From NCBI RefSeq assembly GCF_015277775.1, contig NZ_CP063849.1:8385501-8449500 (forward strand): DNA of 64,000 nt, given 5' to 3'. Made by a program: the position numbers and the translations under genes. Positions 1-64,000 of the stretch are shown here, in pieces. The stretch comes from Paludibaculum fermentans. Lineage in GTDB: Bacteria > Acidobacteriota > Terriglobia > Bryobacterales > Bryobacteraceae. How positions within the stretch are numbered: the first letter of the stretch is position 1; every line of letters begins with the position of its first letter. Under the pieces are notes generated by a model that worked only from the letters and a program-made list of their open reading frames with translations, was not told where the DNA came from and searched no databases.

Positions 1-1608
1 CCTCGAGCTCGACGCCGGTGAGTCCCTGCGCCGCGGCATTGGCCAGCCACTGCTGCACCTGTTTACCCTCCTGGGCAGGGTGTGGATCGAACAGGCCGCA
101 GGTTCGGAATGCGCCCTTGCGCACCAGCCATCGCCGCCCGCCGTTCGAGGTCCGGACGGCGATCCAGGCGGCCTCGGGATGTTCGCCGGCGCCGCGTACC
201 CAAGTTTCAAGCGCGCCTGCCACCAACCGATCTCCCGGCTCCAGAAACAACAGGCACTCAGCGAACGACTCGCGGATCGCGCGATTCCACGCGGCGCCCG
301 TGGGCATGCGGTGATCGAAAGTGTGGACCTGCAAATGCACGCCGCCCACGCGCCGTTTCTCTTCCTCCGGCCGCGCGCCATGATCGATCGTAACCAGCGC
401 CTCCACGCGGCCGTAGTGTTGCGCGTCCAGCGATGCCCGTAGCGGTTCCCACTCGCCCGCGTCCTCTTCGCGTAAGTGCACGATCACCGTCACGAACGGG
501 CGATGGTCGTGCGCCTCCGCCGGCAGCACCGGGCCCGTCGCTGCCGCCGCCTCGCGAATGGCGTGCACGATCCCGGCCGGGTCCGTGCCCAGGTTCAGCA
601 TCGAATGCGGGACTTGCTGGGCCATGCGGGAAAGGAATCGCACGGTTTGCCCGTTCACGTGTGGCAGGTGGACCAGGGTGCCCGAGGACAACGCCCACTC
701 CACATCACCCGCATCCACAAGACCCAGTGTGGTTTCGGGTTGCCCCGAAATCCGCGGCGTGAGCACAAGGCGCACCGGCAGGCTCTCCGGCATGTTGTCC
801 GCAAACCCATCGCGCAGGAATAGAACTGCCTTTTCAAAACCCGGGGATTCCACGGCGCGGCATCGCGCCGCCAGTTCCGGATATCGCTCCAGGCTGCGCC
901 TGTCCAACTTCGCCGTCGCGTACAAGCTGTAGGCGCGGGGGGCAGGATCGAACGCCAGCGCCACATAATCGTCGCCGATGAACTGCAGGCCGTGGGCCAG
1001 GCAGGCAAGCGATGTCGACGATTTGCCCGCTCCGCCCTGTCCTGGCATCAGCACGCCGCGGCCGCCGTCGCCCACCACGGCCCCATGCACCAGTTGGTGT
1101 CCGTTGTGCGCCAACCACCAATGCAGGATGCTGCGCAACGGGCACGAAAGCACCCACGCGGGCAGATGCCGGCTTGAGGGAACCCAATAGATGGCGCGCC
1201 GTGCTTCGAGGTCCATCAGGTTCACTGAGCCCTCGCCCCACTGATACGCCGAGCGGTAACGCGGGCTGTCGAAGCCCCAGATGTTGCCCCGCGTGGTGAA
1301 GTCTTCGTGCGGCCGGGGCGGCGCCACCGGCATCACGCCCGTGGTTTCAGAATCCCACACCAGAATTTCGCAACGCGGCCCGGCGGGCAACTCGGCCACC
1401 GGGAAGGCGAGTCCCGGTGCAATTGACTCCACCAGTCCTTCGCCCGCAAAGCGGATGCGCACGGCGGTGCCGGCCACGCGAAAGTCGCGCACCACCTCAC
1501 CGCATCGCGCCGCGGCACGATGGAAGCCTTCTTCGAGCTGTTCAAAAAATAGAGCCTGATCCCGCTCCGGCGTCAGGGACGGGCGCACCAAGTCAGGATG
1601 CTGAGCCA
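1..1608 (-). CDS. HprK-like P-loop kinase fused to a GT2-like domain, partial (C-terminus beyond left edge)
   Basis: Read on the minus strand, the frame stays open from an ATG at 1608 to base 1 (about 536 residues, no stop). Residues about 1-320 resemble the HPr-kinase-like serine kinases that travel with PqqD proteins: a Walker A motif GQGGAGKSS near residue 190, then IGDDYVAL. From about residue 395 the sequence changes to a glycosyltransferase-A-like fold: 'FVTVIVHLRE', 'LFLEPGDRL' and, late, 'RKGAFRTCGLFD', as in GT2 proteins. The GT half lacks an obvious DxD, so it may be degenerate. The ATG lies inside the end of the next gene upstream (GT2, stop at 1593), so the two are probably translationally coupled. 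The substrate is unknown. The kinase assignment is fairly secure; the fusion is seen directly, its function is inferred. Confidence 0.75.
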
Positions 1609-2288
1609 TCTTGTCGCCGCTCGGCCGCGCGCCGGCGGTCCAGTGCCGCCTTGATCACCTGCAGGTACTCGCGCCGTACGTCCTTGTTTTGCAACGTGAA
1701 GTTGTCCGGGTGCAGCCGCCGTTTGTGCAGGACTTCGTCGAGGGTAAGCGATTTAATCCCTGCCTCCTGCGCTCGCATGTACCAGTCGACGAATTCCGCC
1801 TTCAGGTCGGTGCGCAGCGGACCCACGCGATCAAACGCGCGCCGCCGCGCCATCATTCCGGAAATCAGCGGCGCCGGATGCGGCGTTTCATCGCAGATCA
1901 GCGTCGCGGCCACCTCTGGCGAGAGGTCCGGACTCCGGAACTGCACCAGATGGTTGAACACGATGTCCAGGTCCGGGTCCTCATCCAGCGCCGCGCTCTG
2001 CCTGGCCACCTTCTCGGGCATCCACAGGTCGTCCGCATCGAGGAAAACCAGCACGTCGCCCTTCGATTCCCTGATCCCGAGCATGCGCGCCCCGCCCGGC
2101 CCTTGATTGCGCTGCCAGCAATAGCGAACGGGCTCGCCGTAACTCTCGGCGACGCCCCGGGTGCCGTCGGTAGAGCCGTCGTCGATAATCAGGATCTCAT
2201 CGGGAGGCAGGGTCTGCCCCAGCGCGCTATCGATTGCCTCGCTCAGATATCGTTCCGAGTTGTACGCCGTAATAATCGCACTGATCAT
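1593..2288 (-). CDS. Glycosyltransferase family 2
   Basis: This 231-residue GT-A enzyme opens with the classic GT2 N-terminus (ISAIITAYN, then IIDDGSTDGT), has 'GPGGARMLGI' and the acceptor/metal motif 'VFLDADDLW'. A later 'MMARRRAFDRVG' matches the usual region where GT2 enzymes contact the acceptor. It would transfer a sugar from a nucleotide donor during assembly of a surface glycan; donor and acceptor cannot be read from the sequence. It is short, consisting of the catalytic domain with no membrane anchor, so it is probably cytosolic. The stop overlaps the start of the kinase fusion by 16 bases and its start lies 3 bases from the PqqD-like gene, so it sits inside one leftward operon. Confidence 0.9.
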   Translation of the reverse strand: MISAIITAYNSERYLSEAIDSALGQTLPPDEILIIDDGSTDGTRGVAESYGEPVRYCWQRNQGPGGARMLGIRESKGDVLVFLDADDLWMPEKVARQSAALDEDPDLDIVFNHLVQFRSPDLSPEVAATLICDETPHPAPLISGMMARRRAFDRVGPLRTDLKAEFVDWYMRAQEAGIKSLTLDEVLHKRRLHPDNFTLQNKDVRREYLQVIKAALDRRRAAERRQDGSAS

Positions 2289-2291
2289 CGT

Positions 2292-2741
2292 CTATGCGCC
2301 CTTGGCCTTGTCCACCGGAGGAGCCGGGTGGGGCCAGCCGGCGTCGGTGACGTCGTGCACGGGATCGAGCAACAGCATCTCGGCGACGTCGTCGAACTTG
2401 GCAAGGACAGGCGGTGCATAGGCGGGCGGCAGTGTGGTCTTGGGCGGTGTTGCCTTCGCCAGGGGCGTGGCCGCGGCCGCGGGCCGGATCAACTCCTCGG
2501 CCTGGAACTCCGCTAGGAGTCCGTCGAGGTCGGCGCTGATGCCCGAAGTCCCCGCATACTGCTGTGTAATACGGTCGCAGATCTCGGGCTGGGAGACTCC
2601 CTGGGTGAGCAGTTCCCAAAAGAACATCCCAACCGGATCCAGGCTATAGTAGCGCCCGCTCTGGAGATTCAGCAGGATGACTTCATCGCCGAAATTTTCA
2701 AATACAACATCCGGAGAGTTACACTCAAATACAAGATTCAT
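2292..2741 (-). CDS. PqqD/RRE-family protein with a long peptide-like C-terminal tail
   Basis: The 149-residue product has a PqqD-like winged-helix domain at residues about 5-86 (VILLNLQSGRYYSLDPVG, then FWELLTQG and a final EFQAEELI). This fold recognises leader peptides in RiPP pathways. It is followed by an Ala/Pro/Thr-rich linker (87-112) and a tail (113-149) containing LLLDPVHDVTDAGWP. Ordinary PqqD proteins end soon after the winged helix, so the tail is extra. The neighbours are an HprK-like kinase fusion and, further upstream, an NTP_transf_5 protein, the set that accompanies PqqD domains in some lasso-peptide and exopolysaccharide loci. It could be a peptide-binding adaptor, or carry its own modifiable peptide; the second idea is inference only. 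Confidence 0.75.
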   Translation of the reverse strand: MNLVFECNSPDVVFENFGDEVILLNLQSGRYYSLDPVGMFFWELLTQGVSQPEICDRITQQYAGTSGISADLDGLLAEFQAEELIRPAAAATPLAKATPPKTTLPPAYAPPVLAKFDDVAEMLLLDPVHDVTDAGWPHPAPPVDKAKGA

Positions 2742-2768
2742 TCAGGTTCAATCCCCACTGTTTACTTT

Positions 2769-3956
2769 CTATGATACGTGGAATGCGCCGATCGATGCTC
2801 GCATCGCGGCGCCCGCTTCTTCCCAAAGCTGTTGCGCGAACCTGGCGCCTTCTTCAACGAGTTCCGCCGCACGCGCCGGGTGGTCGAGCACCTGCCGCAC
2901 GGCTGCCTCGAACTCCTCCGCGGTTTCCGCGCGCAGGTAGTGCCGGCCAGGAATCGCCCCCAGGCCCTCCGCACCCTTCAGGGAACTGACCACCGGCAGG
3001 CGCGCCGCGAACGCCTCGATGATCTTGAACCGCGTCCCACCGCCATGCTTGAGCGGCACAGCCAGCACCGAGGACTGCCGCAGATAGGGCAACATTTCAG
3101 GCACCACGCCGGGAACGCTCACGCGCGGATCCTTCGCTTCCGCCACAAGCGCTGGAGGCGGATTGGCGCCGGGCAGCAGAAGTCGTATGTCCGGATATTG
3201 CGGGCCCAGGCGCGGCAGCAACTCATGAATCAGAAAATGCGCGGCGTTGACGTTGGGATAGTAATGGTACAGCGCCGGGAACAGCAGCACGGGCCAGGAA
3301 TTGGGCGCTATTTCTGCAGGCCGGGCGCACGCAACCTGATACTCGGCGGGGTTCACTGCGTTCGGCACGTGGTGCATCGGCGTGGTAATGCCGTACTCGC
3401 GGCGCATGATCTCGCCATCTTCCTGGCTGCAGAGCCAAATCTGCTCCGCCGCCCGCACCAGCGCCTCTTCCACGCGGCGGATCCGTTCTGACAGGATGCG
3501 GCGCTGAAGCCGTAGCGGTCCGGACGTTTCGATGGCTTCCACCTGCCTGGCGACGTCGATCTCGACATTGTGCGAGTTGAGAATCAGCGGAATGCCGGCA
3601 TCCCGAATGGCGTCATAGTAGCGATGCAGCCAGATCGTCTCGAGAACGATTGCGTCCGGCTTGAAGCCCAGGACAAAGTGCCGGAACGCCTCCACCGCCC
3701 GCTCATCGTAGTACCCGTCCGAGGGAACTCCGTTCGGCCGCCGCATCCAATCGCTGGAAGTCTCCATGCGCGCTGGAGAGCCAATTCCGCACCACGCCGA
3801 CTCAGCGATCCCGGGAGGCGGAGGGCCGCTGCCGGCGAGTGAAAACACTCCCGTCTCCGCAAACTTCTGCAGCCATTGGATCGTGCCCCAGATCCGCAGC
3901 GGCGCACCCCCGATTGGAGGGTATGCCGGCAATGTGCAACACACCACAATTCTCAT
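2769..3956 (-). CDS. Glycosyltransferase family 4 (GT-B fold)
   Basis: This 395-residue protein starts MRIVVCCTLPAYPPIGGAPLR, a typical N-terminal lobe of a GT-B glycosyltransferase with a glycine-rich loop. The second half has the donor-binding signature: 'VSVPGVVPEMLPYLRQSSVLAVPLKHGGGTR' (read in pieces as VPGVVPEM, LAVPLKHGGGTR) followed by 'FKIIEAFAARLPVVSS'. The KHGGGTRFKIIEA block with its conserved glutamate is characteristic of GT4 and Glyco_trans_1_4 enzymes. It should be a retaining sugar transferase using a nucleotide-sugar donor at the cytoplasmic membrane face. It lies 11 bases downstream of the TPR-GT gene and 27 bases upstream of the PqqD-like gene in the same leftward operon. 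Acceptor and linkage are unknown. Confidence 0.88.
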   Translation of the reverse strand: MRIVVCCTLPAYPPIGGAPLRIWGTIQWLQKFAETGVFSLAGSGPPPPGIAESAWCGIGSPARMETSSDWMRRPNGVPSDGYYDERAVEAFRHFVLGFKPDAIVLETIWLHRYYDAIRDAGIPLILNSHNVEIDVARQVEAIETSGPLRLQRRILSERIRRVEEALVRAAEQIWLCSQEDGEIMRREYGITTPMHHVPNAVNPAEYQVACARPAEIAPNSWPVLLFPALYHYYPNVNAAHFLIHELLPRLGPQYPDIRLLLPGANPPPALVAEAKDPRVSVPGVVPEMLPYLRQSSVLAVPLKHGGGTRFKIIEAFAARLPVVSSLKGAEGLGAIPGRHYLRAETAEEFEAAVRQVLDHPARAAELVEEGARFAQQLWEEAGAAMRASIGAFHVS

Positions 3957-3967
3957 GATGCCAATCT

Positions 3968-6151
3968 TTAGATCTTACCTAGGAAGGCCCGCATCTTGAT
4001 AGTCACCTCGCCTGACTCGCTACACGCGGCCGCTTCCCGCAAATTCGCCAGCGCGCCCGCCGCGTCTCCCGCCACCCAACGTGCCTGGGCCGCGTCGATC
4101 GCGAGCAGTGCGTACATTTCCCGCGCCCGCCATCGAAGCTTTTCCCTCGACTCCGCCGGCAGGTAGCTTTGGGCGACCTCGATCGCCGCAAGGGTATCGG
4201 CGATCTGCGCCCCAGTGGCCGTGAGCCGGGCCGTCTCGGTAGCCTCGCTTTCCCGGAACCAGGCCAACGCCCGCGGTTCAAACCATACGCGAAAGTGAAC
4301 GCTGATCCGCTGCCACATCTCCCAATCGAACGCCGAGCGCGCCTGCGCGCAATAACCGCCCACTTGCTCGTAGGCCGCGCGCCGGACCACCATGGAGGCG
4401 GCCTGGACCCGGCTGAGCGTGGCAATTCTATCCACCCATCCATCAATCACGCCCGCCGATTCGCGTTCCAGCGCCGAGAGCCGCGTCACCCGCCTCTGCC
4501 GGTCGACATGATGATGACGGCAGAATGCCGCACCTACTTCGTCGATAGCGCCGGCTTCGTCCAGCGCGTCATAGAACCCCGGCCCTACCCAATCGTCGTC
4601 ATGCAGAATGTGGATCCATTCGCCCCGCGCACGGCGCAGGCATACGTTGAATATCTCCGGGTGTCCTGCGCGTTCCGGATGGGCGTAGAACTGCACGCGG
4701 CTGCCTCCGAGCGTACGCACCAGGGCCTCGATCTCCGCGTGCATCGGATCCGCGGGCCCATCGCTGATCACCTCAATCTGCATCTGCTCTGGCGCCCGCG
4801 CCTGATCCAGCACGCTCTGGAGCGCCTGGCCGAGGGTGTCGAGCCTCCGGTATACGGTCAGCATCACTGACCACAGCGGACGGGGCATTCCATCGCCAAC
4901 CGGCTCGATGCGCGGAAACACTGGTGCTTCCGGCAGCGGCGGCCGGGAGTCGCGCTGCATCACACCGAGAGTCACTAGCTGCTCGCTATTTTCGAACCGG
5001 ACGGACTGGCTCTCGTCATAGAACTTCAAATCGCCATCGCGTCCCAGGCCGCGGACGTACTCCCGATTCTGCTCGATCCAATGGAAATCCTGCTGTTGGT
5101 TCGCCACTGCCGCCGCGTAATCGGGGAGCGTGGAGAAGAACTTGAAGTGCAGCAGGCATCCTGTCTCCCCCGCGAGGCGGTCCGCCGGAGCGTTGGTCCA
5201 GTGCTGTCCCCCGGCCAGGATCGTGCTCGCCCGGTACTTCACCAGGGGAACCTTGCTCAGGATGTATCCGCCCGCCTCACCGAACAGCCTCTGCCTCATG
5301 CCTCCGTACAGGAACGGCATATTCGCGAAGGGGCCGGCACTTTCCACGCGCGAATGGAAATGCTGGCGGTCGAAATAAGGGCACACGTCCTCGAACCGCT
5401 GTCCCGCCTGGTACACGGTCTCTCGCAGGCTCCGGCTGGAGTACATGTCGAGCAGCACTGCGCGCATGCCCACCGCCCCGCGGTGATCGAGCCCGCGGCA
5501 CAGCTCTGCGATGCCCCGCGTCTCACAGTCCGGGTAGCAGAACAGTTCATCGGCATCCACGATGAGGCACCAATGCCCCGCGGCGTAGTGGCGCAGAACC
5601 GGCTCGAACCAGGCCGCGCCGGAATTCGATTCTCGAAACGGCAGCGCGGAACGCCACAGGCAGACGTCCTCCTGCGCATTCAGGTACGCCCCGCTGCCAT
5701 CAGTCGAATCGTTGTCGATGGCGAAGAATTGTCGAATTCCCAGCCGCCGGTAGTAATCGAGGAAATACGGCAGGCGGGCACGCTCGTTGCGCAGCACGGA
5801 GCACACGACCGGTTCGCCGGGCGCCAGCGACGGAATACGCGAGCCCACGCGCTCCAGTCGGTAGTGCCGGAACACTGCCTCGATTCCTTCCAGCAACAGC
5901 AGCACATCGACAAACCGTTTGTGGAGCTGCGATTCATGAGGGTGGTGGTCCAGGGCGTCCCGAAAAACCGTCAGCGCTTCCTCAAACCGGCAGTTGTCCT
6001 GCAGCAGGTGCCCCAACCGCATGGCCGCGTCGGCGTGTGCTGGATCGAGCGCCAGCACCTGGCGATAGCCCGCGATCGCACGCGCGATGGTCCCCTTGCC
6101 ATGCCAGGCCCGCGCCAGGAGATATTGCCTGTGAGCCTCGGCCTTATTCAC
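3968..6151 (-). CDS. TPR protein with two glycosyltransferase-2-type domains
   Basis: This 727-residue protein is modular. Residues 1-75 form TPR-like helices (ALDPAHADAAMRLGHLL). About 95-330 is a Glyco_tranf_2_4 domain: 'VCSVLRNERARLPYFLDYY', 'FFAIDNDSTDGS' and 'WCLIVDADELFCYP'. About 430-640 is a second GT2 domain: 'WSVMLTVYRRLDTLGQAL', 'IEVISDGPAD' and 'WIHILHDDDWVGPGFY'. Both halves retain aspartate-rich metal motifs (DADE and DDDW), so both may be active, adding two sugars in sequence. The GTG start overlaps the end of the ABC ATPase gene by 8 bases, implying translational coupling. The C-terminal 90 residues are alpha-helical without a recognised domain. Confidence 0.85.
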   Translation of the reverse strand: MNKAEAHRQYLLARAWHGKGTIARAIAGYRQVLALDPAHADAAMRLGHLLQDNCRFEEALTVFRDALDHHPHESQLHKRFVDVLLLLEGIEAVFRHYRLERVGSRIPSLAPGEPVVCSVLRNERARLPYFLDYYRRLGIRQFFAIDNDSTDGSGAYLNAQEDVCLWRSALPFRESNSGAAWFEPVLRHYAAGHWCLIVDADELFCYPDCETRGIAELCRGLDHRGAVGMRAVLLDMYSSRSLRETVYQAGQRFEDVCPYFDRQHFHSRVESAGPFANMPFLYGGMRQRLFGEAGGYILSKVPLVKYRASTILAGGQHWTNAPADRLAGETGCLLHFKFFSTLPDYAAAVANQQQDFHWIEQNREYVRGLGRDGDLKFYDESQSVRFENSEQLVTLGVMQRDSRPPLPEAPVFPRIEPVGDGMPRPLWSVMLTVYRRLDTLGQALQSVLDQARAPEQMQIEVISDGPADPMHAEIEALVRTLGGSRVQFYAHPERAGHPEIFNVCLRRARGEWIHILHDDDWVGPGFYDALDEAGAIDEVGAAFCRHHHVDRQRRVTRLSALERESAGVIDGWVDRIATLSRVQAASMVVRRAAYEQVGGYCAQARSAFDWEMWQRISVHFRVWFEPRALAWFRESEATETARLTATGAQIADTLAAIEVAQSYLPAESREKLRWRAREMYALLAIDAAQARWVAGDAAGALANLREAAACSESGEVTIKMRAFLGKI

Positions 6152-7379
6152 GCGTCACCGTCCAGTCGAGCTTGGGCCGTGCTCCTCCTTCGATGAAGCC
6201 CGTGTAGCGCCCCCGAGCGCCATCCCGCGTTTCGACGGCGTGGAATGCCACGGCATCCGGCTCGCGAAAATGCACACGCGATGGCTGCAACGATTCCATG
6301 GCCACTGTCACGCGCATTAACCCGCTGCCCAGCAAATGCGGTGGAATCCACGCCACTTCGCGATATCGGCCGGCCGGCCGGGCCCGGCCATGCCATTCGT
6401 TGCCCGCATCGGTGGCCCAGAGAAAGGCGCCGCGCTCGTTGTGCAGAACCAGCGAAGGCAGCAGCCCCGGAGCCTCCCGCAACACTTCGTACTCGATCTC
6501 GATACCGCAACCTTCCCCGATATCCACCGACGTGTACGTGGCTCCATCGCGGCCGCAAACCCGCACGCCGCCCAGTCGCACGATGCTGTCGCCGGGAGCT
6601 AATTCGGTCTCATCGTAACGCCGTTGGCCCTGCTTTGCGCTGCCCATGTCCAGGTATCTCGTTGCCACCTCGGCTGCGCTCCCCACCGCCACTACGCGTC
6701 CCTGCTCCAGGCAGACCACACGCTGGCACAGCCGCAGTACCGTTTGCAGGTTGTGGGACACCAGCAGCACCGTCTGCCCGCCGCGTCCGGCGCGCTCCAG
6801 GCGCTCTTCGGTCCGCTTCTGAAAATCGGCATCGCCCACTGCCAGCACTTCGTCAATCAGCAGGATCTCCGGGTCGACGTGCGCGGCCACGGAAAACGCC
6901 AGCCGCATGTACATGCCGCTCGAATAATGTTTGACCGGTTCATCCAGATGCCGCTCGACGCCCGCAAAGGCCACGATCTCATCGAAGCACCGCGCGATCC
7001 CGGCCTGCGTCATTCCGAGGATCGCGCCGTTCAGGAAGATGTTCTCGCGTCCGGTCAACTCCGAATGGAATCCCGCGCCCACCTCGAGCAGGCTGCCCAC
7101 GCGCCCTCGCATCTCCACGCGGCCGCTGGTGGGTCGCAGGATCCGCGACAGGATCTTGAGCAATGTCGACTTCCCCGCGCCATTGCGGCCGATCACTCCC
7201 GTCACCTCGCCGAACTTAGCCTCGAAGCTCACGTTGTCCAGCGCACGAAACCGGCCCGCTCCAGTTCGTACGGGCGGCTTCTCCAGCCCTATGAGGCCTT
7301 TAAACGTGCCATACCCTCCCGCCTGCCCCAGCATGAACTCCTTGCTGACGCCTTGAACGGAAATGGCGGGCCCACTCAT
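6144..7379 (-). CDS. wzt: Wzt-type ABC transporter ATPase for polysaccharide export
   Basis: The 411-residue ATPase has Walker A GRNGAGKST near residue 64, an ABC signature written 'YSSGMYMRLAFS', Walker B 'ILLIDEVLAVGD' and a switch histidine in 'LLVSHN'. The long C-terminal extension (about 245-411) resembles the Wzt carbohydrate-binding beta-sandwich that reads the modified end of an O-antigen chain before export. The frame is open upstream, but the ATG at 7379 (MSGPAISVQGVSKEF) is chosen because it begins the ABC fold and overlaps the permease stop by 4 bases (ATGA). With the permease it forms an ABC-2 exporter moving a lipid-linked glycan across the inner membrane. Confidence 0.92.
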   Translation of the reverse strand: MSGPAISVQGVSKEFMLGQAGGYGTFKGLIGLEKPPVRTGAGRFRALDNVSFEAKFGEVTGVIGRNGAGKSTLLKILSRILRPTSGRVEMRGRVGSLLEVGAGFHSELTGRENIFLNGAILGMTQAGIARCFDEIVAFAGVERHLDEPVKHYSSGMYMRLAFSVAAHVDPEILLIDEVLAVGDADFQKRTEERLERAGRGGQTVLLVSHNLQTVLRLCQRVVCLEQGRVVAVGSAAEVATRYLDMGSAKQGQRRYDETELAPGDSIVRLGGVRVCGRDGATYTSVDIGEGCGIEIEYEVLREAPGLLPSLVLHNERGAFLWATDAGNEWHGRARPAGRYREVAWIPPHLLGSGLMRVTVAMESLQPSRVHFREPDAVAFHAVETRDGARGRYTGFIEGGARPKLDWTVTRE

Positions 7380-8203
7380 ACGCGCTCCGCCAAATCCGCA
7401 TCGAGCCGTTGGAACACCCAGACGGCGGCAGCCATCAGCAGCGCGATCGCCGCGGCCGATTGCGCCAGCAGGCCCCAATCCGGCACGGTTCCGAACAAAC
7501 ACACGCGAAACGCTTCCAGAATTCCTGCCACCGGATTCCAACCAGCCCACCGGCGGATCGCCGGAGGCATCCAGGCGACGGGGTATAGCACCGGGCTCGC
7601 ATACATCCACAACTGAACCAGAAACGGAACGGCATTTTTCAGGTCTCGCAGCAGGGTGGTCAGGGTCGCGGCCATCACCGCCGCGGCCATTGCCACCGCG
7701 ACGGCGACCGCACCCACCGCCGGCACCAACAGCCAGCTCCACACCGGCCCATAGCCGTACCACAAAGTCACCGGAAGCACCGCGGCCACCGCCACCAGCC
7801 CATCCAAGGTCAGCGCCGCCACGATCGCCAGTGGCAGCACCGCTCGCGGAAAGTAGATCTTATTGATCATGTCGAAATTGTTGAGGAACGTCGGACTGGC
7901 GCTCGTCACTGAGTTGCCCACAAAGGTCCACACGGCGAGTCCGCTGAATACAAAAAGCGGATATGGCGGGCCGCCGGTGTCCAAACGCAGGCGCGAGAAG
8001 ACCGCCCCAAAAATCAGCATCGGCAGCAGGGGCTGGAGGATGGCCCACCCCGCGCCCAAAAAGGTGTGCCGGTAGCGAAGACGCAGGTCGCGAATCGCCA
8101 GCCGGTAGAGCAGGGGGCGCGCGTGCCAGTGCTCCAAAAGCTGTGTCCGGAGGGATACGCCTGCCGGAGTGATGATCGTGATTACTGAAGATTCCGGTTT
8201 CAA
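7376..8203 (-). CDS. wzm: Wzm-type ABC-2 permease for polysaccharide export
   Basis: This is a membrane permease of about 275 residues with six predicted hydrophobic segments, for example 'GAGWAILQPLLPMLIFGAVF' and 'LFVFSGLAVWTFV', plus the motif 'LRYRHTFLGAGW' common to TagG/Wzm/KpsM proteins. The open frame extends further upstream, but that part overlaps the NTP_transf_5 gene and is not membrane-like. The preferred start is the TTG at 8203, which overlaps the upstream stop as TTGA and gives the usual family length. It would form the channel of the exporter with the adjacent ATPase. Confidence 0.9.
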   Translation of the reverse strand: MKPESSVITIITPAGVSLRTQLLEHWHARPLLYRLAIRDLRLRYRHTFLGAGWAILQPLLPMLIFGAVFSRLRLDTGGPPYPLFVFSGLAVWTFVGNSVTSASPTFLNNFDMINKIYFPRAVLPLAIVAALTLDGLVAVAAVLPVTLWYGYGPVWSWLLVPAVGAVAVAVAMAAAVMAATLTTLLRDLKNAVPFLVQLWMYASPVLYPVAWMPPAIRRWAGWNPVAGILEAFRVCLFGTVPDWGLLAQSAAAIALLMAAAVWVFQRLDADLAERV

Positions 8204-9423
8204 TCGGTCCCGTATTTGACCCGTGCTAGCGCCCGGGCGAGTTTCATCGTCCGCAGGTTCGGGATGGAGCGCGCCAACATTGCTATCCGAGCCGTCCAGT
8301 TCATCTCGTGTTCCAGCTTCTGTTCGATCACCTTCATGTTGCGGCGATAGCTTGACCAGCTTGTCCCCAGACCGCGGGCGATCTGCCGAAGCGGGCGCGA
8401 ATGCACCAGGTAAAACACATCCTTGGGTAGCGCGCCATGCCGCATCTGGTAGTGAAACAGCTCCACCAGGCGGGCCGCCGATGCTCGCGACACCGGGCTC
8501 ACCAGCCCCTCCAAATACCGGCATGCTCTGCTTGCCGGCGTCCCTTCGTCGTAGGAACTCAGAACGCCCAGCACCGCCAAAGCGGGCACTTCGACACCCG
8601 CTTCGACAATGCGAGTCATTGCGCTGTGCAGTTCACCGTCCCTCTCGAGGACCTCGCAGCGCAACTTGGTGTCCATCAGGTCCCGGCAGATCATATCCGC
8701 GGCAAAATTCTCCCGGACCACATGCCGAATCGTCAAAAGCAGCGCATCGACCGGATCCGGTACTATAATCCACTGGTCGTGCAGCCGTTCCTTCCGGGAG
8801 CGCGACAGCAACTCCTCGGCCTTCACTCCGCAGCCATGCAGTTCCCAGTGCAAGTCGATCTCACTGCCATCGGTGTACAGCGTGATCGCCTGATTCCCTG
8901 CAAAACCAGGAGAGTTTTCGACAAACTGCGTGTACTCCGCCAGCGTCCCGCCATCTTCACGATGGAACCCGTTGGCTTCGAGGCATGCGACGGCCTGCGG
9001 CACGTCCTGGGGCATGACCAGCAAATCGGCGTCGTGAATCGTCCGGCTAGGCGCGTCGCGATACAGCACGGCCATGGAAGCCAGGCCCTTGAACACCAGC
9101 GCGCGGACACCAGCCGCTTCCAGTGCCGCGATTCCGGACACGGCTTTGGTGGCTCGGCGAGCGGTATCGCCCCGGGCTCGCAGCAGTTCTCTCCGGAGAT
9201 GGAGTGTCTCAAGCGGCGCCATGCTGACCCCGGATACACCTTCGGCAAACTGCGGGAGCACTTTCCACTGGATGGCCCGGTTAGTACCGTCGAGGCATCC
9301 ATTGCCGTCGGCGATCGCCTGGGCCGCCCGCCGCGCGCGCCCTGTGGCTCCGAGTACTAATTCGGCGAGTAACGGGGCTAACCCGTCTGGCATTCCTGCA
9401 TCACCTTCCCTGTCCGCGGGCAT
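8200..9423 (-). CDS. NTP_transf_5-family (uncharacterised nucleotidyltransferase) protein
   Basis: The 407-residue product matches the nucleotidyltransferase-fold family that accompanies PqqD and HprK-like proteins. Residues about 105-140 carry 'ALVFKGLASMAVLY' and then 'TIHDADLLV', the KG...DxD active-site pattern (D131 and D133) of Pol-beta-like nucleotidyltransferases. 'EIDLHWELHG' later fits the third acidic residue. Family members in lasso-peptide clusters act on a phosphorylated peptide made by an HprK-like kinase; elsewhere the role is not known. The gene is the first of the leftward operon. ATG 9423 is preferred over TTG 9435, but ribosome-site evidence is weak for both. Confidence 0.8.
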   Translation of the reverse strand: MPADREGDAGMPDGLAPLLAELVLGATGRARRAAQAIADGNGCLDGTNRAIQWKVLPQFAEGVSGVSMAPLETLHLRRELLRARGDTARRATKAVSGIAALEAAGVRALVFKGLASMAVLYRDAPSRTIHDADLLVMPQDVPQAVACLEANGFHREDGGTLAEYTQFVENSPGFAGNQAITLYTDGSEIDLHWELHGCGVKAEELLSRSRKERLHDQWIIVPDPVDALLLTIRHVVRENFAADMICRDLMDTKLRCEVLERDGELHSAMTRIVEAGVEVPALAVLGVLSSYDEGTPASRACRYLEGLVSPVSRASAARLVELFHYQMRHGALPKDVFYLVHSRPLRQIARGLGTSWSSYRRNMKVIEQKLEHEMNWTARIAMLARSIPNLRTMKLARALARVKYGTD

Positions 9424-9565
9424 AGACTGGAACAATCCTGGCTAGTTCTCCATAGAGTCCGAGCGACGAGGCCGGGTGGAACGTGATCAGACAGCGAGGA
9501 ACGTTTGAAGACTTGGTTCCTCAGTCCGAACCAGAATAGCCGATTCGGCGCCCGAACCCTTCATC

Positions 9566-9722
9566 TTAAGTATGCTTCATCCCAAGCCGCGCACAAAACC
9601 GCGCAACTGAGGCCAGAACCTCATCAACCGTCTTCGTCCATACAAACGGGTTGGGCGCCTGGTCGGTGATGGCCACGTAAGACTTGATCGCCGCCTCGAG
9701 TTCGCGCGCCAGCGCCGGCATT
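9566..9722 (-). pseudogene. IS630-family transposase remnant (C-terminal end only)
   Basis: Minus-strand translation from about 9719 gives LARELEAAIKSYVAITDQ, followed by APNPFVWTKTVDEVLASVAR and a stop at 9566. This is the typical end of IS630-family transposases (the PFxWTKT...EILASVxR motif). Only about 50 residues remain: an in-frame stop lies just upstream and no catalytic DDE region is present. No terminal inverted repeat was recognised. It marks an old insertion at the boundary between the glycan cluster and the accessory genes to the right. Confidence 0.8.
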
Positions 9723-9862
9723 AGTCCTCATTCGGTGTCGATCCCCCCACTTTCGACGCGGTGCTTGGCGGCGGGGGCCCTGTTTTCAGTGAGTACCTTT
9801 TGGAACGTCACGTGCCCTTTCCTGCTCTGTCCGACAGACACGATCCCAATCAGGAGCCCTGC

Positions 9863-10684
9863 ATGAAGCCGATCCAGATCACAGAACATTCCGCCGCCTA
9901 CTGGCGAGTCACGTTGAATATTGCGCCACTCAACATATTTGGGCCGGCGAACCTCCCCCAGCTCGAACATGTGGTGTCTCTGCTGGAAACCGATGATCGC
10001 GTCAAGGTGGTGGTGTTTGACAGTGCCATCGACGGCTTCTTCCTGACTCACTACGACTTCCTGGCGCCAATGGAGGAGTCCGCCAACCTTCCTCCCGGTC
10101 CGACGGGGCTGCAACCGCTGCCGGATATGCTCGTTCGTTTGAGCCGGGCGCCTGTGGTTTCCATTGCGTTGATTCGCGGGCGTGCTACAGGAGTAGGTAG
10201 CGAACTCGCGCTGGCGTGCGATATGCGCTTTGCCAGTCGCGAGAAGGCCGTATTGTCGCAATGGGAGGTAGGCGCGGGGCTGGTTCCCGGCGGTGGCCCC
10301 ATGGCTCGGCTGCCTCGGCTGATCGGACGAGGCAGAGCACTGGAAGTCTTGCTGACAGCGAACGATATCGGCGGAGAACTGGCCGAACTCTACGGCTACG
10401 TCAACCGCTCCCTCCCCGATCATGAGCTGGATGGGTTTGTCGATACGCTGGCGCGCAGGGTTGCTTCGTTTGACAAACAAACCATGGCAGAGACGAAACG
10501 CCTCGTGAATCAGGCAAGCCTGCCTCCGGATTCGGAAATCGCGCCGGAATGGAGCTCATTCATCGATTCCCTGGGGCGGGCGGCTGCTCGTGAGCGGATC
10601 GGCCAGCTGATGGATCGGGGCTTTCATCATCCGGGTGATGTGGAGACCCGGCTGGGGCACTACCTCGGCCAATTGACTGTTTGA
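9863..10684 (+). CDS. Enoyl-CoA hydratase/isomerase-family (crotonase) protein
   Basis: The 273-residue protein has the crotonase fold signature: 'VKVVVFDSAIDGFFLTHYDF' early, then the oxyanion-hole region 'IALIRGRATGVGSELALACDMRFAS' and 'GAGLVPGGGPMARLPRLIGRGRALEVLL'. Crotonases act on acyl-CoA thioesters. The usual hydratase glutamates are not clearly placed, so the exact reaction cannot be assigned. ATG 9863 is chosen because CAGGAG lies a few bases upstream and homology starts there; the open frame upstream is not protein-like. It stands alone and is followed by a strong hairpin. Confidence 0.85.
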   Translation: MKPIQITEHSAAYWRVTLNIAPLNIFGPANLPQLEHVVSLLETDDRVKVVVFDSAIDGFFLTHYDFLAPMEESANLPPGPTGLQPLPDMLVRLSRAPVVSIALIRGRATGVGSELALACDMRFASREKAVLSQWEVGAGLVPGGGPMARLPRLIGRGRALEVLLTANDIGGELAELYGYVNRSLPDHELDGFVDTLARRVASFDKQTMAETKRLVNQASLPPDSEIAPEWSSFIDSLGRAAARERIGQLMDRGFHHPGDVETRLGHYLGQLTV

Positions 10685-10692
10685 AGCGCGAA

Positions 10693-10723
10693 GGGAAGGG
10701 CCCGTTTGGCACCGGCCCTTCCC
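10693..10723 (+). terminator. Hairpin terminator after the crotonase gene
   Basis: A perfect 10-bp inverted repeat, GGGAAGGGCC (10693-10702) and GGCCCTTCCC (10714-10723), flanks an 11-base loop and starts 8 bases after the stop codon. No T-tract follows, so it is either a weak intrinsic terminator or a 3'-end-protecting hairpin. Confidence 0.6.
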
Positions 10724-11051
10724 TCGGCCATCGTTCGGACTTCATCCGCATTGCGACGCCAATCCCGATCATCCGAATCTGCTTCGCGAGGCTGTCCTCC
10801 ATCGATCTCTTTCGCGTTGACTGTCCGAAGTCGTTCATCGCACGCGGAGCAGGTTCAGGTTCAAGCAGAAGCGCCCGAGCTTCGACGCCATCAGAATTTC
10901 GCTGTGCGCTGAGACCTTCGATGGTACGCGGTACGGGCGAGCGAAGGGTGCAGTTCCCCAACCAGATGCAACAAATTTGCGCAGTCTACGGCATTCCGTG
11001 TTGCCTACTCGCTCCGCCTATGGAATGGAAACCAAATCGTGAGGTGCGGCT
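10724..11051. other. Intergenic stretch with no supported gene
   Basis: About 330 bases lie between the terminator hairpin and the hydrolase gene. Short open frames exist on both strands, but none has a recognisable family, a convincing start or sensible composition. A GAGG ribosome-binding site for the next gene lies at the right end (about 11041-11044). No repeats or RNA gene were seen. Confidence 0.5.
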
Positions 11052-11978
11052 GTGCTGAAGAGAAGAACTTTTATGACGACGCTCATGGCTGCGGCCGCTG
11101 GATCAACAGCTCTCGGCGACACACGTCTGCCTTACCGCACCGCATACCGCAGCATTGATATCGATCGCCTTTCGATCTTTTACCGGGAGGCCGGGCCTAG
11201 GGATGCGCCCGTCCTCCTGTTGCTGCACGGCTTGCCCTCCTCTTCAAGGATGTTTGAGCCGCTCCTCAGCCGGCTGTCTGACCGGTATCATCTGATCGCA
11301 CCGGACTACCCCGGGTTTGGCCATAGTTCCTGGCCAAACCCAAGGGACTTTGCCTACACGTTCGATCGCTACGCCGAGATCATGACTCGTTTCACTGAGG
11401 CGCTGTCCCTTCAGCGCTACACCCTTTACGTGCAGGATTATGGTGGACCGGTGGGGTTTCGGATGGCTTTGTCCCATCAGGATCGCATCGAGGCCATCAT
11501 TGTTCAGAATGCTGTCGCCCACAACCCGGGCTTGGGCGCAAATTGGGAAACCCGGCGGGCCTTCTGGGCGGACCGCGCGGCGAATGAAAGTGCGCTTCGC
11601 GCGAATCTTCTGTCCCTGGCCGCAACACGGACCCGCCATGTCGGTAGCGATCCCAATCCTGAGCGCTACGATCTCGATCTCTGGAACGACGAGTTCAATT
11701 TCCTGAACCAGCCCGGCCAGGCCGCCATCCAAAGCGATTTGTTCTACGACTATCGCACCAATGTCGAGGCGTATCCGAAGTGGCAGGCATGGCTGCGCAG
11801 GAACCAGCCGCGTCTTCTGGTGCTATGGGGCAAGTACGACATGTCCTTTGATCGATCCGAGCCTGAGGCGTACCGCCGTGATGTGCCAAACGCGGAAGTG
11901 CACGTCCTCAATGCCGGTCATTTCGCACTGGATACGGCTTCCGATGAGATTGCGGCTTTGATCCGCGCTTTCCAGTAG
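11052..11978 (+). CDS. Exported alpha/beta hydrolase (haloalkane dehalogenase/epoxide hydrolase-like)
   Basis: This 308-residue alpha/beta hydrolase opens with a twin-arginine-like leader (LKRRTFMTTLMAAAAG), suggesting Tat export. The fold motifs are present: oxyanion loop 'LLLHGLPSSS' near residue 59, nucleophile elbow 'VQDYGGPVGF' with Asp near 129 instead of Ser, acid region 'LWGKYDMSFD' near 262, and catalytic His in 'NAGHFALD' near 290. An Asp nucleophile places it with haloalkane dehalogenases, epoxide hydrolases or fluoroacetate dehalogenases rather than esterases. GTG 11052 is chosen because a GAGG lies 7 bases upstream; ATG 11073 would break the Tat leader. Substrate unknown. Confidence 0.85.
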   Translation: MLKRRTFMTTLMAAAAGSTALGDTRLPYRTAYRSIDIDRLSIFYREAGPRDAPVLLLLHGLPSSSRMFEPLLSRLSDRYHLIAPDYPGFGHSSWPNPRDFAYTFDRYAEIMTRFTEALSLQRYTLYVQDYGGPVGFRMALSHQDRIEAIIVQNAVAHNPGLGANWETRRAFWADRAANESALRANLLSLAATRTRHVGSDPNPERYDLDLWNDEFNFLNQPGQAAIQSDLFYDYRTNVEAYPKWQAWLRRNQPRLLVLWGKYDMSFDRSEPEAYRRDVPNAEVHVLNAGHFALDTASDEIAALIRAFQ

Positions 11979-12083
11979 TGATCCGCGCTCCTGGCGTGAT
12001 CGCCCCGGCGTGCGCACCGTTGGCCGCAATCGTGATGCCGGCCAGGAGGCTCTCTTGTATGGAAACTCCAACGCGAGGTTTCT

Positions 12084-13352
12084 ATGAGGCATAGTCCCGC
12101 GAACATGGCGAGGGCATCGATGCTCGCGCTCCTGTCTGGCTGCTGCCATGTTCCGGCGGCTGCCCAGGAACTGGTCGAGGTCAGAGGTGAGTCCGGCACG
12201 AATAGCCCCTACATGTTGCGAGACTGGGGCGGCGAGCGGACCAGGCTGGCGAACCAGGGCGTCGCGTTCAGCCTCCTGTACGTGGACGATACGCTCTCGA
12301 ATACGCGCCGCGATGTCGCCAACTGGAGCCGGGTCCGTGGAACCCTGGACATTGATCTCGGGAAAGCCGGAGTAGTGCGCGGACTCAAGTTTCACATCAC
12401 CGCGATGTGGCAGGCCGGAAGCAACCTGGGAGCCCACCTCGGCGCGATTGCAAACCCCAGCAGCCTGGCCAGTATCAACCTGTTTCGGCTCGACTCCTGG
12501 TGGTTCGAAAAGGAACTCTCACGGCAGAAGTTGTTCATCCGCGCCGGCCAGTTCTCCGGACTCGATTCCTACGGCGTTCAACCCTATGGCGACTCCTTCA
12601 TCAACGAACCGCTCGGCTACGCCATGGGAAATCTCATCCCGGCAACCTATGAACCCTTCTCTCCCGCCGGTACGCCGGCCTTTGAAGTTCGTTACGTCCC
12701 GGCCAAACGCGTTTACGTAAAAAGTGCCATCTTTTCGGGCAACCGGGATCCCCTTCATGACGACGAAACCGGTACGCACTTCAAGTTTAAGGACGCGCCC
12801 GTCATCGCAGCGGAGGTGGGCTATTTGGTCAAGCCGGGCTTGCTGCCTGCTGGCGATGGGTATGCAGGCCTGTACACCTTTGGCGCCACAATCAATACCG
12901 GCCCGTTTGCGAATATCGGCAGCGGCCGGCAGGCTCGGACGAACTATCTCCTGTACTTCACGGTAAACCAGCAGGTCTATTCCTCTCGTGCACACGCCAA
13001 CAGGCGCATGGACGCGACCGCCACCTTCGATTGGACACCGGAGGACGTCTCCAAGACCTTCTCGCAACTGGCCGTCGGTCTGCGCTATCACGGTTTGCTT
13101 CGCCATCGGGATCACGACACAGTCTCGGTGGGATTCGTCCATAGCCGCATCAGTGGAGTCTTGAACCGCTCGCTGTCCCGGGCTGGACTCTCCCCATTCG
13201 GGGCCGAGAAGCTGCTGGAGCTGAACTACGCCCTTCGGCTCAATCGGTGGCTCACCTTCCAGCCCGTCTTTCAGTACTATTTCGACACGGGAGCGGATCC
13301 GCAACGCCGCAACAATGCAGTGGCTGGCTTTCGCACAATGTTTGTCCTTTAG
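12084..13352 (+). CDS. OprB-family carbohydrate porin
   Basis: The 422-residue protein has a signal peptide (cut likely after AAAQ) and OprB features: 'LRDWGGERTRLANQGVAFSLLYVDD' near the start, 'GLKFHITAMWQAGSNL', 'RAGQFSGLDSY' and a run of alternating beta strands ending 'FQPVFQYYFDTGAD'. OprB porins are outer-membrane beta-barrels that pass sugars selectively. A GAGG ribosome-binding site precedes the ATG. The gene lies 105 bases downstream of the alpha/beta hydrolase on the same strand, so the two could share a transcript, but there is no functional link. Confidence 0.88.
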   Translation: MRHSPANMARASMLALLSGCCHVPAAAQELVEVRGESGTNSPYMLRDWGGERTRLANQGVAFSLLYVDDTLSNTRRDVANWSRVRGTLDIDLGKAGVVRGLKFHITAMWQAGSNLGAHLGAIANPSSLASINLFRLDSWWFEKELSRQKLFIRAGQFSGLDSYGVQPYGDSFINEPLGYAMGNLIPATYEPFSPAGTPAFEVRYVPAKRVYVKSAIFSGNRDPLHDDETGTHFKFKDAPVIAAEVGYLVKPGLLPAGDGYAGLYTFGATINTGPFANIGSGRQARTNYLLYFTVNQQVYSSRAHANRRMDATATFDWTPEDVSKTFSQLAVGLRYHGLLRHRDHDTVSVGFVHSRISGVLNRSLSRAGLSPFGAEKLLELNYALRLNRWLTFQPVFQYYFDTGADPQRRNNAVAGFRTMFVL

Positions 13353-13515
13353 CCGTATGCGCCAGGGGTTCCGCTGGCAGTCTGCGGTGGACGCGCGGTG
13401 AGGGCTCGCGAGTCCAGGGTGCGACACTGCCACGGGCCGCCATCCCTTTATCTCGAATCCCATGGATACTTTGCCTGGAATGGCCCGGCCCGCAGCCAGG
13501 ATATGCTGAAATCTC

Positions 13516-14688
13516 ATGATCCGCATTCTTGCTGTCCAGGGCTATCGATCCTTGCGCGATCTGTTGCTTCCGCTTGGGCAGTTGAGCGTGATCACCGGAG
13601 CGAACGGAAGCGGTAAGTCCAGCGTCTATCGCTCGCTGCGGTTGCTGGCCGATGCCGCCCTGAATTCGGTGGTGGCTTCTCTCGCCCGCGAGGGCGGCTT
13701 GCCGTCGACCTTCTGGGCCGGTCCGGAGACAATCCCTCGCGGTGTTCGCCAGGGGCTCTATGGAGTCGAACCCGTCGCCAGGCGGAAGGCTGCGAGTCTC
13801 AAGCTCGGCTTTGGCGGCGATACCTACGGCTACAGCATCGATCTGGGCTACCCTCCTCCGCCACCGCCCGAGACCATGTTTGCGCTCGATCCGCGCGTGA
13901 AGCGCGAGTGCATCTGGCATGGGCCGGTCTACCGGAAAGCTTCGGCGCTGGTCGATCGCAGAAACAACTTCGTCTGGCTCGCCACAACGCGTGATGAAGA
14001 ACCGGTGATCCTGACGCAGCACCTCTCTGACACCGACAGCATGCTCGCCAGTGTCGCTGACCCGCAGCGAGCGCCCGAGATGCTGGCCATTCGCGAAGCC
14101 GTTCGCGGATGGCGATTCTACGACCATTTCCGCACCGATTCCGATTCGCCTGCCCGCACCGCACAGATTGGCACCTTCGCGCCCGTGCTTCACGATGACG
14201 GCAGCAATCTCGCGGCGGCCCTGCAGACGATTCGCGAGATCCGGTCGGACGAAGCGCTCACTTCGACCATCGAGGACGCCTTCCCCGGCAGCCGGCTGGA
14301 AGTGGAAGCGCAGCATGGGCGCTTCGAGCTTCAGTTGCTGCAGAAGGGCCTGCTTCGGACGCTGTCCGCGGCGGAGTTGTCCGATGGCACACTGCGTTAT
14401 CTCCTCTGGGCCGCAGCCCTGCTCACTCCGCGTCCGCCGGAACTTATGGTGCTGAACGAACCGGAGACCAGCCTGCATCCGGACCTCCTGCCGGCGCTGG
14501 CCCGTCTGATCCTGGCCGCGGCCAGGAGCACGCAAATCATCGTGGTCTCTCACGCACCGCTACTCATTGATGAACTCATGACCGCCCCGTTGTGCACCCG
14601 CCTCCATCTGGTGAAAGACTTCGGAGAAACGAATCTGGAGGGCGCGACCGCATTCAGCAAGCCCAAATGGAATTGGCCTCTCAGGTAA
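13516..14688 (+). CDS. RecF/OLD-like AAA ATPase (COG4637 type)
   Basis: The 390-residue protein starts IRILAVQGYRSLRDLLLPLG and has Walker A GANGSGKSS at residues 27-35. Near the C-terminus are an ABC-like 'LSDGTLRYLLWAAAL', Walker B 'ELMVLNEPETSLHPDLL' and a D-loop/switch 'IIVVSHAPLLIDEL'. This is the layout of RecF/SMC-like and OLD-type single-chain ATPases. Related proteins occur in DNA repair, anti-phage systems and as orphans. No nuclease (TOPRIM) domain follows, and no partner gene lies beside it, so it reads as an orphan predicted ATPase. Walker B has Asn in place of the first acidic residue, as often seen in this family. Confidence 0.8.
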   Translation: MIRILAVQGYRSLRDLLLPLGQLSVITGANGSGKSSVYRSLRLLADAALNSVVASLAREGGLPSTFWAGPETIPRGVRQGLYGVEPVARRKAASLKLGFGGDTYGYSIDLGYPPPPPPETMFALDPRVKRECIWHGPVYRKASALVDRRNNFVWLATTRDEEPVILTQHLSDTDSMLASVADPQRAPEMLAIREAVRGWRFYDHFRTDSDSPARTAQIGTFAPVLHDDGSNLAAALQTIREIRSDEALTSTIEDAFPGSRLEVEAQHGRFELQLLQKGLLRTLSAAELSDGTLRYLLWAAALLTPRPPELMVLNEPETSLHPDLLPALARLILAAARSTQIIVVSHAPLLIDELMTAPLCTRLHLVKDFGETNLEGATAFSKPKWNWPLR

Positions 14689-14998
14689 GGTCTGCCCTGC
14701 CGGCTGCATCGGGCACGGGTTCGCAGATCACGTCAAGTAACTCGCAAACCGCCCAAGCCCCTGGCCTCTCAGTCGGTTGCTCAAGGGAGGTAGGCGCTGC
14801 GTGTGGATTCCAACCGGCTGCACCCGTGGTGTGGAGTGGACTGCCCGCCGCCGCGCATCGCCGCGGATGGGAGGGCTCATCGAGTTTGCCGGCATCGCTC
14901 CGGCCAGCTTCCAGGTTCCGCGACTCTCGACTCGGGGATGACCACGCCGTGATAACGCCCCTTTCGGAGAAGCCGCACCATGCTGTAATGAGTGCGTG
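14689..14998. other. Intergenic stretch with no supported gene
   Basis: These 310 bases lie between the ATPase and the secreted unknown. Open frames here are extensions or shadows with biased composition and no family match. No hairpin with a T-tract and no repeat was recognised. Confidence 0.45.
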
Positions 14999-15844
14999 AT
15001 GAGATCCGCCTGGGTGATCCTTGTGCTTGAACTGTCAGCTTGGTGTGCGCCCAAACTTCAGCCGGCATTCCCTTCCGAAGTCCGCCCACCAGAGGAGTCG
15101 CTCCTGCTTCCCCTGCTGAGAGCCGTTTGCGGCGACGGCGTGCGGACCGTGACCGCGGAAGGCCAGAAGGCGTTGGGCTGCGGCGCCGGGTCGATGGACG
15201 AGATATTGGCGTCACGAATGGGGCAGCGGCGTCACCCGTGGATGCCGTACGTCCTTTGGGAAGCGGATGGCGTGATCTTCGGTCACTTCTTATCCCCGGC
15301 GAGCGAGGATGCCGCTGTCAATTGCTTTGCCTGCGAAAGCCACCCGGCGCTTTACGGTGGCACGCTGCTGCTCACCAGGAAGTCGGGTCAGTGGGTGCCT
15401 GTCTGGTACAAGGCCAGTGTGATCACTCGTCATTGCCGGCGAGTCGCGCTCGCGACCGGACGGCAGATTCTGGTGTGTGAAGAAACTGACGGAGGGATGG
15501 GCCATAGTCTCCACGGTCTCTATACCGTCAACTTCACGAATCCCAAATTCGCTTGGCATAGCGTTGTTTTGAGGGCCGACACTTATGGCGACGCGATGCT
15601 TGGAGGTGTGCAGCGGCAGTCCATTGATCGAGTCGCCTTCGATGACGCCGGTCCTGGTGAGATTCGTGTGCGAGTTTACGCACGGCACGGACGCATCCAT
15701 TTGGGCTCCGAGCAGGAGGCTGAACGCCTGCCAGTGCCGAAGGTCTCCAGCTTCGAGATTGACTTCCGCCTGGTCGGGGACACGTTCACCGTCACGCCCG
15801 AAACCGCCTCAGCTGCGCGCCTGTTCGGAGTCCGGAAACGGTAA
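14999..15844 (+). CDS. Secreted protein of unknown function
   Basis: The 281-residue product begins with a short hydrophobic leader (MRSAWVILVLELSAWCAP) that looks like a signal peptide, possibly with a lipoprotein-type cysteine near the cleavage point. The rest is a soluble beta-rich protein with 'CFACESHPALYGGTLLLTR' and 'VCEETDGGMGHSLHGLYTVNF'. I recognise no family. GTG at 14996 sits directly before the ATG and could be the start instead. It has no operon partners; the neighbouring gaps are over 200 bases on each side. Confidence 0.6.
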   Translation: MRSAWVILVLELSAWCAPKLQPAFPSEVRPPEESLLLPLLRAVCGDGVRTVTAEGQKALGCGAGSMDEILASRMGQRRHPWMPYVLWEADGVIFGHFLSPASEDAAVNCFACESHPALYGGTLLLTRKSGQWVPVWYKASVITRHCRRVALATGRQILVCEETDGGMGHSLHGLYTVNFTNPKFAWHSVVLRADTYGDAMLGGVQRQSIDRVAFDDAGPGEIRVRVYARHGRIHLGSEQEAERLPVPKVSSFEIDFRLVGDTFTVTPETASAARLFGVRKR

Positions 15845-16129
15845 TCAACATCCCGGGAATCTACCTTCCCGTTGAGCCCGATGCTCAACGTGCAGGCGAG
15901 CACGGGGTGCATCCGCCTGCACGAACATGCCGCGACGATCCCCCACCGCGTCCCACCAGCGCAAGATGCGATCGCAGAAACCCGGCCCCGGGCAACCGTT
16001 CCGCGGTGATGTGCTCCAGAGCGGGACGGCGCTGCTCCAGTTCAGCCAGTCATTCCTTGCAGGATATTGCACATATGTACGCGGATGGCCCCCATAAAGC
16101 TCCGCACAATCACGTTCGATATTCTCCGC

Positions 16130-17017
16130 ATGTACTGGTTTTTAGGCATACTCGGCATCTTCCTCTTCTTGGCGCTCCGGCGCAGGTTCTCCGCGCGGGC
16201 CCGCATCTGTAAGCACGTCTTCGCGGCGCAGCAGGCGCTCACACGGCGGGACTTCCAGGCGTTCGACCAGAACCTGCAGCGGTCCCGGCAAATGGCGGAA
16301 AAGCTCTGGAATGAGGGCCTGCGTCTCGAGTTTCGTGGCGATCTGGCACTGCTGGGCGTGCAAGGTGCCTATTGGTGCGGTGATATCGCCGCCGCTGAAC
16401 AGGAGGCCCGCCGCGCCATCGAGGTCCTCACCTCGGTGGATCCAGCCGACCGCAAGGGAAAACTCTGCATGGTCCACGTTTTCCTCGGCGACATCTTTCT
16501 GGACCGCGAGAAGCTCGCCGAAGCGGCAGAGGCGTTCCGTGCTGCGGCGAATCTGGCGGAGCGGAGCACGGCCCCATTCGCGGCCATCTTTCCACTGCAG
16601 AAATTGGCGGATGCGCTGCTGGAAGCGGAAAAGCGAGATGAGGCCGTGTCAGTGATCGACCATTGTGTCGAGATCGAGAACGAATTCTACGCGAGTGGTA
16701 AGGCTGGGGAGAACCTCTCCCGTGGGATCTCCATGACCGCTCCCGACCAGAGCTTGGTGCGATCCGATTTCGCCACAGCCGAAAGACTCTTTGACGAAAA
16801 GGTTCGTTACTTTGCCGGCTCTGCTGCCAACTCGACCGGCATCGACGTGTTGCGCTATCAACTACATCTGGCCGAGGCACAATACCACCAAGGCAACATC
16901 GAGAAAGCGCAGGCAACCCTTACCTCGGCCTGTGCCGCCGTGGAAGAGCAGTTTGGATCGCGGCACCCGCGAGTCGAGCGCGTTCGCCGCAAGCTCGAGT
17001 CTCTGCGGCAACACTGA
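16130..17017 (+). CDS. Membrane-anchored TPR-like protein
   Basis: The product (295 residues from ATG 16130) has one N-terminal transmembrane helix, 'MYWFLGILGIFLFLALRRR', and a soluble helical remainder rich in TPR-like hairpins: 'AEQEARRAIEVL', 'AEAAEAFRAAANLAERS', 'AEAQYHQGNIEKAQATL'. It is therefore likely an inner-membrane scaffold with a cytosolic or periplasmic TPR array. Start choice is uncertain: ATG 16085 and TTG 16067 are in frame, but neither has a clear ribosome-binding site. Partner and function are not apparent from the context. Confidence 0.65.
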   Translation: MYWFLGILGIFLFLALRRRFSARARICKHVFAAQQALTRRDFQAFDQNLQRSRQMAEKLWNEGLRLEFRGDLALLGVQGAYWCGDIAAAEQEARRAIEVLTSVDPADRKGKLCMVHVFLGDIFLDREKLAEAAEAFRAAANLAERSTAPFAAIFPLQKLADALLEAEKRDEAVSVIDHCVEIENEFYASGKAGENLSRGISMTAPDQSLVRSDFATAERLFDEKVRYFAGSAANSTGIDVLRYQLHLAEAQYHQGNIEKAQATLTSACAAVEEQFGSRHPRVERVRRKLESLRQH

Positions 17018-17367
17018 CCAGTCGGGCATCCTGCCATTCACCGCAGGCATCGAGGCATTGCGGATGCCCTGCATGGGTGCTCAACCGTCCACAAGGTTCT
17101 CGCCATAGCGCTAGCCGCGCGTCCCCCCTGCACCTCTCGCCAGGAAACGCGCCGGCCGCCCCCCGAGACGCCCAGTCGCACCGGGCCGGTTTCTCCTTCA
17201 ATCTCCGCATTAAGGATTCTTCAGTCACCACGGCTCAAGCTCTTTTTTCTCTTTCTTTTCAACATCCGCTCCTCCAAAACAGCCCTTTTCCCCTTGACAC
17301 CCCCTTTACATTGGAATCGCGCCGGCAACTGTGCCGGCATTTTTTATGGAACAAGGAGATTCACATC
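17018..17367. other. Intergenic leader region upstream of the NAKHSTGP gene
   Basis: This 350-base gap contains a pyrimidine-rich, lower-GC stretch (about 17240-17295), a TTGACA hexamer (17294-17299) without a convincing -10 at normal spacing, the hairpin listed separately, and an AAGGAGA ribosome-binding site at 17353-17359. No protein-coding signal is seen in it. Confidence 0.5.
17321..17345 (+). terminator. Leader hairpin with T-tract (possible attenuator)
   Basis: GCCGGC (17321-17326) and GCCGGC (17333-17338) flank the 6-base loop AACTGT, followed by A and six T residues (17340-17345). This has the form of an intrinsic terminator and lies only 22 bases before the ATG of the next gene, so it may attenuate that gene rather than end the previous one. 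Confidence 0.5.
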
Positions 17368-18075
17368 ATGGCAACCGTTGCTCAGATCACCGCCAACCAG
17401 GCGAACGCGAAACATTCCACCGGACCCGTCACCATCGAAGGCAAGGCCCGCGCCGCCCAGAACGCCCGCCGACACGGCTTCACCGCCCAGCACCTCACCA
17501 TCACCCTCGAGGACCGCGCCAGTTTCACAGCGCTCGAAGCCTCCCTCCGTCTCGACACCCGGCCCGCGAATTGCCTCGAGGAAGAGATCTTCCATCGCAT
17601 CCTCACCCACACCTGGAACCTGCGCCGCATCGAATCCTTCGAGTGCCTGATCCTTGCCGAAACGGACCCATTGGCCGAAACCGACTCACACGGAGCCCAG
17701 CTCGAGCACTATGCCCGCTATCGCCGCGACCTCGAACGCGGCCTCTACCGAGCCATCAAGGAGCTCAGCAAACTCCAAACCGAACGCGCCGCCCTCGCCC
17801 AGCAGCATCCAGATGTCGTGAAAGCCGTCCGCGAGAACGTCCCCCTGGCCGAAGTTACCCGCCTGACCAGCAACACCGACGAACTCTTCTTCTACGAAGG
17901 CTATGGCCGGCCCCGCCGCGCCTTCGAACACCTGACCACCGGCATCGAGACCAATCACCCCGACAACCAGGACCCTCTGGCTGACCTCCAGCCGATCCGT
18001 ATTCCACGAAATGAAGCCAATCCGGCCGTCGAAGAGGGGCTGCCCGCCGACTTCTACAAGGTTCCGAAGCACTGA
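17368..18075 (+). CDS. NAKHSTGP-family protein of unknown function
   Basis: The 235-residue protein opens MATVAQITANQANAKHSTG, then GPVTIEGKARAAQNARRHGF. This N-terminus is found in large paralogous families in Acidobacteria and Planctomycetes whose function is unknown. The central part (about 60-160) is helical and charged; the C-terminus includes 'NQDPLADLQPIRIPRNEANP'. ATG 17368 is fixed by AAGGAGA 9 bases upstream and by homology; the longer frame upstream is not coding. No signal peptide or membrane segment is seen. Its last part and 3' flank are repeated in tandem immediately downstream. Confidence 0.8.
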   Translation: MATVAQITANQANAKHSTGPVTIEGKARAAQNARRHGFTAQHLTITLEDRASFTALEASLRLDTRPANCLEEEIFHRILTHTWNLRRIESFECLILAETDPLAETDSHGAQLEHYARYRRDLERGLYRAIKELSKLQTERAALAQQHPDVVKAVRENVPLAEVTRLTSNTDELFFYEGYGRPRRAFEHLTTGIETNHPDNQDPLADLQPIRIPRNEANPAVEEGLPADFYKVPKH

Positions 18076-18293
18076 ATCCCACCTCCAAGCGAAGGCGCCG
18101 CGCATCGACGAAACGAAGCCGCCGGCAAACTCCGCCGCCGGTAGCACCCCCCAGCCGGAAGTAGCGCCGGCCATGCTCTTTGAAAATTTCCCCTCTATCC
18201 CCGGTCCGGGGAATCCCCATGCTGCGGGTGCCGACCCTGACGGCCCCCGCGGATCAACGAAACGAAGCCACCAGCAGTGCCCATCGAACCGGC

Positions 18294-18488
18294 GTGCTCT
18301 TCTTTGACGAAGGCGATGGCAGGACCCTTCCGGGCTCTAAATCGCCGCAGCACCGGCATCGATTCCAACCACCCGGCAACCAGGACCCGGCGGCCGGCCT
18401 CCAGCCGATCCGTGTTCCACGAAACGAAGCCAGTCCGGCCGACGAAGACGGGCTGCCCAACCTGCTCTTCAACGTTTCAAGGTGCTGA
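18294..18488 (+). pseudogene. Degenerate copy 1 of the NAKHSTGP gene tail
   Basis: The frame reads LFFDEGDGR, shifts out of register in the middle (the TGIDSNH segment is in another frame), then returns to QDPAAGLQPIRVPRNEA and stops at 18488. It has no start codon or upstream coding part of its own. Confidence 0.6.
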
Positions 18489-18707
18489 AGACCACACCGT
18501 CGCCAGGGCGCGCCTCATTGACGAAACTAAGCCGCCGGCGAATTCCGCCGCCGGCAGTGTCCCCAGCCGGAGCCAACTCCGGCCAGGTTCTTTGAGAATC
18601 CCGCCTCTATCTCCAGCCTGGGGAGTCCCCGTACTGATGCCGCAGACGCCAGCGGCCTCCACGGATCAACGAAACGAAGCCGCGGGCAGTGCCCCTCGAA
18701 TCGGGTG

Positions 18708-18899
18708 CTCTTCTTTGACGAAGGCGATGGCCGACCCCGCCTGGCACTCAAGCACCGCAGCACCGGCATCGATTCCAACCACCTCGGCAACCAGGACCCG
18801 CTGGCCGACCTCCAGCCGATCCGCGTTCCACGAAACGAAGCCAACCCGGCCGCCGAAGACGGGTTGCCGGCCGGGTTTTACAACGTTTCCAAGCGTTGA
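18708..18899 (+). pseudogene. Copy 2 of the NAKHSTGP gene tail, frame intact
   Basis: This copy keeps one open frame over the whole tail: LFFDEGDGRPRLALKHRSTG, then IDSNHLGNQDPLADLQPIRV and a stop at 18899. It aligns without gaps to the last 63 residues of the intact gene at roughly two-thirds identity. An ATG directly precedes it at 18705, but no ribosome-binding site is evident. Confidence 0.6.
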
Positions 18900-19119
18900 A
18901 GACCACCCCAGCGCCAGGTCGCGTCGTGTTCACGAAACGAAGCCGCTGACGAGCTACGTCGCCAGTAGCGCCCCCAGCCGGAGCCAGCGCCGGCCATGCT
19001 CTTTGAAAACTTCACCTCTATCCCTGGTTCGGGGAATCCCTGTACTGCGGTCGCCGGCCCTGACGGCCCCTGCGGCTTAACGAAACGAAGCCACGCGCAA
19101 TGCCCATCGCACCGGCATA

Positions 19120-19312
19120 CTCTGCTTCAACGAAGGCGATGGCCGACCCCCCTCGGGCGCCGGCACACCACACCACCGGCATCGATTCCAACCCTCCCGG
19201 CAGCCAGGACCTGCTCGCCGATCACCCGCTGAATTACGTTGCACGAAACGAAGCCAGCCTGGCCGGTGAGGCAGGACCGCCAAACCTGGGCGACGACCTG
19301 ACGGGCCTCTGA
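19120..19312 (+). pseudogene. Degenerate copy 3 of the NAKHSTGP gene tail
   Basis: It begins as LCFNEGDGRP, changes frame, and continues as HHTTGIDSNPPGSQD and ARNEASLAGEAG before a stop at 19312. It is the most diverged of the three copies. Confidence 0.55.
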
Positions 19313-19550
19313 ACACCGCGTCCGGATGGCGTCGCCACGCTTTTGCGAAACAAAGCCGCTGACCGGTTCCGCCGCCAGTTGCACGGCCGGTCAGATCCAA
19401 CTCCGGCCATCAGCTTGCCCGAACGCAACGAGCTCCACCGCCTGCGATCGATCAGGAAAGTGCCGGGATCATGTCACAAGCCTCCGGGGCAGGAGACCGG
19501 CAGACAAGCCGATGGGCTGCGCGCCACTCGTGCACTCAGCAGGATGGGGG

Positions 19551-19880
19551 CTACTGACTCGTCGAACTCAGTGGCTCGCTGGAGCGGGTCAGCCCTTGCT
19601 CGATCAGCGAGGCCAGGCCAAAGCCGCCCTGCTGCGCCATCACCTGTGCAAGGTGCTGCTCGGCGAAGTCGCCCATGGCGGAACTCGCCTGGTCCTCGCC
19701 CGTGCCCATCCAGCCGCCACCCGTGGACTCTCTCATGGAGTGCATGATCTGGCCAATCAGGAGAGCTTCAAACTGCGCAGCCGTTTGTTGAATGTGGCGC
19801 TTGTCATTCAAAGCGCCTTTTGCGATCTGCGTTGGATCCGGGCCCAGTGGTGTGCCCGTTTGAACGAGTGAACTGGTCAT
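19551..19880 (-). CDS. flgJ: FlgJ N-terminal-type rod scaffold protein
   Basis: The 109-residue protein matches the rod-binding domain of FlgJ: 'RHIQQTAAQFEALLIGQIMHSMRES' and 'FAEQHLAQVMAQQGGFGLASLIEQ'. It caps rod assembly in the periplasm. It lacks the muramidase domain found in gamma-proteobacterial FlgJ, as is usual outside that group, so another enzyme must open the cell wall. Its start overlaps the end of flgI by 4 bases (ATGA), and it is the last gene of the leftward flagellar operon. Confidence 0.85.
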   Translation of the reverse strand: MTSSLVQTGTPLGPDPTQIAKGALNDKRHIQQTAAQFEALLIGQIMHSMRESTGGGWMGTGEDQASSAMGDFAEQHLAQVMAQQGGFGLASLIEQGLTRSSEPLSSTSQ

Positions 19881-20977
19881 AGAACCTCGATTTCCGCGTC
19901 TAGCGCGCCGGCGGCTTTCAGGTTTTGCAGGATGGCAATGATGTCTCGCGGGGTGGAGCCCACCGCCGTCAGTGCGCGTACCAGATCCTCAACGGTGGCT
20001 CCTTGTTTGAGTTGGATACTCTTGGCCGGTTCCTCCTTGGCCGCAACGGTCACCGACGGCTTGGTGACTGTCTGGCCCGCGGCTAGCGGAGCGGGCTGGG
20101 AGACGTCGAGCGTGGTTTCCACGGCAATGCTCAGGTTGCCATGCAGGATCGCGGCCGGACGAATGCGAATGCCGGATCCGGCGGTGATGGTCCCTGTGCG
20201 TTCATTGATAATGATGCGTGCCGGCCGGTCAGCCTCCAGCGTCAGTCCTTCGATCTCCGCCACAAACTCGACGGGCTTCTGAGTCCAGTCTGGAGGGATG
20301 CCCACTGAGACCATGCCGGCGCTCTCGCAGCGCGCCGTGCCATCGCCGAAGCGCTGGTTCACAACAGAGGCGAGCCGCGCCGATGTCGTAAAATCGGCCA
20401 TCCGGAGTTGCAGGTGGATTCGATCGCCCGGCTTAATGCCGGAAGGCGGCGTACGTTCGACAATCGCTCCATTTGGGATGCGGCCCGCTGTGGGGTGGTT
20501 GACGGTGGTGGAGTTACCGCTCTTTCCGGCAACAAATCCGCCCGTGACGACCGCACCCTGTGCCACGGCGAAGACCTCACCGTTGGCGGCCTTGAGGGGG
20601 GTGAGGATGAGGGTCCCGCCTTGCAGGTTGGAGGAATCTCCAATAGCGGAAACCTGTACGTCGATCCGCGTGCCGGGTTGCGCGTAAGGCGGCAGGTTTG
20701 CGGTGAGCATGACAGCCGCCATGTTGCGGACCTGCATGGCCGACGGCGCCACCTGGACACCCATGCGATCCAGCATGTTGGCCAGCGACTGCGCGGAAAA
20801 GAAGGTTTGCCGCTTGTCGCCTGTGCCGTTCAGGCCGACAACCAGGCCGTAGCCCAGCAGTTGGTTGTCCCGCACGCCCTCGATCGAGGCGATCTCTTTG
20901 ACCCGGGTGCCGGACTTCGCCGCCGGCGCTATGGCCATCAGGGGAAAGAGAGCCGCAATGGTAAGTGTGAGCGTCAT
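19877..20977 (-). CDS. flgI: Flagellar P-ring protein FlgI
   Basis: The 366-residue FlgI has a signal peptide and the strongly conserved opening 'RVKEIASIEGVRDNQLLGYGLVVGLNGTGD', then 'GTRIDVQVSAIGDSSNLQGGTL' and the ending 'LVRALTAVGSTPRDIIAILQNLKAAGAL'. It polymerises around the rod in the peptidoglycan layer as a bushing. Length is normal for the family (about 360-370). It lies 9 bases downstream of flgH and overlaps flgJ by 4 bases. Confidence 0.96.
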   Translation of the reverse strand: MTLTLTIAALFPLMAIAPAAKSGTRVKEIASIEGVRDNQLLGYGLVVGLNGTGDKRQTFFSAQSLANMLDRMGVQVAPSAMQVRNMAAVMLTANLPPYAQPGTRIDVQVSAIGDSSNLQGGTLILTPLKAANGEVFAVAQGAVVTGGFVAGKSGNSTTVNHPTAGRIPNGAIVERTPPSGIKPGDRIHLQLRMADFTTSARLASVVNQRFGDGTARCESAGMVSVGIPPDWTQKPVEFVAEIEGLTLEADRPARIIINERTGTITAGSGIRIRPAAILHGNLSIAVETTLDVSQPAPLAAGQTVTKPSVTVAAKEEPAKSIQLKQGATVEDLVRALTAVGSTPRDIIAILQNLKAAGALDAEIEVL

Positions 20978-20986
20978 GGATAGCGC

Positions 20987-21688
20987 CTAGAACGGGAGAA
21001 TGCCCAGCATCAGCCTGTAGAGGAAGTTCGGCCGCCGGATAGCGTCGTTGACCACGCCTCGCCCGTCTACCCGCACTTCCAGGTCAGCCAGCCGGTCAGA
21101 CGAAACATTGTTGTCCGTGCTCAGGTCTTTGCCTCTGAGAATTCCGCGGATCGAGACCTTCTGATGCTCGGAATTGATCATCACGTCCTTCGTGCCTTCA
21201 ACAACCATGTTTCCGTTGGGCAGCACATGGGTGACCCGGGCCGATACTGTGGTTCTCAGCTCCGTCTCCCGCGAGGTCGCGCCTTGGCCCTCCAGCTTGT
21301 TGCTGCCGCTGAGGCCCGCCAGGGAGGACAGCGGTCCAGGAGTTTTCACGGGGCCGCCCATCGCGGAGATCGAGGCACTCGCGTTCGATTTCCGGCTCGT
21401 GCTTGTGGTGCCCTTCGAAACCGCCGAAGCCTTGTCCAGAATCACGATAGTCACGAGATCGTTCAGTTGGGTAGCGCGCGAGTCGCGGGCGAGGTCGGCC
21501 AGCCGGCCGGATTGATCGTACAGCGAGCCGGGTGACGTGACCGGCGGCGGCGCTTGCCTCTCAGCATCCTGCAAATACCTATCGAGCGAACTCAGCTCCT
21601 GTTTCTTTGGCTTTCGCGCCGCCGGCCATGACGGGGCGGCGGACATGGCCAGCACGAGTGCCAGCGCGCATGGAATTCTGGTTGTCAT
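20987..21688 (-). CDS. flgH: Flagellar L-ring protein FlgH
   Basis: The 233-residue FlgH shows family motifs 'GSLYDQSGRLADLARDSRATQLNDLVTIVI' (read in parts), 'NGNMVVEGTKDVMINSEHQKVSIRG' and 'LADLEVRVDGRGVVNDAIRRPNFLYRLMLGILPF'. It forms the outer-membrane ring of the basal body. The N-terminus is a signal peptide ending near SWPAARKP with no cysteine at the cleavage site, whereas most FlgH proteins are lipoproteins. Its first 110 bases overlap the end of flgA in another frame; no shorter start would keep the signal peptide. Confidence 0.93.
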   Translation of the reverse strand: MTTRIPCALALVLAMSAAPSWPAARKPKKQELSSLDRYLQDAERQAPPPVTSPGSLYDQSGRLADLARDSRATQLNDLVTIVILDKASAVSKGTTSTSRKSNASASISAMGGPVKTPGPLSSLAGLSGSNKLEGQGATSRETELRTTVSARVTHVLPNGNMVVEGTKDVMINSEHQKVSIRGILRGKDLSTDNNVSSDRLADLEVRVDGRGVVNDAIRRPNFLYRLMLGILPF

Positions 21689-22598
21689 TGGGATCAGCTA
21701 ATTGGACGGCGGCCCGGCCAGGCGCTTCCACCAGCGCCTTTAACCGCTTGCCGGTTTGCGTGTTCTCGACCAGGATGGATTCGCCCTGCCGGCCTGAGGC
21801 CAGCGCGCGGCCCTCGAATTTCACTTGCGCGGATCCTGCTGCCACGGTCACTTGGAGGACGTCCCCCTGCGATACCGCCGCCGGCCTGGTCACGAGGTCG
21901 ATGCGCATCGCGGTCCCCGGGCGGATGGCGCGCCGGCATTCGAAACCGATCAGGCCAGCTTCCTCGTTCGCCGGCATCGGATCGTGCGGCGCGGCGAGTC
22001 GCGTCTCGCGCACAATGTCGCTAGCGGCGATGATGTGCCCCGCCGCAAGCTCTGTGGCCGCATAGAAACCCGCCTGGGGAACCGACACGCGGACCGTAGC
22101 CCAAAAGGGTGCACTGCGATGGCCGTCGTAATTCACATGGCCCCGCCAGAGTAAGGGTGCCTTTGCCGCCAGCGGTGCGGGTCGTGCCAGCGACCTCAGT
22201 TCAAAGCGAAGTTGCCCGGCAGGCATCGGCATGCGGCAGAAATCGACAAGCTCCAGGTGAGCTTCCGGCGCCAGGGCGGCACGCAGCGCCTTTTCGATCT
22301 CCTCTGCTGAGTAAGTGTGCGAAGGACGTTCGACACAAATCGACTCCGCCGGCTGTTCGGCGGGCGGCAGCGCCGGCGCGCCGTGACGCGCCAGAAACGT
22401 ACTCAGTTGGGCCGCCGACCAGGAGCGCCGAAGCCCTGGTGCCGGCGTGTAGCCAAGAACCGTAGCCGCCGGCAGCTTGGCAAAGGCCGGCAGTATCCCT
22501 GCGAGGTCGGAGGCTTGCACCTGCAGACGGTCGATCTGGAGGCAGTCCGAGGCGGCTGCCGTGCGGCACACGAGCGCGAATAGGATGAAGCGTCTCAT
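21579..22598 (-). CDS. flgA: Flagellar P-ring assembly chaperone FlgA
   Basis: The 339-residue protein has a signal peptide and, in its second half, the SAF domain typical of FlgA: 'ATELAAGHIIAASDIVRETRLAAP', 'RAIRPGTAMRIDLVTRPAAVSQGDVLQVTVAAGSAQVKFEG' and 'ENTQTGKRLKALVEAPGRAAVQL'. FlgA assists FlgI ring formation in the periplasm. About 36 residues after the SAF domain form an odd tail encoded by the region that overlaps flgH. The start overlaps the flgG stop by 4 bases. Confidence 0.88.
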   Translation of the reverse strand: MRRFILFALVCRTAAASDCLQIDRLQVQASDLAGILPAFAKLPAATVLGYTPAPGLRRSWSAAQLSTFLARHGAPALPPAEQPAESICVERPSHTYSAEEIEKALRAALAPEAHLELVDFCRMPMPAGQLRFELRSLARPAPLAAKAPLLWRGHVNYDGHRSAPFWATVRVSVPQAGFYAATELAAGHIIAASDIVRETRLAAPHDPMPANEEAGLIGFECRRAIRPGTAMRIDLVTRPAAVSQGDVLQVTVAAGSAQVKFEGRALASGRQGESILVENTQTGKRLKALVEAPGRAAVQLADPNDNQNSMRAGTRAGHVRRPVMAGGAKAKETGAEFAR

Positions 22599-23386
22599 CG
22601 AGTCATGTTGTTCACTTGCTGGTACATTTCGTCGGCGGCCTTTACAACCTTGGAGTTGGCTTCGTAGGCGCGCTGACTGACGATCAGGTCAACGAACGCC
22701 TCCACGACGGAAACGTTGGACTGTTCGACATAACCCTGGAGCAGGGCCCCCAATCCTTCCTGCCCGCCGGGCGTTCCCAACGTTGGCTCTCCGGAGGCGT
22801 CCGTCGGCGCGTAGAGGTTCTTCCCGATGCTGTTTAGTCCCGAAGGATTAGTGAAGTTTGCAAGTTGGATCTGGCCGCCCAGTTGCGCTGCCGTCTGGCC
22901 CGGGAGGCTATAGCTCACGGTTCCGTCCGAACCGATGGTGATGCTTTGAGCTTCCGGCGGGACAGTGATCTGCGGTTCCAGCGCATCTCCGTCGCCGGTG
23001 ACGATGTTCCCATCGCTATCCATTTGAAACTGTCCGGCCCGCGAGTATGCAATCTCCCCGTTCGCCCGGCGGATCTGGAAGAAGCCCCGGCCCTGGATCA
23101 CCAGGTCCAACGGGTTGCCGGTCGAGGAGAAACTGCCCTGCGCGAAAGAGATCTCATTCGCCGAGACACGAGTTCCGAGTCCAAGCTGAAGTCCGCTGGG
23201 CACGACAGTCTGGGAGCCGGCTGCGGCGCCGGGTTGCACAAGCGTCTGATAGAGCAGGTCCTGGAACTGGGCGCGGCGCATCTTGTAGCCGACAGTATTG
23301 GCGTTTGCCAGATTGTGCGCGATGTTGTCGACGTTCGTCTGCTGCGCTTCCATGCCGCTGGCGGCGCTAAACAATGCTCGTATCAA
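22595..23386 (-). CDS. flgG: Flagellar distal rod protein FlgG
   Basis: The 263-residue rod protein has the N-terminal coiled-coil motif of the family, 'MEAQQTNVDNIAHNLANANTVGYK', the core 'NPLDLVIQGRGFFQI', and the C-terminal 'GYVEQSNVSVVEAFVDLIVSQRAYEANSKVVKAADEMYQQ'. FlgG forms the distal rod that drives through the P and L rings and joins the hook. Length (about 260) is standard. It sits between the FlgF-like gene and flgA with a 4-base overlap on the downstream side. Confidence 0.96.
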   Translation of the reverse strand: MIRALFSAASGMEAQQTNVDNIAHNLANANTVGYKMRRAQFQDLLYQTLVQPGAAAGSQTVVPSGLQLGLGTRVSANEISFAQGSFSSTGNPLDLVIQGRGFFQIRRANGEIAYSRAGQFQMDSDGNIVTGDGDALEPQITVPPEAQSITIGSDGTVSYSLPGQTAAQLGGQIQLANFTNPSGLNSIGKNLYAPTDASGEPTLGTPGGQEGLGALLQGYVEQSNVSVVEAFVDLIVSQRAYEANSKVVKAADEMYQQVNNMTR

Positions 23387-23404
23387 GAGTTCTCTCCTTA
23401 TTGG

Positions 23405-24154
23405 CTACGCGGTGACGCGGGCCACCTCTTCGACGGCGCGGCGGCTCATCTCCGCGCCGAGCTGGCTGGCTCTCTGCAGCGCCTCAAACTGTCTGAGCAC
23501 TCCGACAAGCTTGACCGCGGCCTCGGATGCGGAATAGTTGGAAGCCTCGAGGCTGCCCTGCCGGACTTCGGCGCGCGCCTCGGTCAATCCCTGCACTCCA
23601 CGGGCATCCAGGGAGAAATACAGCCCCTCCCTGCGTGCGGCCTGCGCCTTCGAGCCCAGGTTGACGAGCTTGAGGCGGCCCATCGCCGCTCCGTCCTGCC
23701 GCACAGTGCCATCGGGATCGACTGAGAAGGGGGCCTCCGGGTTCAGCCGGATGCGCCGCGGCTCGACCGTGGAGAGCGCGTACCCATCCATGGTGGTAAG
23801 GCGCCCGTCGCGAGTGACCTGAAGCCGGCCGTTGCGCGTGAGCAGCGTGCCGTTGGGGCCATCGACCTGGAAGAAGCCTGTTCCAGACAGGGCCAGGTCC
23901 GTGCTGTTGCCGGTCGAAGTCAGCAGCCCTTGTCCGTAGTCGGTGTGATGCGTTTCGATCACCGGCGCGCTGGTCTGGGGAATGCCCCCCTCCTCGGACG
24001 CGAGTAGGCTTTCCTCGGCCATGTACAGGCTATAGGCCTCCCGGTCCGCCTTGAATCCCGGCGAGGAGACATTGGCCAGGTTGTTTGCCAGGAGGTCGAG
24101 CGTTTCGAGCCGTGAGCGCATGCCCGCGGCGGCGGTCGTAGTGAGTGGGTCCAT
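23405..24154 (-). CDS. flgF: Flagellar proximal rod protein (FlgF-like)
   Basis: The product (249 residues from ATG 24154) shares the rod/hook N-terminal motif 'LETLDLLANNLANVSSPGFKADREAYS', 'STDLALSGTGFFQVDGPNG' and the C-terminal 'QGSLEASNYSASEAAVKLVGVLRQFEALQRA'. Position before flgG and length fit FlgF. ATG 24154 (MDPLTTTAAAG) is preferred over the longer frame from 24202, whose extra residues are not family-like. It is the first gene of the leftward flagellar operon. Confidence 0.87.
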   Translation of the reverse strand: MDPLTTTAAAGMRSRLETLDLLANNLANVSSPGFKADREAYSLYMAEESLLASEEGGIPQTSAPVIETHHTDYGQGLLTSTGNSTDLALSGTGFFQVDGPNGTLLTRNGRLQVTRDGRLTTMDGYALSTVEPRRIRLNPEAPFSVDPDGTVRQDGAAMGRLKLVNLGSKAQAARREGLYFSLDARGVQGLTEARAEVRQGSLEASNYSASEAAVKLVGVLRQFEALQRASQLGAEMSRRAVEEVARVTA

Positions 24155-24306
24155 CGGACAATCCGCGATTACCAGAGCAATTGTGGGACCAGAAAAAAGC
24201 AACGAATTCAGCGCAAAAAGCCGATGTGAACTTCAAAGCGGAACAAGCTGAAGCTCCGTTCGGTGCCAATTCGGCACAGTGTTCCGAATAGGGAAAGCGC
24301 AAGCTG
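24155..24306. promoter_or_regulatory. Divergent flagellar control region
   Basis: This 152-base gap separates flgF (leftward) from the fliK-like gene (rightward), so both flagellar operons start here. It contains a TGCC-AATTC-GGCA inverted repeat around 24271-24283 and a lower-GC stretch. I looked for sigma-54 (GG-N10-GC) and sigma-28 (TAAA-N15-GCCGATAA) elements and saw only near misses, so no promoter is named. Confidence 0.5.
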
Positions 24307-26067
24307 TTGAGGCTGAGCGACCTTGCGTATGGTCTTCCGCTTGCATGGGTGCATTGCGTGAATGCGATGGCCTTCAGCCCGGATGCGGCACTGATTCATC
24401 AAGCAGTGATGCAAGGAACGAGAAGTGTTCCGGAGCCTGCCTCGACACCTGCTCAAGCCACAGAAGAACTCGGGGCGTTTTTATCGGCATTAATTGAGAA
24501 TTACGGGTCTGAAAAGCCGATATACACAAATGAAGCAGGACCGCCCGAGGCTGCTGGAGGGTCCTCCTCTTGCCCCCGGAAACGGAGTGCGCGCAGTCAG
24601 GACCCGTGCGATCCAGTTGGGGACCGCGTGGCTTCACGAGATGCGGCGGCAATGACCGGGCTCAACTTCTTCCCGGCGGCTGTGTTCGTGCCTCCGGTCG
24701 ATCATCCATTCTCCTGGATGGTGCCGGCCAGCGCCGGCTTGCATGAGGTGGCCACGCAACCCGAAGAGAATTGCCAGCAGGAGCTGCAGGATGCCGGTGC
24801 TCCGGAGACCGCTCCTGTAAGGACGCAACGGGCTTCTGCGAGTGGGACTGAACTGCCCTTTCAACTCACGGTGCCTGACAACCCGGATGTCGCGCGACCT
24901 CCCTCCGTGGGCGCGACGGATGCTCGCGATGCGCTGCCGGTTCCAGATCGGAAGCCTGCCTCTCCGGTGCCGGAAGCCGTCACTCGGGAGAGGCGGCCGA
25001 TCAGGGCTGGGGAACTGCCCGGAGCCCAGGTTCAAAAGCGTGGACCGGCAACGACGGAGCGGAAACCTCTGCCGGAAGTCATGACCGGCGAGATGCGGCC
25101 TCGATTCGTCCAGGTCGAGACGGCTCAGGATACTCCATCGCGATTGCTGGACCGGGTGGCACCGCAAACCGCGGACCCTGCCGTGGCCCAGCTCTCGGCG
25201 CAGGTCACGGCGGCGTCCGACAGGCATCCTGCCCGGCCCGGCATTCTACTGCGTGAATCGGCAGTCCAGGACACGAAGGGCGATCGGCCGGAGGTGCCAG
25301 GCGGCACCCCTGCCCCCGCTGTTGGCGCGAGTTCCGCGGAAACGCAGGACCACGCCGGTTCAGACCAGAATCGGGATGCTGACCGGCAGGACCGGGAGAG
25401 CCCGGCGGACACCAATGCACGGCAAAAGGTGCAGGGGCGGAACGAGCCGGTGCCATCGAGCGGGATGAGCCACCCTCGGCCGGAATCCCCCCAGGGCGCC
25501 TACGTGGGCGGAGCGAATGGCATGCCGGCGGCGGAGCGGCCAGTTCATCCAGCGGAGCTCCGGGAGTCCGGTTCTGCGGCAACGCGCGCTCCCTCCGGGA
25601 CAAACCAGGCAGCACAAGCCGGCAGTGAGACTTCACAGGTCCAAAGCGTACAGATCCAGATTGAGGATGAATCCGGGACCGGCGTCAATCTGCGGTTTGT
25701 GGAGTCGGGCGGCGGCGTGCGCGTTTCCGTGCGCACCCAGGATGCCTCGCTGGCGGATGCCCTGAATTCCAACAGCCATGCTCTTGAGGGCAGGTTGCAG
25801 GCGGCCGGGTGGGCTAGCGAGTTCCGTCCGGCGGCAGGCGCTGCTTCCGTGTTGCGGGAGGCTGCTGCTGCCGATGCCCGGCCCGCACAGGAGAATCATG
25901 CCCGCAGCGAGGCGGCGCAGCCCGTGGTGCGCGGCACGCAAATGGGGTTTGGCGCCGGCACCAGTGATTCGTCGAGCGAGCGGCCCTCCACCTGGGCCGA
26001 CCAGAACGAAGACCTGCTGACCGCTATTGCGCTAAGGCGATTGGCAAACAAAGGAGCCAAGTCATGA
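24307..26067 (+). CDS. fliK: FliK-like flagellar hook-length control protein
   Basis: The 586-residue protein is mostly low-complexity, rich in Pro, Ala, Glu and Arg with no stable fold, as in FliK rulers. A compact C-terminal domain at about 445-505, 'VQIQIEDESGTGVNLRFVESGGGVRVSVRTQDASLADALNS', matches the FliK switch region that contacts FlhB. Its place directly before flgD and flgE supports the call. The TTG at 24307 is the first start; ATG 24367 (MAFSPDAALIHQ) is an alternative. The stop overlaps the flgD start by 4 bases. Confidence 0.8.
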   Translation: MRLSDLAYGLPLAWVHCVNAMAFSPDAALIHQAVMQGTRSVPEPASTPAQATEELGAFLSALIENYGSEKPIYTNEAGPPEAAGGSSSCPRKRSARSQDPCDPVGDRVASRDAAAMTGLNFFPAAVFVPPVDHPFSWMVPASAGLHEVATQPEENCQQELQDAGAPETAPVRTQRASASGTELPFQLTVPDNPDVARPPSVGATDARDALPVPDRKPASPVPEAVTRERRPIRAGELPGAQVQKRGPATTERKPLPEVMTGEMRPRFVQVETAQDTPSRLLDRVAPQTADPAVAQLSAQVTAASDRHPARPGILLRESAVQDTKGDRPEVPGGTPAPAVGASSAETQDHAGSDQNRDADRQDRESPADTNARQKVQGRNEPVPSSGMSHPRPESPQGAYVGGANGMPAAERPVHPAELRESGSAATRAPSGTNQAAQAGSETSQVQSVQIQIEDESGTGVNLRFVESGGGVRVSVRTQDASLADALNSNSHALEGRLQAAGWASEFRPAAGAASVLREAAAADARPAQENHARSEAAQPVVRGTQMGFGAGTSDSSSERPSTWADQNEDLLTAIALRRLANKGAKS

Positions 26068-26381
26068 GTGCGGTGAATAACACATACGGCCCCCAACAGT
26101 GGGCCGACCTGGACGGCACATCCAAGAGCGATTCGACGGCCAAGACGGCTTCGACCGGGCCGGACGCGCTGGCGAACAAGGAGGTGTTCCTGCAATTGCT
26201 CGTTGCGCAATTGAAGAATCAGAACCCCATGGACCCCGCCGATGGCGTGGAGTTCGTCTCTCAGTTGGCGCAGTTCACGCAGCTCGAACAGTCGCTCTCG
26301 ATGAGCCAGGATCTGTCCGCGATTCGCGGGGCTTTGGTCCCTGCCACCGACGCAACAGGACAGGACACCGCTCAGCCCTAG
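26064..26381 (+). CDS. flgD: Flagellar hook-assembly protein FlgD, short form
   Basis: This 105-residue FlgD contains the conserved N-terminal block 'LANKEVFLQLLVAQLKNQNPMDPADGVEFVSQLAQFTQLEQSLSMSQDL' (read in parts). The C-terminal Ig/tudor-like half present in 200-residue FlgD proteins is absent, as in several other phyla. FlgD caps the growing hook. It is translationally coupled to the FliK-like gene (ATGA) and followed 27 bases later by flgE with a GAGGAG ribosome site. Confidence 0.9.
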   Translation: MSAVNNTYGPQQWADLDGTSKSDSTAKTASTGPDALANKEVFLQLLVAQLKNQNPMDPADGVEFVSQLAQFTQLEQSLSMSQDLSAIRGALVPATDATGQDTAQP

Positions 26382-26408
26382 GTTCCAGACGATCCATAGA
26401 GGAGAAAG

Positions 26409-27659
26409 ATGTTTACCTCATTTTCGACGGCGCTCAGCGCCCTGGGTGCGCATACCACCGCGATTGACGTGGTCGGCAACAATCTGGCGAATCTGAACAC
26501 TCCAGGCTACAAGGCAAGCGTGGTCGCCTTTAGCGACCTGGTCACTCAGTCGCTGGGCGCGGGGCTGGGCGAGACTCAGGTGGGTTTCGGCGTTGCCCGG
26601 CCCACAACGATTCGCCAGTTCTCGCAAGGTGCGATTCAGGCCAGCTCCGGCCCGCTGGATGTTGCAATCCAGGGAGACGGATTCCTGGTGGTCCGCGATC
26701 CGAACTCGGACAGCGTGCTTTACACGCGGGGAGGAAATCTCCAAGTCAACAAGGCTGGGAGCCTGGTCACTGCGACGGGGTTCCGCCTGCAGGGCTGGAA
26801 CGAGGTGAACGGAGTTCTGGATACGACGCAACCTCCGACGGATGTCAGCGTCCCGGTGGGTACTCTGCGCGCGCCCGTGGCGACGACGAACATCTCGTTC
26901 GATCTGAACCTGGATGCCTCCGCCACTGCCGGCCCGCCCGCTACCACGTTTTCCACCTCGATCGAAGTATTCGATTCCCTGGGCGGTTCGCACACCGTGT
27001 CGGTCACCTTCACCAAGACCGCAAATCCAGGGGAGTGGACTTACGGCATGTCGGTGCCTGACGCTGACCTCACGACCCCGCCTTTCACCGCGGTAACGGG
27101 GACAGTTCAATTTGATTCTCTAGGCAAGATGAGTGCACCTCTCGTGACGGACCCCAAACCCGGCATGGTGGTCACTGGACTGAGCAACGGCGCCGCTGAC
27201 CTGTCCATCGCCTGGAGCCTGTTCAATGGGCCGACGCCGCGGCTGACGCAGTTTTCGGAGTCATCCGCGGTGTCGGCGAATTCACAGGACGGGTTCGCGG
27301 CCGCCCAGTTGGTGAGGGTGGGCATAGGGGATGGCGGACGAGTGCTGGCGCAATACTCAAACGGTCAGCAAGTGGCAGTGGGCCAGTTGGCCATGGCCTC
27401 GATCCGGAACCCGGAATCGATGATCGCGGTTGGCAACAACAACTACCAGCTCAGCGCCCGGACCGCACTCCCGGCGGTTGGCCTGCCGGACACCGGAGGC
27501 CGCGGGAAGATCATGGGCGGGGCGGTGGAGTATTCCACGGTTGATATCGCCAGGGAATTCACCAATCTCATCGTGCTGCAGCGCGGGTACCAGGCGAACG
27601 CGAAAGTGGTGACCGCTGTGGACGAAATCAGCCAGGACACGATCAACCTCAAGCGATAG
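26409..27659 (+). CDS. flgE: Flagellar hook protein FlgE
   Basis: The 416-residue hook protein has the N-terminal motif 'SALGAHTTAIDVVGNNLANLNTPGYKAS', the core 'GPLDVAIQGDGFLVV', and the C-terminal 'GGAVEYSTVDIAREFTNLIVLQRGYQANAKVVTAVDEISQ'. FlgE is exported by the flagellar apparatus and polymerises into the universal joint. Length is typical (about 400-420). A GAGGAG ribosome site precedes the ATG. Confidence 0.96.
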   Translation: MFTSFSTALSALGAHTTAIDVVGNNLANLNTPGYKASVVAFSDLVTQSLGAGLGETQVGFGVARPTTIRQFSQGAIQASSGPLDVAIQGDGFLVVRDPNSDSVLYTRGGNLQVNKAGSLVTATGFRLQGWNEVNGVLDTTQPPTDVSVPVGTLRAPVATTNISFDLNLDASATAGPPATTFSTSIEVFDSLGGSHTVSVTFTKTANPGEWTYGMSVPDADLTTPPFTAVTGTVQFDSLGKMSAPLVTDPKPGMVVTGLSNGAADLSIAWSLFNGPTPRLTQFSESSAVSANSQDGFAAAQLVRVGIGDGGRVLAQYSNGQQVAVGQLAMASIRNPESMIAVGNNNYQLSARTALPAVGLPDTGGRGKIMGGAVEYSTVDIAREFTNLIVLQRGYQANAKVVTAVDEISQDTINLKR

Positions 27660-27680
27660 AACCAGGCCTTGGTTTCCGCG

Positions 27681-27929
27681 ATGACGACCCTGCAACAGAT
27701 CAAGTCCTTGTCCAATGTCCCACTCGATGTCGAAGTGGAACTCGCGCGGCGGATGATGACGTTGCGGGAAGTGCTGGAACTGGAAGTGGGCAGTGTGATC
27801 AGAATGCCTCGTTCCGCCGGCGAGAACATCGACATTGTGGTCTGCGGCGCCCTGGTCGGCTTCGGCGAGATAGTCATCATCGAAGACACCATGGGCGTCC
27901 GCATCACAGATTTCAACGTGGAGGAGTAG
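27681..27929 (+). CDS. fliN: FliN-type switch protein, SpoA domain only
   Basis: The 82-residue product is a single SpoA (surface presentation of antigens) domain: 'VPLDVEVELARRMMTLREVLELEVGSVIRM', 'ENIDIVVCGALVGFGEIVIIEDTMGVRITDF'. FliN builds the lower C-ring of the motor and docks export cargo. ATG 27681 is chosen over the in-frame GTG 27669; neither has a strong ribosome site. It lies between flgE and fliO and is paralogous to the longer SpoA protein at 35197. Confidence 0.9.
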   Translation: MTTLQQIKSLSNVPLDVEVELARRMMTLREVLELEVGSVIRMPRSAGENIDIVVCGALVGFGEIVIIEDTMGVRITDFNVEE

Positions 27930-27931
27930 AC

Positions 27932-28252
27932 GTGCCGCTCATGGATCAGTTGCTGGCGGTGGGATTCGTCCTGTGTATTGCTCTCGCAGCGGTGTGGGCG
28001 ATCCGTCGAAGACAAGGTTCGCACTTCACATGGCCGGCCTCACGCAAAACCGGACAGCGAGAAGTCGCCGTTTTGGAGCGGCTTCCGTTGACCGGACAGC
28101 ACACCCTCCATCTGGTCAGGGTTGGAAACAGCACCTTGCTGGTGGGGACGCACCCCATGGGGATAGCCTTCGAGGCGACGTCTCCAGCCAGCTTTCAGGA
28201 TCTGCTGCTCCAGGCATCGAGAGACCGCATCGGACAAGGCGGAGCGGAGTGA
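27932..28252 (+). CDS. fliO: Flagellar export-gate assembly protein FliO
   Basis: The 106-residue protein has one N-terminal membrane helix (LLAVGFVLCIALAAVWAI), a basic RRR junction and a small cytosolic domain 'REVAVLERLPLTGQHTLHLVRVGNSTLLVG' that is the FliO signature. FliO helps assemble the FliP ring. The GTG start is 2 bases after the fliN stop, and the stop overlaps the fliP start (GTGA). Confidence 0.9.
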   Translation: MPLMDQLLAVGFVLCIALAAVWAIRRRQGSHFTWPASRKTGQREVAVLERLPLTGQHTLHLVRVGNSTLLVGTHPMGIAFEATSPASFQDLLLQASRDRIGQGGAE

Positions 28253-28971
28253 AGACCCTATTCATCGGAGCAGTGGCCCTGCCGCTCGGCGCCGCGCCAA
28301 CGGTGGCCGGGCGCATGCTGGACGGCGGACTCAAGGGTGGTGAGGGTTTGACAGTTCCACTCCAGATCCTGCTGATGATGACGGCCCTGACTGCTCTGCC
28401 GGCCCTCATCGTCTCGATCACTCCATTCCTGCGGATTACGGTCGTCCTGCACTTCCTCCGGCAGGCCCTGGGTACCCAGACGACCCCGTCTAACCAGGTA
28501 GTCGTCGGCCTCGCCCTGTTTCTGTCCCTGCTGCTGATGCGGCCGGTGCTCGTCGAGGCTTACGAGGCCGGTTGGCTCCCTCTGGAACAGGGGCGGGTTA
28601 CGCGCACGGAGGCGTGGGAGAACGGCTCGAAGCCCCTGAAGAAGTTCCTGATCCGCTTTGCTCGCGAAAAGGACATCGCCCTGATGCTCGAGATCACCAG
28701 GACACCGCCGCCACGATCGGCGGCCGAGCTCGATCTGGGAATCCTGGCGCCTGCCTATGTGTTGTCTGAACTCAAGACCGGGTTCCAGATTGGCGCCGTG
28801 CTCTTCCTGCCGTTCCTGATCATCGACATCATCATCGCGTCCGTGACCCTCTCCATCGGCATGGTGCAACTGCCGCCGGTGATGGTCTCGGCGCCCTTCA
28901 AGATTCTGCTTTTCGTTCTGGTGGATGGCTGGAATCTGGTCGTTGGTTCCCTGATGCGAAGTTTCAACTGA
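28249..28971 (+). CDS. fliP: Flagellar export-gate protein FliP
   Basis: The 240-residue FliP starts at GTG 28249 with a signal-like leader, then 'LQILLMMTALTALPALIVSITPFLRITVVLHFLRQALGTQ' and 'NQVVVGLALFLSLLLMRPV', and ends 'ILLFVLVDGWNLVVGSL'. FliP forms the core of the type III export channel with FliQ and FliR. The open frame extends far upstream but is not coding there; the GTGA overlap with fliO and the normal family length fix the start. Confidence 0.96.
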   Translation: MKTLFIGAVALPLGAAPTVAGRMLDGGLKGGEGLTVPLQILLMMTALTALPALIVSITPFLRITVVLHFLRQALGTQTTPSNQVVVGLALFLSLLLMRPVLVEAYEAGWLPLEQGRVTRTEAWENGSKPLKKFLIRFAREKDIALMLEITRTPPPRSAAELDLGILAPAYVLSELKTGFQIGAVLFLPFLIIDIIIASVTLSIGMVQLPPVMVSAPFKILLFVLVDGWNLVVGSLMRSFN

Positions 28972-28977
28972 GGACTT

Positions 28978-29247
28978 ATGAATTCGCAAATCGTGGTCGA
29001 CGTAATCCGGCAGGCGCTGATGACAGCCTTCTGGTTGAGCCTGCCCCTGCTGGCCATTGGGTTCATCGCGGGCATTGTCATCAGCCTGCTGCAGATTGTG
29101 ACTTCGGTGCAGGACCCGGCGTTTGGCAGCGTACCCCGGCTGGTTGCATTTCTAGCCGGTATCGTCCTGTTCCTGCCATGGATGCTCATGCGGCTTTGCA
29201 GCTACACTATCGCCCTGTTTGGCGACTTTGGCCGTTATGCCCGTTGA
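28978..29247 (+). CDS. fliQ: Flagellar export-gate protein FliQ
   Basis: The 89-residue FliQ contains two membrane helices with the family motif 'DVIRQALMTAFWLSLPLLAIGFIAGIVISLLQIVTSVQDPAFGSVPRLV' (seen in consecutive parts). It packs around the FliP/FliR core. It lies 6 bases after fliP, and its last codons overlap the fliR start by 11 bases, as expected in this tightly packed operon. Confidence 0.96.
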   Translation: MNSQIVVDVIRQALMTAFWLSLPLLAIGFIAGIVISLLQIVTSVQDPAFGSVPRLVAFLAGIVLFLPWMLMRLCSYTIALFGDFGRYAR

Positions 29248-30007
29248 ATTTCACTTCGAGATCTCGACGGCCCTGGGCTTCCTCCTGGTGGTGGCCAGAT
29301 TAGGCTCCGCATTGCTCTTTGTTCCGATTCCGGGGATCAAGGCCGCTCCTGAACTCACCAGGGTTTTCCTGATCTGCGCGATGTGCGTTTCACTCTTTCC
29401 TCTGTGGCCACGGTACTCCGCCGCTGACTTCAGCCTGGGTATCTTCGTGCTCTGGCTGGTGGGCGAGATGCTCTTCGGGCTGGCTACCGGCCTGTTGGTG
29501 GCCTTTCTCTCGGACATGCTGGTGTTCACCATCCAGGCTGTCTCCGTCCAAGCCGGGTTCTCTTACGCTTCCTCCATTGATCCGAACAGCGAGGCGGACA
29601 GCAGCGTGCTCCAGATCGTGGCGCAGTTGATGTCGAATCTCCTGTTCTTCAGCGCGGGCGGCGACCGCCTGGTGCTGCAGGCATTTGCGAACAGCCTGCG
29701 AGTTTGGCCGCCAGGGCATGTCGAACTGGGCTGGCCGGCCGCCAGAGTCGTCGCTGGCGCTGGGGCGATGATGATGGAGCTGGGCTTGCGGCTGGCTCTG
29801 CCGATCGCGGCTCTCCTGTTGCTCACCGATATCACGCTAGCCTTGCTGGGCCGCATTCAGGCTCAGCTTCAATTGCTTTCCCTCGCATTTCCGGTGAAGA
29901 TGCTCGGGTCGCTGGCGGCGTTGGCCGCGCTCACTTCGCTGGCGCCCCTGCTGTTCCAGGCGGGACTGGAACGCGTTCAGGCGATGGTCGGAGCGCTGGT
30001 CCGATAG
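29237..30007 (+). CDS. fliR: Flagellar export-gate protein FliR
   Basis: The 256-residue FliR has about six membrane helices, including 'TALGFLLVVARLGSALLFVPI' and 'LVGEMLFGLATGLLVAFLSD'. ATG 29237 (MPVEFHFEIS) is chosen; it overlaps the fliQ end and fits family length. FliR completes the export gate with FliP and FliQ. Confidence 0.95.
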   Translation: MPVEFHFEISTALGFLLVVARLGSALLFVPIPGIKAAPELTRVFLICAMCVSLFPLWPRYSAADFSLGIFVLWLVGEMLFGLATGLLVAFLSDMLVFTIQAVSVQAGFSYASSIDPNSEADSSVLQIVAQLMSNLLFFSAGGDRLVLQAFANSLRVWPPGHVELGWPAARVVAGAGAMMMELGLRLALPIAALLLLTDITLALLGRIQAQLQLLSLAFPVKMLGSLAALAALTSLAPLLFQAGLERVQAMVGALVR

Positions 30008-30016
30008 GGAGAGACG

Positions 30017-31084
30017 ATGTCCGATCGTGATCAGCGCACAGAGAAACCTTCCGCGCAGCGGCTGAAGAAGTCGCGCGACGAGGGGCGCTTCCCGGTGAGC
30101 CGGGAGTTCGTGGCGGCCGTCCAGTTTGCCGTTTTCACGGCTTTCGTGACGGGGCTGATCGAATCCTGGTGGCCTTCCGCGTTGAGGGGCATGCGGGCGT
30201 GGTTGGCCGGCGCGTGGGCTTGGGAGCTCAATCGGCAAGGTGTCGTTGCGGCGGTTCAGACTCAGATCGCGCCCTTGGGATTCCTCGTGCTCGGAATGGG
30301 CGGAGCCCTGATGGCCGCCAGTCTCATGACGCAATTGGCCAGCACCAGCTTTGGGTTTGCCCTGTCCAAGCTGGCGCCGGACTTCGGCCGGTTGAATCCA
30401 ATCTCCAATCTCAAGGAACTGCCAGGCCGCAACCAGCGCGCCCTGGTCGAGGCTATCATCCTGTTGCCGGTCATGTTGACCGTGCTGTGGCTGGTCGTGG
30501 CCGGCAGCCTGCAGGAGTTTCTCCGGCTGCCGCTGATGAGCCTGAACAGCGGCATCGGCGTGGTAGGCAGTTCGCTCTCCGATCTTCTGTGGAAGGCCTC
30601 TGGCGCCTTTCTCGTATGGGGCGCAATTGACCTGTTCCGTCAGCGTCAACGCTTCCAGCGCGACCTGAGGATGACCAAACAGGAGATCAAGGAGGAGTTC
30701 AAACAGAACGAAGGCAATCCGGAAGTCAAGATGAAGATCCGCCGCATGCGGCGTGAACTTCTGCGCAGGCGGATGATGTCCGAAGTGCCCACCGCCACGG
30801 CGGTGATCGTCAATCCAACGCACTTCGCGGTGGCGCTCCGGTATGAGTTGCAAAGCATGGCCACGCCAAAGGTGGTGGCGAAGGGCAAGAACTATCTGGC
30901 GCTCCGAATCAAGGAAAAGGCGCTCGCCTGCAAGGTACCAGTGATTGAGAATCCTCCCCTGGCGCAAGCACTGTATAAGCATGTGGAGGTTGGCCAGGAG
31001 ATTCCAGCTCACCTGTATCGCGCAGTGGCTGAAGTCCTGGCTTACGTCTTCCGTCTGATGGGCGGACGACGACCCGGCGCGTAG
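30017..31084 (+). CDS. flhB: Flagellar export switch protein FlhB
   Basis: The 355-residue FlhB has four N-terminal membrane helices and a cytosolic domain containing the NPTH self-cleavage site ('TAVIVNPTHFAVALRY', near residue 266). Cleavage there switches export from hook to filament proteins. The start motif 'EKPSAQRLKKSRDEGRFPVSREF' is typical of the family. A GAGAGA site precedes the ATG; the spacing to fliR is 9 bases. Confidence 0.97.
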   Translation: MSDRDQRTEKPSAQRLKKSRDEGRFPVSREFVAAVQFAVFTAFVTGLIESWWPSALRGMRAWLAGAWAWELNRQGVVAAVQTQIAPLGFLVLGMGGALMAASLMTQLASTSFGFALSKLAPDFGRLNPISNLKELPGRNQRALVEAIILLPVMLTVLWLVVAGSLQEFLRLPLMSLNSGIGVVGSSLSDLLWKASGAFLVWGAIDLFRQRQRFQRDLRMTKQEIKEEFKQNEGNPEVKMKIRRMRRELLRRRMMSEVPTATAVIVNPTHFAVALRYELQSMATPKVVAKGKNYLALRIKEKALACKVPVIENPPLAQALYKHVEVGQEIPAHLYRAVAEVLAYVFRLMGGRRPGA

Positions 31085-31129
31085 ACGCCTGAATGGCCGG
31101 AATATCCGGCGAGAGAGAAGCGACAAACG

Positions 31130-33295
31130 ATGACCACACCGGTAGCGCCTGCCTCAGCCAGCAGTGTTGCCCAGCACCCGTCTTCGCTGGGACGGCCCCG
31201 GACTCAGGGTTACAAGCCCGCGAGTGCGCCGGGCGCTCAAGCCGGCCTGGGTCTGAACTGGCGGGAGATGATCAGGCCCGAGGTCGCCGTGCCCATTTCG
31301 GTGCTCGGCATCCTCATGGCAATGATCACGCCATTGCCGGCGTTCCTGCTGGATATTCTGATCAGCGCCAATATCACCCTGTCAACGATCGTGCTGCTGG
31401 TGTCGATGTACATCCGGCGCCCCGCTGATTTCAGCGTCTTCCCCACCACCCTTCTGTTGATGACGCTGTTCCGGCTGGCACTGAACGTGTCGAGTTCCCG
31501 GTTGATTCTGCTGAATGGCAGCAAGGGAACCTCCGCTGCCGGCGAAGTCATCGAGTCGTTTGGAAACTTCGTGGTCGGCGGCAACTTCGTGATCGGTGTG
31601 GTGATCTTTCTCGTGCTGATTGCCATCCAGTACGTGGTGATCAATCACGGTGCGGTTCGCATTTCGGAAGTGACTGCCCGATTCACCTTGGACGCCCTGC
31701 CCGGGAAGCAGATGTCGATCGATGCCGATCTGAATGGCGGACTCATCAATGAAGCCGAGGCCAAGGCGCGGCGGAAGTCTCTCTCGGCGGAGGCCGAGTT
31801 CTACGGTGCGATGGACGGGGCCACCCGGTTCACACAGCGCGACGCCGTGGCCAGCATCCTCATCACGGGCATCAACATCATCGCCGGGTTCCTGATCGGA
31901 GTACTGCAGCACAACATGCGCATGGCGCAGGCGCTGGAAACTTACACAGTGCTGACCATCGGCGATGGACTGGTCACCGTGATTCCTGCGCTGATGATCT
32001 CGATATCCGGCGGATTGATCGTCACGCGGGCCAGCTCCGAGCAGGAGATGGGCGTGGACTTTGAGAAGCAGATCTTCGGCGCCCACCAGCCGCTGCTGCT
32101 TGCTTCCGGTGTGCTGGGCGCAATGGCGTTATTCCCCGGACTGCCGAAGATCCCATTCCTCCTGCTTGCCGGCGGCGTCGGCTATACGGGCTACCGAATT
32201 CGGCAGAAGCAAAGAATGGCTGTAACGGCTCCACCTGCTCCACAGCCCCAGGCCGCAAAGGACAGCCTTGAATCATTGATGAAGGTGGAGCCGCTCTCCG
32301 TCGAAGTAGGGCTCGGGCTGGTGAAGTTGGTGGAGGGCGCGGAGAACTCACCGCTGCTGCGCAGGATTGCGGGCCTGCGGCGGCAATTGGCTTCGGAACT
32401 GGGCTATATCCTGCCGCCGGTGCGAGTGACGGACAACCTCTCGCTGAAGGTCCGCGAGTATGTGGTCCTGCTGAAAGGCGCCGAGATCGCCCGATGCGAG
32501 TTGCCGCAAGGTTGCGACCTGGCCATACCGCCCCCCACAGGATCCGTGCCGGTGCAGGGGATGCCCACGAAGGATCCGGCCTTTGGGATTCCAGCCCTAT
32601 GGATCAGTGCGGAACTGGCGGAGCGAGCACGAGCCGCAGGCTGCACCGTGGTGGACCCGCTAAGTGTGATGACCACGCATCTGTCGGAACTGGTACGGCG
32701 CCACTGCCACGAGATCTTTTCGCGTCAGGACGCGAAGCGGGTCTTGGACCGTGTCTCTGAAGAGAACCCCAGAGTGGTCGACGACCTGGTCCCAAAGCTG
32801 CTTCCGTTGCCCACCGTGCAAAGGGTATTTCAGAACCTGCTGCGCGAGCGGGTCTCCATCCGGGACGCCAATACCGTGCTCGAGAGTCTGGGCGAGGCGG
32901 CCGGCGTCACACGCAATCCGCTGCTGCTGACGGAGTATGTCAGGCAATCGCTGCGGCGCTCCCTCGTCAAACCGCACCTCAATACCGCCGGGGAGCTACC
33001 CGTATTCTTTCTGGACCCGGAGTTGGAGCGTGCCATCGAGCAGGCAGTGGAGCACGGAGAGAGTACCTCGCATTTGAATCTTCCTCCGCAGAAGGTGGGC
33101 GAACTGTTGGAGGCTGCCCGCTCCGCTGTGAATTCCGGCAAATCGGGTTGGGCCCTGCTGGCGAGCGCAGGCTCACGTTCGTTCGTGAGGCAGATGCTGG
33201 AGGCCAATCACCCGCAGATCACCGTGCTCTCCCACGGTGAGGTTCCCCCTGGCACCAAGGTCGTTTCCATGGGCGTGTTGAGAGGCGCCAAATGA
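31130..33295 (+). CDS. flhA: Flagellar export-gate protein FlhA
   Basis: The 721-residue FlhA has a short extra N-terminal tail (about 45 residues), then about eight membrane helices and the conserved 'GRMSVDADLN'-like block here written 'GKQMSIDADLNGGLINEAEAKARRKSL', followed by 'FYGAMDGATRFTQRDAVA'. The large cytosolic C-terminal domain begins around 370. FlhA forms the nonameric ring that receives chaperone-cargo complexes. The stop overlaps the flhF ATG (ATGA). Confidence 0.97.
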   Translation: MTTPVAPASASSVAQHPSSLGRPRTQGYKPASAPGAQAGLGLNWREMIRPEVAVPISVLGILMAMITPLPAFLLDILISANITLSTIVLLVSMYIRRPADFSVFPTTLLLMTLFRLALNVSSSRLILLNGSKGTSAAGEVIESFGNFVVGGNFVIGVVIFLVLIAIQYVVINHGAVRISEVTARFTLDALPGKQMSIDADLNGGLINEAEAKARRKSLSAEAEFYGAMDGATRFTQRDAVASILITGINIIAGFLIGVLQHNMRMAQALETYTVLTIGDGLVTVIPALMISISGGLIVTRASSEQEMGVDFEKQIFGAHQPLLLASGVLGAMALFPGLPKIPFLLLAGGVGYTGYRIRQKQRMAVTAPPAPQPQAAKDSLESLMKVEPLSVEVGLGLVKLVEGAENSPLLRRIAGLRRQLASELGYILPPVRVTDNLSLKVREYVVLLKGAEIARCELPQGCDLAIPPPTGSVPVQGMPTKDPAFGIPALWISAELAERARAAGCTVVDPLSVMTTHLSELVRRHCHEIFSRQDAKRVLDRVSEENPRVVDDLVPKLLPLPTVQRVFQNLLRERVSIRDANTVLESLGEAAGVTRNPLLLTEYVRQSLRRSLVKPHLNTAGELPVFFLDPELERAIEQAVEHGESTSHLNLPPQKVGELLEAARSAVNSGKSGWALLASAGSRSFVRQMLEANHPQITVLSHGEVPPGTKVVSMGVLRGAK

Positions 33296-34419
33296 TGTCA
33301 AGCCGCAGGACTTTTTACGCGAATAGTGTGGAGTCTGCCGTCGCGCAGGCACGCCAGGAACTCGGCGATGAGACCCTGTTGGTGGAAGCAGGCGCCACCA
33401 GCGGCGGCGATCGCCACCTTGGCCCGTATGCGGCGACGGTGGAAACCGAGGCTCCCTCCGTCGGCTCGATTCCAGATCCGCCCGCAATACTGGAAGCAAT
33501 GCGACGGGAGGGCGACCACACCGGTCTGGAAGCCATCCAGTCGGAGATTGGACGGCTATCAGTTCTGGTGCGCAGCCTCGCCTCCCATTTGCCCAGCTTC
33601 TCCTACATGCCGGAGCTGACCGCGGCGGCGGCTCACCTGGAGGCATCCGGCCTCCCTCAACTGCTGGTGAGTCAGATTCTGGAGCGCGTTGAGCGGCGCT
33701 TGGGGCTTCGGCAATCGCAGGACCGGCTGAGTGAACTGCCTGTTCGCCGTGGGATTGCGGCGGAGTTGGAGAGTCTGCTTAGCGTGGGCTCCGGGCCGGA
33801 ACAGCCGGAGGGCCACCGCCGGGTTCTGGCGCTTGTCGGGCCGCCGGGTGCGGGCAAGACCACCACTCTCACGAAGTTGGCGATGCGTTACGGGGTATCG
33901 AGCCGTGCGCCGTCAGTGATTCTCAGCACTGACTGTTATCGTGTCGCGGCCGCGGAGCAGCTTCGTGCCTATGCCGCCATTCTGGGGCTGCCTTTCGCCC
34001 TGGCCGAAAATTCAGGCGCCCTTTCGAGATTGCTGGTAGAGCAGCGGCACAAAGAAGTCGTTCTCATCGATACACCCGGCTGCGGGCCCAGTGACCTGGA
34101 GTGCTTCGAGGAGTGGGCCCGGGCGTTCACCAGCCACCCCGAAATCGAGAGACACCTGGTGCTGCCAGCCACGGCCCGCTACGAGGACCTGATGCGGGGG
34201 TGGCGCCGGTGGGGCCGGCTCAAGCCTGCCCGGCTGATCTTTACACATATCGATGAGACGGCATTCCACGGCAGTTGGCTTGGGTTTGCCATATCGACGG
34301 GGCTGCCCATTTCCTGCCTGGGCACGGGCCAAAGGGTTCCGGAGGATCTGGAGATGGCGTCGAAGCCCCTGTTGATGGATTTGCTGTTCGGCGGCGCAGC
34401 CAGGGCGGCGAATGCCTGA
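33292..34419 (+). CDS. flhF: SRP-type GTPase FlhF
   Basis: The 375-residue FlhF has an N-terminal basic/B domain (TFYANSVESAVAQARQELGD), an alpha-helical N region and an SRP GTPase G domain: G1 'GPPGAGKTTTLTKLA' near 183, G2 'STDCYRVAAAEQLRAYA', G3 'LIDTPGCGPSD', and 'FTHIDE' for G4. FlhF sets flagellar position at the pole. In most genomes FlhG follows FlhF; here fliA does instead. Confidence 0.9.
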   Translation: MMSSRRTFYANSVESAVAQARQELGDETLLVEAGATSGGDRHLGPYAATVETEAPSVGSIPDPPAILEAMRREGDHTGLEAIQSEIGRLSVLVRSLASHLPSFSYMPELTAAAAHLEASGLPQLLVSQILERVERRLGLRQSQDRLSELPVRRGIAAELESLLSVGSGPEQPEGHRRVLALVGPPGAGKTTTLTKLAMRYGVSSRAPSVILSTDCYRVAAAEQLRAYAAILGLPFALAENSGALSRLLVEQRHKEVVLIDTPGCGPSDLECFEEWARAFTSHPEIERHLVLPATARYEDLMRGWRRWGRLKPARLIFTHIDETAFHGSWLGFAISTGLPISCLGTGQRVPEDLEMASKPLLMDLLFGGAARAANA

Positions 34420-34438
34420 AACAACGAGGTGAAGTGAG

Positions 34439-35185
34439 ATGAATCCCTATTCAAAGGCTGCCGTCGTATGCGGCGAAGATCGCGAGCAGCTGATTCTGGA
34501 GCATCTGCCGCAGGTCAGATTGATTGCCCGGAGGATCCACGAACGGCTTCCGGAAAGCGTAAGCCTCGACGATCTGATCTCGACTGGGATAGTCGGCCTG
34601 ATCTCCGCCATCGATCGGTTTGATCCCAATCAAAACGTCAAGCTCAAGACGTATGCGGAGTACAAGATCCGAGGCGCCATTCTCGACAGCCTGCGAGGGC
34701 TCGATTGGGCGCCGCGCCAGCAGAGACGGCGCAGCAAGCAGATTGAGCTTGCCATTGCGGGGCTGGAGCAGGAACTGCAAAGGGCACCCACCGAGGAGGA
34801 GATCGCCGCGGCAATGGGCGTCGAGCTGGAAGAGTATCACGAGTGGCTGGTGGAGATTCGGGGGCTGAACATCGGCAGTCTGGAAGGCTCTCCTGGAGAG
34901 GAGGGGCGCGACCTTCTGCGTTTCGTCTCCGACAAGGAAGCCGACTGGCCCTCGCGAGTTCTCGAGCGAAGTGAGTTACGAAAGATACTGTCGCAGGCGA
35001 TCTCGCGCATGCCCTACATCGAGCGCACGGTGATCGGCCTCTACTATCACGAGGAACTCACCTTGCGGGAGATCTCGAGAGTGGTCAACCTGCATGAATC
35101 CCGGGTTTCGCAACTGAAGACCCAGGCCATCCTCCGTCTGAGGACCTTTCTTCGCAAGAAGTGGCCGACTGAACGAGGGATCTGA
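34439..35185 (+). CDS. fliA: Flagellar sigma factor FliA (sigma-28)
   Basis: The 248-residue sigma factor has region 2 ('VRLIARRIHERLPESVSLDDLISTGIVGLISAIDRFDP', 'LKTYAEYKIRGAILDSLRGLDWAPRQQRR'), region 3 ('APTEEEIAAAMGVELEEY') and region 4 ('MPYIERTVIGLYYHEELTLREISRVVNLHESRVSQL'). The SLRGLDWAPR segment is diagnostic for FliA. It directs transcription of late flagellar genes. No FlgM anti-sigma gene was seen nearby. Confidence 0.95.
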   Translation: MNPYSKAAVVCGEDREQLILEHLPQVRLIARRIHERLPESVSLDDLISTGIVGLISAIDRFDPNQNVKLKTYAEYKIRGAILDSLRGLDWAPRQQRRRSKQIELAIAGLEQELQRAPTEEEIAAAMGVELEEYHEWLVEIRGLNIGSLEGSPGEEGRDLLRFVSDKEADWPSRVLERSELRKILSQAISRMPYIERTVIGLYYHEELTLREISRVVNLHESRVSQLKTQAILRLRTFLRKKWPTERGI

Positions 35186-35196
35186 GAGAGACCACC

Positions 35197-36027
35197 ATGG
35201 CTGAGACGACAGAGTGGCTTGCCAAGGAATGGGCACAGGGCCTCGGCCCGGCGATCGGCGCCATGACTGGAGCTTTGGCCCAGGCCGCCGCGGTGAAGCG
35301 GGAGGTGCCGCCGGATGTCCCAACGTCTGCCCTGATCTGGCGCCAGTTGTTGGATGCCGGGGAGGAAACGGCGGTGTGGGTATGGCTCCCGGAGTCCATC
35401 TGGCTGGCCGTGGGGAGACAGGTTCTCGAATCGGCGGGTCTGACGGAGGAGGGCGGAACATCTTCCGACACCGCGGAAGCGCGCAGCACGTTCCTGGAAG
35501 TGCTTCAACAGTCGCTGTCGCCCATCAGCCGAGGGGTTGGCGGCCGCCTGGAACGGGAGATCTGCCTGCTCGCCGGAGAACAACGGGACGCCGTCCCGGC
35601 CGGGCTTGAATGGAAAGCAGTGACCGTCCGCACGGCCATAGGAGATCTGGGCTGCGGTTGGATTGCAGCCAATAGGGAATTGCTGGACTGCCTGCAACCA
35701 GCGGCCGATGCTCCACAACAGGAGCCGGAGGAAAAGCTCTCATCGAAGGGCGGAGGGGGCCGGCCATCGCGGACGCTCGACCTCCTCATGGAAGTGGAAC
35801 TGCCGGTGGGCGTCTCGTTTGGCCGTGCTCAAATGCGGCTGAAGGATGCCATCAAGCTCACCACCGGCAGCATTGTTGAGCTGAATCGATCGGTGGCGGA
35901 ACCGGTGGAGATCATCGTGAATAACTGCGTTATCGCACGCGGCGAAGTGGTCGTGGTCGAGGGCAACTACGGTGTCCGGATCAAGGAGATCATCAGCCGG
36001 GATGAGCGTCTTCGTACTTTGTTCTAA
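35197..36027 (+). CDS. FliN/FliY-like protein with N-terminal extension and SpoA domain
   Basis: The 276-residue protein has an N-terminal part of about 170 residues (some resemblance to the CheC/FliM-like extension of FliY), a short Ser/Gly-rich linker, and a C-terminal SpoA domain 'LLMEVELPVGVSFGRAQMRLKDAIKLTTGSIVELNRSVAEPVEIIVNNCVIARGEVVVVEGNYGVRI' (in parts). It is therefore a second C-ring protein in this locus. Whether the N-terminal part has CheC phosphatase activity cannot be judged: no clear ExxN pair was seen. It follows fliA by 11 bases. Confidence 0.85.
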   Translation: MAETTEWLAKEWAQGLGPAIGAMTGALAQAAAVKREVPPDVPTSALIWRQLLDAGEETAVWVWLPESIWLAVGRQVLESAGLTEEGGTSSDTAEARSTFLEVLQQSLSPISRGVGGRLEREICLLAGEQRDAVPAGLEWKAVTVRTAIGDLGCGWIAANRELLDCLQPAADAPQQEPEEKLSSKGGGGRPSRTLDLLMEVELPVGVSFGRAQMRLKDAIKLTTGSIVELNRSVAEPVEIIVNNCVIARGEVVVVEGNYGVRIKEIISRDERLRTLF

Positions 36028-36091
36028 GGATATTGGGACTCGCCGGCTAAAGATTTGGACTTCATCAGCCGTTATACGGAAGGGGTTGGCC

Positions 36092-36499
36092 ATGGATTGG
36101 ATTGTTCATCCGATTAGTTACTACTTCCTGCTCGCCGTGGGCTTGTCGCTTTCCCTCTTTCTCTTCATCTCAGTCAAGAAAGAGAATGCCGGGCTCCGCC
36201 AGGAGTTGGCCGCTGAGCGGCGCCAGAGAGACGCCGCCATGATTGCCTTTCAATCGTCGTTGAGCCGGTTGGAAGTCGCGCTTCAGGAAGCAGGCGAGCA
36301 CGCCGACGCACCGGCTATGCCGCCTCCGCCGCCCACAGCCTCGATGAACATCAACAAGCGAGGCCAAGCTCTCCGCATGCACCGCCGCGGAGAATCGCTG
36401 GAGCAGATTGCCGCCACCCTGCAGGTGCCGCGGAGTGAAGTCGAACTCCTGCTGAAAGTGCACCGCGCCGTCATCGACCAGGCCCGAACGGACGGCTGA
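36092..36499 (+). CDS. Membrane-anchored DUF6115/DUF2802-like protein
   Basis: From ATG 36092 the product is 135 residues: one N-terminal membrane helix (YYFLLAVGLSLSLFLFISV), a coiled-coil (KKENAGLRQELAAERRQRDAA), a Pro-rich linker and a C-terminal HTH-like domain 'RGQALRMHRRGESLEQIAATLQVPRSEVELLLKVHRAV'. This layout matches the DUF6115/DUF2802 proteins found at the ends of flagellar and chemotaxis operons in several phyla. Its role is unknown. The longer frame that overlaps the previous gene is not used. Confidence 0.75.
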   Translation: MDWIVHPISYYFLLAVGLSLSLFLFISVKKENAGLRQELAAERRQRDAAMIAFQSSLSRLEVALQEAGEHADAPAMPPPPPTASMNINKRGQALRMHRRGESLEQIAATLQVPRSEVELLLKVHRAVIDQARTDG

Positions 36500-36535
36500 T
36501 GCGGCAGGCGGCTAGTGCACTGAATACGGTCCAGG

Positions 36536-37402
36536 CTACCGGACGCTGATCGCCTGACCGCGCGGCCCTGTCCGGTCGCTGCTTTCATCATCGATTGCGA
36601 CTGTCAGCGTAAGCTCTTTCTTCTCCCGCATGAGGACCACCGGGTAGGTTTGACGTGAATTCGTTTTTGCCGCACGGATGGCATTCGTCACGTCGCGGGG
36701 TGAGGTCACGCGAGTCTCGTTCACCTTCATCAGTACGTCGCCCGCCTTGATCCCCGCCTTCTCTGCCGCGGTGCTCTTCATCACCGAACGCACGAGTACG
36801 CCTTCCTTGACTCCGAAGTACGTTGCCAGTTGCGACTCGCCAAGCGATTCCGCTTCGACGCCCAGCATCGTGCTGCGCCAGGACATCATCGCTTTGGGAA
36901 TGTCCGGCATCGCCATCTCTTTGGGCATTTCCACCCGGAAACTCTCCAGCGGGGCCGCGCTGGAGAACGACGATTTCCTGGAGCCAATGGTAGCCGCCAG
37001 CGTCTGGTTCGATCCCGCACGATTGATGGCCAGTTTTACGGTGCGGCCGGCCGGTGTTTCGCGTACGAACCGGACGAACTGTTCGGTACCTTCCACACGC
37101 TGACCGTTGTACTCGAGCACGACATCATGAACTTTCAGGCCGGCTTTCGCGGCGGGACTGTCGTCATCGACGCGGGTGATCTCGACACCGTACTCGTCCT
37201 TGAGCTTCAGGGCTTTGCTGCGTTCTGAATTGATCTCCTGGACGCCCACGCCCAGAAAGCTGCCGCCCAGCCCATATATCTTGATCACTTCCGGTCCGCT
37301 CGAGGCCGCCGGCGCGGGCGTCTGCGCGGAGAGAATCACCACGGACGTCGAAAGAAGAACGATCCGGGTGAGTCTCGAGGCAATTTTCAGATCCAACTGC
37401 AT
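36536..37402 (-). CDS. Secreted protein with two PDZ domains
   Basis: From ATG 37402 the product (288 residues) has a signal peptide and two PDZ domains: about 45-140 ('FLGVGVQEINSERSKALKLKDEYGVEITRVDDDSPAAKAGLKVHDVVLEYNGQ') and about 175-270 ('YFGVKEGVLVRSVMKSTAAEKAGIKAGDVLMKVNETRV'). There is no protease domain, unlike DegP. It probably binds C-termini of exported proteins in the periplasm. It is the last gene of a leftward operon with the ECF sigma factor, anti-sigma and DUF4097 genes, so it may be part of an envelope-stress regulon. Confidence 0.85.
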   Translation of the reverse strand: MQLDLKIASRLTRIVLLSTSVVILSAQTPAPAASSGPEVIKIYGLGGSFLGVGVQEINSERSKALKLKDEYGVEITRVDDDSPAAKAGLKVHDVVLEYNGQRVEGTEQFVRFVRETPAGRTVKLAINRAGSNQTLAATIGSRKSSFSSAAPLESFRVEMPKEMAMPDIPKAMMSWRSTMLGVEAESLGESQLATYFGVKEGVLVRSVMKSTAAEKAGIKAGDVLMKVNETRVTSPRDVTNAIRAAKTNSRQTYPVVLMREKKELTLTVAIDDESSDRTGPRGQAISVR

Positions 37403-37519
37403 GTCACGTTTCCCTTCTTGCCTCCGGGCTAGCCCGGAGTGCTTCGTTCCGGTCGAAGCCGGAACGGCAAGTGAGCGGTTCAACTGGAATCAGCGGCGCG
37501 CCGGCTACCGCTTACCCCA

Positions 37520-38683
37520 CTATTTCATACGCCGAAGAAAGATCGCTCCGTTGGTCGCGGAGAGCATCAGCACCGGGCCCCCGCCATTCAAAGATCCCTG
37601 CGCCAGCACCCTGCGGTTGCGGCCAACCTGTGAGGGCTGGATCTGGATCTCCGGGAAGTCGGAAACCACGCGGCCGAGCCACGTCGACGACTCATTCAGC
37701 GCCTTGACCGTCACTGGCATTTTAGACGGAACTGATACCGTAATGTCACCCCGGGAGGTCGCAAGAAACGAGTTCTCGATCATCAGCCCCGGCGCCAGGG
37801 TGGCGTAGATGTTGCCGCTCGCCGTAGCTGCGCGCAACGCGCCGGAAACGCTCTTCAGCCGGATGGTTCCACCGCCGGATTCGCACCTGACACCTTTGGC
37901 GCTGCCAATCTGGATCGTGCCCCCGCCGGTCTCGGCCGTGACGACGCCACCTGCTTGTTCCACCTCAATGAGCCCTGCCGAGGTATGCGCGAAGACGGAC
38001 TCCGCCACTTTGCCCACGTGTATGTTTCCCGCCGTGGAGAGCCTGAGCCAACTGGCGGCTTCTTCCACCAGAATCTCGCCGCCCGCGGTTTCCAGGACCG
38101 CTTCCTTGCCCACCTTGCCGACTTTGATGCAGCCGCCGCCTGAGAGACCGCGGATGCTGCCTGTGACGGACGAAAAGGTGAGGCACCCCCCGCCCGTGCG
38201 GGCGATGACGTTCCCGTCGATATCGTCCATATCGACGTTTCCGGCCGCCGTAACGGCCTCAATCTCGCCTTTTAGGTATTTGCCGCTCAGCGAGCCGTTC
38301 CGGCTCTCCATGTAGACCTGCCGCATTGTGCGCGGGATCGTGACAACCAGTTCCGAGGTAACCACCGGTCCGTCTGGAGTCGTAGCGACCAGGATGCAGA
38401 CGCCGCCGTGTTCTTGGGCCCGCAGGCGGGCAGCCTGAATCTTATGTTCGGCTTCCGCCCGGGAATTACCAGCAGTCTTGCACGACCATTTGAAGCCGAC
38501 GTCGTGCCGGTCGTCCGTCAGGACAGTCAACCGGCCCTGGGTCACCACCTTGAGTTTGGAGGCCTGGCGGCAGGCGGAACCCATGGTGGTGCGGTTCCAT
38601 CCTGCTGGATCGGAACTCCAGGCCGACTCCTGTGCGTGACCGGTGAGGCCGGTTAGCACCAGGATCGGAAGCAGATGCCGCAT
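37520..38683 (-). CDS. Secreted DUF4097-like beta-helix protein
   Basis: The 387-residue product has a signal peptide and a long array of short glycine-rich repeats, for example 'GNVDMDDIDGNVIARTGGGCLTFSSVTGSIRGLSGGGCIKV', followed by 'TAGGEILVEEAASWLRLSTAGNIHVGKV'. This is the DUF4097/putative-adhesin pattern of an outer beta-helix. It lies 2 bases downstream of the anti-sigma gene and is likely co-transcribed with it. The function of DUF4097 proteins is not established. Confidence 0.8.
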   Translation of the reverse strand: MRHLLPILVLTGLTGHAQESAWSSDPAGWNRTTMGSACRQASKLKVVTQGRLTVLTDDRHDVGFKWSCKTAGNSRAEAEHKIQAARLRAQEHGGVCILVATTPDGPVVTSELVVTIPRTMRQVYMESRNGSLSGKYLKGEIEAVTAAGNVDMDDIDGNVIARTGGGCLTFSSVTGSIRGLSGGGCIKVGKVGKEAVLETAGGEILVEEAASWLRLSTAGNIHVGKVAESVFAHTSAGLIEVEQAGGVVTAETGGGTIQIGSAKGVRCESGGGTIRLKSVSGALRAATASGNIYATLAPGLMIENSFLATSRGDITVSVPSKMPVTVKALNESSTWLGRVVSDFPEIQIQPSQVGRNRRVLAQGSLNGGGPVLMLSATNGAIFLRRMK

Positions 38684-38685
38684 GA

Positions 38686-39609
38686 CTAGAAAGTACCGAC
38701 GGAAGCCCTCATCTCGGTCAAAGCCTTCTGGCTCTTGGACCGGACGTAGCTATTCTCTTCACGGCGAAGGAGTTCCTGCAGCACTCCAGCCACTTCGGGC
38801 TCTTTGTTTTGAACCAGGAGGTCGATCGCCTGGGTTCGAACGCCTGGGTTGTCGTCCGAAAGCAGAACCTGGGCTAGGACTTTGCGCGTTTCCGGATCCT
38901 GCGCATAGGCCTTGAGGCCTTCAAGAGCCTTCAGCCGGACGCCGGCGTTCGGGTCGCCCCGCAATGCATTGAGCAGCGCGCGCCGGACTTCGTCATCCGA
39001 GCATTGCCGCTTCAAAATGTCGATGGATTCAACGCGGAGGCCCGGGTCGCCGGGATCCACCGCAGCCGCCAGCAGGAGCCGCCGGATGTTGGCGTCTTTG
39101 ACATCGCCGCTGACCTCGCGCTGATGCGTCTCGTCGAACATCACGCGGACTCGTCCGGATTCGTCCGGGTCCACATAGCGCACACGGCTCACCATCGGAG
39201 CGGTGTCACTGGAGGTACCCATGTGGGAGAGGACGGGGGAGTCGGAGGGAACGAGGCGGGCGGCGAAAAAACCAAGGGCCAGCATTGCGACGGCACCAAT
39301 CGGTCTAAGCCACATTGGCGGGGCCACAACCCAGTTTCGCCACATGCTTGCCAGTGCGATGCGTCGGCGGGGTGCCGATCGCTCTTCCTGGACTTTAACG
39401 GCCAGATCGCGGCGGCAACGGGCCAGAAGGCCGGCCGGGATCTCGGCCTCACCCGGATCCAGCATCGAGTTCATCGCCTCAAGCCGGACGCGTTCAATCT
39501 GGCACTCGGTGCAGGACTCAAGGTGCTGTTCGACCAGTTCCTCTTCGTCAAACGACAGTTCGCCGTAGACAAGGAACACAAGTTGCTGCTTGGCAGTCTC
39601 GCAGGTCAT
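38686..39609 (-). CDS. Zinc-finger anti-sigma factor fused to HEAT repeats
   Basis: The 307-residue protein begins with a zf-HC2-type anti-sigma domain (MTCETAKQQLVFLVYGEL...HLESCTECQ, giving the H/CxxC zinc ligands), has one membrane helix near 105-120 (RPIGAVAMLALGFFAARLV), and a C-terminal domain of HEAT-like helical repeats ('DPGLRVESIDILKRQ', 'DPNAGVRLKALEGLKAYA', 'NPGVRTQAIDLLVQN', 'NSYVRSKSQKAL'). It should hold the adjacent ECF sigma factor at the membrane, with the HEAT part outside as a sensor. It overlaps the sigma gene by 4 bases. Confidence 0.85.
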   Translation of the reverse strand: MTCETAKQQLVFLVYGELSFDEEELVEQHLESCTECQIERVRLEAMNSMLDPGEAEIPAGLLARCRRDLAVKVQEERSAPRRRIALASMWRNWVVAPPMWLRPIGAVAMLALGFFAARLVPSDSPVLSHMGTSSDTAPMVSRVRYVDPDESGRVRVMFDETHQREVSGDVKDANIRRLLLAAAVDPGDPGLRVESIDILKRQCSDDEVRRALLNALRGDPNAGVRLKALEGLKAYAQDPETRKVLAQVLLSDDNPGVRTQAIDLLVQNKEPEVAGVLQELLRREENSYVRSKSQKALTEMRASVGTF

Positions 39610-40205
39610 ACGAATTCTCCCAATGCCGAACGCATCTTCTGGGTGGCGCGGAACAGGCAGTTCTTGGCGGCTTCCTCGGTGGTGCCCAGCGCTTCGCCGA
39701 TGGCGCGCAATCGCATGCCCTGATAGTGCCGCATCTCGAAGACCATGCGCTCGCGGGCGGTCATGCCCGTCAGCGCCTCTTCGATCTTGCCGCGCAATTC
39801 TCTACTTAGGAGTGAACGTTGGGGGTCGCCGTGAGCACGCTGCTCGGGGAGGGAATCCAGCCGATCGAGGGGGCCGTCCTCGGTCTCCATGATCGTGGAT
39901 TCGGTCTTGCGTACTTTCTTCTTACGGAGATGATCGAGGCAGAGGTTAGTGACGATGCGATACAGCCAGGTGTGAAAGCTGCAATCGAAGCGAAAGCTCT
40001 GCAGGTTGCGGTAGACCCGGAGAAACGCCTCCTGATAGACGTCGTAGGCGTCTTCCGGGGACCGCAACAGGTTCATTGCCAGGCGCAGCACGTTCTGATC
40101 GTAGTTCCGGACCAAATGCTCAAATGCATCCTGGTCACCCGCCTGAGCGGCACGGATCAGCGCGGCCTCGTCCATCCTTGATGTCGACTCGGCGGTTCGG
40201 GCCAT
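39606..40205 (-). CDS. ECF-type RNA polymerase sigma factor
   Basis: The protein (199 residues from ATG 40205) has region 2 ('ALIRAAQAGDQDAFEHLVRNYDQNVLRLAMNLLRSPEDAYDVYQEAFLRVYRNLQSF', in parts) and region 4 ('GMTARERMVFEMRHYQGMRLRAIGEALGTTEEAAKNCLFRATQKMR'). It is an RpoE-like factor released by the adjacent anti-sigma protein. ATG 40205 is preferred because GAGG lies just upstream; the in-frame TTG at 40316 and ATG 40175 are alternatives. Confidence 0.9.
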   Translation of the reverse strand: MARTAESTSRMDEAALIRAAQAGDQDAFEHLVRNYDQNVLRLAMNLLRSPEDAYDVYQEAFLRVYRNLQSFRFDCSFHTWLYRIVTNLCLDHLRKKKVRKTESTIMETEDGPLDRLDSLPEQRAHGDPQRSLLSRELRGKIEEALTGMTARERMVFEMRHYQGMRLRAIGEALGTTEEAAKNCLFRATQKMRSALGEFV

Positions 40206-40312
40206 GCCGACCTCGATCGCCAAAGAAGCTCCACTTTTCACCGTTACCTCTTGCGGGGCGTTCCCCGAAGAGTCTAGACGAGGTAGACGAGAAAAGGTCT
40301 CGTTAAGTTCCG

Positions 40313-42040
40313 TCAATCCGCCAGTTCGACCTCGATCCGGCGGTGTGCGGCCTCCATGGCCGTAATGCGGAAGCGGCGAATCTGACCAATGCGCAACGTG
40401 TCCTTGGAATTGGCGGCGGCCGAGGAGGCTCCACCTTTCCAGCGGGAGGCGAGCATGGCGGCCAGATCGTCCACATCAGCGGCCGACGGACCGGCCGATT
40501 GAGCGGCTGCCACGTCCTCGCGGGTCTTGCAGCGGGCATGGACGCCCTCGCCCAGTTCGATCTTGGCGTGAGAGCTGTGCACTTCGACCACCCGGCCGGT
40601 GAGCAGCTCGGCAATCTGGTGCTCGGAGATGAACGTATCGGCCGAGGTCGGTTCCAGCTGCTTCATGCCCAGCCGGATCCGCTTCTTTTCCTTGTCGACC
40701 TCGAGCACGACGGCCTTCACCTTCTGGCCGGCATTGAGCATCTCTTTGGGGTGCTGAATGCGCTTTTCGCGGGTGATGTCGCCGACGTGGATCATGCCTT
40801 CGATTCCATCGCCAAGGTCGACGAACGCGCCAAACTGAGCCAGGTTGGTGACCGCGGCTTCCACCACGGTGCCTGCCGGAAACTTGGTTTCCACCTGATC
40901 CCAGGGGTTGCCGAGTGCCTGCTTGAGGCCAAGCGAGATGCGCTTGTCGGCGGCCTTGATCTCAATGACCACGGCTTCGACTTCCTCGCCGATCTGCAGG
41001 ACATCGCTGGGCTTACGGATGCGCTTGGTCCAGGACATCTCAGAGAGATGGATGAGACCGTCGACCCCGGGTGCGATTTCGATAAAGGCGCCGAAATCCG
41101 CCAGGCGGACCACTTTGCCCTTCACACGGTCGCCAGACTTCAGGGTGGCGATGGTCTGCGACCACGGATCAGGTGTCAACTGCTTGAGACCAAGGGAGAT
41201 CTTCTTGGCTTCGCGGTTGATCTTGAGAATTTTGGTCTCGATAGACTGGCCGGGAGTAAACAGCGAAGATGGCTTCTCCACGCGGTGCCAGCTCATATCG
41301 GTGACGTGCAGCAGCCCGTCGATGCCGGGGGCGATTTCCACGAAGGCGCCGAAGTCGGTCAGGCTGCGGATGCGGCCCTGGACGACCATGCCTTCCTTCA
41401 AACCGGAAAGCGCGGCCTGCTTGGCCACAGCCGACTGCTCTTCGAGGACAGACCGGCGGTCCACCACCACGTCGGGACGGTCGGGATTGGCGACGTCCAG
41501 TTTCGTGATGCGGCACTCGATCTGCTGGCCCACGAGGCGAGCCAGGTCGCTCATTTCGCGGATACCGCTGCGCGAGGCAGGCAGGAAGGCGTGTACACCG
41601 TCAGCCACCTGTACTCGGAGGCCGCCCTTGACCAGTTCGCTCACCATGCCGGCGATGACGTCCTTGGCTTCGAAGGCTGCCTGGAGACCGGTAAAGTCCT
41701 TGGGCTGCTCCACGCGAATGGTGGAAAGGGTGTAGTACCCGTCATCCGTGCGACCGCTGATGTTCACCAGCAGGATGTCGCCGGGGGCCAGATTCGCGGG
41801 CAGACCGGGGGTATCGGGCTTAAGGATTCCCTCCATCTTACGGCCGACATTGACGACGATTGCTTCTTCCGACACCGAGACGATGGTGCCTTCCATTGCA
41901 GCGTCGTGGCCTTCTGCGCCGTGATGCTCGGCTTCGAACTGCCGTAACACGTCCCCGAAGCTGGTTTCTTCGGGTGTAGCGGCCGACGGTTCAACCGGAT
42001 TAGTGGCGTCGATGTTCTGTGGGGATTCGAGGGAATTCAT
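40313..42040 (-). CDS. rpsA: Small ribosomal subunit protein S1
   Basis: From ATG 42040 the protein is 575 residues with at least five S1 (OB-fold) RNA-binding domains, for example 'GMVVQGRIRSLTDFGAFVEIAPGIDGLLHVTDMSW', 'GDRVKGKVVRLADFGAFIEIAPGVDGLIHLSEMSW', and 'GTVVEAAVTNLAQFGAFVDLGDGIEGMIHVGDI'. S1 helps mRNA bind the 30S subunit. The frame extends upstream, but that part is not conserved protein and overlaps the histidine kinase region on the other strand. Confidence 0.95.
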   Translation of the reverse strand: MNSLESPQNIDATNPVEPSAATPEETSFGDVLRQFEAEHHGAEGHDAAMEGTIVSVSEEAIVVNVGRKMEGILKPDTPGLPANLAPGDILLVNISGRTDDGYYTLSTIRVEQPKDFTGLQAAFEAKDVIAGMVSELVKGGLRVQVADGVHAFLPASRSGIREMSDLARLVGQQIECRITKLDVANPDRPDVVVDRRSVLEEQSAVAKQAALSGLKEGMVVQGRIRSLTDFGAFVEIAPGIDGLLHVTDMSWHRVEKPSSLFTPGQSIETKILKINREAKKISLGLKQLTPDPWSQTIATLKSGDRVKGKVVRLADFGAFIEIAPGVDGLIHLSEMSWTKRIRKPSDVLQIGEEVEAVVIEIKAADKRISLGLKQALGNPWDQVETKFPAGTVVEAAVTNLAQFGAFVDLGDGIEGMIHVGDITREKRIQHPKEMLNAGQKVKAVVLEVDKEKKRIRLGMKQLEPTSADTFISEHQIAELLTGRVVEVHSSHAKIELGEGVHARCKTREDVAAAQSAGPSAADVDDLAAMLASRWKGGASSAAANSKDTLRIGQIRRFRITAMEAAHRRIEVELAD

Positions 42041-42130
42041 GGACAAACTCGCGAGACGATACCTATTGTGCCACAACACGGCAACGGGTTGGCGCGGGAT
42101 CTCGACACCCGGCTGCGCTAAGATGGCGGC

Positions 42131-43414
42131 TTGCAGGACGAATCGCCCACTCCCCGGTGGAAACGGATTCTGTACCCTCAGGATCTGGTTTGGCTTCTGC
42201 TGTTCTCCGCGCTTGCCTGGGTGAGTCCCACGCGGGGTACGGCGGAGTTGGAGATGCTGACGGCCCTGGCTATTCTCCAAGTGGTTGCTCCGCGGATAGA
42301 AGCACTGAGTTCGCGGAGAGGGAATCTGGCCGTCACGGCGGTCAAGCTGGTGCTGGGATTCCTCCTGATCGGTGTGACCGGCGGGATCGCCTCCAGTTAC
42401 TACCTGATCCTTATACTGCCGGTGGTTTCGGCGGCAACCACCCTTGGGGCCCTGGGTACTACCGCCGTCACTTTGGTCGCCTGCATTGCCTACCTGGCGT
42501 TCATCCCACTGGCCTACAGCCTGGACTACATGATGGACTGGGTGTACCTGCGGGATCTGAGCCTTCGCGTAATCTTCCTGCCGGTGGTCGCCTACCTGAC
42601 GTACGGGCTGGTGGAGGCGAATCGCAATGAGGCACGGCGGGCCCAGGCGGCCGCGGCTGATCTGGAAGAGGCCAATCGCCGGTTGCGCGAGGCCGAGGCT
42701 TCGGTCCGGCGCAGCGAGAGGCTGGCCGCATTGGGGCAGTTGACGGCCGGACTGGCTCACGAACTGCGGAACCCGCTGGGCACGATGAAGGCGTCAGCGG
42801 AGATCCTGATGGAGAAGATCGAGCCCGGCAACGAGCTGGGCCACGAACTGGCCGGTTATATCTCCACTGAGGTGGACCGCACGAATTCGCTCATCACCCG
42901 GTTCCTCGAGTTTGCGCGTCCGGTGAAGCTGCGGCTGGCGCCGACCGACCTGAATGCGCTGATCGACATGGTAATTGACCAACTGGGCCGGATTACCCCG
43001 GATTCGCCTCTGCTGATCCACAAGAACTACGACCCGGGAATTCCCCTCATAGAGGCGGACGCGGAGCTGCTGGAGCGGGTGATTCTTAATCTGATCCGCA
43101 ACGCCGTGCAGGCATCGGAGCCCGGCCGTACGGTGACGGTAAAGACCCGTGGCGGACCAGGGATTGTCGAAATCGCGGTGATTGATCGCGGCCACGGGAT
43201 TCAGCCGGAACATCGCGAGCAGATCTTCAACCCCTTCTTTACCACCAAGCCGAGCGGGGTTGGGCTGGGTCTGGCGATCAGCGCCAAGATCGTGGACGAG
43301 CATGGTGGACGGATCACGGTAGAGAGCCAGCCGGAGCGCGGATCGTTGTTCCTGGTGACCCTGCCGCAGGCCCCGCCGAGCGATCGCAAGGCGAAAGCCG
43401 AATCCGCGCTTTAA
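42131..43414 (+). CDS. Membrane sensor histidine kinase
   Basis: The 427-residue kinase (TTG start) has about five N-terminal membrane helices, a coiled-coil linker (LEEANRRLREAEASVRRSERL), an H-box 'LAHELRNPLG' with His near 210, an N-box 'LERVILNLIRNAVQAS', and G-boxes 'IDRGHGIQPEHREQIFNPFFTTKPSGVGLGLAISAKIV'. It resembles NtrB/AtoS-type kinases that pair with NtrC-type regulators. It shares a block with the lone winged-helix gene and the NtrC-type regulator. Confidence 0.9.
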   Translation: MQDESPTPRWKRILYPQDLVWLLLFSALAWVSPTRGTAELEMLTALAILQVVAPRIEALSSRRGNLAVTAVKLVLGFLLIGVTGGIASSYYLILILPVVSAATTLGALGTTAVTLVACIAYLAFIPLAYSLDYMMDWVYLRDLSLRVIFLPVVAYLTYGLVEANRNEARRAQAAAADLEEANRRLREAEASVRRSERLAALGQLTAGLAHELRNPLGTMKASAEILMEKIEPGNELGHELAGYISTEVDRTNSLITRFLEFARPVKLRLAPTDLNALIDMVIDQLGRITPDSPLLIHKNYDPGIPLIEADAELLERVILNLIRNAVQASEPGRTVTVKTRGGPGIVEIAVIDRGHGIQPEHREQIFNPFFTTKPSGVGLGLAISAKIVDEHGGRITVESQPERGSLFLVTLPQAPPSDRKAKAESAL

Positions 43415-43426
43415 TCTATGTAAACT

Positions 43427-43460
43427 CGGCTCGCGAGAGAGATATTTCTTCAGCGAGCCG
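43427..43460 (+). terminator. Hairpin after the histidine kinase gene
   Basis: An 8-bp inverted repeat, CGGCTCGC (43427-43434) and GCGAGCCG (43453-43460), spans an 18-base loop, 13 bases after the kinase stop. No T-tract follows, so it could be a transcript-end hairpin or an operator for the next gene. Confidence 0.4.
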
Positions 43461-43572
43461 AAACTTTCTGCGAACAATTTTCGACGCGGTCCGTCTATTG
43501 AAAGCATAGGGCCATGACGCCTTTGGCACTGACCAAGGACGGGAGCCCTAGGAACCTCACTTGAGGAGTCGA

Positions 43573-43917
43573 ATGATCATGAGTTCGCTTGCAACTATGA
43601 ATGGGCTGACAATCGGCGCGACGGCAGTGGCCGTTGCGGCACCTTCGGCCGTGTCCTCCACGCGGCTGACCCGAAAAGAGCGTGAACTGCTCACAACTCT
43701 GATGCAGAATCCGGGCCGGTGTATCAGCCGGGAGACGTTGCTTCGAACGGTCTGGAAATATTCGGACGGGGCGCGCACGCGAACAGTCGACGTGCACGTG
43801 CAGAGACTGAGGCGGAAGCTGGGGCGTGAAGCCGCGGCCATCAAAACCATTGTTCGCCTGGGTTATTGCTGGTTTCCTGAACCCGAAGTAATCAGCCGTC
43901 CGACGCCGGTCTGGTAA
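43573..43917 (+). CDS. Stand-alone OmpR-type winged-helix DNA-binding protein
   Basis: The protein (about 114 residues) has a Ser/Ala-rich N-terminus and then a complete Trans_reg_C winged helix: 'LTRKERELLTTLMQNPGRCISRETLLRTVWKYSDGARTRTVDVHVQRLRRKLG' (in parts) and 'IKTIVRLGYCWF'. The receiver domain normally fused to this module is missing. GAGGAG lies 4-5 bases before ATG 43573. It sits between a histidine kinase and an NtrC-type regulator and may respond to partners rather than to phosphorylation. Confidence 0.85.
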   Translation: MIMSSLATMNGLTIGATAVAVAAPSAVSSTRLTRKERELLTTLMQNPGRCISRETLLRTVWKYSDGARTRTVDVHVQRLRRKLGREAAAIKTIVRLGYCWFPEPEVISRPTPVW

Positions 43918-44007
43918 CACCCTCCCCGCGATCCAGCGGAACCGCGCACCCGCCCGGCGACGTCTCAATTGTCGAGACGTATCGCTTGAGAGATGATAAG
44001 GGCGGGC

Positions 44008-45384
44008 ATGATGGCGCGCATCCTAATTGTTGAAGACGAAGAAAAACTACGCCGCGTACTGAGCCTGCAGCTTGAGTCGGCCGGATATGAGGTTGAGACT
44101 GCGGGCTCAGCCGAGGCGGCGTTGCGCATGAGCGACCGGGCCAACTTGGTGTTGACCGATCTGCGCCTGCCCGCCATGGACGGACTCTCGCTGCTGCAGG
44201 CTATTCAGCGGCAAAACGCGCGCCTGCCTGTGGTCGTCATGACTGCTTTCGGCACGGTGGAGATCGCCGTCGAAGCCATGAAGAAGGGCGCGGCCGATTT
44301 TCTGCCGAAGCCGTTCTCGATGGACCACCTCATGGCCGTCGTGCGCAAGGCGCTGGAAGTTCAATCCCTGCGTGAAGAGAACACGCGGCTCAAAGAGGAA
44401 CTCGGGCACCGTTATCGCTTCGAGAACATCATCGGCTCAGGGCCAAAGATGCAGGAGATCCTGGCGTCAGTGCTGCGCGTGGGGCCCATGCGTACGACTG
44501 TCCTGCTGTGTGGCGAGAGCGGCGTCGGCAAAGACCTGATCGCGCGCGCCATTCACCACCACTCACCGCGCAGTGCCCACCCGTTCGTCAAGATCAACTG
44601 CACCGCCATCCCCGAGAATCTGATGGAAAGCGAGCTCTTCGGCTATGAGAAGGGTGCGTTCACCGGAGCCGCGACCAGCAAGCCAGGCAAGTTTGAACAA
44701 GCTGAGGGCGGCACGGTTTTTCTGGATGAGATCGGAGACGTGCCGACCGCCGTGCAGGTGAAGTTGCTGCGGATCCTGCAGGAGCGCGAGTTTGAGCGCC
44801 TGGGCAGCAACAAGACCCGCCAGATCGATGTCCGCGTGATTGCGGCTACAAACGTGGATCTACGCCGGGCCCTGGAAGAAGGCAACTTCCGTGAGGATCT
44901 TTACTATCGGCTGAATGTCTTTCCGCTGACGATCCCCCCACTGCGGGAGCGTGCGGAGGACATCCCGGTGCTGGCGGAGAACTTCCTCCGCAAATTTGCG
45001 AGGGAGTTGGGCTCGCAGGTGGAGGGTATTTCCGAGGCGGCGAGCCAGAAGCTGATGGCCTATCACTGGCCGGGCAACGTGCGCGAGTTGGAGAATGCCA
45101 TTGAGCGCAGCCTGCTTTACGCGACGGGAACGCAGTTGCAGCCGGAAGACATCCGATTGGACCACGCGCCGCGGCGAGCGGTCCCTGGCAGCGCCGGAAA
45201 CGGGAATGGCTCAGCGATCGTGAACGATTTCCTGCCGGAGGGGGTTTCGCTGGAGGAGCACGAGCAGCAGTTGATCCGGGAGGCCCTTCGCAGGGCGGCG
45301 GGCAACAAAAGCCAGGCGGCGCGGCTGTTGGGGCTTTCGCGCAACGCGCTGCGCTATCGCCTGTCGCAGATGGGGCTGGAATAG
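44008..45384 (+). CDS. NtrC-type sigma-54-dependent response regulator
   Basis: The 458-residue regulator has a receiver domain (phosphoacceptor Asp near 51 in 'LVLTDLRLPAMDG'), a central AAA+ domain with Walker A 'GESGVGKDL', the GAFTGA sigma-54 contact near 216, 'GGTVFLDEIGD' as Walker B, and a C-terminal Fis-type HTH ('NKSQAARLLGLSRNALRYRLSQMGL'). It needs RpoN to activate transcription. It is the likely partner of the upstream histidine kinase. ATG 44008 is chosen just before the receiver. Confidence 0.93.
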   Translation: MMARILIVEDEEKLRRVLSLQLESAGYEVETAGSAEAALRMSDRANLVLTDLRLPAMDGLSLLQAIQRQNARLPVVVMTAFGTVEIAVEAMKKGAADFLPKPFSMDHLMAVVRKALEVQSLREENTRLKEELGHRYRFENIIGSGPKMQEILASVLRVGPMRTTVLLCGESGVGKDLIARAIHHHSPRSAHPFVKINCTAIPENLMESELFGYEKGAFTGAATSKPGKFEQAEGGTVFLDEIGDVPTAVQVKLLRILQEREFERLGSNKTRQIDVRVIAATNVDLRRALEEGNFREDLYYRLNVFPLTIPPLRERAEDIPVLAENFLRKFARELGSQVEGISEAASQKLMAYHWPGNVRELENAIERSLLYATGTQLQPEDIRLDHAPRRAVPGSAGNGNGSAIVNDFLPEGVSLEEHEQQLIREALRRAAGNKSQAARLLGLSRNALRYRLSQMGLE

Positions 45385-45388
45385 CTGG

Positions 45389-46249
45389 TCAGGCTGCGCG
45401 GCGCTCGTGCCAGAGCTTCACGAAGGTGCTGGCCAGGATCACGCCTCCGCCCGCTAATGCGCGTGCGGCCGGACGTTCACCGTGGAAGAACCAGGTAAAG
45501 ATGGGATTGCACACAGGTTCCAGCAGCAGCAGGGTGGACGCTTCGAAAGCCGGCACCTGTTTCATGCCCCGCGTCAGCAACAGATAGGCCAGGCCGATCT
45601 GCAGGATGCCCAGGTAGAGAAGTACGGCGGTGTCCACTCCAGAAATCGAAGGAATGGGCAGCGCCATGGGCATGGAGATCGCGAAGGCTAACGAATTACC
45701 GGCGACGACCGTAGCCAGCGCTCCGCCCTGGTTGCCCGGAGTGTGAGCCAGCCAACGGAGGCCCGCGAGTGTGAAGGCGTAGGCAGCGCCCGAGATCGCC
45801 GCATAGATATTGCCCAGGGCCGGGTTGGGCGCCGTGGCAATGGGATTCTCAACGCCTGTGAAGAACAAGGTCATGCCGGCGACCAGGGCCAGCGTGAACA
45901 AGATATCGCGTTTGTGGATGCGTTCTTTGAGGAACAACGGGCCGATCACCAGCAGGTAGGCCGGCGCGGTGGATTGAAGATAGATGGCATTGGCCGAGGT
46001 AGTCAGCTTGATGGCCAGGACGTAGGTGACCAAGGTGGCCGCGTAAGTGAGGCCCACGGGCCAGACGCGCCAAGTCCAGCCTTTCCTCGCCTCAGGAACG
46101 AGAGCCAGCAGGGCGATCGCCGCTACGATGCTCCGCAGGCCCGCGGTCTGCCAACCGTTCAAGGTGGTTCCCTTGATCGCCGCTCCTCCGGTGGAGAAGA
46201 GCAGGGCTGCGCCCAGAACCATCAGGCGGCTGAGGAGAATGGTGTTCAC
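45389..46249 (-). CDS. EamA/DMT-family transporter
   Basis: The 286-residue membrane protein has about ten hydrophobic segments in two halves, each with an EamA domain: 'GAALLFSTGGAAIKG...' in the first and 'YAAISGAAYAFTLAGLRWLA' and 'LEPVCNPIFTWFFHGERPAARALAGGGVILAS' in the second. DMT transporters export amino acids, nucleotide derivatives or other small metabolites. Substrate cannot be predicted. It converges on the regulator gene with 4 bases between stops. Confidence 0.88.
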   Translation of the reverse strand: MNTILLSRLMVLGAALLFSTGGAAIKGTTLNGWQTAGLRSIVAAIALLALVPEARKGWTWRVWPVGLTYAATLVTYVLAIKLTTSANAIYLQSTAPAYLLVIGPLFLKERIHKRDILFTLALVAGMTLFFTGVENPIATAPNPALGNIYAAISGAAYAFTLAGLRWLAHTPGNQGGALATVVAGNSLAFAISMPMALPIPSISGVDTAVLLYLGILQIGLAYLLLTRGMKQVPAFEASTLLLLEPVCNPIFTWFFHGERPAARALAGGGVILASTFVKLWHERRAA

Positions 46250-46377
46250 TGATGCGGCGGCTCCGAATAGGTGAGTCTAGCAGGCTCTGGCCGCAGACCC
46301 GCTGCTGCGCGGCTTCCGCCACAGGCTGCTAGCCGTGCTGCGTATCGCGATAGGATATCCGGGAGAGCTGTGTCTGA

Positions 46378-47418
46378 ATGATTGACCTCAAGGAACATCC
46401 CCACCGCCGATTGAATCCGCTGACCGGAGAATGGGTTCTGGTTTCTCCGCACCGGACAAAGCGCCCCTGGCAGGGGCAGATGGAAAAGGTCCCGCCCGAA
46501 ACGAGGGCGGCCTACGATCCGAAGTGCTATCTCTGCCCTGGGAATGAGCGCGCGGGGGGCCATAGAAACCCCGCTTATTCCGGGACGTTTGCGTTTGACA
46601 ATGATTTTGCGGCGTTGATCCCCGGCACGCCGGCCGGCCAGGTGGCTCCGCATGCCCTGCTGCAGGCTGAGGGAGTGTCGGGACTTTGCCGGGTGATCTG
46701 CTTTTCCCCGAGGCACGATTTGACCATGGCGGAGATGGCGGTCGAAGAGATCCGCAGGGTCGTGGATACGTGGACTGAGCAGTACGTCGAACTGAACGGA
46801 ACTCCCGGGATCGCCTACGTCGAGATCTTCGAGAATCGCGGCGAGATGATGGGCTGCTCGAACCCGCATCCACACTGCCAGATCTGGTCCAGTTCCACAA
46901 TTCCGAACGAAATCGCAAAAGAAGACGCGGCGCAAAATTCCTATTTTCGTGAAAATGGCCGCACGCTGCTGTCCGATTATCTGGAGTTTGAGCTTTCGGC
47001 CGGCGAGCGCCTGGTGAGCGTCAATGAGCATTTTGTGGCGCTGGTGCCGTGGTGGGCCGTGTGGCCGTTCGAAACGATGGTCATCAGCCGGCGGGCCGCG
47101 TCCGGCCTGGACGAACTGACATCGGATGAGCGCAACGGACTGGCGGATATCCTGAAGCAGCTGACTACGCGCTATGACAACCTGTTCGAGGTGTCGTTCC
47201 CCTATTCCGGCGGATTCCATCAGCGCCCCGCCACGAGCAGCAGGGAAGCCTGGCATCTGCACGCGCACTACTATCCGCCGCTGCTGAGGTCCGCCACGGT
47301 GCGCAAGTTCCTGGTTGGTTACGAGATGCTGGCGATGCCCCAGCGGGACATCACGCCCGAGGCGGCGGCGTTGCGGCTGCGCGAACTTAGCGATATTCAT
47401 TTCAAACTAAAGATCTGA
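46378..47418 (+). CDS. galT: Galactose-1-phosphate uridylyltransferase
   Basis: The 346-residue GalT has the motifs '[18 protein letters not shown]' and the catalytic '[15 protein letters not shown]' (HPH near 164, second His being the nucleophile). It exchanges UMP between UDP-glucose and galactose-1-phosphate in the Leloir pathway. A conserved '[12 protein letters not shown]' zinc region is present. It starts 128 bases from the divergent EamA gene and runs into the SGNH-DUF1080 gene 14 bases later, so the two are probably co-transcribed. Confidence 0.93.
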
Positions 47419-47432
47419 CAGGAGCCCCATTC

Positions 47433-49298
47433 ATGCGTGCGATGCGAATTACCGGCAGGGTGCTGGTTGTCCTGACAATGCTGGCGTGTGCGGCCTTGGC
47501 GCAGCCGGCGTTCTATCTCAAATCCGGCGACCGCGTTGTCTTTTACGGCGACAGCATCACCGATCAGCGGTTGTACACGACGTTTGTCGAGACCTTTGTC
47601 CGGACGCGATATCCCCAGCTGGATGTCAGTTTCGTGCACTCAGGTTGGGGTGGCGACCGTGTCACCGGCGGAGGCGGCGGACCTATCGGCCTGCGGTTGC
47701 GGCGGGATGTCGCGGTCTACAAGCCGACCGTGGTGACCATCATGCTCGGCATGAACGATGGCCGCTACCGGCCCTTCGACCAGACGGTTTTCGACTGGTA
47801 CAAGACGGGGTTCGAGTCGATGGTGCAGGATCTCAAATCGCTTGCGCCCGCGGCCCGGATTACTCTCATCCGCCCTTCCCCGTATGACGAAGTGACGCGC
47901 CCGGCGATGGCCGGCGGCGGCTACAACCCGGTGCTGGTCAAGTTCGGTGACCTGTTGCAAGAGATGGCCGCCAAGCAGAGCATGCAGGTGGCGGATCTGA
48001 ACGGGCCGGTGGTCAAGATGCTGGAACGGGCGCAGGCCACCAATGCTGACTTGGCGGCGCGCATCATCCCGGACCGCGTGCATCCCGGCGCCGCGGGTCA
48101 CCTGATCATGGCGGCCGCGCTGCTGGATTCCTGGGGCGCTCCCGGGGTGGTGAGCGAGGTCGAGATCGATGCCAAGGGCGCGAAAGTGGTTGTGGGCAAG
48201 AACACCGCCATTAGCGGTCTCTCGGCCTCGAACGGAGTGAGCTGGAGCCAGACGGATCAAGCGTTGCCCATGCCTGTTGACCTCAACGACGCGGCAACCG
48301 CGCTGGCGGTCAAGTCTGCCGATTTCCTCGAGAAGTTCGACCGGGAGACGCTGAAGGTGAGCGGCCTGAAGCCCGGGCACTACGCCTTGCGGATTGATGG
48401 ATTGCAGGTGGGCGTGTTCACCGCCGAGCAGTTGGGCGAAGGCCTGAACCTGGCCGCCTGGCCCACGCCGATGATGAAGCAGGCGAACGAAGTCCACGCC
48501 CTGACGATGAAGCGGACTGGGATCCACAATACGCGCTGGCGCACGATCGAAGTGCCGTTGGAAGCCGACCACCTGGCCGGAGCGAAGGCCGCGATGGATG
48601 CGCTGGATGCTCTCGATACGGAGCTGGACGCGAAGCAGCGGGCCGCCGCGATTCCCGTGGCTCGTAAGTATGAATTGGTTCCGGTGACGGCCGACGAAGC
48701 AAGGATTCCGGCCGGGTTCACTCCGATCTTCAACGGCAAGGACACAACCGGCTGGCACATCAGCACGACGAATCATCATGGCACGACGCCGGACTGGCAC
48801 GTGGAGAATGGCGTCCTGGTGGGCATGCAGAACCCGGTGGGCAAAGGCGGGATCCTGCTCACCGACAAGAAGTACAAGAACTTTGAGGTCTACCTGGAAC
48901 TCAACCCGGATTGGGGCTGTGACGGCGGGCTTTTCCTGCGCTCCAACGAACGGGGCGAGGCGTACCAGGTGATGATCGACTATCGCGACGGTGGCACCCT
49001 GGGCGGAGTCTATGGGGAGCGGCTGAAGGACGTGACCTCGCTCAGCATCAAGGACTGGGAGAAGTACTACAAGCGCGGCGAGTGGAACGTGATCAAGGCC
49101 CGGATCGAAGGGGAGATCCCACGCATTTCGGTGTGGATGAACGGTACTCTCGTCACGCAGTGGTCTGATGTGGCGAACCATTCCGTTGACGGCGCTTTGG
49201 ACGGCATGATCGCCGTGCAGGTGCATGGCGGCACGCAGATCTGGAAGGAAGGCGGCAAGCAGAAGTTCCGCAACATTGCCGTGCGGGAATTGCCCTAA
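47433..49298 (+). CDS. Secreted SGNH hydrolase fused to a DUF1080 (3-keto-disaccharide hydrolase-like) domain
   Basis: The 621-residue protein has a signal peptide, then an SGNH/GDSL hydrolase: block I 'VFYGDSITDQR', block III 'MLGMNDG', and block V 'IIPDRVHPGAAGH' carrying the catalytic Asp/His. From about residue 425 begins a DUF1080 domain ('FTPIFNGKDTTGWHIS', 'FEVYLELNPDWGCDGGLFLRSNE', 'SVWMNGTLVTQWSD'), a lectin-like fold found in enzymes that act on 3-keto sugars. The protein is likely a periplasmic or secreted glycan-deacylating and glycan-cleaving enzyme. Confidence 0.88.
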   Translation: MRAMRITGRVLVVLTMLACAALAQPAFYLKSGDRVVFYGDSITDQRLYTTFVETFVRTRYPQLDVSFVHSGWGGDRVTGGGGGPIGLRLRRDVAVYKPTVVTIMLGMNDGRYRPFDQTVFDWYKTGFESMVQDLKSLAPAARITLIRPSPYDEVTRPAMAGGGYNPVLVKFGDLLQEMAAKQSMQVADLNGPVVKMLERAQATNADLAARIIPDRVHPGAAGHLIMAAALLDSWGAPGVVSEVEIDAKGAKVVVGKNTAISGLSASNGVSWSQTDQALPMPVDLNDAATALAVKSADFLEKFDRETLKVSGLKPGHYALRIDGLQVGVFTAEQLGEGLNLAAWPTPMMKQANEVHALTMKRTGIHNTRWRTIEVPLEADHLAGAKAAMDALDALDTELDAKQRAAAIPVARKYELVPVTADEARIPAGFTPIFNGKDTTGWHISTTNHHGTTPDWHVENGVLVGMQNPVGKGGILLTDKKYKNFEVYLELNPDWGCDGGLFLRSNERGEAYQVMIDYRDGGTLGGVYGERLKDVTSLSIKDWEKYYKRGEWNVIKARIEGEIPRISVWMNGTLVTQWSDVANHSVDGALDGMIAVQVHGGTQIWKEGGKQKFRNIAVRELP

Positions 49299-49307
49299 CC
49301 AAGCCGG

Positions 49308-51683
49308 CTACTTTTTGACTACGGCCGTCTCGGCGATCAGCTTGCGCAGGTCATCGAGGCGGCCCTTGATGACAGCATTCGCCGGGTCCTCCTGCACCTG
49401 CAGGGTGGCCCGGCGTTCTGCTTCCCGGTAGTCGTCCAACGCTGCTGCCGTTTCGCCTGCCTGCTGGTAACAGTCACCGCGGGTTTTCAGGAAGGTGACG
49501 AGGCCGTAGCCGAACTGCCGGTTTTGTGCGTCCCGCTGATAGAGATTCCGGAGGGTCTCGATGGCCGGATTGAGTACCGCTACGGCCTCTTTGGGGCGGC
49601 CGAGGTTGAGGAGGGTCGCGGCCTGCCCACGAATCAGGGTGACGCGGATTCGCATGTTTGCCAGGGAGGAGTTCTCCACCGCGTCCATGCGATCCAACGC
49701 ATCGAGGGACCGGCGATACCAGGGCAGGGCCTCTTCATTCCGGCCGAAATCCTGCATGCATTGCCCGAGTTTCATGCAGGCAATGCTGACGCCACGTCTG
49801 GCGCGCGTGAGCACGGCCGGGGCGACGTCGGTCCGTTTGGAGAGCACCTCGACCGTGGCCAGTTGACTCTTGAATGCCGCGATGGCGCCCTCTTTGTCGA
49901 TCACGACTCCAGTGCCGATTCCGGCCAGATGGTCGCCCAGGGTGCCGCGCGCGCCCGAGAGCTCCACCAGGATCTCCGCCGAGTTTGGAGCCCGCGCATC
50001 GAGTCCCTCCAGCAGCCGGATGCAGTGCCGCATGTATTCCACCCCTTTCGGAGTTTCTCCGGAGTAGGCGGTCACCTCACCCAGGCTGGAATACAGCAGG
50101 GCCCGGGACTTCTCCATCGGAATGGGCCCGGAGCCTTCGGGGATTCCTTTCAGCAACTCCAAGCCGCGCCGGTAGGTCTCCAGCGCTTTCTTGGTATCTC
50201 CAATGTTGGTGGAGTAGGGATTGCCGTACAGATTCCCCAGGCGTGCGTAGGCTTCCGCCAGTTCGCCCAGCATGGCGGGATCGCCCGTCGCTTCCTTGGC
50301 CAGGTTTTCGTAGTGCGCCAGGGACTTGGTAATCAGCAGTTGCTGGGCGGGCGTGGAACCAGGCATGTCCTTGACGATGTCGAAGAGGTCGAACAGGCTC
50401 AACCGGGCGAGGTCGCGCACCTGGACAAACCGTTTTTCCGCCCTTAGCCGTTCGGTTTTGGCAATGTGCGCTTCCCAGAGCGTCGTGATGAGACCTGCGA
50501 TGAGCAGGAGGACCGCGGCTGTCGTCGACAGGACGCCCGCCCTGTGGCGGCGGACGAACTTCCCGATGCGGTAGGCAGTGGTCTGCGGGCGCGCCGTGAT
50601 GGGCCGCCCTTCCAGGTAGGCCTGGATATCCGCGTCGAACTGCTCGACGCTGGCGTAGCGCTCCTGCGGTTCCTTGCGCAGCGCCTTGGCCACGATGAGG
50701 TCCAGGTCCCCGCTCAACTCCTTGCGGAGCGCAGGGGATTGGACCGCGTGACTGGGCGGCGGGCATTCCTCGTTCTGGATGGCGATGAACCATTCAGCCA
50801 CGGTGCGTTGAGTGGTGGAGTAAGGACTGCGGCCGCACAGCAACTCGAAAAGCATCACGCCCAGCGAGTACACGTCGGATTGTGCGTTGACCAGTTTCCC
50901 CAGGGCCTGCTCCGGGCTGGCGTAACGTGGCGTCATCATGACCGAGGTCGTGGACGTCATGTCCTCGTCATCGGGTTCGTCCACGAGTTTGGCGATACCG
51001 AAGTCGAGCAGCTTCACTTCGCCGCTGGAGGCAACCATCACATTCGATGGCTTCAGATCCCGGTGAATCACCATGTTGTGGTGGGCGTAACTCACTGCTG
51101 CGAAGACGTGGCGGAAGATCTCCAAACGGGCCCGAATGCCCAGGTTCCGGCTGTTGCAGTATGCGTCCAGGGGCTGGCCCTCGACGAACTCCATGATGAG
51201 GAACGGCATCCCGTCGGCGGAGAGGCCGCCGTCGAGCAGGCGCGCGATGTTCGGGTGTTCTAGGCCGGCCAGGATCTGCCGTTCCGCCAGGAACCGGCGC
51301 CGCAGATGTTCGGAATGCAGCCCGCGCCGCAACAGTTTGGCCGCGGCCTTCTTCTGGAACTGGTCGTCGGCGCGGTGCGCCAGGTAGACGTCGCCCATTC
51401 CACCCGAGGCCAGGGCGTGGTCAATCTGCCAGACGCCCAGCATGGAGCCGAGGGCGGGATCCACCACCGGTTGCTGGGGCGGATCAATCAGCGCCGCGAG
51501 AGCTGCCGGATTCTCGAAGAGAGCGTCGGCCGCCGAGGTGGCATCGATCATCCGCAGGACGGCATTCAGCATGATGTCGTCGCCGGCGCAGCTCTGGCTC
51601 AGGAATTGGGTTCGTTCGTCCCTGGGCAGAATTCTGGCTTCGTGAAACAGCTGCTCGACGCGTTGCCAGCGCGAATCGGTCAT
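49308..51683 (-). CDS. Membrane Ser/Thr protein kinase with TPR region
   Basis: From ATG 51683 the product is 791 residues. Residues about 80-350 form a Hanks-type kinase domain: glycine loop 'ASGGMGDVYLA', catalytic Lys in 'AAAKLLRRG' near 114, HRD 'VIHRDLKPSNVMV' near 208, DFG 'LLDFGIAKL' near 227. A membrane helix follows ('RAGVLSTTAAVLLLIAGLITTLW'), then a TPR-like helical region to the end. The ECF sigma gene starts 5 bases upstream, a pairing typical of Solibacter-like genomes. The kinase may regulate or respond to that sigma factor. Confidence 0.93.
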   Translation of the reverse strand: MTDSRWQRVEQLFHEARILPRDERTQFLSQSCAGDDIMLNAVLRMIDATSAADALFENPAALAALIDPPQQPVVDPALGSMLGVWQIDHALASGGMGDVYLAHRADDQFQKKAAAKLLRRGLHSEHLRRRFLAERQILAGLEHPNIARLLDGGLSADGMPFLIMEFVEGQPLDAYCNSRNLGIRARLEIFRHVFAAVSYAHHNMVIHRDLKPSNVMVASSGEVKLLDFGIAKLVDEPDDEDMTSTTSVMMTPRYASPEQALGKLVNAQSDVYSLGVMLFELLCGRSPYSTTQRTVAEWFIAIQNEECPPPSHAVQSPALRKELSGDLDLIVAKALRKEPQERYASVEQFDADIQAYLEGRPITARPQTTAYRIGKFVRRHRAGVLSTTAAVLLLIAGLITTLWEAHIAKTERLRAEKRFVQVRDLARLSLFDLFDIVKDMPGSTPAQQLLITKSLAHYENLAKEATGDPAMLGELAEAYARLGNLYGNPYSTNIGDTKKALETYRRGLELLKGIPEGSGPIPMEKSRALLYSSLGEVTAYSGETPKGVEYMRHCIRLLEGLDARAPNSAEILVELSGARGTLGDHLAGIGTGVVIDKEGAIAAFKSQLATVEVLSKRTDVAPAVLTRARRGVSIACMKLGQCMQDFGRNEEALPWYRRSLDALDRMDAVENSSLANMRIRVTLIRGQAATLLNLGRPKEAVAVLNPAIETLRNLYQRDAQNRQFGYGLVTFLKTRGDCYQQAGETAAALDDYREAERRATLQVQEDPANAVIKGRLDDLRKLIAETAVVKK

Positions 51684-51688
51684 ATTCT

Positions 51689-52276
51689 CTATAGCGGATC
51701 GGAGCGGTGCGATTCCATCTGTATTTGGAGCCAACTCTTTGCAAAAGCCCAATCCCGTTCCACTGTCGCCCGGCCAACATTGAGGACGCCCGCAATCTCG
51801 TGCTCAGTGAGTCCCGCAAAGAACTTCATCTCGACGACGCGCGCCTTGCGGGCATCCAGGGCTTCGAGCCTGGCCAGGGCCTGGTCGATGGCCAGGATGT
51901 CCATGTCGGGATTCGTGGAGGCGATTGCGTCCTTCATCTCAACCTGAATGGCTCCGCCCCCTCTTCGCTGGGCCTGGCGGGCTCGTGCGTGGTCGACCAG
52001 GATATGGCGCATGACAGTGGCGGAGACTGCGAAAAAGTGGCCGCGATCCCGGATATCCACCGCGCTCTGTCCGATCAGGCGCACGTAGAGTTCGTGCACC
52101 AAGGCCGTCGGCTGCAGTGTATTCGCGTTTTGTTCCCTGGAAAGTGCACGACGGGCCAAGGCGCGCAGCTCATCATAGACCTGCGACATAAGCACGTCTC
52201 GAGCACTCAGGTCGCCGTCACTCCAGCGCCTGAGCAATTGAACCGTATCGTCCGCCGAAGACCCAGGAGAGGACAT
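51689..52276 (-). CDS. ECF sigma factor of the kinase-associated (TIGR02999) type
   Basis: From ATG 52276 the protein (195 residues) has 'VTQLL...'-type region 2 here as 'DTVQLLRRWSDGDLSARDVLMSQVYDELRALARRALSRE', the subfamily motif 'LQPTALVHELYVRLI' and 'FFAVSATVMRHILVDHARARQAQRRGG', and region 4 'RVVEMKFFAGLTEHEIAGVLNVGRATVERDW'. Members are usually beside membrane Ser/Thr kinases, as here. Promoter targets are unknown. It is divergent from the first tssK across 242 bases that hold a short AACCC/GGGTT inverted repeat (52295-52309). Confidence 0.93.
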   Translation of the reverse strand: MSSPGSSADDTVQLLRRWSDGDLSARDVLMSQVYDELRALARRALSREQNANTLQPTALVHELYVRLIGQSAVDIRDRGHFFAVSATVMRHILVDHARARQAQRRGGGAIQVEMKDAIASTNPDMDILAIDQALARLEALDARKARVVEMKFFAGLTEHEIAGVLNVGRATVERDWAFAKSWLQIQMESHRSDPL

Positions 52277-52518
52277 GATTTTGAGAGGCCGAGGAACCCC
52301 TACAGGGTTTGAGCATAACAGGGATCCGGATCGCCGTGGGCCGCATGAGGGGACAGTGAGGGTTTCCACGCTTACGTTAATGATGAGGTTCATTCGAGGG
52401 TCGAGAGCGGCGCTCGGGGTGCCAACCCGCCCGGGATGGTCTGGCCGAGGTGCTTCGGCTGAAGCCTGGAGACAGCATGGCTATTGCCGGTGCAGGCTCT
52501 GTGCTAACGTGTGATTCG

Positions 52519-53871
52519 ATGCGGATCCTCCAGCCGGTACTGTGGTCCAAAGGGACATTTCTGACGCCTCAGCATTTGCAGGCGCAGGACCGGTTTATCG
52601 AGAGCCTGCTGCACTTTCGCGCGGAGGCGCTGCATTACAGGCCGTGGGGTTTCTCCCGGCTGAAGCTTGATCATGAGGCACTGAATGGAGGCGCGGCCGG
52701 ACTCAGGGAGGGCAGCGGGCTGTTTCCGGATGGCTCTCCGTTCGAGATTCCCGGTGCGGATACGCCGCCCGCCGCCAAGCATCTAGCCGAGTATTTCCGG
52801 CCCGGGCAGGAGACGCTGGACATCTTCCTGGCCATTCCCGAATACCGTGAGAACTCAGTGAATGTCTCGGTGCCCGGCCGCGGGCTCGACACACGCTATC
52901 TGGCTGAGGTGGCTGTGTTTCGAGACGAGAACAGCGGCCAGACCGAGCGGCCGGTGCAGGTGGCCCGGAAGAACCTGCGGATCCTGGTCGAAGGAGAGAA
53001 CCGGCAGGGGCACTCGCTGCTGAAGCTTGCTCGCGTCCGGCGAACCGCTGCCGATACCCTGGAGTTCGACCCTCGATTTGTGCCACCGCTGTTGGATATC
53101 CGGGCGAGTGAAACGGTGGTAGGTACGGCGCGCCGACTGTTGGAGATCCTCTCCGCCAAGAGTTCGATGCTGAGCGCCTTGCGCAGGCAGAAGAACCAGA
53201 GCCTGGCCGAGTTTACCGTCGGTGACATCGCCAACTTCTGGCTGTTGTACTCAGTCAATTCGCATTTGCCGGGGCTGCGCCATCTCTATGAAACGAGAGG
53301 CGGACACCCGGAAGAGTTGTTCGCGCTGATGCAGTCGCTGGCGTCGGTCCTCACCACATTTTCCATGGAGGTCCAATCAAGAGATCTCCCCTCGTACGAT
53401 CACGAGGACCTGGGTGAACGGATGGCCGAGCTCGAATCGGTACTGATGCACCTGCTGGAGACGGTTGTACCCAGCAACTTCGTGTCCCTGCCGCTGCGTC
53501 TCGTCCGCCCGTCCATCTACGGGGCGACGCTGAGTGAAGAGAAGTACCTTCAGAACACCAAGCTGTATCTTGCGGTTGCCGCGGACATCGGCGAAGCCGA
53601 GTTGATGGTGAAGGGGCCGCAACTCATCAAGGTGTGCTCCGCTACCCACATTGAGCACCTGGTCCGCCAGGCATTGCCGGGTGTACCGATTGCTCATCAG
53701 GTGGCTCCGCCTAGTTCAATTCCTGTGAAGTTGAACTACCAATACTTCAGCCTCAGCCAGTCGGGCTTGGCTTGGGAGGCCATAGAGCGGGCACGCAATC
53801 TGGCCGTTTATGTGCCGGGCGACTTCCCTAACCCGAAGCTGGAGCTGATCGTTCTGTTGCCTACCTCTTGA
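52519..53871 (+). CDS. tssK: Type VI secretion baseplate protein TssK (copy 1)
   Basis: From ATG 52519 the protein is 450 residues and matches TssK: 'QPVLWSKGTFLTPQHLQAQDRFIESLLHF' near the start, 'FFPDGSPF'-like 'GLFPDGSPFEIP', 'LVRPSIYGATLSEEKYLQNTKLYLAV' and the C-terminal 'KLNYQYFSLSQSGLAWEAIERARNLAVYVPGDFP'. TssK trimers link the baseplate to the TssL/TssM membrane complex. Its 3' end overlaps the convergent tail-anchored gene by 11 bases. It is a paralogue of the tssK at 55296. Confidence 0.93.
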   Translation: MRILQPVLWSKGTFLTPQHLQAQDRFIESLLHFRAEALHYRPWGFSRLKLDHEALNGGAAGLREGSGLFPDGSPFEIPGADTPPAAKHLAEYFRPGQETLDIFLAIPEYRENSVNVSVPGRGLDTRYLAEVAVFRDENSGQTERPVQVARKNLRILVEGENRQGHSLLKLARVRRTAADTLEFDPRFVPPLLDIRASETVVGTARRLLEILSAKSSMLSALRRQKNQSLAEFTVGDIANFWLLYSVNSHLPGLRHLYETRGGHPEELFALMQSLASVLTTFSMEVQSRDLPSYDHEDLGERMAELESVLMHLLETVVPSNFVSLPLRLVRPSIYGATLSEEKYLQNTKLYLAVAADIGEAELMVKGPQLIKVCSATHIEHLVRQALPGVPIAHQVAPPSSIPVKLNYQYFSLSQSGLAWEAIERARNLAVYVPGDFPNPKLELIVLLPTS

Positions 53872-55222
53872 ACACCAGAACAACTACCGTGATCAACAAG
53901 AGAATGAGCAGGAAACTGAGTACCGCAACCAGGATCCCCAGTAAATTGTTCTTCTTGGGTGGCGGCGGCAGTGGTACGGCGCCGGGCATCGGGGCGGAAT
54001 TGAACGGCGGGGCTGGAGCCATGTCTCCTGATTGCTGGAGATGAGGTCCCTGCAACACGCGGGTGAATTCGCTGGGGCCGGCGGGCCGCGCGGTTTGCGC
54101 CAGCGGCATGGAGCCGGGACGGTCCGAGCCGGAAAACAAACCCGTTGCGCCTGCCGGAATCGGCGAATGAGCTGGAGGCGCGGGTGTGGAGCCTTGGGCG
54201 GGCAATCCGTGCTGATCTTTGCCGAACTGGATCGTGAAATCGCTGGGACCGCTGAAGGGGCGGCTGGCGGGATCGGACGGGGGTGGTGCGACGACCCCGC
54301 GTTCGATCTCCTCAACGGGCAGGGAACTCGCGCCGAGAGGCGATCCAAAGAACTTCGCGAAATCGCCCTCGTCCGACCTGGGGGGCGGCGGAGGAGGCTG
54401 CAGCGGGGACTGGCCTGCCGGCGGCCGGTAGGCGGGAGGCTGGGGCACCGGCGGTCTGGGCGGCTCGTTGACGAGCGGACGATACTGCGGTTGCGGCTGG
54501 GCCTGGGGCGTGGCGGGCTCCGGCTGGAACGGCGGTTGGGGGACTGGAGACGCCGGCTGTGCGACGGCACCTCCAAACATCCGGGTGAACTCGCCGGGCG
54601 TGTGCGCCGCGGCTGGCGGTGCAATGGGCTGAGCCGGAGTCACTGGTGCAGCCGGCTGAAAACCAACCGGGGGGACCGCCGGGGGTTGGGCCGCGGGTTG
54701 AGCCGAGTCGAACAAGCGAGTGAACTCGCCCGGCTCCGCTTTCGGCGCGGGCGGCGGAGCAGGGGATTGGGCCGGCGATCCGGCGAACATGCGCGTGAAT
54801 TCGCCGGGTTCCGCCCTGGGCGGTTGCGGGGCAGGGGCACTGGGAACGGGCGGTGGAACGACAGGCAGCGGCGGAGGTTGGGGCGAAGCGGCCAGGGAGA
54901 CCGCCGTCGGCTCGTCATTGCCGCCGTGGAGTCTCGTGTTGATCCACTGTTCGAGATTTGTGAAGTTTTCATCGAACGTCGTCACGACGTACGGCGGCTC
55001 GGCTGCCTCCTGGACTTCCACGACCACGCCCATCAATGTGGTTGGGTCCAGCCGCATCTGATCCCTCAGATGGAGGAGGAGCGGTGAACGCCTGCTGTCG
55101 TCGCCCATACCCCACAAGTGGAGCAACACGTTCCGTCCCGTTTGGATCTCCCGGGCTTGGAAGGACTTCGGTTCCCCGTTCCGGACCAGCTTCACCAACT
55201 CGTATCTGCTATAGAAGCTCAT
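53861..55222 (-). CDS. Tail-anchored proline-rich protein with repeated GEFTRMF motifs
   Basis: The 453-residue protein has three parts. Residues 1-98 ('YELVKLVRNGEPKSFQAREIQTGRNVLLHLW', '...PPYVVTTFDENFTNLEQWI') recall the N-lobe and hinge of a Ser/Thr kinase without the catalytic lysine or any C-lobe. Residues 105-425 are Pro/Ala/Gln-rich and contain six copies of a short motif: PGEFTRMF (139-146), PGEFTRLF (164-171), PGEFTRMF (209-216), EGDFAKFF (285-292), GPSDFTIQF (325-333) and GPSEFTRVL (382-390). Residues 427-450 form one membrane helix, followed by FKR. It is encoded antisense between two tssK genes. Function unknown; I recognise no family. Confidence 0.85.
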   Translation of the reverse strand: MSFYSRYELVKLVRNGEPKSFQAREIQTGRNVLLHLWGMGDDSRRSPLLLHLRDQMRLDPTTLMGVVVEVQEAAEPPYVVTTFDENFTNLEQWINTRLHGGNDEPTAVSLAASPQPPPLPVVPPPVPSAPAPQPPRAEPGEFTRMFAGSPAQSPAPPPAPKAEPGEFTRLFDSAQPAAQPPAVPPVGFQPAAPVTPAQPIAPPAAAHTPGEFTRMFGGAVAQPASPVPQPPFQPEPATPQAQPQPQYRPLVNEPPRPPVPQPPAYRPPAGQSPLQPPPPPPRSDEGDFAKFFGSPLGASSLPVEEIERGVVAPPPSDPASRPFSGPSDFTIQFGKDQHGLPAQGSTPAPPAHSPIPAGATGLFSGSDRPGSMPLAQTARPAGPSEFTRVLQGPHLQQSGDMAPAPPFNSAPMPGAVPLPPPPKKNNLLGILVAVLSFLLILLLITVVVLVFKR

Positions 55223-55295
55223 GGTTCCCGCCGCCTCGATCGAGTACTATTATAAGTCTCGCGGAGGAGACGGCTCGCCAGAAAATGGAGTGCAT

Positions 55296-56645
55296 ATGAA
55301 GACGCTGAGCCGTGTAGTCTGGTCGGAGGGAATGCACCTCGGGCCGCAGCATTTTCAGGCTCAAAACCGGTATTTCGAGAACCTCGTCCACTTCACGGCC
55401 GCTAACCTGGCCTATGAGCCCTGGGGGTTGGCCGCGTTTCAACTGGACAAGGACGCGATTCGAAACGGCCTGGTCACGCTGATCCACGCGAGCGGAATCT
55501 TCCCTGACGGGCTGGTCTTCGCCGTGCCCGATCCTGACTCCGGTCCGGCTTCCCGCGCCATTGCCGAAGTGTTTCCGCCGATGCGGGAATCCGTGGACGT
55601 CTTCCTGGCTATCTCGCCGTTTCAGGAGATCAGCGCCAACTGTTCGGCCAGTGAACAAGTGGAGCCCGGGCTCCGTTATGCGCCGCAGACGGTGGACATG
55701 CCCGACGAACTTACGGGCATGGACTCAAAGCAGTTGCGGCTGGCGCGCAAGAATCTCCGCATCCTGGTGGAATCTGAACTCCATGGCGAACTGGCCATCC
55801 CGATTGCACGGGTCCGCCGCGACGCCGCCGGGCAGTATGTCTACGACTCGAACTTTGTCCCGCCGGTGCTGCGCATCCAGGGCAGCGAACGGCTGATGGT
55901 ACTGCTTCGCAGGTTGGTGGAGATCCTGGACGAGAAGAGCCGGGCGGTGGCCAAGCCGAAGGATCTTTCGGCCGGGACGGCTTCCGGCTTCTCCGCGCAA
56001 GGGATTAGCAATGCATGGTTTCTGCATTGCGTGAATGCGTCGCTTACGCCCCTGCGGCACCTCTGTTTCAGCAAGTCGGGCCACCCGGAAGAGTTGTACA
56101 CGGAGATGGCGCGCCTGGCCGGGTCGCTATGCACATTTGGCCTCGACTCGCATCCCGCGAACCTGCCGCTTTACAACCACGCCAAACTGGCTGAGTGCTT
56201 CGATACTCTCGATCACCACATCCGGACCCACCTGGAACTGGTGGTGCCCAGCAATTGCGTGAGCATTTCGCTGACGAAGTCAGCCAACTACTTCTGGGAG
56301 GGCCAGATCGCCGACTCCAGGACGCTGGTGCATTCCCGCTGGATCTTTGCGATCCGTTCCAAGATTGGCGAGGCGGAACTGATCTCGGGCACGCCGCGAC
56401 TGGTCAAGGTATGTTCGAAGGAGTTTGTGCCTAAGCTTGTTGCTCGCGCCCTGCCGGGGATGACCCTCAAGCACATCCCTGTGCCGCCGCCGGCAATTAA
56501 CCCCCGGGTGGACTACCAGTATTTTAGTGTTGATAAGGCAGGACCCTGCTGGGAGCACATGGTCCAGTCCCGTCAGGTGGGCGTTTACGTGCCCGGCGAA
56601 TTGCCTGATCCTGAGATTGAGCTGCTGGTTGTACTGGAGTCATAA
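55296..56645 (+). CDS. tssK: Type VI secretion baseplate protein TssK (copy 2)
   Basis: From ATG 55296 the protein is 449 residues, with the same layout as copy 1: 'RVVWSEGMHLGPQHFQAQNRYFENLVHF', 'SGIFPDGLVF', 'RKNLRILVESE', 'LVVPSNCVSISLTKSANYFWEGQI' and 'DYQYFSVDKAGPCWEHMVQSRQVGVYVPGELPDPEIEL'. 'QHFQAQ' and 'YVPGELPDPEIEL' are closer to typical TssK proteins than the first copy. It heads the tssK-tssL-tssM run, so it is likely the main baseplate TssK. Confidence 0.95.
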   Translation: MKTLSRVVWSEGMHLGPQHFQAQNRYFENLVHFTAANLAYEPWGLAAFQLDKDAIRNGLVTLIHASGIFPDGLVFAVPDPDSGPASRAIAEVFPPMRESVDVFLAISPFQEISANCSASEQVEPGLRYAPQTVDMPDELTGMDSKQLRLARKNLRILVESELHGELAIPIARVRRDAAGQYVYDSNFVPPVLRIQGSERLMVLLRRLVEILDEKSRAVAKPKDLSAGTASGFSAQGISNAWFLHCVNASLTPLRHLCFSKSGHPEELYTEMARLAGSLCTFGLDSHPANLPLYNHAKLAECFDTLDHHIRTHLELVVPSNCVSISLTKSANYFWEGQIADSRTLVHSRWIFAIRSKIGEAELISGTPRLVKVCSKEFVPKLVARALPGMTLKHIPVPPPAINPRVDYQYFSVDKAGPCWEHMVQSRQVGVYVPGELPDPEIELLVVLES

Positions 56646-56675
56646 AGTAAGGAGCCGGAGCCCCGTCAAAATTCT

Positions 56676-57398
56676 ATGAATGCATCGCCTACGGCAGTCC
56701 CCTCACCGGAAACCCCGGCCCAACGGCGCAACGAGAATCTTGCCTTAGTTTTCCAGGAGATGTTGACCGCGGTGGTACGGCTTCGCTCGAACCGCCAGGC
56801 GGTCAACGATGCGGAGTCTTTCCGCAATCAGGTGCGGCAGGCCATCCGCCTGGCGGACCAGGAAGGGCGCAAGCTGGGCTATACGGAGGACGACATCCGC
56901 CTGGGCGTCTTCGCTGTGGTGGCGTTTCTGGACGAGTCCGTTCTCAACCTGCAGAACCCGGTGTTCTCCGACTGGGTCCGCAAACCGCTGCAGGAGGAGT
57001 TGTTCGGCCGGCATACGGCAGGCGAGATCTTCTTTGAACAGCTTCAGCACCTGATGGGCCGCCGCGAAACGACGGAGTTGGCCGATCTGTTGGAGGTCTA
57101 TCAGCTCTGCCTGCTGTTGGGTTTTGTCGGCCGGTATTCGATCAGCGGCCGTGGCGACCTGAGGGCGATCATTGAGGCGCTGAACGACAAGATACGGCGG
57201 ATCCGCAAACCTCGCGGCGAGATTTCCCCTTCCTGGCAGTTGCCGGAGCAGAAGTTCGTGCAGAGCGGGGGCGATCCCTGGGTGAAGCGCCTGCAATGGG
57301 TGGCCTTGGGATCGGGCATTCTGGTTCTACTTCTCTTTGTCATGTACAAGGTTTTTCTGGGCTCGGGGCTGACATCGCTCCAGAGTCTGGTGCGCTGA
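56676..57398 (+). CDS. tssL: Type VI secretion membrane protein TssL (DotU family)
   Basis: The 240-residue DotU-family protein has the cytosolic hook domain ('ADQEGRKLGYTEDDIRLGVFAVVAFLDESVLN', 'LFGRHTAGEIFFEQLQHL', 'VYQLCLLLGFVGRYS') and one C-terminal membrane helix (ALGSGILVLLLFVMYKVFLG). It has no OmpA-like extension. It anchors the baseplate to TssM. A GGAG site lies upstream and the gap to tssM is 7 bases. Confidence 0.95.
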   Translation: MNASPTAVPSPETPAQRRNENLALVFQEMLTAVVRLRSNRQAVNDAESFRNQVRQAIRLADQEGRKLGYTEDDIRLGVFAVVAFLDESVLNLQNPVFSDWVRKPLQEELFGRHTAGEIFFEQLQHLMGRRETTELADLLEVYQLCLLLGFVGRYSISGRGDLRAIIEALNDKIRRIRKPRGEISPSWQLPEQKFVQSGGDPWVKRLQWVALGSGILVLLLFVMYKVFLGSGLTSLQSLVR

Positions 57399-57405
57399 GG
57401 CAATC

Positions 57406-60400
57406 ATGCTTCCGACCTCTTATTACTTCATTGCCGCTTTCGGCATGGTCTCGTACCTGGTCCTGACGTGGTTCCTGGTCGACCTGCTCAAACTGCCTTA
57501 TTCCGCGGTCTGGATTGCCCGCATTGTGATCTCCGCGATCGGACTGCTCGCCGGAGGCCTGTTCCTCTGGTGGAAGGCGAAACGGGGCGTGGCAAAGGGC
57601 GACGGCACGGCGGCGCAGCTTCCGTCCGAATCCGAGGAGATGGACCCGCTGTTTCGGGATGCCGAAACCCGCCTGGCTGCATCCACCCTTGGCCACGATG
57701 CCAAGGTTGGGACCCTGCCCGTCATTTTGGGCATCGGCGATCCCGGGTCGGCCAAGACCTCCACTTTCGTGAATTGCGGCGCCGAGCCGGAGTTGATCGG
57801 CGGCCACGTCTACCAGGAGGGGTACATTATCCCCACGCGATCGGTGAACCTCTGGTTTGCCCGGAACGCAGTCATGGTGGAGGCCGGTGGACAGGTTTTC
57901 TCCGATGGGAATCGATGGAACGCATTGCTGCAGCGTCTGCGAGCAGCCCGGCTTCGCTCTCTGTTCTCCAAGAAGCAGCAGGCGCCGCGATCGGCGGTTG
58001 TCTTCTTCGACGCTGAGGCGTTTCTGAAGCCAGGCGCTCAGGAGAATGCCACCGTCGTGGCCCGGCGGCTGAATGCCAGGCTTGGGGAAGTGAGCCGGAC
58101 GCTTGGCGTCCAGTTGCCGGTTTATGTGATTTTTACGCGTTGCGACAGGATTCCGTTCTTTGCCGAGTTTGTCGGCAATTTCTCGGAAGACGAGGCGCGT
58201 CAGGTGGTGGGCGCCACCGTGCCGATGGCGTTCAACGCGCGCGTGGGTGTCTACGCCGAAGAAGAGATCCGGCGTCTTACCTCCGCCTTCCACGATATTT
58301 TCCTGGGGCTGGCGGACCAGCGGCCCGCCCAGTTGGCGCGCGAGGCCAATGCCCAGAAGTTGCCGGGTGTTTACGAGTTCCCGCGCGAGTTCCGGAAGAT
58401 TCGGGCCCTTGCCGTGCAGTTCATGGTGGACCTTTGCCGGCCCAGCCAGTTGCAGACCAGCCCTTACCTGCGCGGGTTCTACTTCTCAGGTGTGCGGCCC
58501 GTCGAGGTGAGGGAGGTCGTGCAGGCGCCCCGCTTGCAGCCAGGTTCCTCGCGATCGAGCGGAGCGACCGGCATCTTCTCAATGGGCGAGAGGGGCGAGA
58601 TGGTGGAACAGCCCCAGCAGAGTGTCCAGATGCGGCGGGTTCCGCAATGGGTCTTCCTCAGCCGGTTGTTCAATGAAGTGATCCTGCGCGACCAGGCAGC
58701 GTTTCAAGCCAGTGCCGCGGGCGTGGGAACGGATAACGCGCGCCGTCTGCTGCTGGCCGCCGCGGCAGGGTTGGCACTCGTTTTCGGGGTGGGCTGGACG
58801 ACTTCGTATTTCGCCAACCGGACGCTGCAACGTCAGGTATCGGAAGCGGTCGCTGGCATTGGTTCAGTTTCCGGCGGCGGCCAGGATCTAGCGCCGCTCG
58901 ATGCCCTGAAGCGGCTGGACTCGCTGCGCGAGAACGCTGAGCTATTGTCACGCTACAGCAGGGAAGGCGCGCCCTGGAGCCTGCGCTGGGGCCTGTACAC
59001 AGGCGACGACCTGTTGCCCACAGTCCGCCGGTTGTACTTCAGCCGGTTCAATCAGTTGATGTTCGGCGCCACGCAGGCTGATCTGCTGGACCACCTCAAA
59101 AAGCTGCCCTCCAGTCCGGGACCAACCGACGAGTATTCCTTCACCTATGACACGTTGAAAGGGTACCTGATCACTACTTCGCACCACGACAAAAGCACTA
59201 AGTTGTTCCTGTCCCCATTGCTCCTCAAACGGTGGGCGGGCCAGAGAACCGTGGATGCCGACCGGCGCTTGCTGGCGCAAAAGCAGTTCGACTTCTACAG
59301 CGAGGAATTGAAGTTCGCCAATCCCTTCAGCTCTGAGAACGACACGCTCGCGATTGAAAGGGCCCGCAAGTTCCTGGCGCAGTTTGCGGCCACCGAGCGG
59401 ATCTATCAGTTCATGCTGGCGGAAGCGAGCCGGCGGAACCCGGCCATCAATTACAACCGTCAGTTCGCCGGCTCCGCCCAGGTGATTCTCAACGGGAAGG
59501 ACGTGGCCGGAGCATTCACAAAGGATGGCTGGGTGTTCATGCAGGATGCCATTAAGAACTTTGAACGGTTCTTCGCCGGAGAAGAGTGGGTGCTGGGATC
59601 GCAGACTTCCGCCGCGCTGGACCGCGCCAAGATCGAGCCGGAATTGCTAGCCCGCTATCAGTCAGACTTCACCGGCAACTGGCGCGACTACCTCAAGAAC
59701 TCGACCGTCCTCCGTTACGCCAGCGTGGATGACGCCGCGCGCAAATTAGGAATGATGTCGAACAACACCTCCTACTTGTTGGCGTTGTTCTGCCTGGCGA
59801 GTGTCCACACCTCGGCCTCTACGAACGCAGACATCAAGTCGGCGTTCCAGCCGGTCCAGTTTGTGACTCCGCCAGCCTGTCCCGATCGCTACATTGAAGC
59901 AGCGAACCAGAACTACATGAATAGCCTGGTCGCGCTGCAAGCTTCGCTGGAGCAGGTGGTTCGCGCCAAGAACCCCAGTGACCCTTCCGTCAATGCAACG
60001 CTGCAGGAAGCGTCGCGCGCCAAAACAGCGGCCCGGCAAGTCGCCCAGAGTTTCCGCATCGACAAGGAAGGCCACGTCGAGCAGATGGTTCAGAAGCTGA
60101 TGGAGGATCCCATCACCTATGTTGAAGCGCTGCTCGGCCGTTTGGGACCGGCCCAGATCAACGGAGAGGCACGCCGCTTCTGCGTCGACTTCCAGGGCGT
60201 GGTCAACAAGTATCCTTTCAATACCTCGTCGCAGAACGATGCCTCCCTGGAGGAGATCAACACCGTCTTCAAACCGGGTAGCGGGTCCATGTGGGTGTTC
60301 TACGAGCAAACGCTCAAGAACCACCTCGTTCGCCAGGGATCCCAGTTTGTCTCCGGCGGCAGTGATTCCAGCATCCGCATCACTCCGCAGTTCCTCAGAT

Positions 60401-60888
60401 TCTTCAACCGGGCGGCCGCCTTTAGCGACGCTCTGTACCGCAGCGGCGGCTCGCAGGATCCGCAGCTCAGCTACACCTTGAAGGCCCTGCCTGCCGAGGG
60501 AATCCAGGGGCTGACCCTGACCCTGGATGGGCAGACGCTCAAGTCGACTGGCGCCGGCGGACAACAGGCGTCGTTCCAATGGCCGGCTTTGCGGACTCGT
60601 GAAGCACGCCTGGCCGGCAGCCTGGGCGGAACCGAGTTGGGCTTCCTGAGTTACAACGGGCTGTGGGCGGTGTTCCGCTTCTTCGGAGACGCCGATCGCT
60701 GGCAGGCTTCGGGCAGCGGCTACAACTTCGAGTGGGTGCCGCGACAGGGGCAATCCGGCCAGCCCATGACACTTTCGACCGGTAAGCCATTGACTGTCAG
60801 GTACTTCCTGGATATGGGGACAACCGCCCCCATCTTCCAAAAGAATTATTTGTCAGGCTTCCAATGTGTGAGTCAAGCCGCCCAGTAA
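57406..60888 (+). CDS. tssM: Type VI secretion membrane protein TssM (IcmF family)
   Basis: The 1160-residue IcmF/TssM has two N-terminal membrane helices ('FIAAFGMVSYLVLTWFLV', 'IVISAIGLLAGGLFLWW'), a P-loop 'GIGDPGSAKTSTF' near 112, a cytosolic NTPase domain, a third helix near 445 ('LLLAAAAGLALVFGVGW'), and a long periplasmic region ending in the TssM C-terminal beta domain. It forms the trans-envelope channel with TssL and TssJ. Length is typical. No TssJ lipoprotein gene was seen in the window. Confidence 0.95.
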   Translation: MLPTSYYFIAAFGMVSYLVLTWFLVDLLKLPYSAVWIARIVISAIGLLAGGLFLWWKAKRGVAKGDGTAAQLPSESEEMDPLFRDAETRLAASTLGHDAKVGTLPVILGIGDPGSAKTSTFVNCGAEPELIGGHVYQEGYIIPTRSVNLWFARNAVMVEAGGQVFSDGNRWNALLQRLRAARLRSLFSKKQQAPRSAVVFFDAEAFLKPGAQENATVVARRLNARLGEVSRTLGVQLPVYVIFTRCDRIPFFAEFVGNFSEDEARQVVGATVPMAFNARVGVYAEEEIRRLTSAFHDIFLGLADQRPAQLAREANAQKLPGVYEFPREFRKIRALAVQFMVDLCRPSQLQTSPYLRGFYFSGVRPVEVREVVQAPRLQPGSSRSSGATGIFSMGERGEMVEQPQQSVQMRRVPQWVFLSRLFNEVILRDQAAFQASAAGVGTDNARRLLLAAAAGLALVFGVGWTTSYFANRTLQRQVSEAVAGIGSVSGGGQDLAPLDALKRLDSLRENAELLSRYSREGAPWSLRWGLYTGDDLLPTVRRLYFSRFNQLMFGATQADLLDHLKKLPSSPGPTDEYSFTYDTLKGYLITTSHHDKSTKLFLSPLLLKRWAGQRTVDADRRLLAQKQFDFYSEELKFANPFSSENDTLAIERARKFLAQFAATERIYQFMLAEASRRNPAINYNRQFAGSAQVILNGKDVAGAFTKDGWVFMQDAIKNFERFFAGEEWVLGSQTSAALDRAKIEPELLARYQSDFTGNWRDYLKNSTVLRYASVDDAARKLGMMSNNTSYLLALFCLASVHTSASTNADIKSAFQPVQFVTPPACPDRYIEAANQNYMNSLVALQASLEQVVRAKNPSDPSVNATLQEASRAKTAARQVAQSFRIDKEGHVEQMVQKLMEDPITYVEALLGRLGPAQINGEARRFCVDFQGVVNKYPFNTSSQNDASLEEINTVFKPGSGSMWVFYEQTLKNHLVRQGSQFVSGGSDSSIRITPQFLRFFNRAAAFSDALYRSGGSQDPQLSYTLKALPAEGIQGLTLTLDGQTLKSTGAGGQQASFQWPALRTREARLAGSLGGTELGFLSYNGLWAVFRFFGDADRWQASGSGYNFEWVPRQGQSGQPMTLSTGKPLTVRYFLDMGTTAPIFQKNYLSGFQCVSQAAQ

Positions 60889-60925
60889 TTGCGCTTGATC
60901 AATTGAAGCGTCACAGAGTGGGTCC

Positions 60926-60954
60926 TTGACTCCGGTCCTGGATGGTTTTAGATT
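60926..60954 (+). promoter_or_regulatory. Candidate sigma-70 promoter upstream of tssB
   Basis: TTGACT (60926-60931) and TAGATT (60949-60954) are separated by exactly 17 bases, in the 121-base gap after tssM and 55 bases before the tssB ATG. This suggests that tssB-tssC-hcp can be transcribed separately from tssL-tssM. It is a consensus match read by eye. Confidence 0.45.
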
Positions 60955-61009
60955 AGGCGACAGTCCGAAGCGAGCCTTTTGGGAGGGCGCGCAGAGGCGG
61001 AGGAGAAAA

Positions 61010-61537
61010 ATGGCAAGAGAGAGTGTCCATGCGAAGCTGGAACGCGTGCGTCCGCCGCGTGTCCATGTGACTTACAACGTTGAGGTTGGTGACGCTGTCG
61101 AGATTAAAGAGATCCCCTTCGTGATGGGGGTGCTCGGTGATTTCAGCGGTCAACCCGAAGAGCCGCTGCCGCGCATCAGGGAAAGGCGCTTTGTCGAGGT
61201 CACGCCCGACAACTTCGATGGCGTCCTGGCCAGCATGAAGCCCCGCGTGGCGTTCACCGTCGAGAACAAGTTGAGTGACGACCCCAATGCCGGCAAGATC
61301 GGTGTCGATCTCAGGTTCTCCAGCATCGAGGACTTCGAGCCGGAAAAGGTCGCCCGCCAGGTGAACCCTCTCCGCGAGCTGCTCGAGCTCCGGACCAAGC
61401 TCAGCGATCTGCGAGGAACCCTCCAAGGCAACGAGAAACTGGAGAAACTTCTCCAGGATGTACTCGGCAACTCGGAGAAGATGCAGCAGATCAAGGATGA
61501 GATGGATAGTGCTGAGGGAGGCGAATCCAATGGCTAA
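61010..61537 (+). CDS. tssB: Type VI secretion sheath protein TssB
   Basis: From ATG 61010 the protein is 175 residues with the TssB signature: 'RVRPPRVHVTYNVEVGDAVEIKEIPFVMGVLGDFSG', 'FVEVTPDNFDGVLASMKPRVAFTVENKL', 'VDLRFSSIEDFEPEKVARQVNPLRELLELR'. With TssC it builds the contractile sheath. A GGAGGAG ribosome site precedes the ATG; the longer frame upstream is not used. Its end overlaps the tssC ATG by 8 bases. Confidence 0.96.
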   Translation: MARESVHAKLERVRPPRVHVTYNVEVGDAVEIKEIPFVMGVLGDFSGQPEEPLPRIRERRFVEVTPDNFDGVLASMKPRVAFTVENKLSDDPNAGKIGVDLRFSSIEDFEPEKVARQVNPLRELLELRTKLSDLRGTLQGNEKLEKLLQDVLGNSEKMQQIKDEMDSAEGGESNG

Positions 61538-63029
61538 GTTGAAACCGGCGGCGGCCGCTGCCGCGCAGAACGTCACGGTGGAAAAGACCAAGCAACCGGG
61601 CCTTCTCGACCAGATTGTCGATCAGGGGCGGATGGCCCGCGATCCCGCGCAGCGCCAGTGGGGCAAGTCCCTGGTGAGCGAGTTCGTGAGTCAGATTCTA
61701 CAAGGCGAAATGACGGTTTCGCACGATCTGGAGGCGATGATCAATCAGCGCATCTCCCAGATCGACCATCTCCTTTCGCTTCAGTTGAACGAGATCCTGC
61801 ACCACGAGAAGTTTCAACAGCTGGAGTCGACATGGCGCGGACTGCGGTACCTCCTGGACCAGTCTGAGACCGGGACGCAACTGAAGATCAAAGTTCTCAA
61901 TGTCGGCAAGAAAGAACTGCTTCGCGACCTTCAGCGTGTACCTGAGTTCGACCAGAGCCAGGCGTTCAAGAAGGTCTATGAGCAGGAGTTTGGCGTATTC
62001 GGCGGCGAGCCGTTTGGCGCCTTGATTGGGGACTACTACTTCGGGCGCGGACCGGAGGATATTGAACTGCTCGAGCGGATGTCGCAAGTGGCCGCTGCAG
62101 CTCATGCGCCGTTCATCTCCGCCGCATCGCCGGAGCTCCTGAACCTCGAGGATTTCACCCAGCTCGACAATCCGCGAGACTTGGCCAAGGTGTTCGACAC
62201 CACGGACTATGCCCGTTGGAAGGGCTTCCGCATGAACGAGGATTCGCGCTACATCTGCCTCACCATGCCGCGAGTCCTGATGCGCGTGCCCTACGGTCGC
62301 GAGACCAGGCCCGTGGATGAGTTTTCGTACGAAGAGAATGTGGACGGTCTGACTCACGATCGTTACCTGTGGGGCAATGCGGCCTATGCGCTGGGCTCCA
62401 AGATGACGCAGGCGTTCGCGCGCTATGGCTGGTGCGCGGCGATCCGAGGTGTGGAGGGTGGCGGTCTGGTGGAAGGGCTGCCGGTTCACACGTTCTCCAC
62501 CGACGACGGCGACACTGTCATGAAGTGTCCTACCGAGACGATCATCACCGACCGGCGCGAGAAGGAATTGGCGGATCTGGGGTTTGCTCCCCTGGTCCAC
62601 TGCAAGGGCACGGACTACGCGGCCTTCTTCAGCGTGCAGACCTGCCAGAAGCCGAAGTTGTATGACAAGCCGGAAGCCAATGCCAATGCACGGCTTTCCG
62701 CGCAACTGCCGTACCTCATGGCGGTCAGCCGTTTCGCGCACTATCTGAAGTCGATGATGCGGGATAAGATCGGAAGCTTTACTTCGCGAGCCGAGTGCGA
62801 GATGTTCCTGGGCAACTGGATCGCGAACTATGTCACTTCGGACGATTCTGCCTCGGCAGCGGTCAAGTCCAAGTATCCGCTCCGTGAGGCGCGGGTTGAA
62901 GTGGCGGAGGTGCCCGGCAAGGCGGGTGCGTATAAGGCGGTGGCGTTCCTGAGGCCGCACTTCCAGTTGGACGAGCTGAGTGTTTCGCTCCGGCTGGTGG
63001 CTGATCTGCCTCAATCGGCGCGCAAGTAG
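61530..63029 (+). CDS. tssC: Type VI secretion sheath protein TssC
   Basis: From ATG 61530 the protein is 499 residues and carries TssC motifs: 'HHEKFQQLESTWRGLRYLLDQSETGTQLKIKVLNVGKKEL', 'FGALIGDYYFGRGPEDIELLERMSQVAAAAHAPFISAASPEL', and the C-terminal 'YLMAVSRFAHYLKSMMRDKIGSF'. TssC makes up the outer part of the contractile sheath. ATG 61530 overlaps the tssB stop, showing translational coupling that keeps the two subunits in balance. Confidence 0.96.
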   Translation: MAKLKPAAAAAAQNVTVEKTKQPGLLDQIVDQGRMARDPAQRQWGKSLVSEFVSQILQGEMTVSHDLEAMINQRISQIDHLLSLQLNEILHHEKFQQLESTWRGLRYLLDQSETGTQLKIKVLNVGKKELLRDLQRVPEFDQSQAFKKVYEQEFGVFGGEPFGALIGDYYFGRGPEDIELLERMSQVAAAAHAPFISAASPELLNLEDFTQLDNPRDLAKVFDTTDYARWKGFRMNEDSRYICLTMPRVLMRVPYGRETRPVDEFSYEENVDGLTHDRYLWGNAAYALGSKMTQAFARYGWCAAIRGVEGGGLVEGLPVHTFSTDDGDTVMKCPTETIITDRREKELADLGFAPLVHCKGTDYAAFFSVQTCQKPKLYDKPEANANARLSAQLPYLMAVSRFAHYLKSMMRDKIGSFTSRAECEMFLGNWIANYVTSDDSASAAVKSKYPLREARVEVAEVPGKAGAYKAVAFLRPHFQLDELSVSLRLVADLPQSARK

Positions 63030-63074
63030 AGGGCGCGCTGGGCATACTGGGGATTCGAACAGGAGGAATGAACT

Positions 63075-63551
63075 ATGTCTGCGATTTGGCATCTCAAGAT
63101 TCCAAATATCGATGGCGAGAGCGAGATCCAGGGTTACCAAAACCAAATCCAGGTTCTTAGCTTTAGCTGGGGCGCCAGCAACACGGCGGGGGTCTATGGA
63201 TCGGGCAGCAGCCATGGCGGCAGCCAGATCCAGGAGTTTCAGTTCTCCAAGAAAGTGGACTCGGGCAGCCCAAAGCTGTTTGCTCACTGCGCCAGCGGCA
63301 AGCACATCAAGGAAGCGACGCTGACCGGCACACGCTCCGGTACAACCGGTGGCCGCGAAGAGTACATCAAGTATCTCTTCACCGACTTGATCATCTCTTC
63401 CATCAACTGGGCGGCTGGATCGGACCAGCCGTCGGAGAGCATCAGCTTCAATTTCGGCAGTATTAACGTCCAGTACTTCCAGATCGAGGGCGGCAAGAAG
63501 ACCGACCAGGTCTTGGGCGGCTGGGACATCCAACAGAACGTGGCGCAATAG
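63075..63551 (+). CDS. hcp: Type VI secretion tube protein Hcp (copy 1)
   Basis: The 158-residue Hcp has 'IWHLKIPNIDGESEIQGYQNQIQVLSFSWG' and 'GREEYIKYLFTDLIISSINWAAGSDQPSESISFNFGSINVQYF', the usual beta-barrel motifs of the Hcp hexamer ring. It forms the inner tube and may carry effectors. A GGAGGAA site precedes the ATG. A second Hcp gene follows 12 bases later. Confidence 0.95.
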   Translation: MSAIWHLKIPNIDGESEIQGYQNQIQVLSFSWGASNTAGVYGSGSSHGGSQIQEFQFSKKVDSGSPKLFAHCASGKHIKEATLTGTRSGTTGGREEYIKYLFTDLIISSINWAAGSDQPSESISFNFGSINVQYFQIEGGKKTDQVLGGWDIQQNVAQ

Positions 63552-63563
63552 GGGGCATGAGTC

Positions 63564-64000
63564 ATGGCTGATACTCCTCATCTACTTCAGGTTGAAGGCA
63601 TCAAGGGCGAGTGCAAGGAAACGAAGTACCTCACCTGGATCAACATCGAGTCGTTCTCCTGGGGCATTTCCAACGAAGTGACGACGAAGGGTACCGCGCG
63701 CAGCGCCGGTGTCCCCGACTTCGCCTCGTTCACGGTCACCAAACCAACAGACAAGGCTAGCCCCAAGCTCTTCCTCGCCTGCTCCAGCGGCCAACACTTC
63801 AAATCGGCGAAAGTCGTCTTCCGTCGAATGGGCAAAGCGGTGACAGCCGGTCAACCCTCATCTCTCGATGAGTTTTTCGAATGGACCTTTGGCGACGTGA
63901 TGGTCAGCAGCTATCAGAACGGCGGGTCTGACCAGGCCTCGGCTAGTGAAAGCATCTCGTTTAGCGCCGCCTCGGTCTCAATGAACTACTTCGTGATGAA
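63564..64000 (+). CDS. hcp: Type VI secretion tube protein Hcp (copy 2), partial at right edge
   Basis: From ATG 63564 the frame is open to base 64000: 'HLLQVEGIKGECKETKYLTWINIESFSWGI', 'KPTDKASPKLFLACSSGQHFKSAKVVF', 'WTFGDVMVSSYQNGGSDQASASESISFSAASVSMNYF'. The barrel motifs match Hcp, and the protein differs clearly from copy 1 (for example 'KGECKETKYLTWI' versus 'GESEIQGYQNQIQV'). The C-terminus lies outside the window. It could be a specialised tube subunit with its own effector set. Confidence 0.93.
   Translation, partial: MADTPHLLQVEGIKGECKETKYLTWINIESFSWGISNEVTTKGTARSAGVPDFASFTVTKPTDKASPKLFLACSSGQHFKSAKVVFRRMGKAVTAGQPSSLDEFFEWTFGDVMVSSYQNGGSDQASASESISFSAASVSMNYFVM

Follow-up and report, generated by a model that had tools for sequence, protein, structure and literature searches.

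A tail-anchored motif-repeat protein encoded in an Acidobacteriota type VI secretion locus, and a related motif in TssM

We analysed a stretch of 64,000 nucleotides from Paludibaculum fermentans (contig NZ_CP063849.1, positions 8,385,501 to 8,449,500), here called the window, which belongs to a 9.53-Mb genome. A sequence-only reading had pointed to a 453-residue open reading frame (ORF) encoded antisense between two tssK genes of a type VI secretion system (T6SS) locus. We recovered the same arrangement, including the 11-base overlap between this ORF and the 3' end of the first tssK. We refer to the product as MOT. According to Pfam, the gene is flanked by tssKa on one side and by tssKb, tssL, tssM, tssB, tssC and hcp, all on the forward strand, on the other. 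The same locus continues beyond the window end with a second hcp, tssA, tssE, tssF, tssG, tssH, vgrG and the gene for a large Ser/Thr kinase. The genes around MOT are as follows.

52450..53871, forward strand: tssKa, baseplate component TssK, paralogue a (PF05936, 7e-131; TIGR03353)
53861..55222, reverse strand: MOT, tail-anchored motif-repeat protein of 453 aa (ORF, homologues, hydropathy)
55296..56645, forward strand: tssKb, second TssK paralogue (b), probably starting at Met26 of the ORF 55221-56645 (Pfam, NCBIfam, alignment)
56676..57398, forward strand: tssL (DotU; Pfam)
57406..60888, forward strand: tssM (IcmF; Pfam, NCBIfam)

The second tssK was listed as an ORF starting at 55221. Its Met26 (position 55296) is invariant in an alignment of 17 of the 24 TssKb proteins, and the ORFs of several relatives begin at the equivalent residue. 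MOT and tssKb are therefore probably divergent genes separated by a 73-bp gap. A scan of positions 55100-55450 for promoters and terminators found none. A further T6SS locus in the same genome has two tssK genes and a motif protein of its own. This protein is encoded by a long ORF, bears repeats of the GEFTRMI/GEFTRLL type and has a membrane tail, and its gene is likewise divergent from a tssKb-like gene.

The window MOT is built from a head that corresponds to a kinase N-lobe only, a Pro/Ala-rich arm that carries the motifs, and a C-terminal anchor. The six GEFTRMF-type copies read earlier from the sequence were all found again, and a seventh element, GATGLF, can be added to them. The parts of the protein are listed here from its N-terminus.

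54929..55222, reverse strand: head, residues 1-98, predicted kinase N-lobe fold without C-lobe, with His35 at the catalytic Lys position
54785..54805, reverse strand: motif copy 1, GEFTRMF, residue 140
54710..54730, reverse strand: motif copy 2, GEFTRLF, residue 165
54575..54595, reverse strand: motif copy 3, GEFTRMF, residue 210
54347..54367, reverse strand: motif copy 4, GDFAKFF, residue 286, with Ala at the Thr position
54224..54244, reverse strand: motif copy 5, SDFTIQF, residue 327
54134..54151, reverse strand: seventh element, GATGLF, residue 358, of the type found in the TssM loop
54053..54073, reverse strand: motif copy 6, SEFTRVL, residue 384
53870..53944, reverse strand: predicted C-terminal membrane helix (tail anchor), about residues 427-451, by hydropathy

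In the hydropathy profile of the window MOT, the C-terminus is the sole strongly hydrophobic stretch, with a 19-residue mean of 3.4 at residue 430; no stretch starting before residue 400 exceeds 1.6. Hydrophobic C-terminal tails also occur in MOTs of relatives. These data agree with the single C-terminal membrane helix proposed earlier, and MOT is predicted to be a tail-anchored protein with its head and arm presumably in the cytosol. The window MOT matched no Pfam family at E ≤ 0.1, and four MOT proteins matched no NCBIfam family at E ≤ 0.01.

To characterize the head we built a profile from 36 of the 44 heads that a script had cut out; the other MOTs had no head found by the script. The eight heads left out include at least one that was wrongly cut (L141), some near-duplicates and some divergent ones. 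When compared with PDB sequences, the profile gave 69 matches at E ≤ 1, with a best E of 6.7e-5, and the best 60 of the 69 were all protein kinases. Pairwise alignment of the heads with eight kinases from these loci by hhalign gave an E of 4.7e-8 and a probability of 94.9. AlphaFold2, supplied with the head alignment, returned a model of the head with a mean pLDDT of 87.0 and a pTM of 0.77. The order of elements in this model is strand-strand-strand-helix-strand-strand-helix, and we read the order of its strands as that of a kinase N-lobe. The profile matches, the hhalign result and the model support the kinase-N-lobe-like head that had been suspected from the sequence. A Pfam scan of the 36 heads one by one gave no kinase match and no FHA domain. 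At the catalytic Lys position, judged by its place in strand 3, His is found in 31 of the 36 heads and Lys in none, and the head passes straight into the Pro-rich arm with no C-lobe. Because the catalytic Lys is replaced and the C-lobe is absent, this putative kinase half-domain should not be catalytic.

The motif was examined in 79 MOTs, some of them fragments at contig ends, that were kept of 87 after near-duplicates were removed. An iterated profile identified 651 motif copies in this set. Residue frequencies were then obtained from copies re-picked with one position at a time unscored. The central Thr is present in 580 of 617 copies (Ala 12, Glu 11, Asp 5, Ser 5). It is preceded by Phe in 541 of 641 copies (Tyr 54) and followed by Arg in 424 of 642 (Gln 81, Lys 50), and the last position is Phe in 533 of 619 (Met 45). 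The core of the motif in MOTs can be written as F-T-[RQK]-[ML]-F. Copies that lack the Thr recur in a DEFEKLF/DEFAKLF context. With a simple pattern, the 64 C-terminally complete members have between 3 and 18 copies (median 7) at a median spacing of 41 residues. This range argues against a strict counting of T6SS components, which had been raised as one role for the repeats; the layout of a multivalent docking protein, also proposed then, is supported.

Between close relatives the motifs are better kept than the linker. In a comparison with one relative, dN/dS was 0.04 at motifs and 0.13 in the linker. With a second relative, dS was saturated at the motifs, and pN was 0.035 at motifs versus 0.204 in the linker. 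The idea that MOT is a chance or spurious ORF is ruled out by its conservation and by purifying selection. Nor is the motif widespread in this genome: a DNA pattern for it has four sites in the 9.5 Mb, all within the two MOT proteins of the T6SS loci, and the reversed pattern, used as a control, gave no matches in the same genome.

The distribution of MOT was determined in 61 genomes, consisting of our own and 60 relatives, where a strong TssK match was defined as E below 1e-90. MOT is present in 27 of the 28 genomes with a strong TssK match and in none of the 33 others. The pattern identified 25 of these 27; G017 was added by reading its ORF and G019 by a C-terminal frame, which is only 86 residues long, matches the MOT C-terminus and lies at a contig end. 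The exception is G026, which has one TssK and in which no MOT was found. Two genomes without a strong TssK match gave signals that were not counted as MOT, namely a single pattern site in G057 and a 1004-residue frame in G049 whose match is confined to the head. G020 has a divergent TssK, a TssK fragment and a second TssM, with no MOT detected. In all of these cases the absence of MOT means that none was detected in draft genomes, and the lax pattern misses Met-type motifs such as FTMMF of G017. A stricter pattern applied to a phylum-wide sample of 247 genomes, almost wholly from outside the family Bryobacteraceae, matched two, which are this genome and one with a single site.

Gene order was assessed in loci collected by a search for relatives of TssKb, which is blind to MOT, from which we took the best 80 of 231 confirmed stretches. 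These are nearest relatives, not independent samples, and some of the genomes are also in the set of 61. Three loci (L132, L134, L143) begin too close to tssKb to judge, which leaves 77 informative loci. In 61 of the 77, MOT is divergent and lies within about 430 bp upstream of tssKb-tssL-tssM, so that the protein is indeed found in the T6SS loci of relatives. The 61 consist of 59 motif-bearing Pro/Ala-rich ORFs, some cut by contig ends, together with L147 and L093, which were added on inspection; in L093 only the MOT head remains, at a contig end. MOT is about 3 kb from tssKb in L115. The fetched stretch contains no MOT in the other 15 loci. A search found motif sites elsewhere in 10 of these 15 genomes and none in the other five, where a laxer pattern gave no cluster either. 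The T6SS lineage with which MOT is associated has, for the most part, two TssK paralogues. Judged by locus and co-occurrence, MOT can be classed as T6SS-associated, which upholds the link to secretion made by the sequence-only reading.

A related motif is present in TssM, which is new with respect to that reading.

58561..58578, forward strand: GATGIF, TssM residues 386-391, putative docking-type motif in the loop before the third membrane helix

This element fits the pattern A-T-x-phi-F (phi being I, L, M, V, F or A), which is conserved in the TssM loop between RGFYFSGVRP and VPQWxF; the loop otherwise varies in length and sequence. The TssM form and the commonest MOT form, F-T-R-M-F, are related and not identical. 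An alignment of 26 TssMs, the window's own and those of 25 out of 54 relatives that were parsed, shows A387, T388 and F391 to be 90% or more conserved. The exact pattern occurs in 71 of 78 distinct loops, which are those that a script could parse from two overlapping sets, and 200 shuffles gave 0.49 on average and never more than 3. The loop lies just ahead of a stretch whose counterpart in the solved E. coli TssM starts at residue 356. We take this stretch to be the third membrane helix and, because the loop is placed just before it, we take the loop to be cytosolic. Among the 64 MOTs with a complete C-terminus, 38 have the same pattern, against a mean of 5.2 and a maximum of 12 after shuffling; it mostly sits some three quarters of the way along the protein or further.

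A census of 1339 predicted proteins in the loci, in which some genomes are repeated, was used to see which families carry either form. The TssM form occurs in 73 of 99 TssM, 17 of 64 labelled MOT, 5 of 62 TssKa and 6 of 700 unlabelled proteins, and three of the last six are MOTs that the labels had missed. The GEFTRMF form occurs in 62 of 64 labelled MOTs, one kinase-labelled protein (L069) and 20 of 700 unlabelled proteins, all 20 of which are missed MOTs. The other protein families in the census have neither form. TssG was examined in four cases from these loci, none of which has the motif.

We compared the state of the TssM motif with the presence of MOT. The motif is intact in two systems with no detected MOT (GATRMF in G319 and EATSLF in G026), and the second TssM of G020, also with no detected MOT, has three elements, one of them a variant. 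The motif thus does not need MOT, and a strict dependence between the MOT and TssM motifs is weakened by these three systems. In L096, L116 and L140, which have no detected MOT, the TssM motif ends in Leu or Ile; these variants are suggestive, but they are few and come from draft genomes. Among 52 loci with an adjacent MOT, five have a TssM without the exact pattern. The MOT-bearing G044 has GGSTLVL in its TssM, and in MOT-bearing G017 the TssM loop is missing. The TssM of a Gemmatimonadota megaplasmid has RATVAF. The motif was not found in four proteobacterial TssMs (Rhizobium, Sinorhizobium, Paracoccus and Paraburkholderia) or in the divergent TssMs of G022, G059 and G020-C141. The simplest history would be that the TssM element is older and that MOT amplifies this docking site of TssM; MOT looks like an amplifier because the TssM motif is present in some systems without a detected MOT.

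To our knowledge, it is still poorly resolved how the T6SS baseplate, a cytosolic assembly, reaches the membrane complex and remains there despite the mismatch between five-fold and six-fold symmetry. MOT probably helps to gather or hold the T6SS machine at the membrane. Since both proteins carry a related motif, MOT and TssM probably use these motifs to bind a common docking partner. A more specific proposal, which we believe and doubt in about equal measure, makes MOT a multivalent scaffold that is dedicated to the T6SS, is tethered to the inner membrane and brings in the baseplate, most likely via TssK. The arm motifs of MOT and the loop motif of TssM would then bind the same cytosolic partner. 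From gene order and from other bacteria, the likeliest partner would be TssK, and in particular TssKb. TssK is the first candidate because in other species it is TssK that links the baseplate to the membrane complex, and because MOT is divergent from tssKb-tssL-tssM. In E. coli the TssK head contacts the cytosolic parts of TssL and TssM, and TssK trimers capture extended loops of TssG (PMC6300606), which also speaks for TssK. MOT could raise the local concentration of TssK and baseplate at the membrane and hand these over to TssM. Alternatively, MOT might act as a set of flexible tethers that connect several TssK trimers with the membrane complex and its five-fold symmetry. The pairing partner of the head may be a kinase linked to the T6SS, or something else. 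We suggest with more hesitation that this T6SS lineage recruits its baseplate via a membrane-tethered motif array on a dead kinase half-domain, which would replace the PpkA-Fha pathway and whose motifs would be copied from, or converge on, the TssM docking element. If true, a bacterial secretion machine would here be put together at the membrane by means of multivalent short linear motifs.

The prevalence of Thr at the centre of the motif raises the main rival explanation, in which this Thr would be phosphorylated by a T6SS-linked Ser/Thr kinase. The phosphorylated motifs of MOT and TssM would recruit a phosphothreonine reader, similar to PpkA-Fha, and the MOT head would pair with the kinase N-lobe. 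We regard this as rather unlikely, and it can hold at once with recruitment of the baseplate. In its favour, Thr is retained in 580 of 617 copies with the position unscored, where Ser is found in only five and Glu or Asp in 16; against it, Ala replaces Thr in 12. Kinase genes were counted in the 80 loci, of which five have no TssM and 21 end too soon, leaving 54 that are usable. In 24 of the 54, tssM is followed within 700 bp by a Ser/Thr kinase gene, and seven have such a gene elsewhere in the stretch. There are 43 kinases in the 9.5 Mb of our own genome, so this placement is far above chance if other genomes are alike. However, kinases also lie beside loci of genomes with no detected MOT (L096, L116). 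The explanation has precedents in the PpkA-Fha literature (PMC3953482, PMC12607579, PMC6082577), including the binding of phospho-Thr14 of TssL by Fha in Agrobacterium (PMC3953482). FHA domains are found in 60 of the 61 genomes. The FHA matches listed all lie about 20 kb or more from any tssK (the nearest being in G021, by a by-eye comparison). The lone FHA proteins of five MOT genomes were compared. Two of them, from G018 and G033, group with FHA proteins from genomes without a TssK match; two others, from G007 and G019, fall together with a second FHA protein of the P. fermentans genome; the fifth, from G023, has no full-length match. A dedicated FHA reader is weakened by the distance from tssK and by the grouping of the G018 and G033 proteins.

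The same motif data could also describe a brake, in which the MOT copies would titrate the shared partner away from TssM and keep the system inactive for as long as MOT stays in place unmodified. The TssM-type motif, the many copies and the separate divergent gene fit this as well as they fit recruitment, and no computed result separates the two; we consider a brake improbable. A role of MOT in carrying effectors or Hcp, or as an adaptor for cargo with no connection to docking, is very improbable: a long Pro/Ala-rich arm encoded within a secretion locus would suit such a role, but the motif classes occur in 0 of 35 Hcp and 0 of 8 VgrG proteins of the loci, and MOT adjoins tssK-tssL-tssM rather than vgrG.

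Under the recruiting scaffold that we prefer, the TssM-related motif in MOT names residues to mutate and peptides to use as bait, making the docking site directly testable. It also singles out the loop that precedes the third membrane helix of TssM as conserved in this T6SS subtype, and MOT provides an instance, for a bacterial machine, of short docking motifs repeated along a membrane tether. MOT, which we found in one family of soil Acidobacteriota, is apparently undescribed so far. The string GEFTRMF is absent from the literature searched, and among the papers listed that combine T6SS with Acidobacteria, Solibacter or Bryobacter, TssK, or pseudokinase, none points to such a protein in its title or abstract opening. 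The libraries searched likewise gave no match, in line with the earlier impression that no described T6SS part has this layout.

Helical docking motifs of the FxxLF type occur in eukaryotic proteins. The MOT motif has the F-x-x-phi-F hydrophobic spacing in common with them, which is a resemblance only. Among T6SS proteins, PpkA is like MOT in being membrane-bound with a kinase-derived cytosolic domain and in being encoded in a T6SS locus; it is reported to bind parts of the membrane complex and of the baseplate and to form condensates (PMC12607579). MOT differs from PpkA in having an N-lobe only, with neither catalytic Lys nor C-lobe, and in having its membrane helix at the extreme C-terminus with no periplasmic domain. 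Unlike Fha/TagH, MOT lacks an FHA domain and is anchored in the membrane, and it bears peptide repeats instead of reading them. A parallel to the arm is provided by TssG, whose loops are extended hydrophobic segments that TssK trimers capture in E. coli (PMC6300606). These loops belong to another protein and differ from the MOT arm in sequence and location.

The number of motif copies is variable in TssM as well as in MOT, the tail-anchored motif-repeat protein encoded inside the T6SS locus. In TssM, the related A-T-x-phi-[FL] element lies in the loop preceding the third membrane helix, and this loop contains three such elements in the L203 protein (genome G020) and two in that of L138, both from T6SS loci of relatives.

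The best plasmid match to TssM (31.5% identity) was in L210, from plasmid 1 of Gemmatirosa kalamazoonensis, which is a T6SS carried by a Gemmatimonadota megaplasmid. The TssM loop of this locus contains RATVAF, and MOT was not seen when the gene list of the 31.6 kb stretch was inspected by eye. Two further loci, L152 and L154, stem from records titled Chthoniobacterales and Betaproteobacteria, and in L152 MOT adjoins tssKb. These taxon labels could reflect either horizontal transfer or mis-binned draft genomes.

Ser/Thr kinase genes stand directly 3' of tssM in L126, L131 and others, and the C-terminal part of these kinases, past a membrane helix, looks by eye like a candidate formylglycine-generating-enzyme domain. 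An ECF sigma factor gene and a TPR-bearing Ser/Thr kinase gene stand ahead of the window T6SS locus. A class-I methyltransferase-like gene occurs in 28 of the scanned loci (some genomes repeated), with tssKa as a neighbouring gene for 19 matches; the own-genome copy matches Pfam MTS.

L126:13669-15258, Ser/Thr kinase downstream of tssM
L131:8421-10067, Ser/Thr kinase downstream of tssM
Window 49308-52393, strand opposite to the T6SS locus, ECF sigma factor (Sigma70_ECF) and TPR-bearing Ser/Thr kinase
L039:2610-4124, methyltransferase-like
L140:6196-7785, methyltransferase-like
L153:6304-7791, methyltransferase-like

The two window TssK paralogues (52450-53871 and 55221-56645) share approximately 40% identity and differ at their N-termini. 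As a comparison, the cavity holding TssG loops in E. coli TssK is formed by the N-terminal region, according to the published account (PMC6300606).
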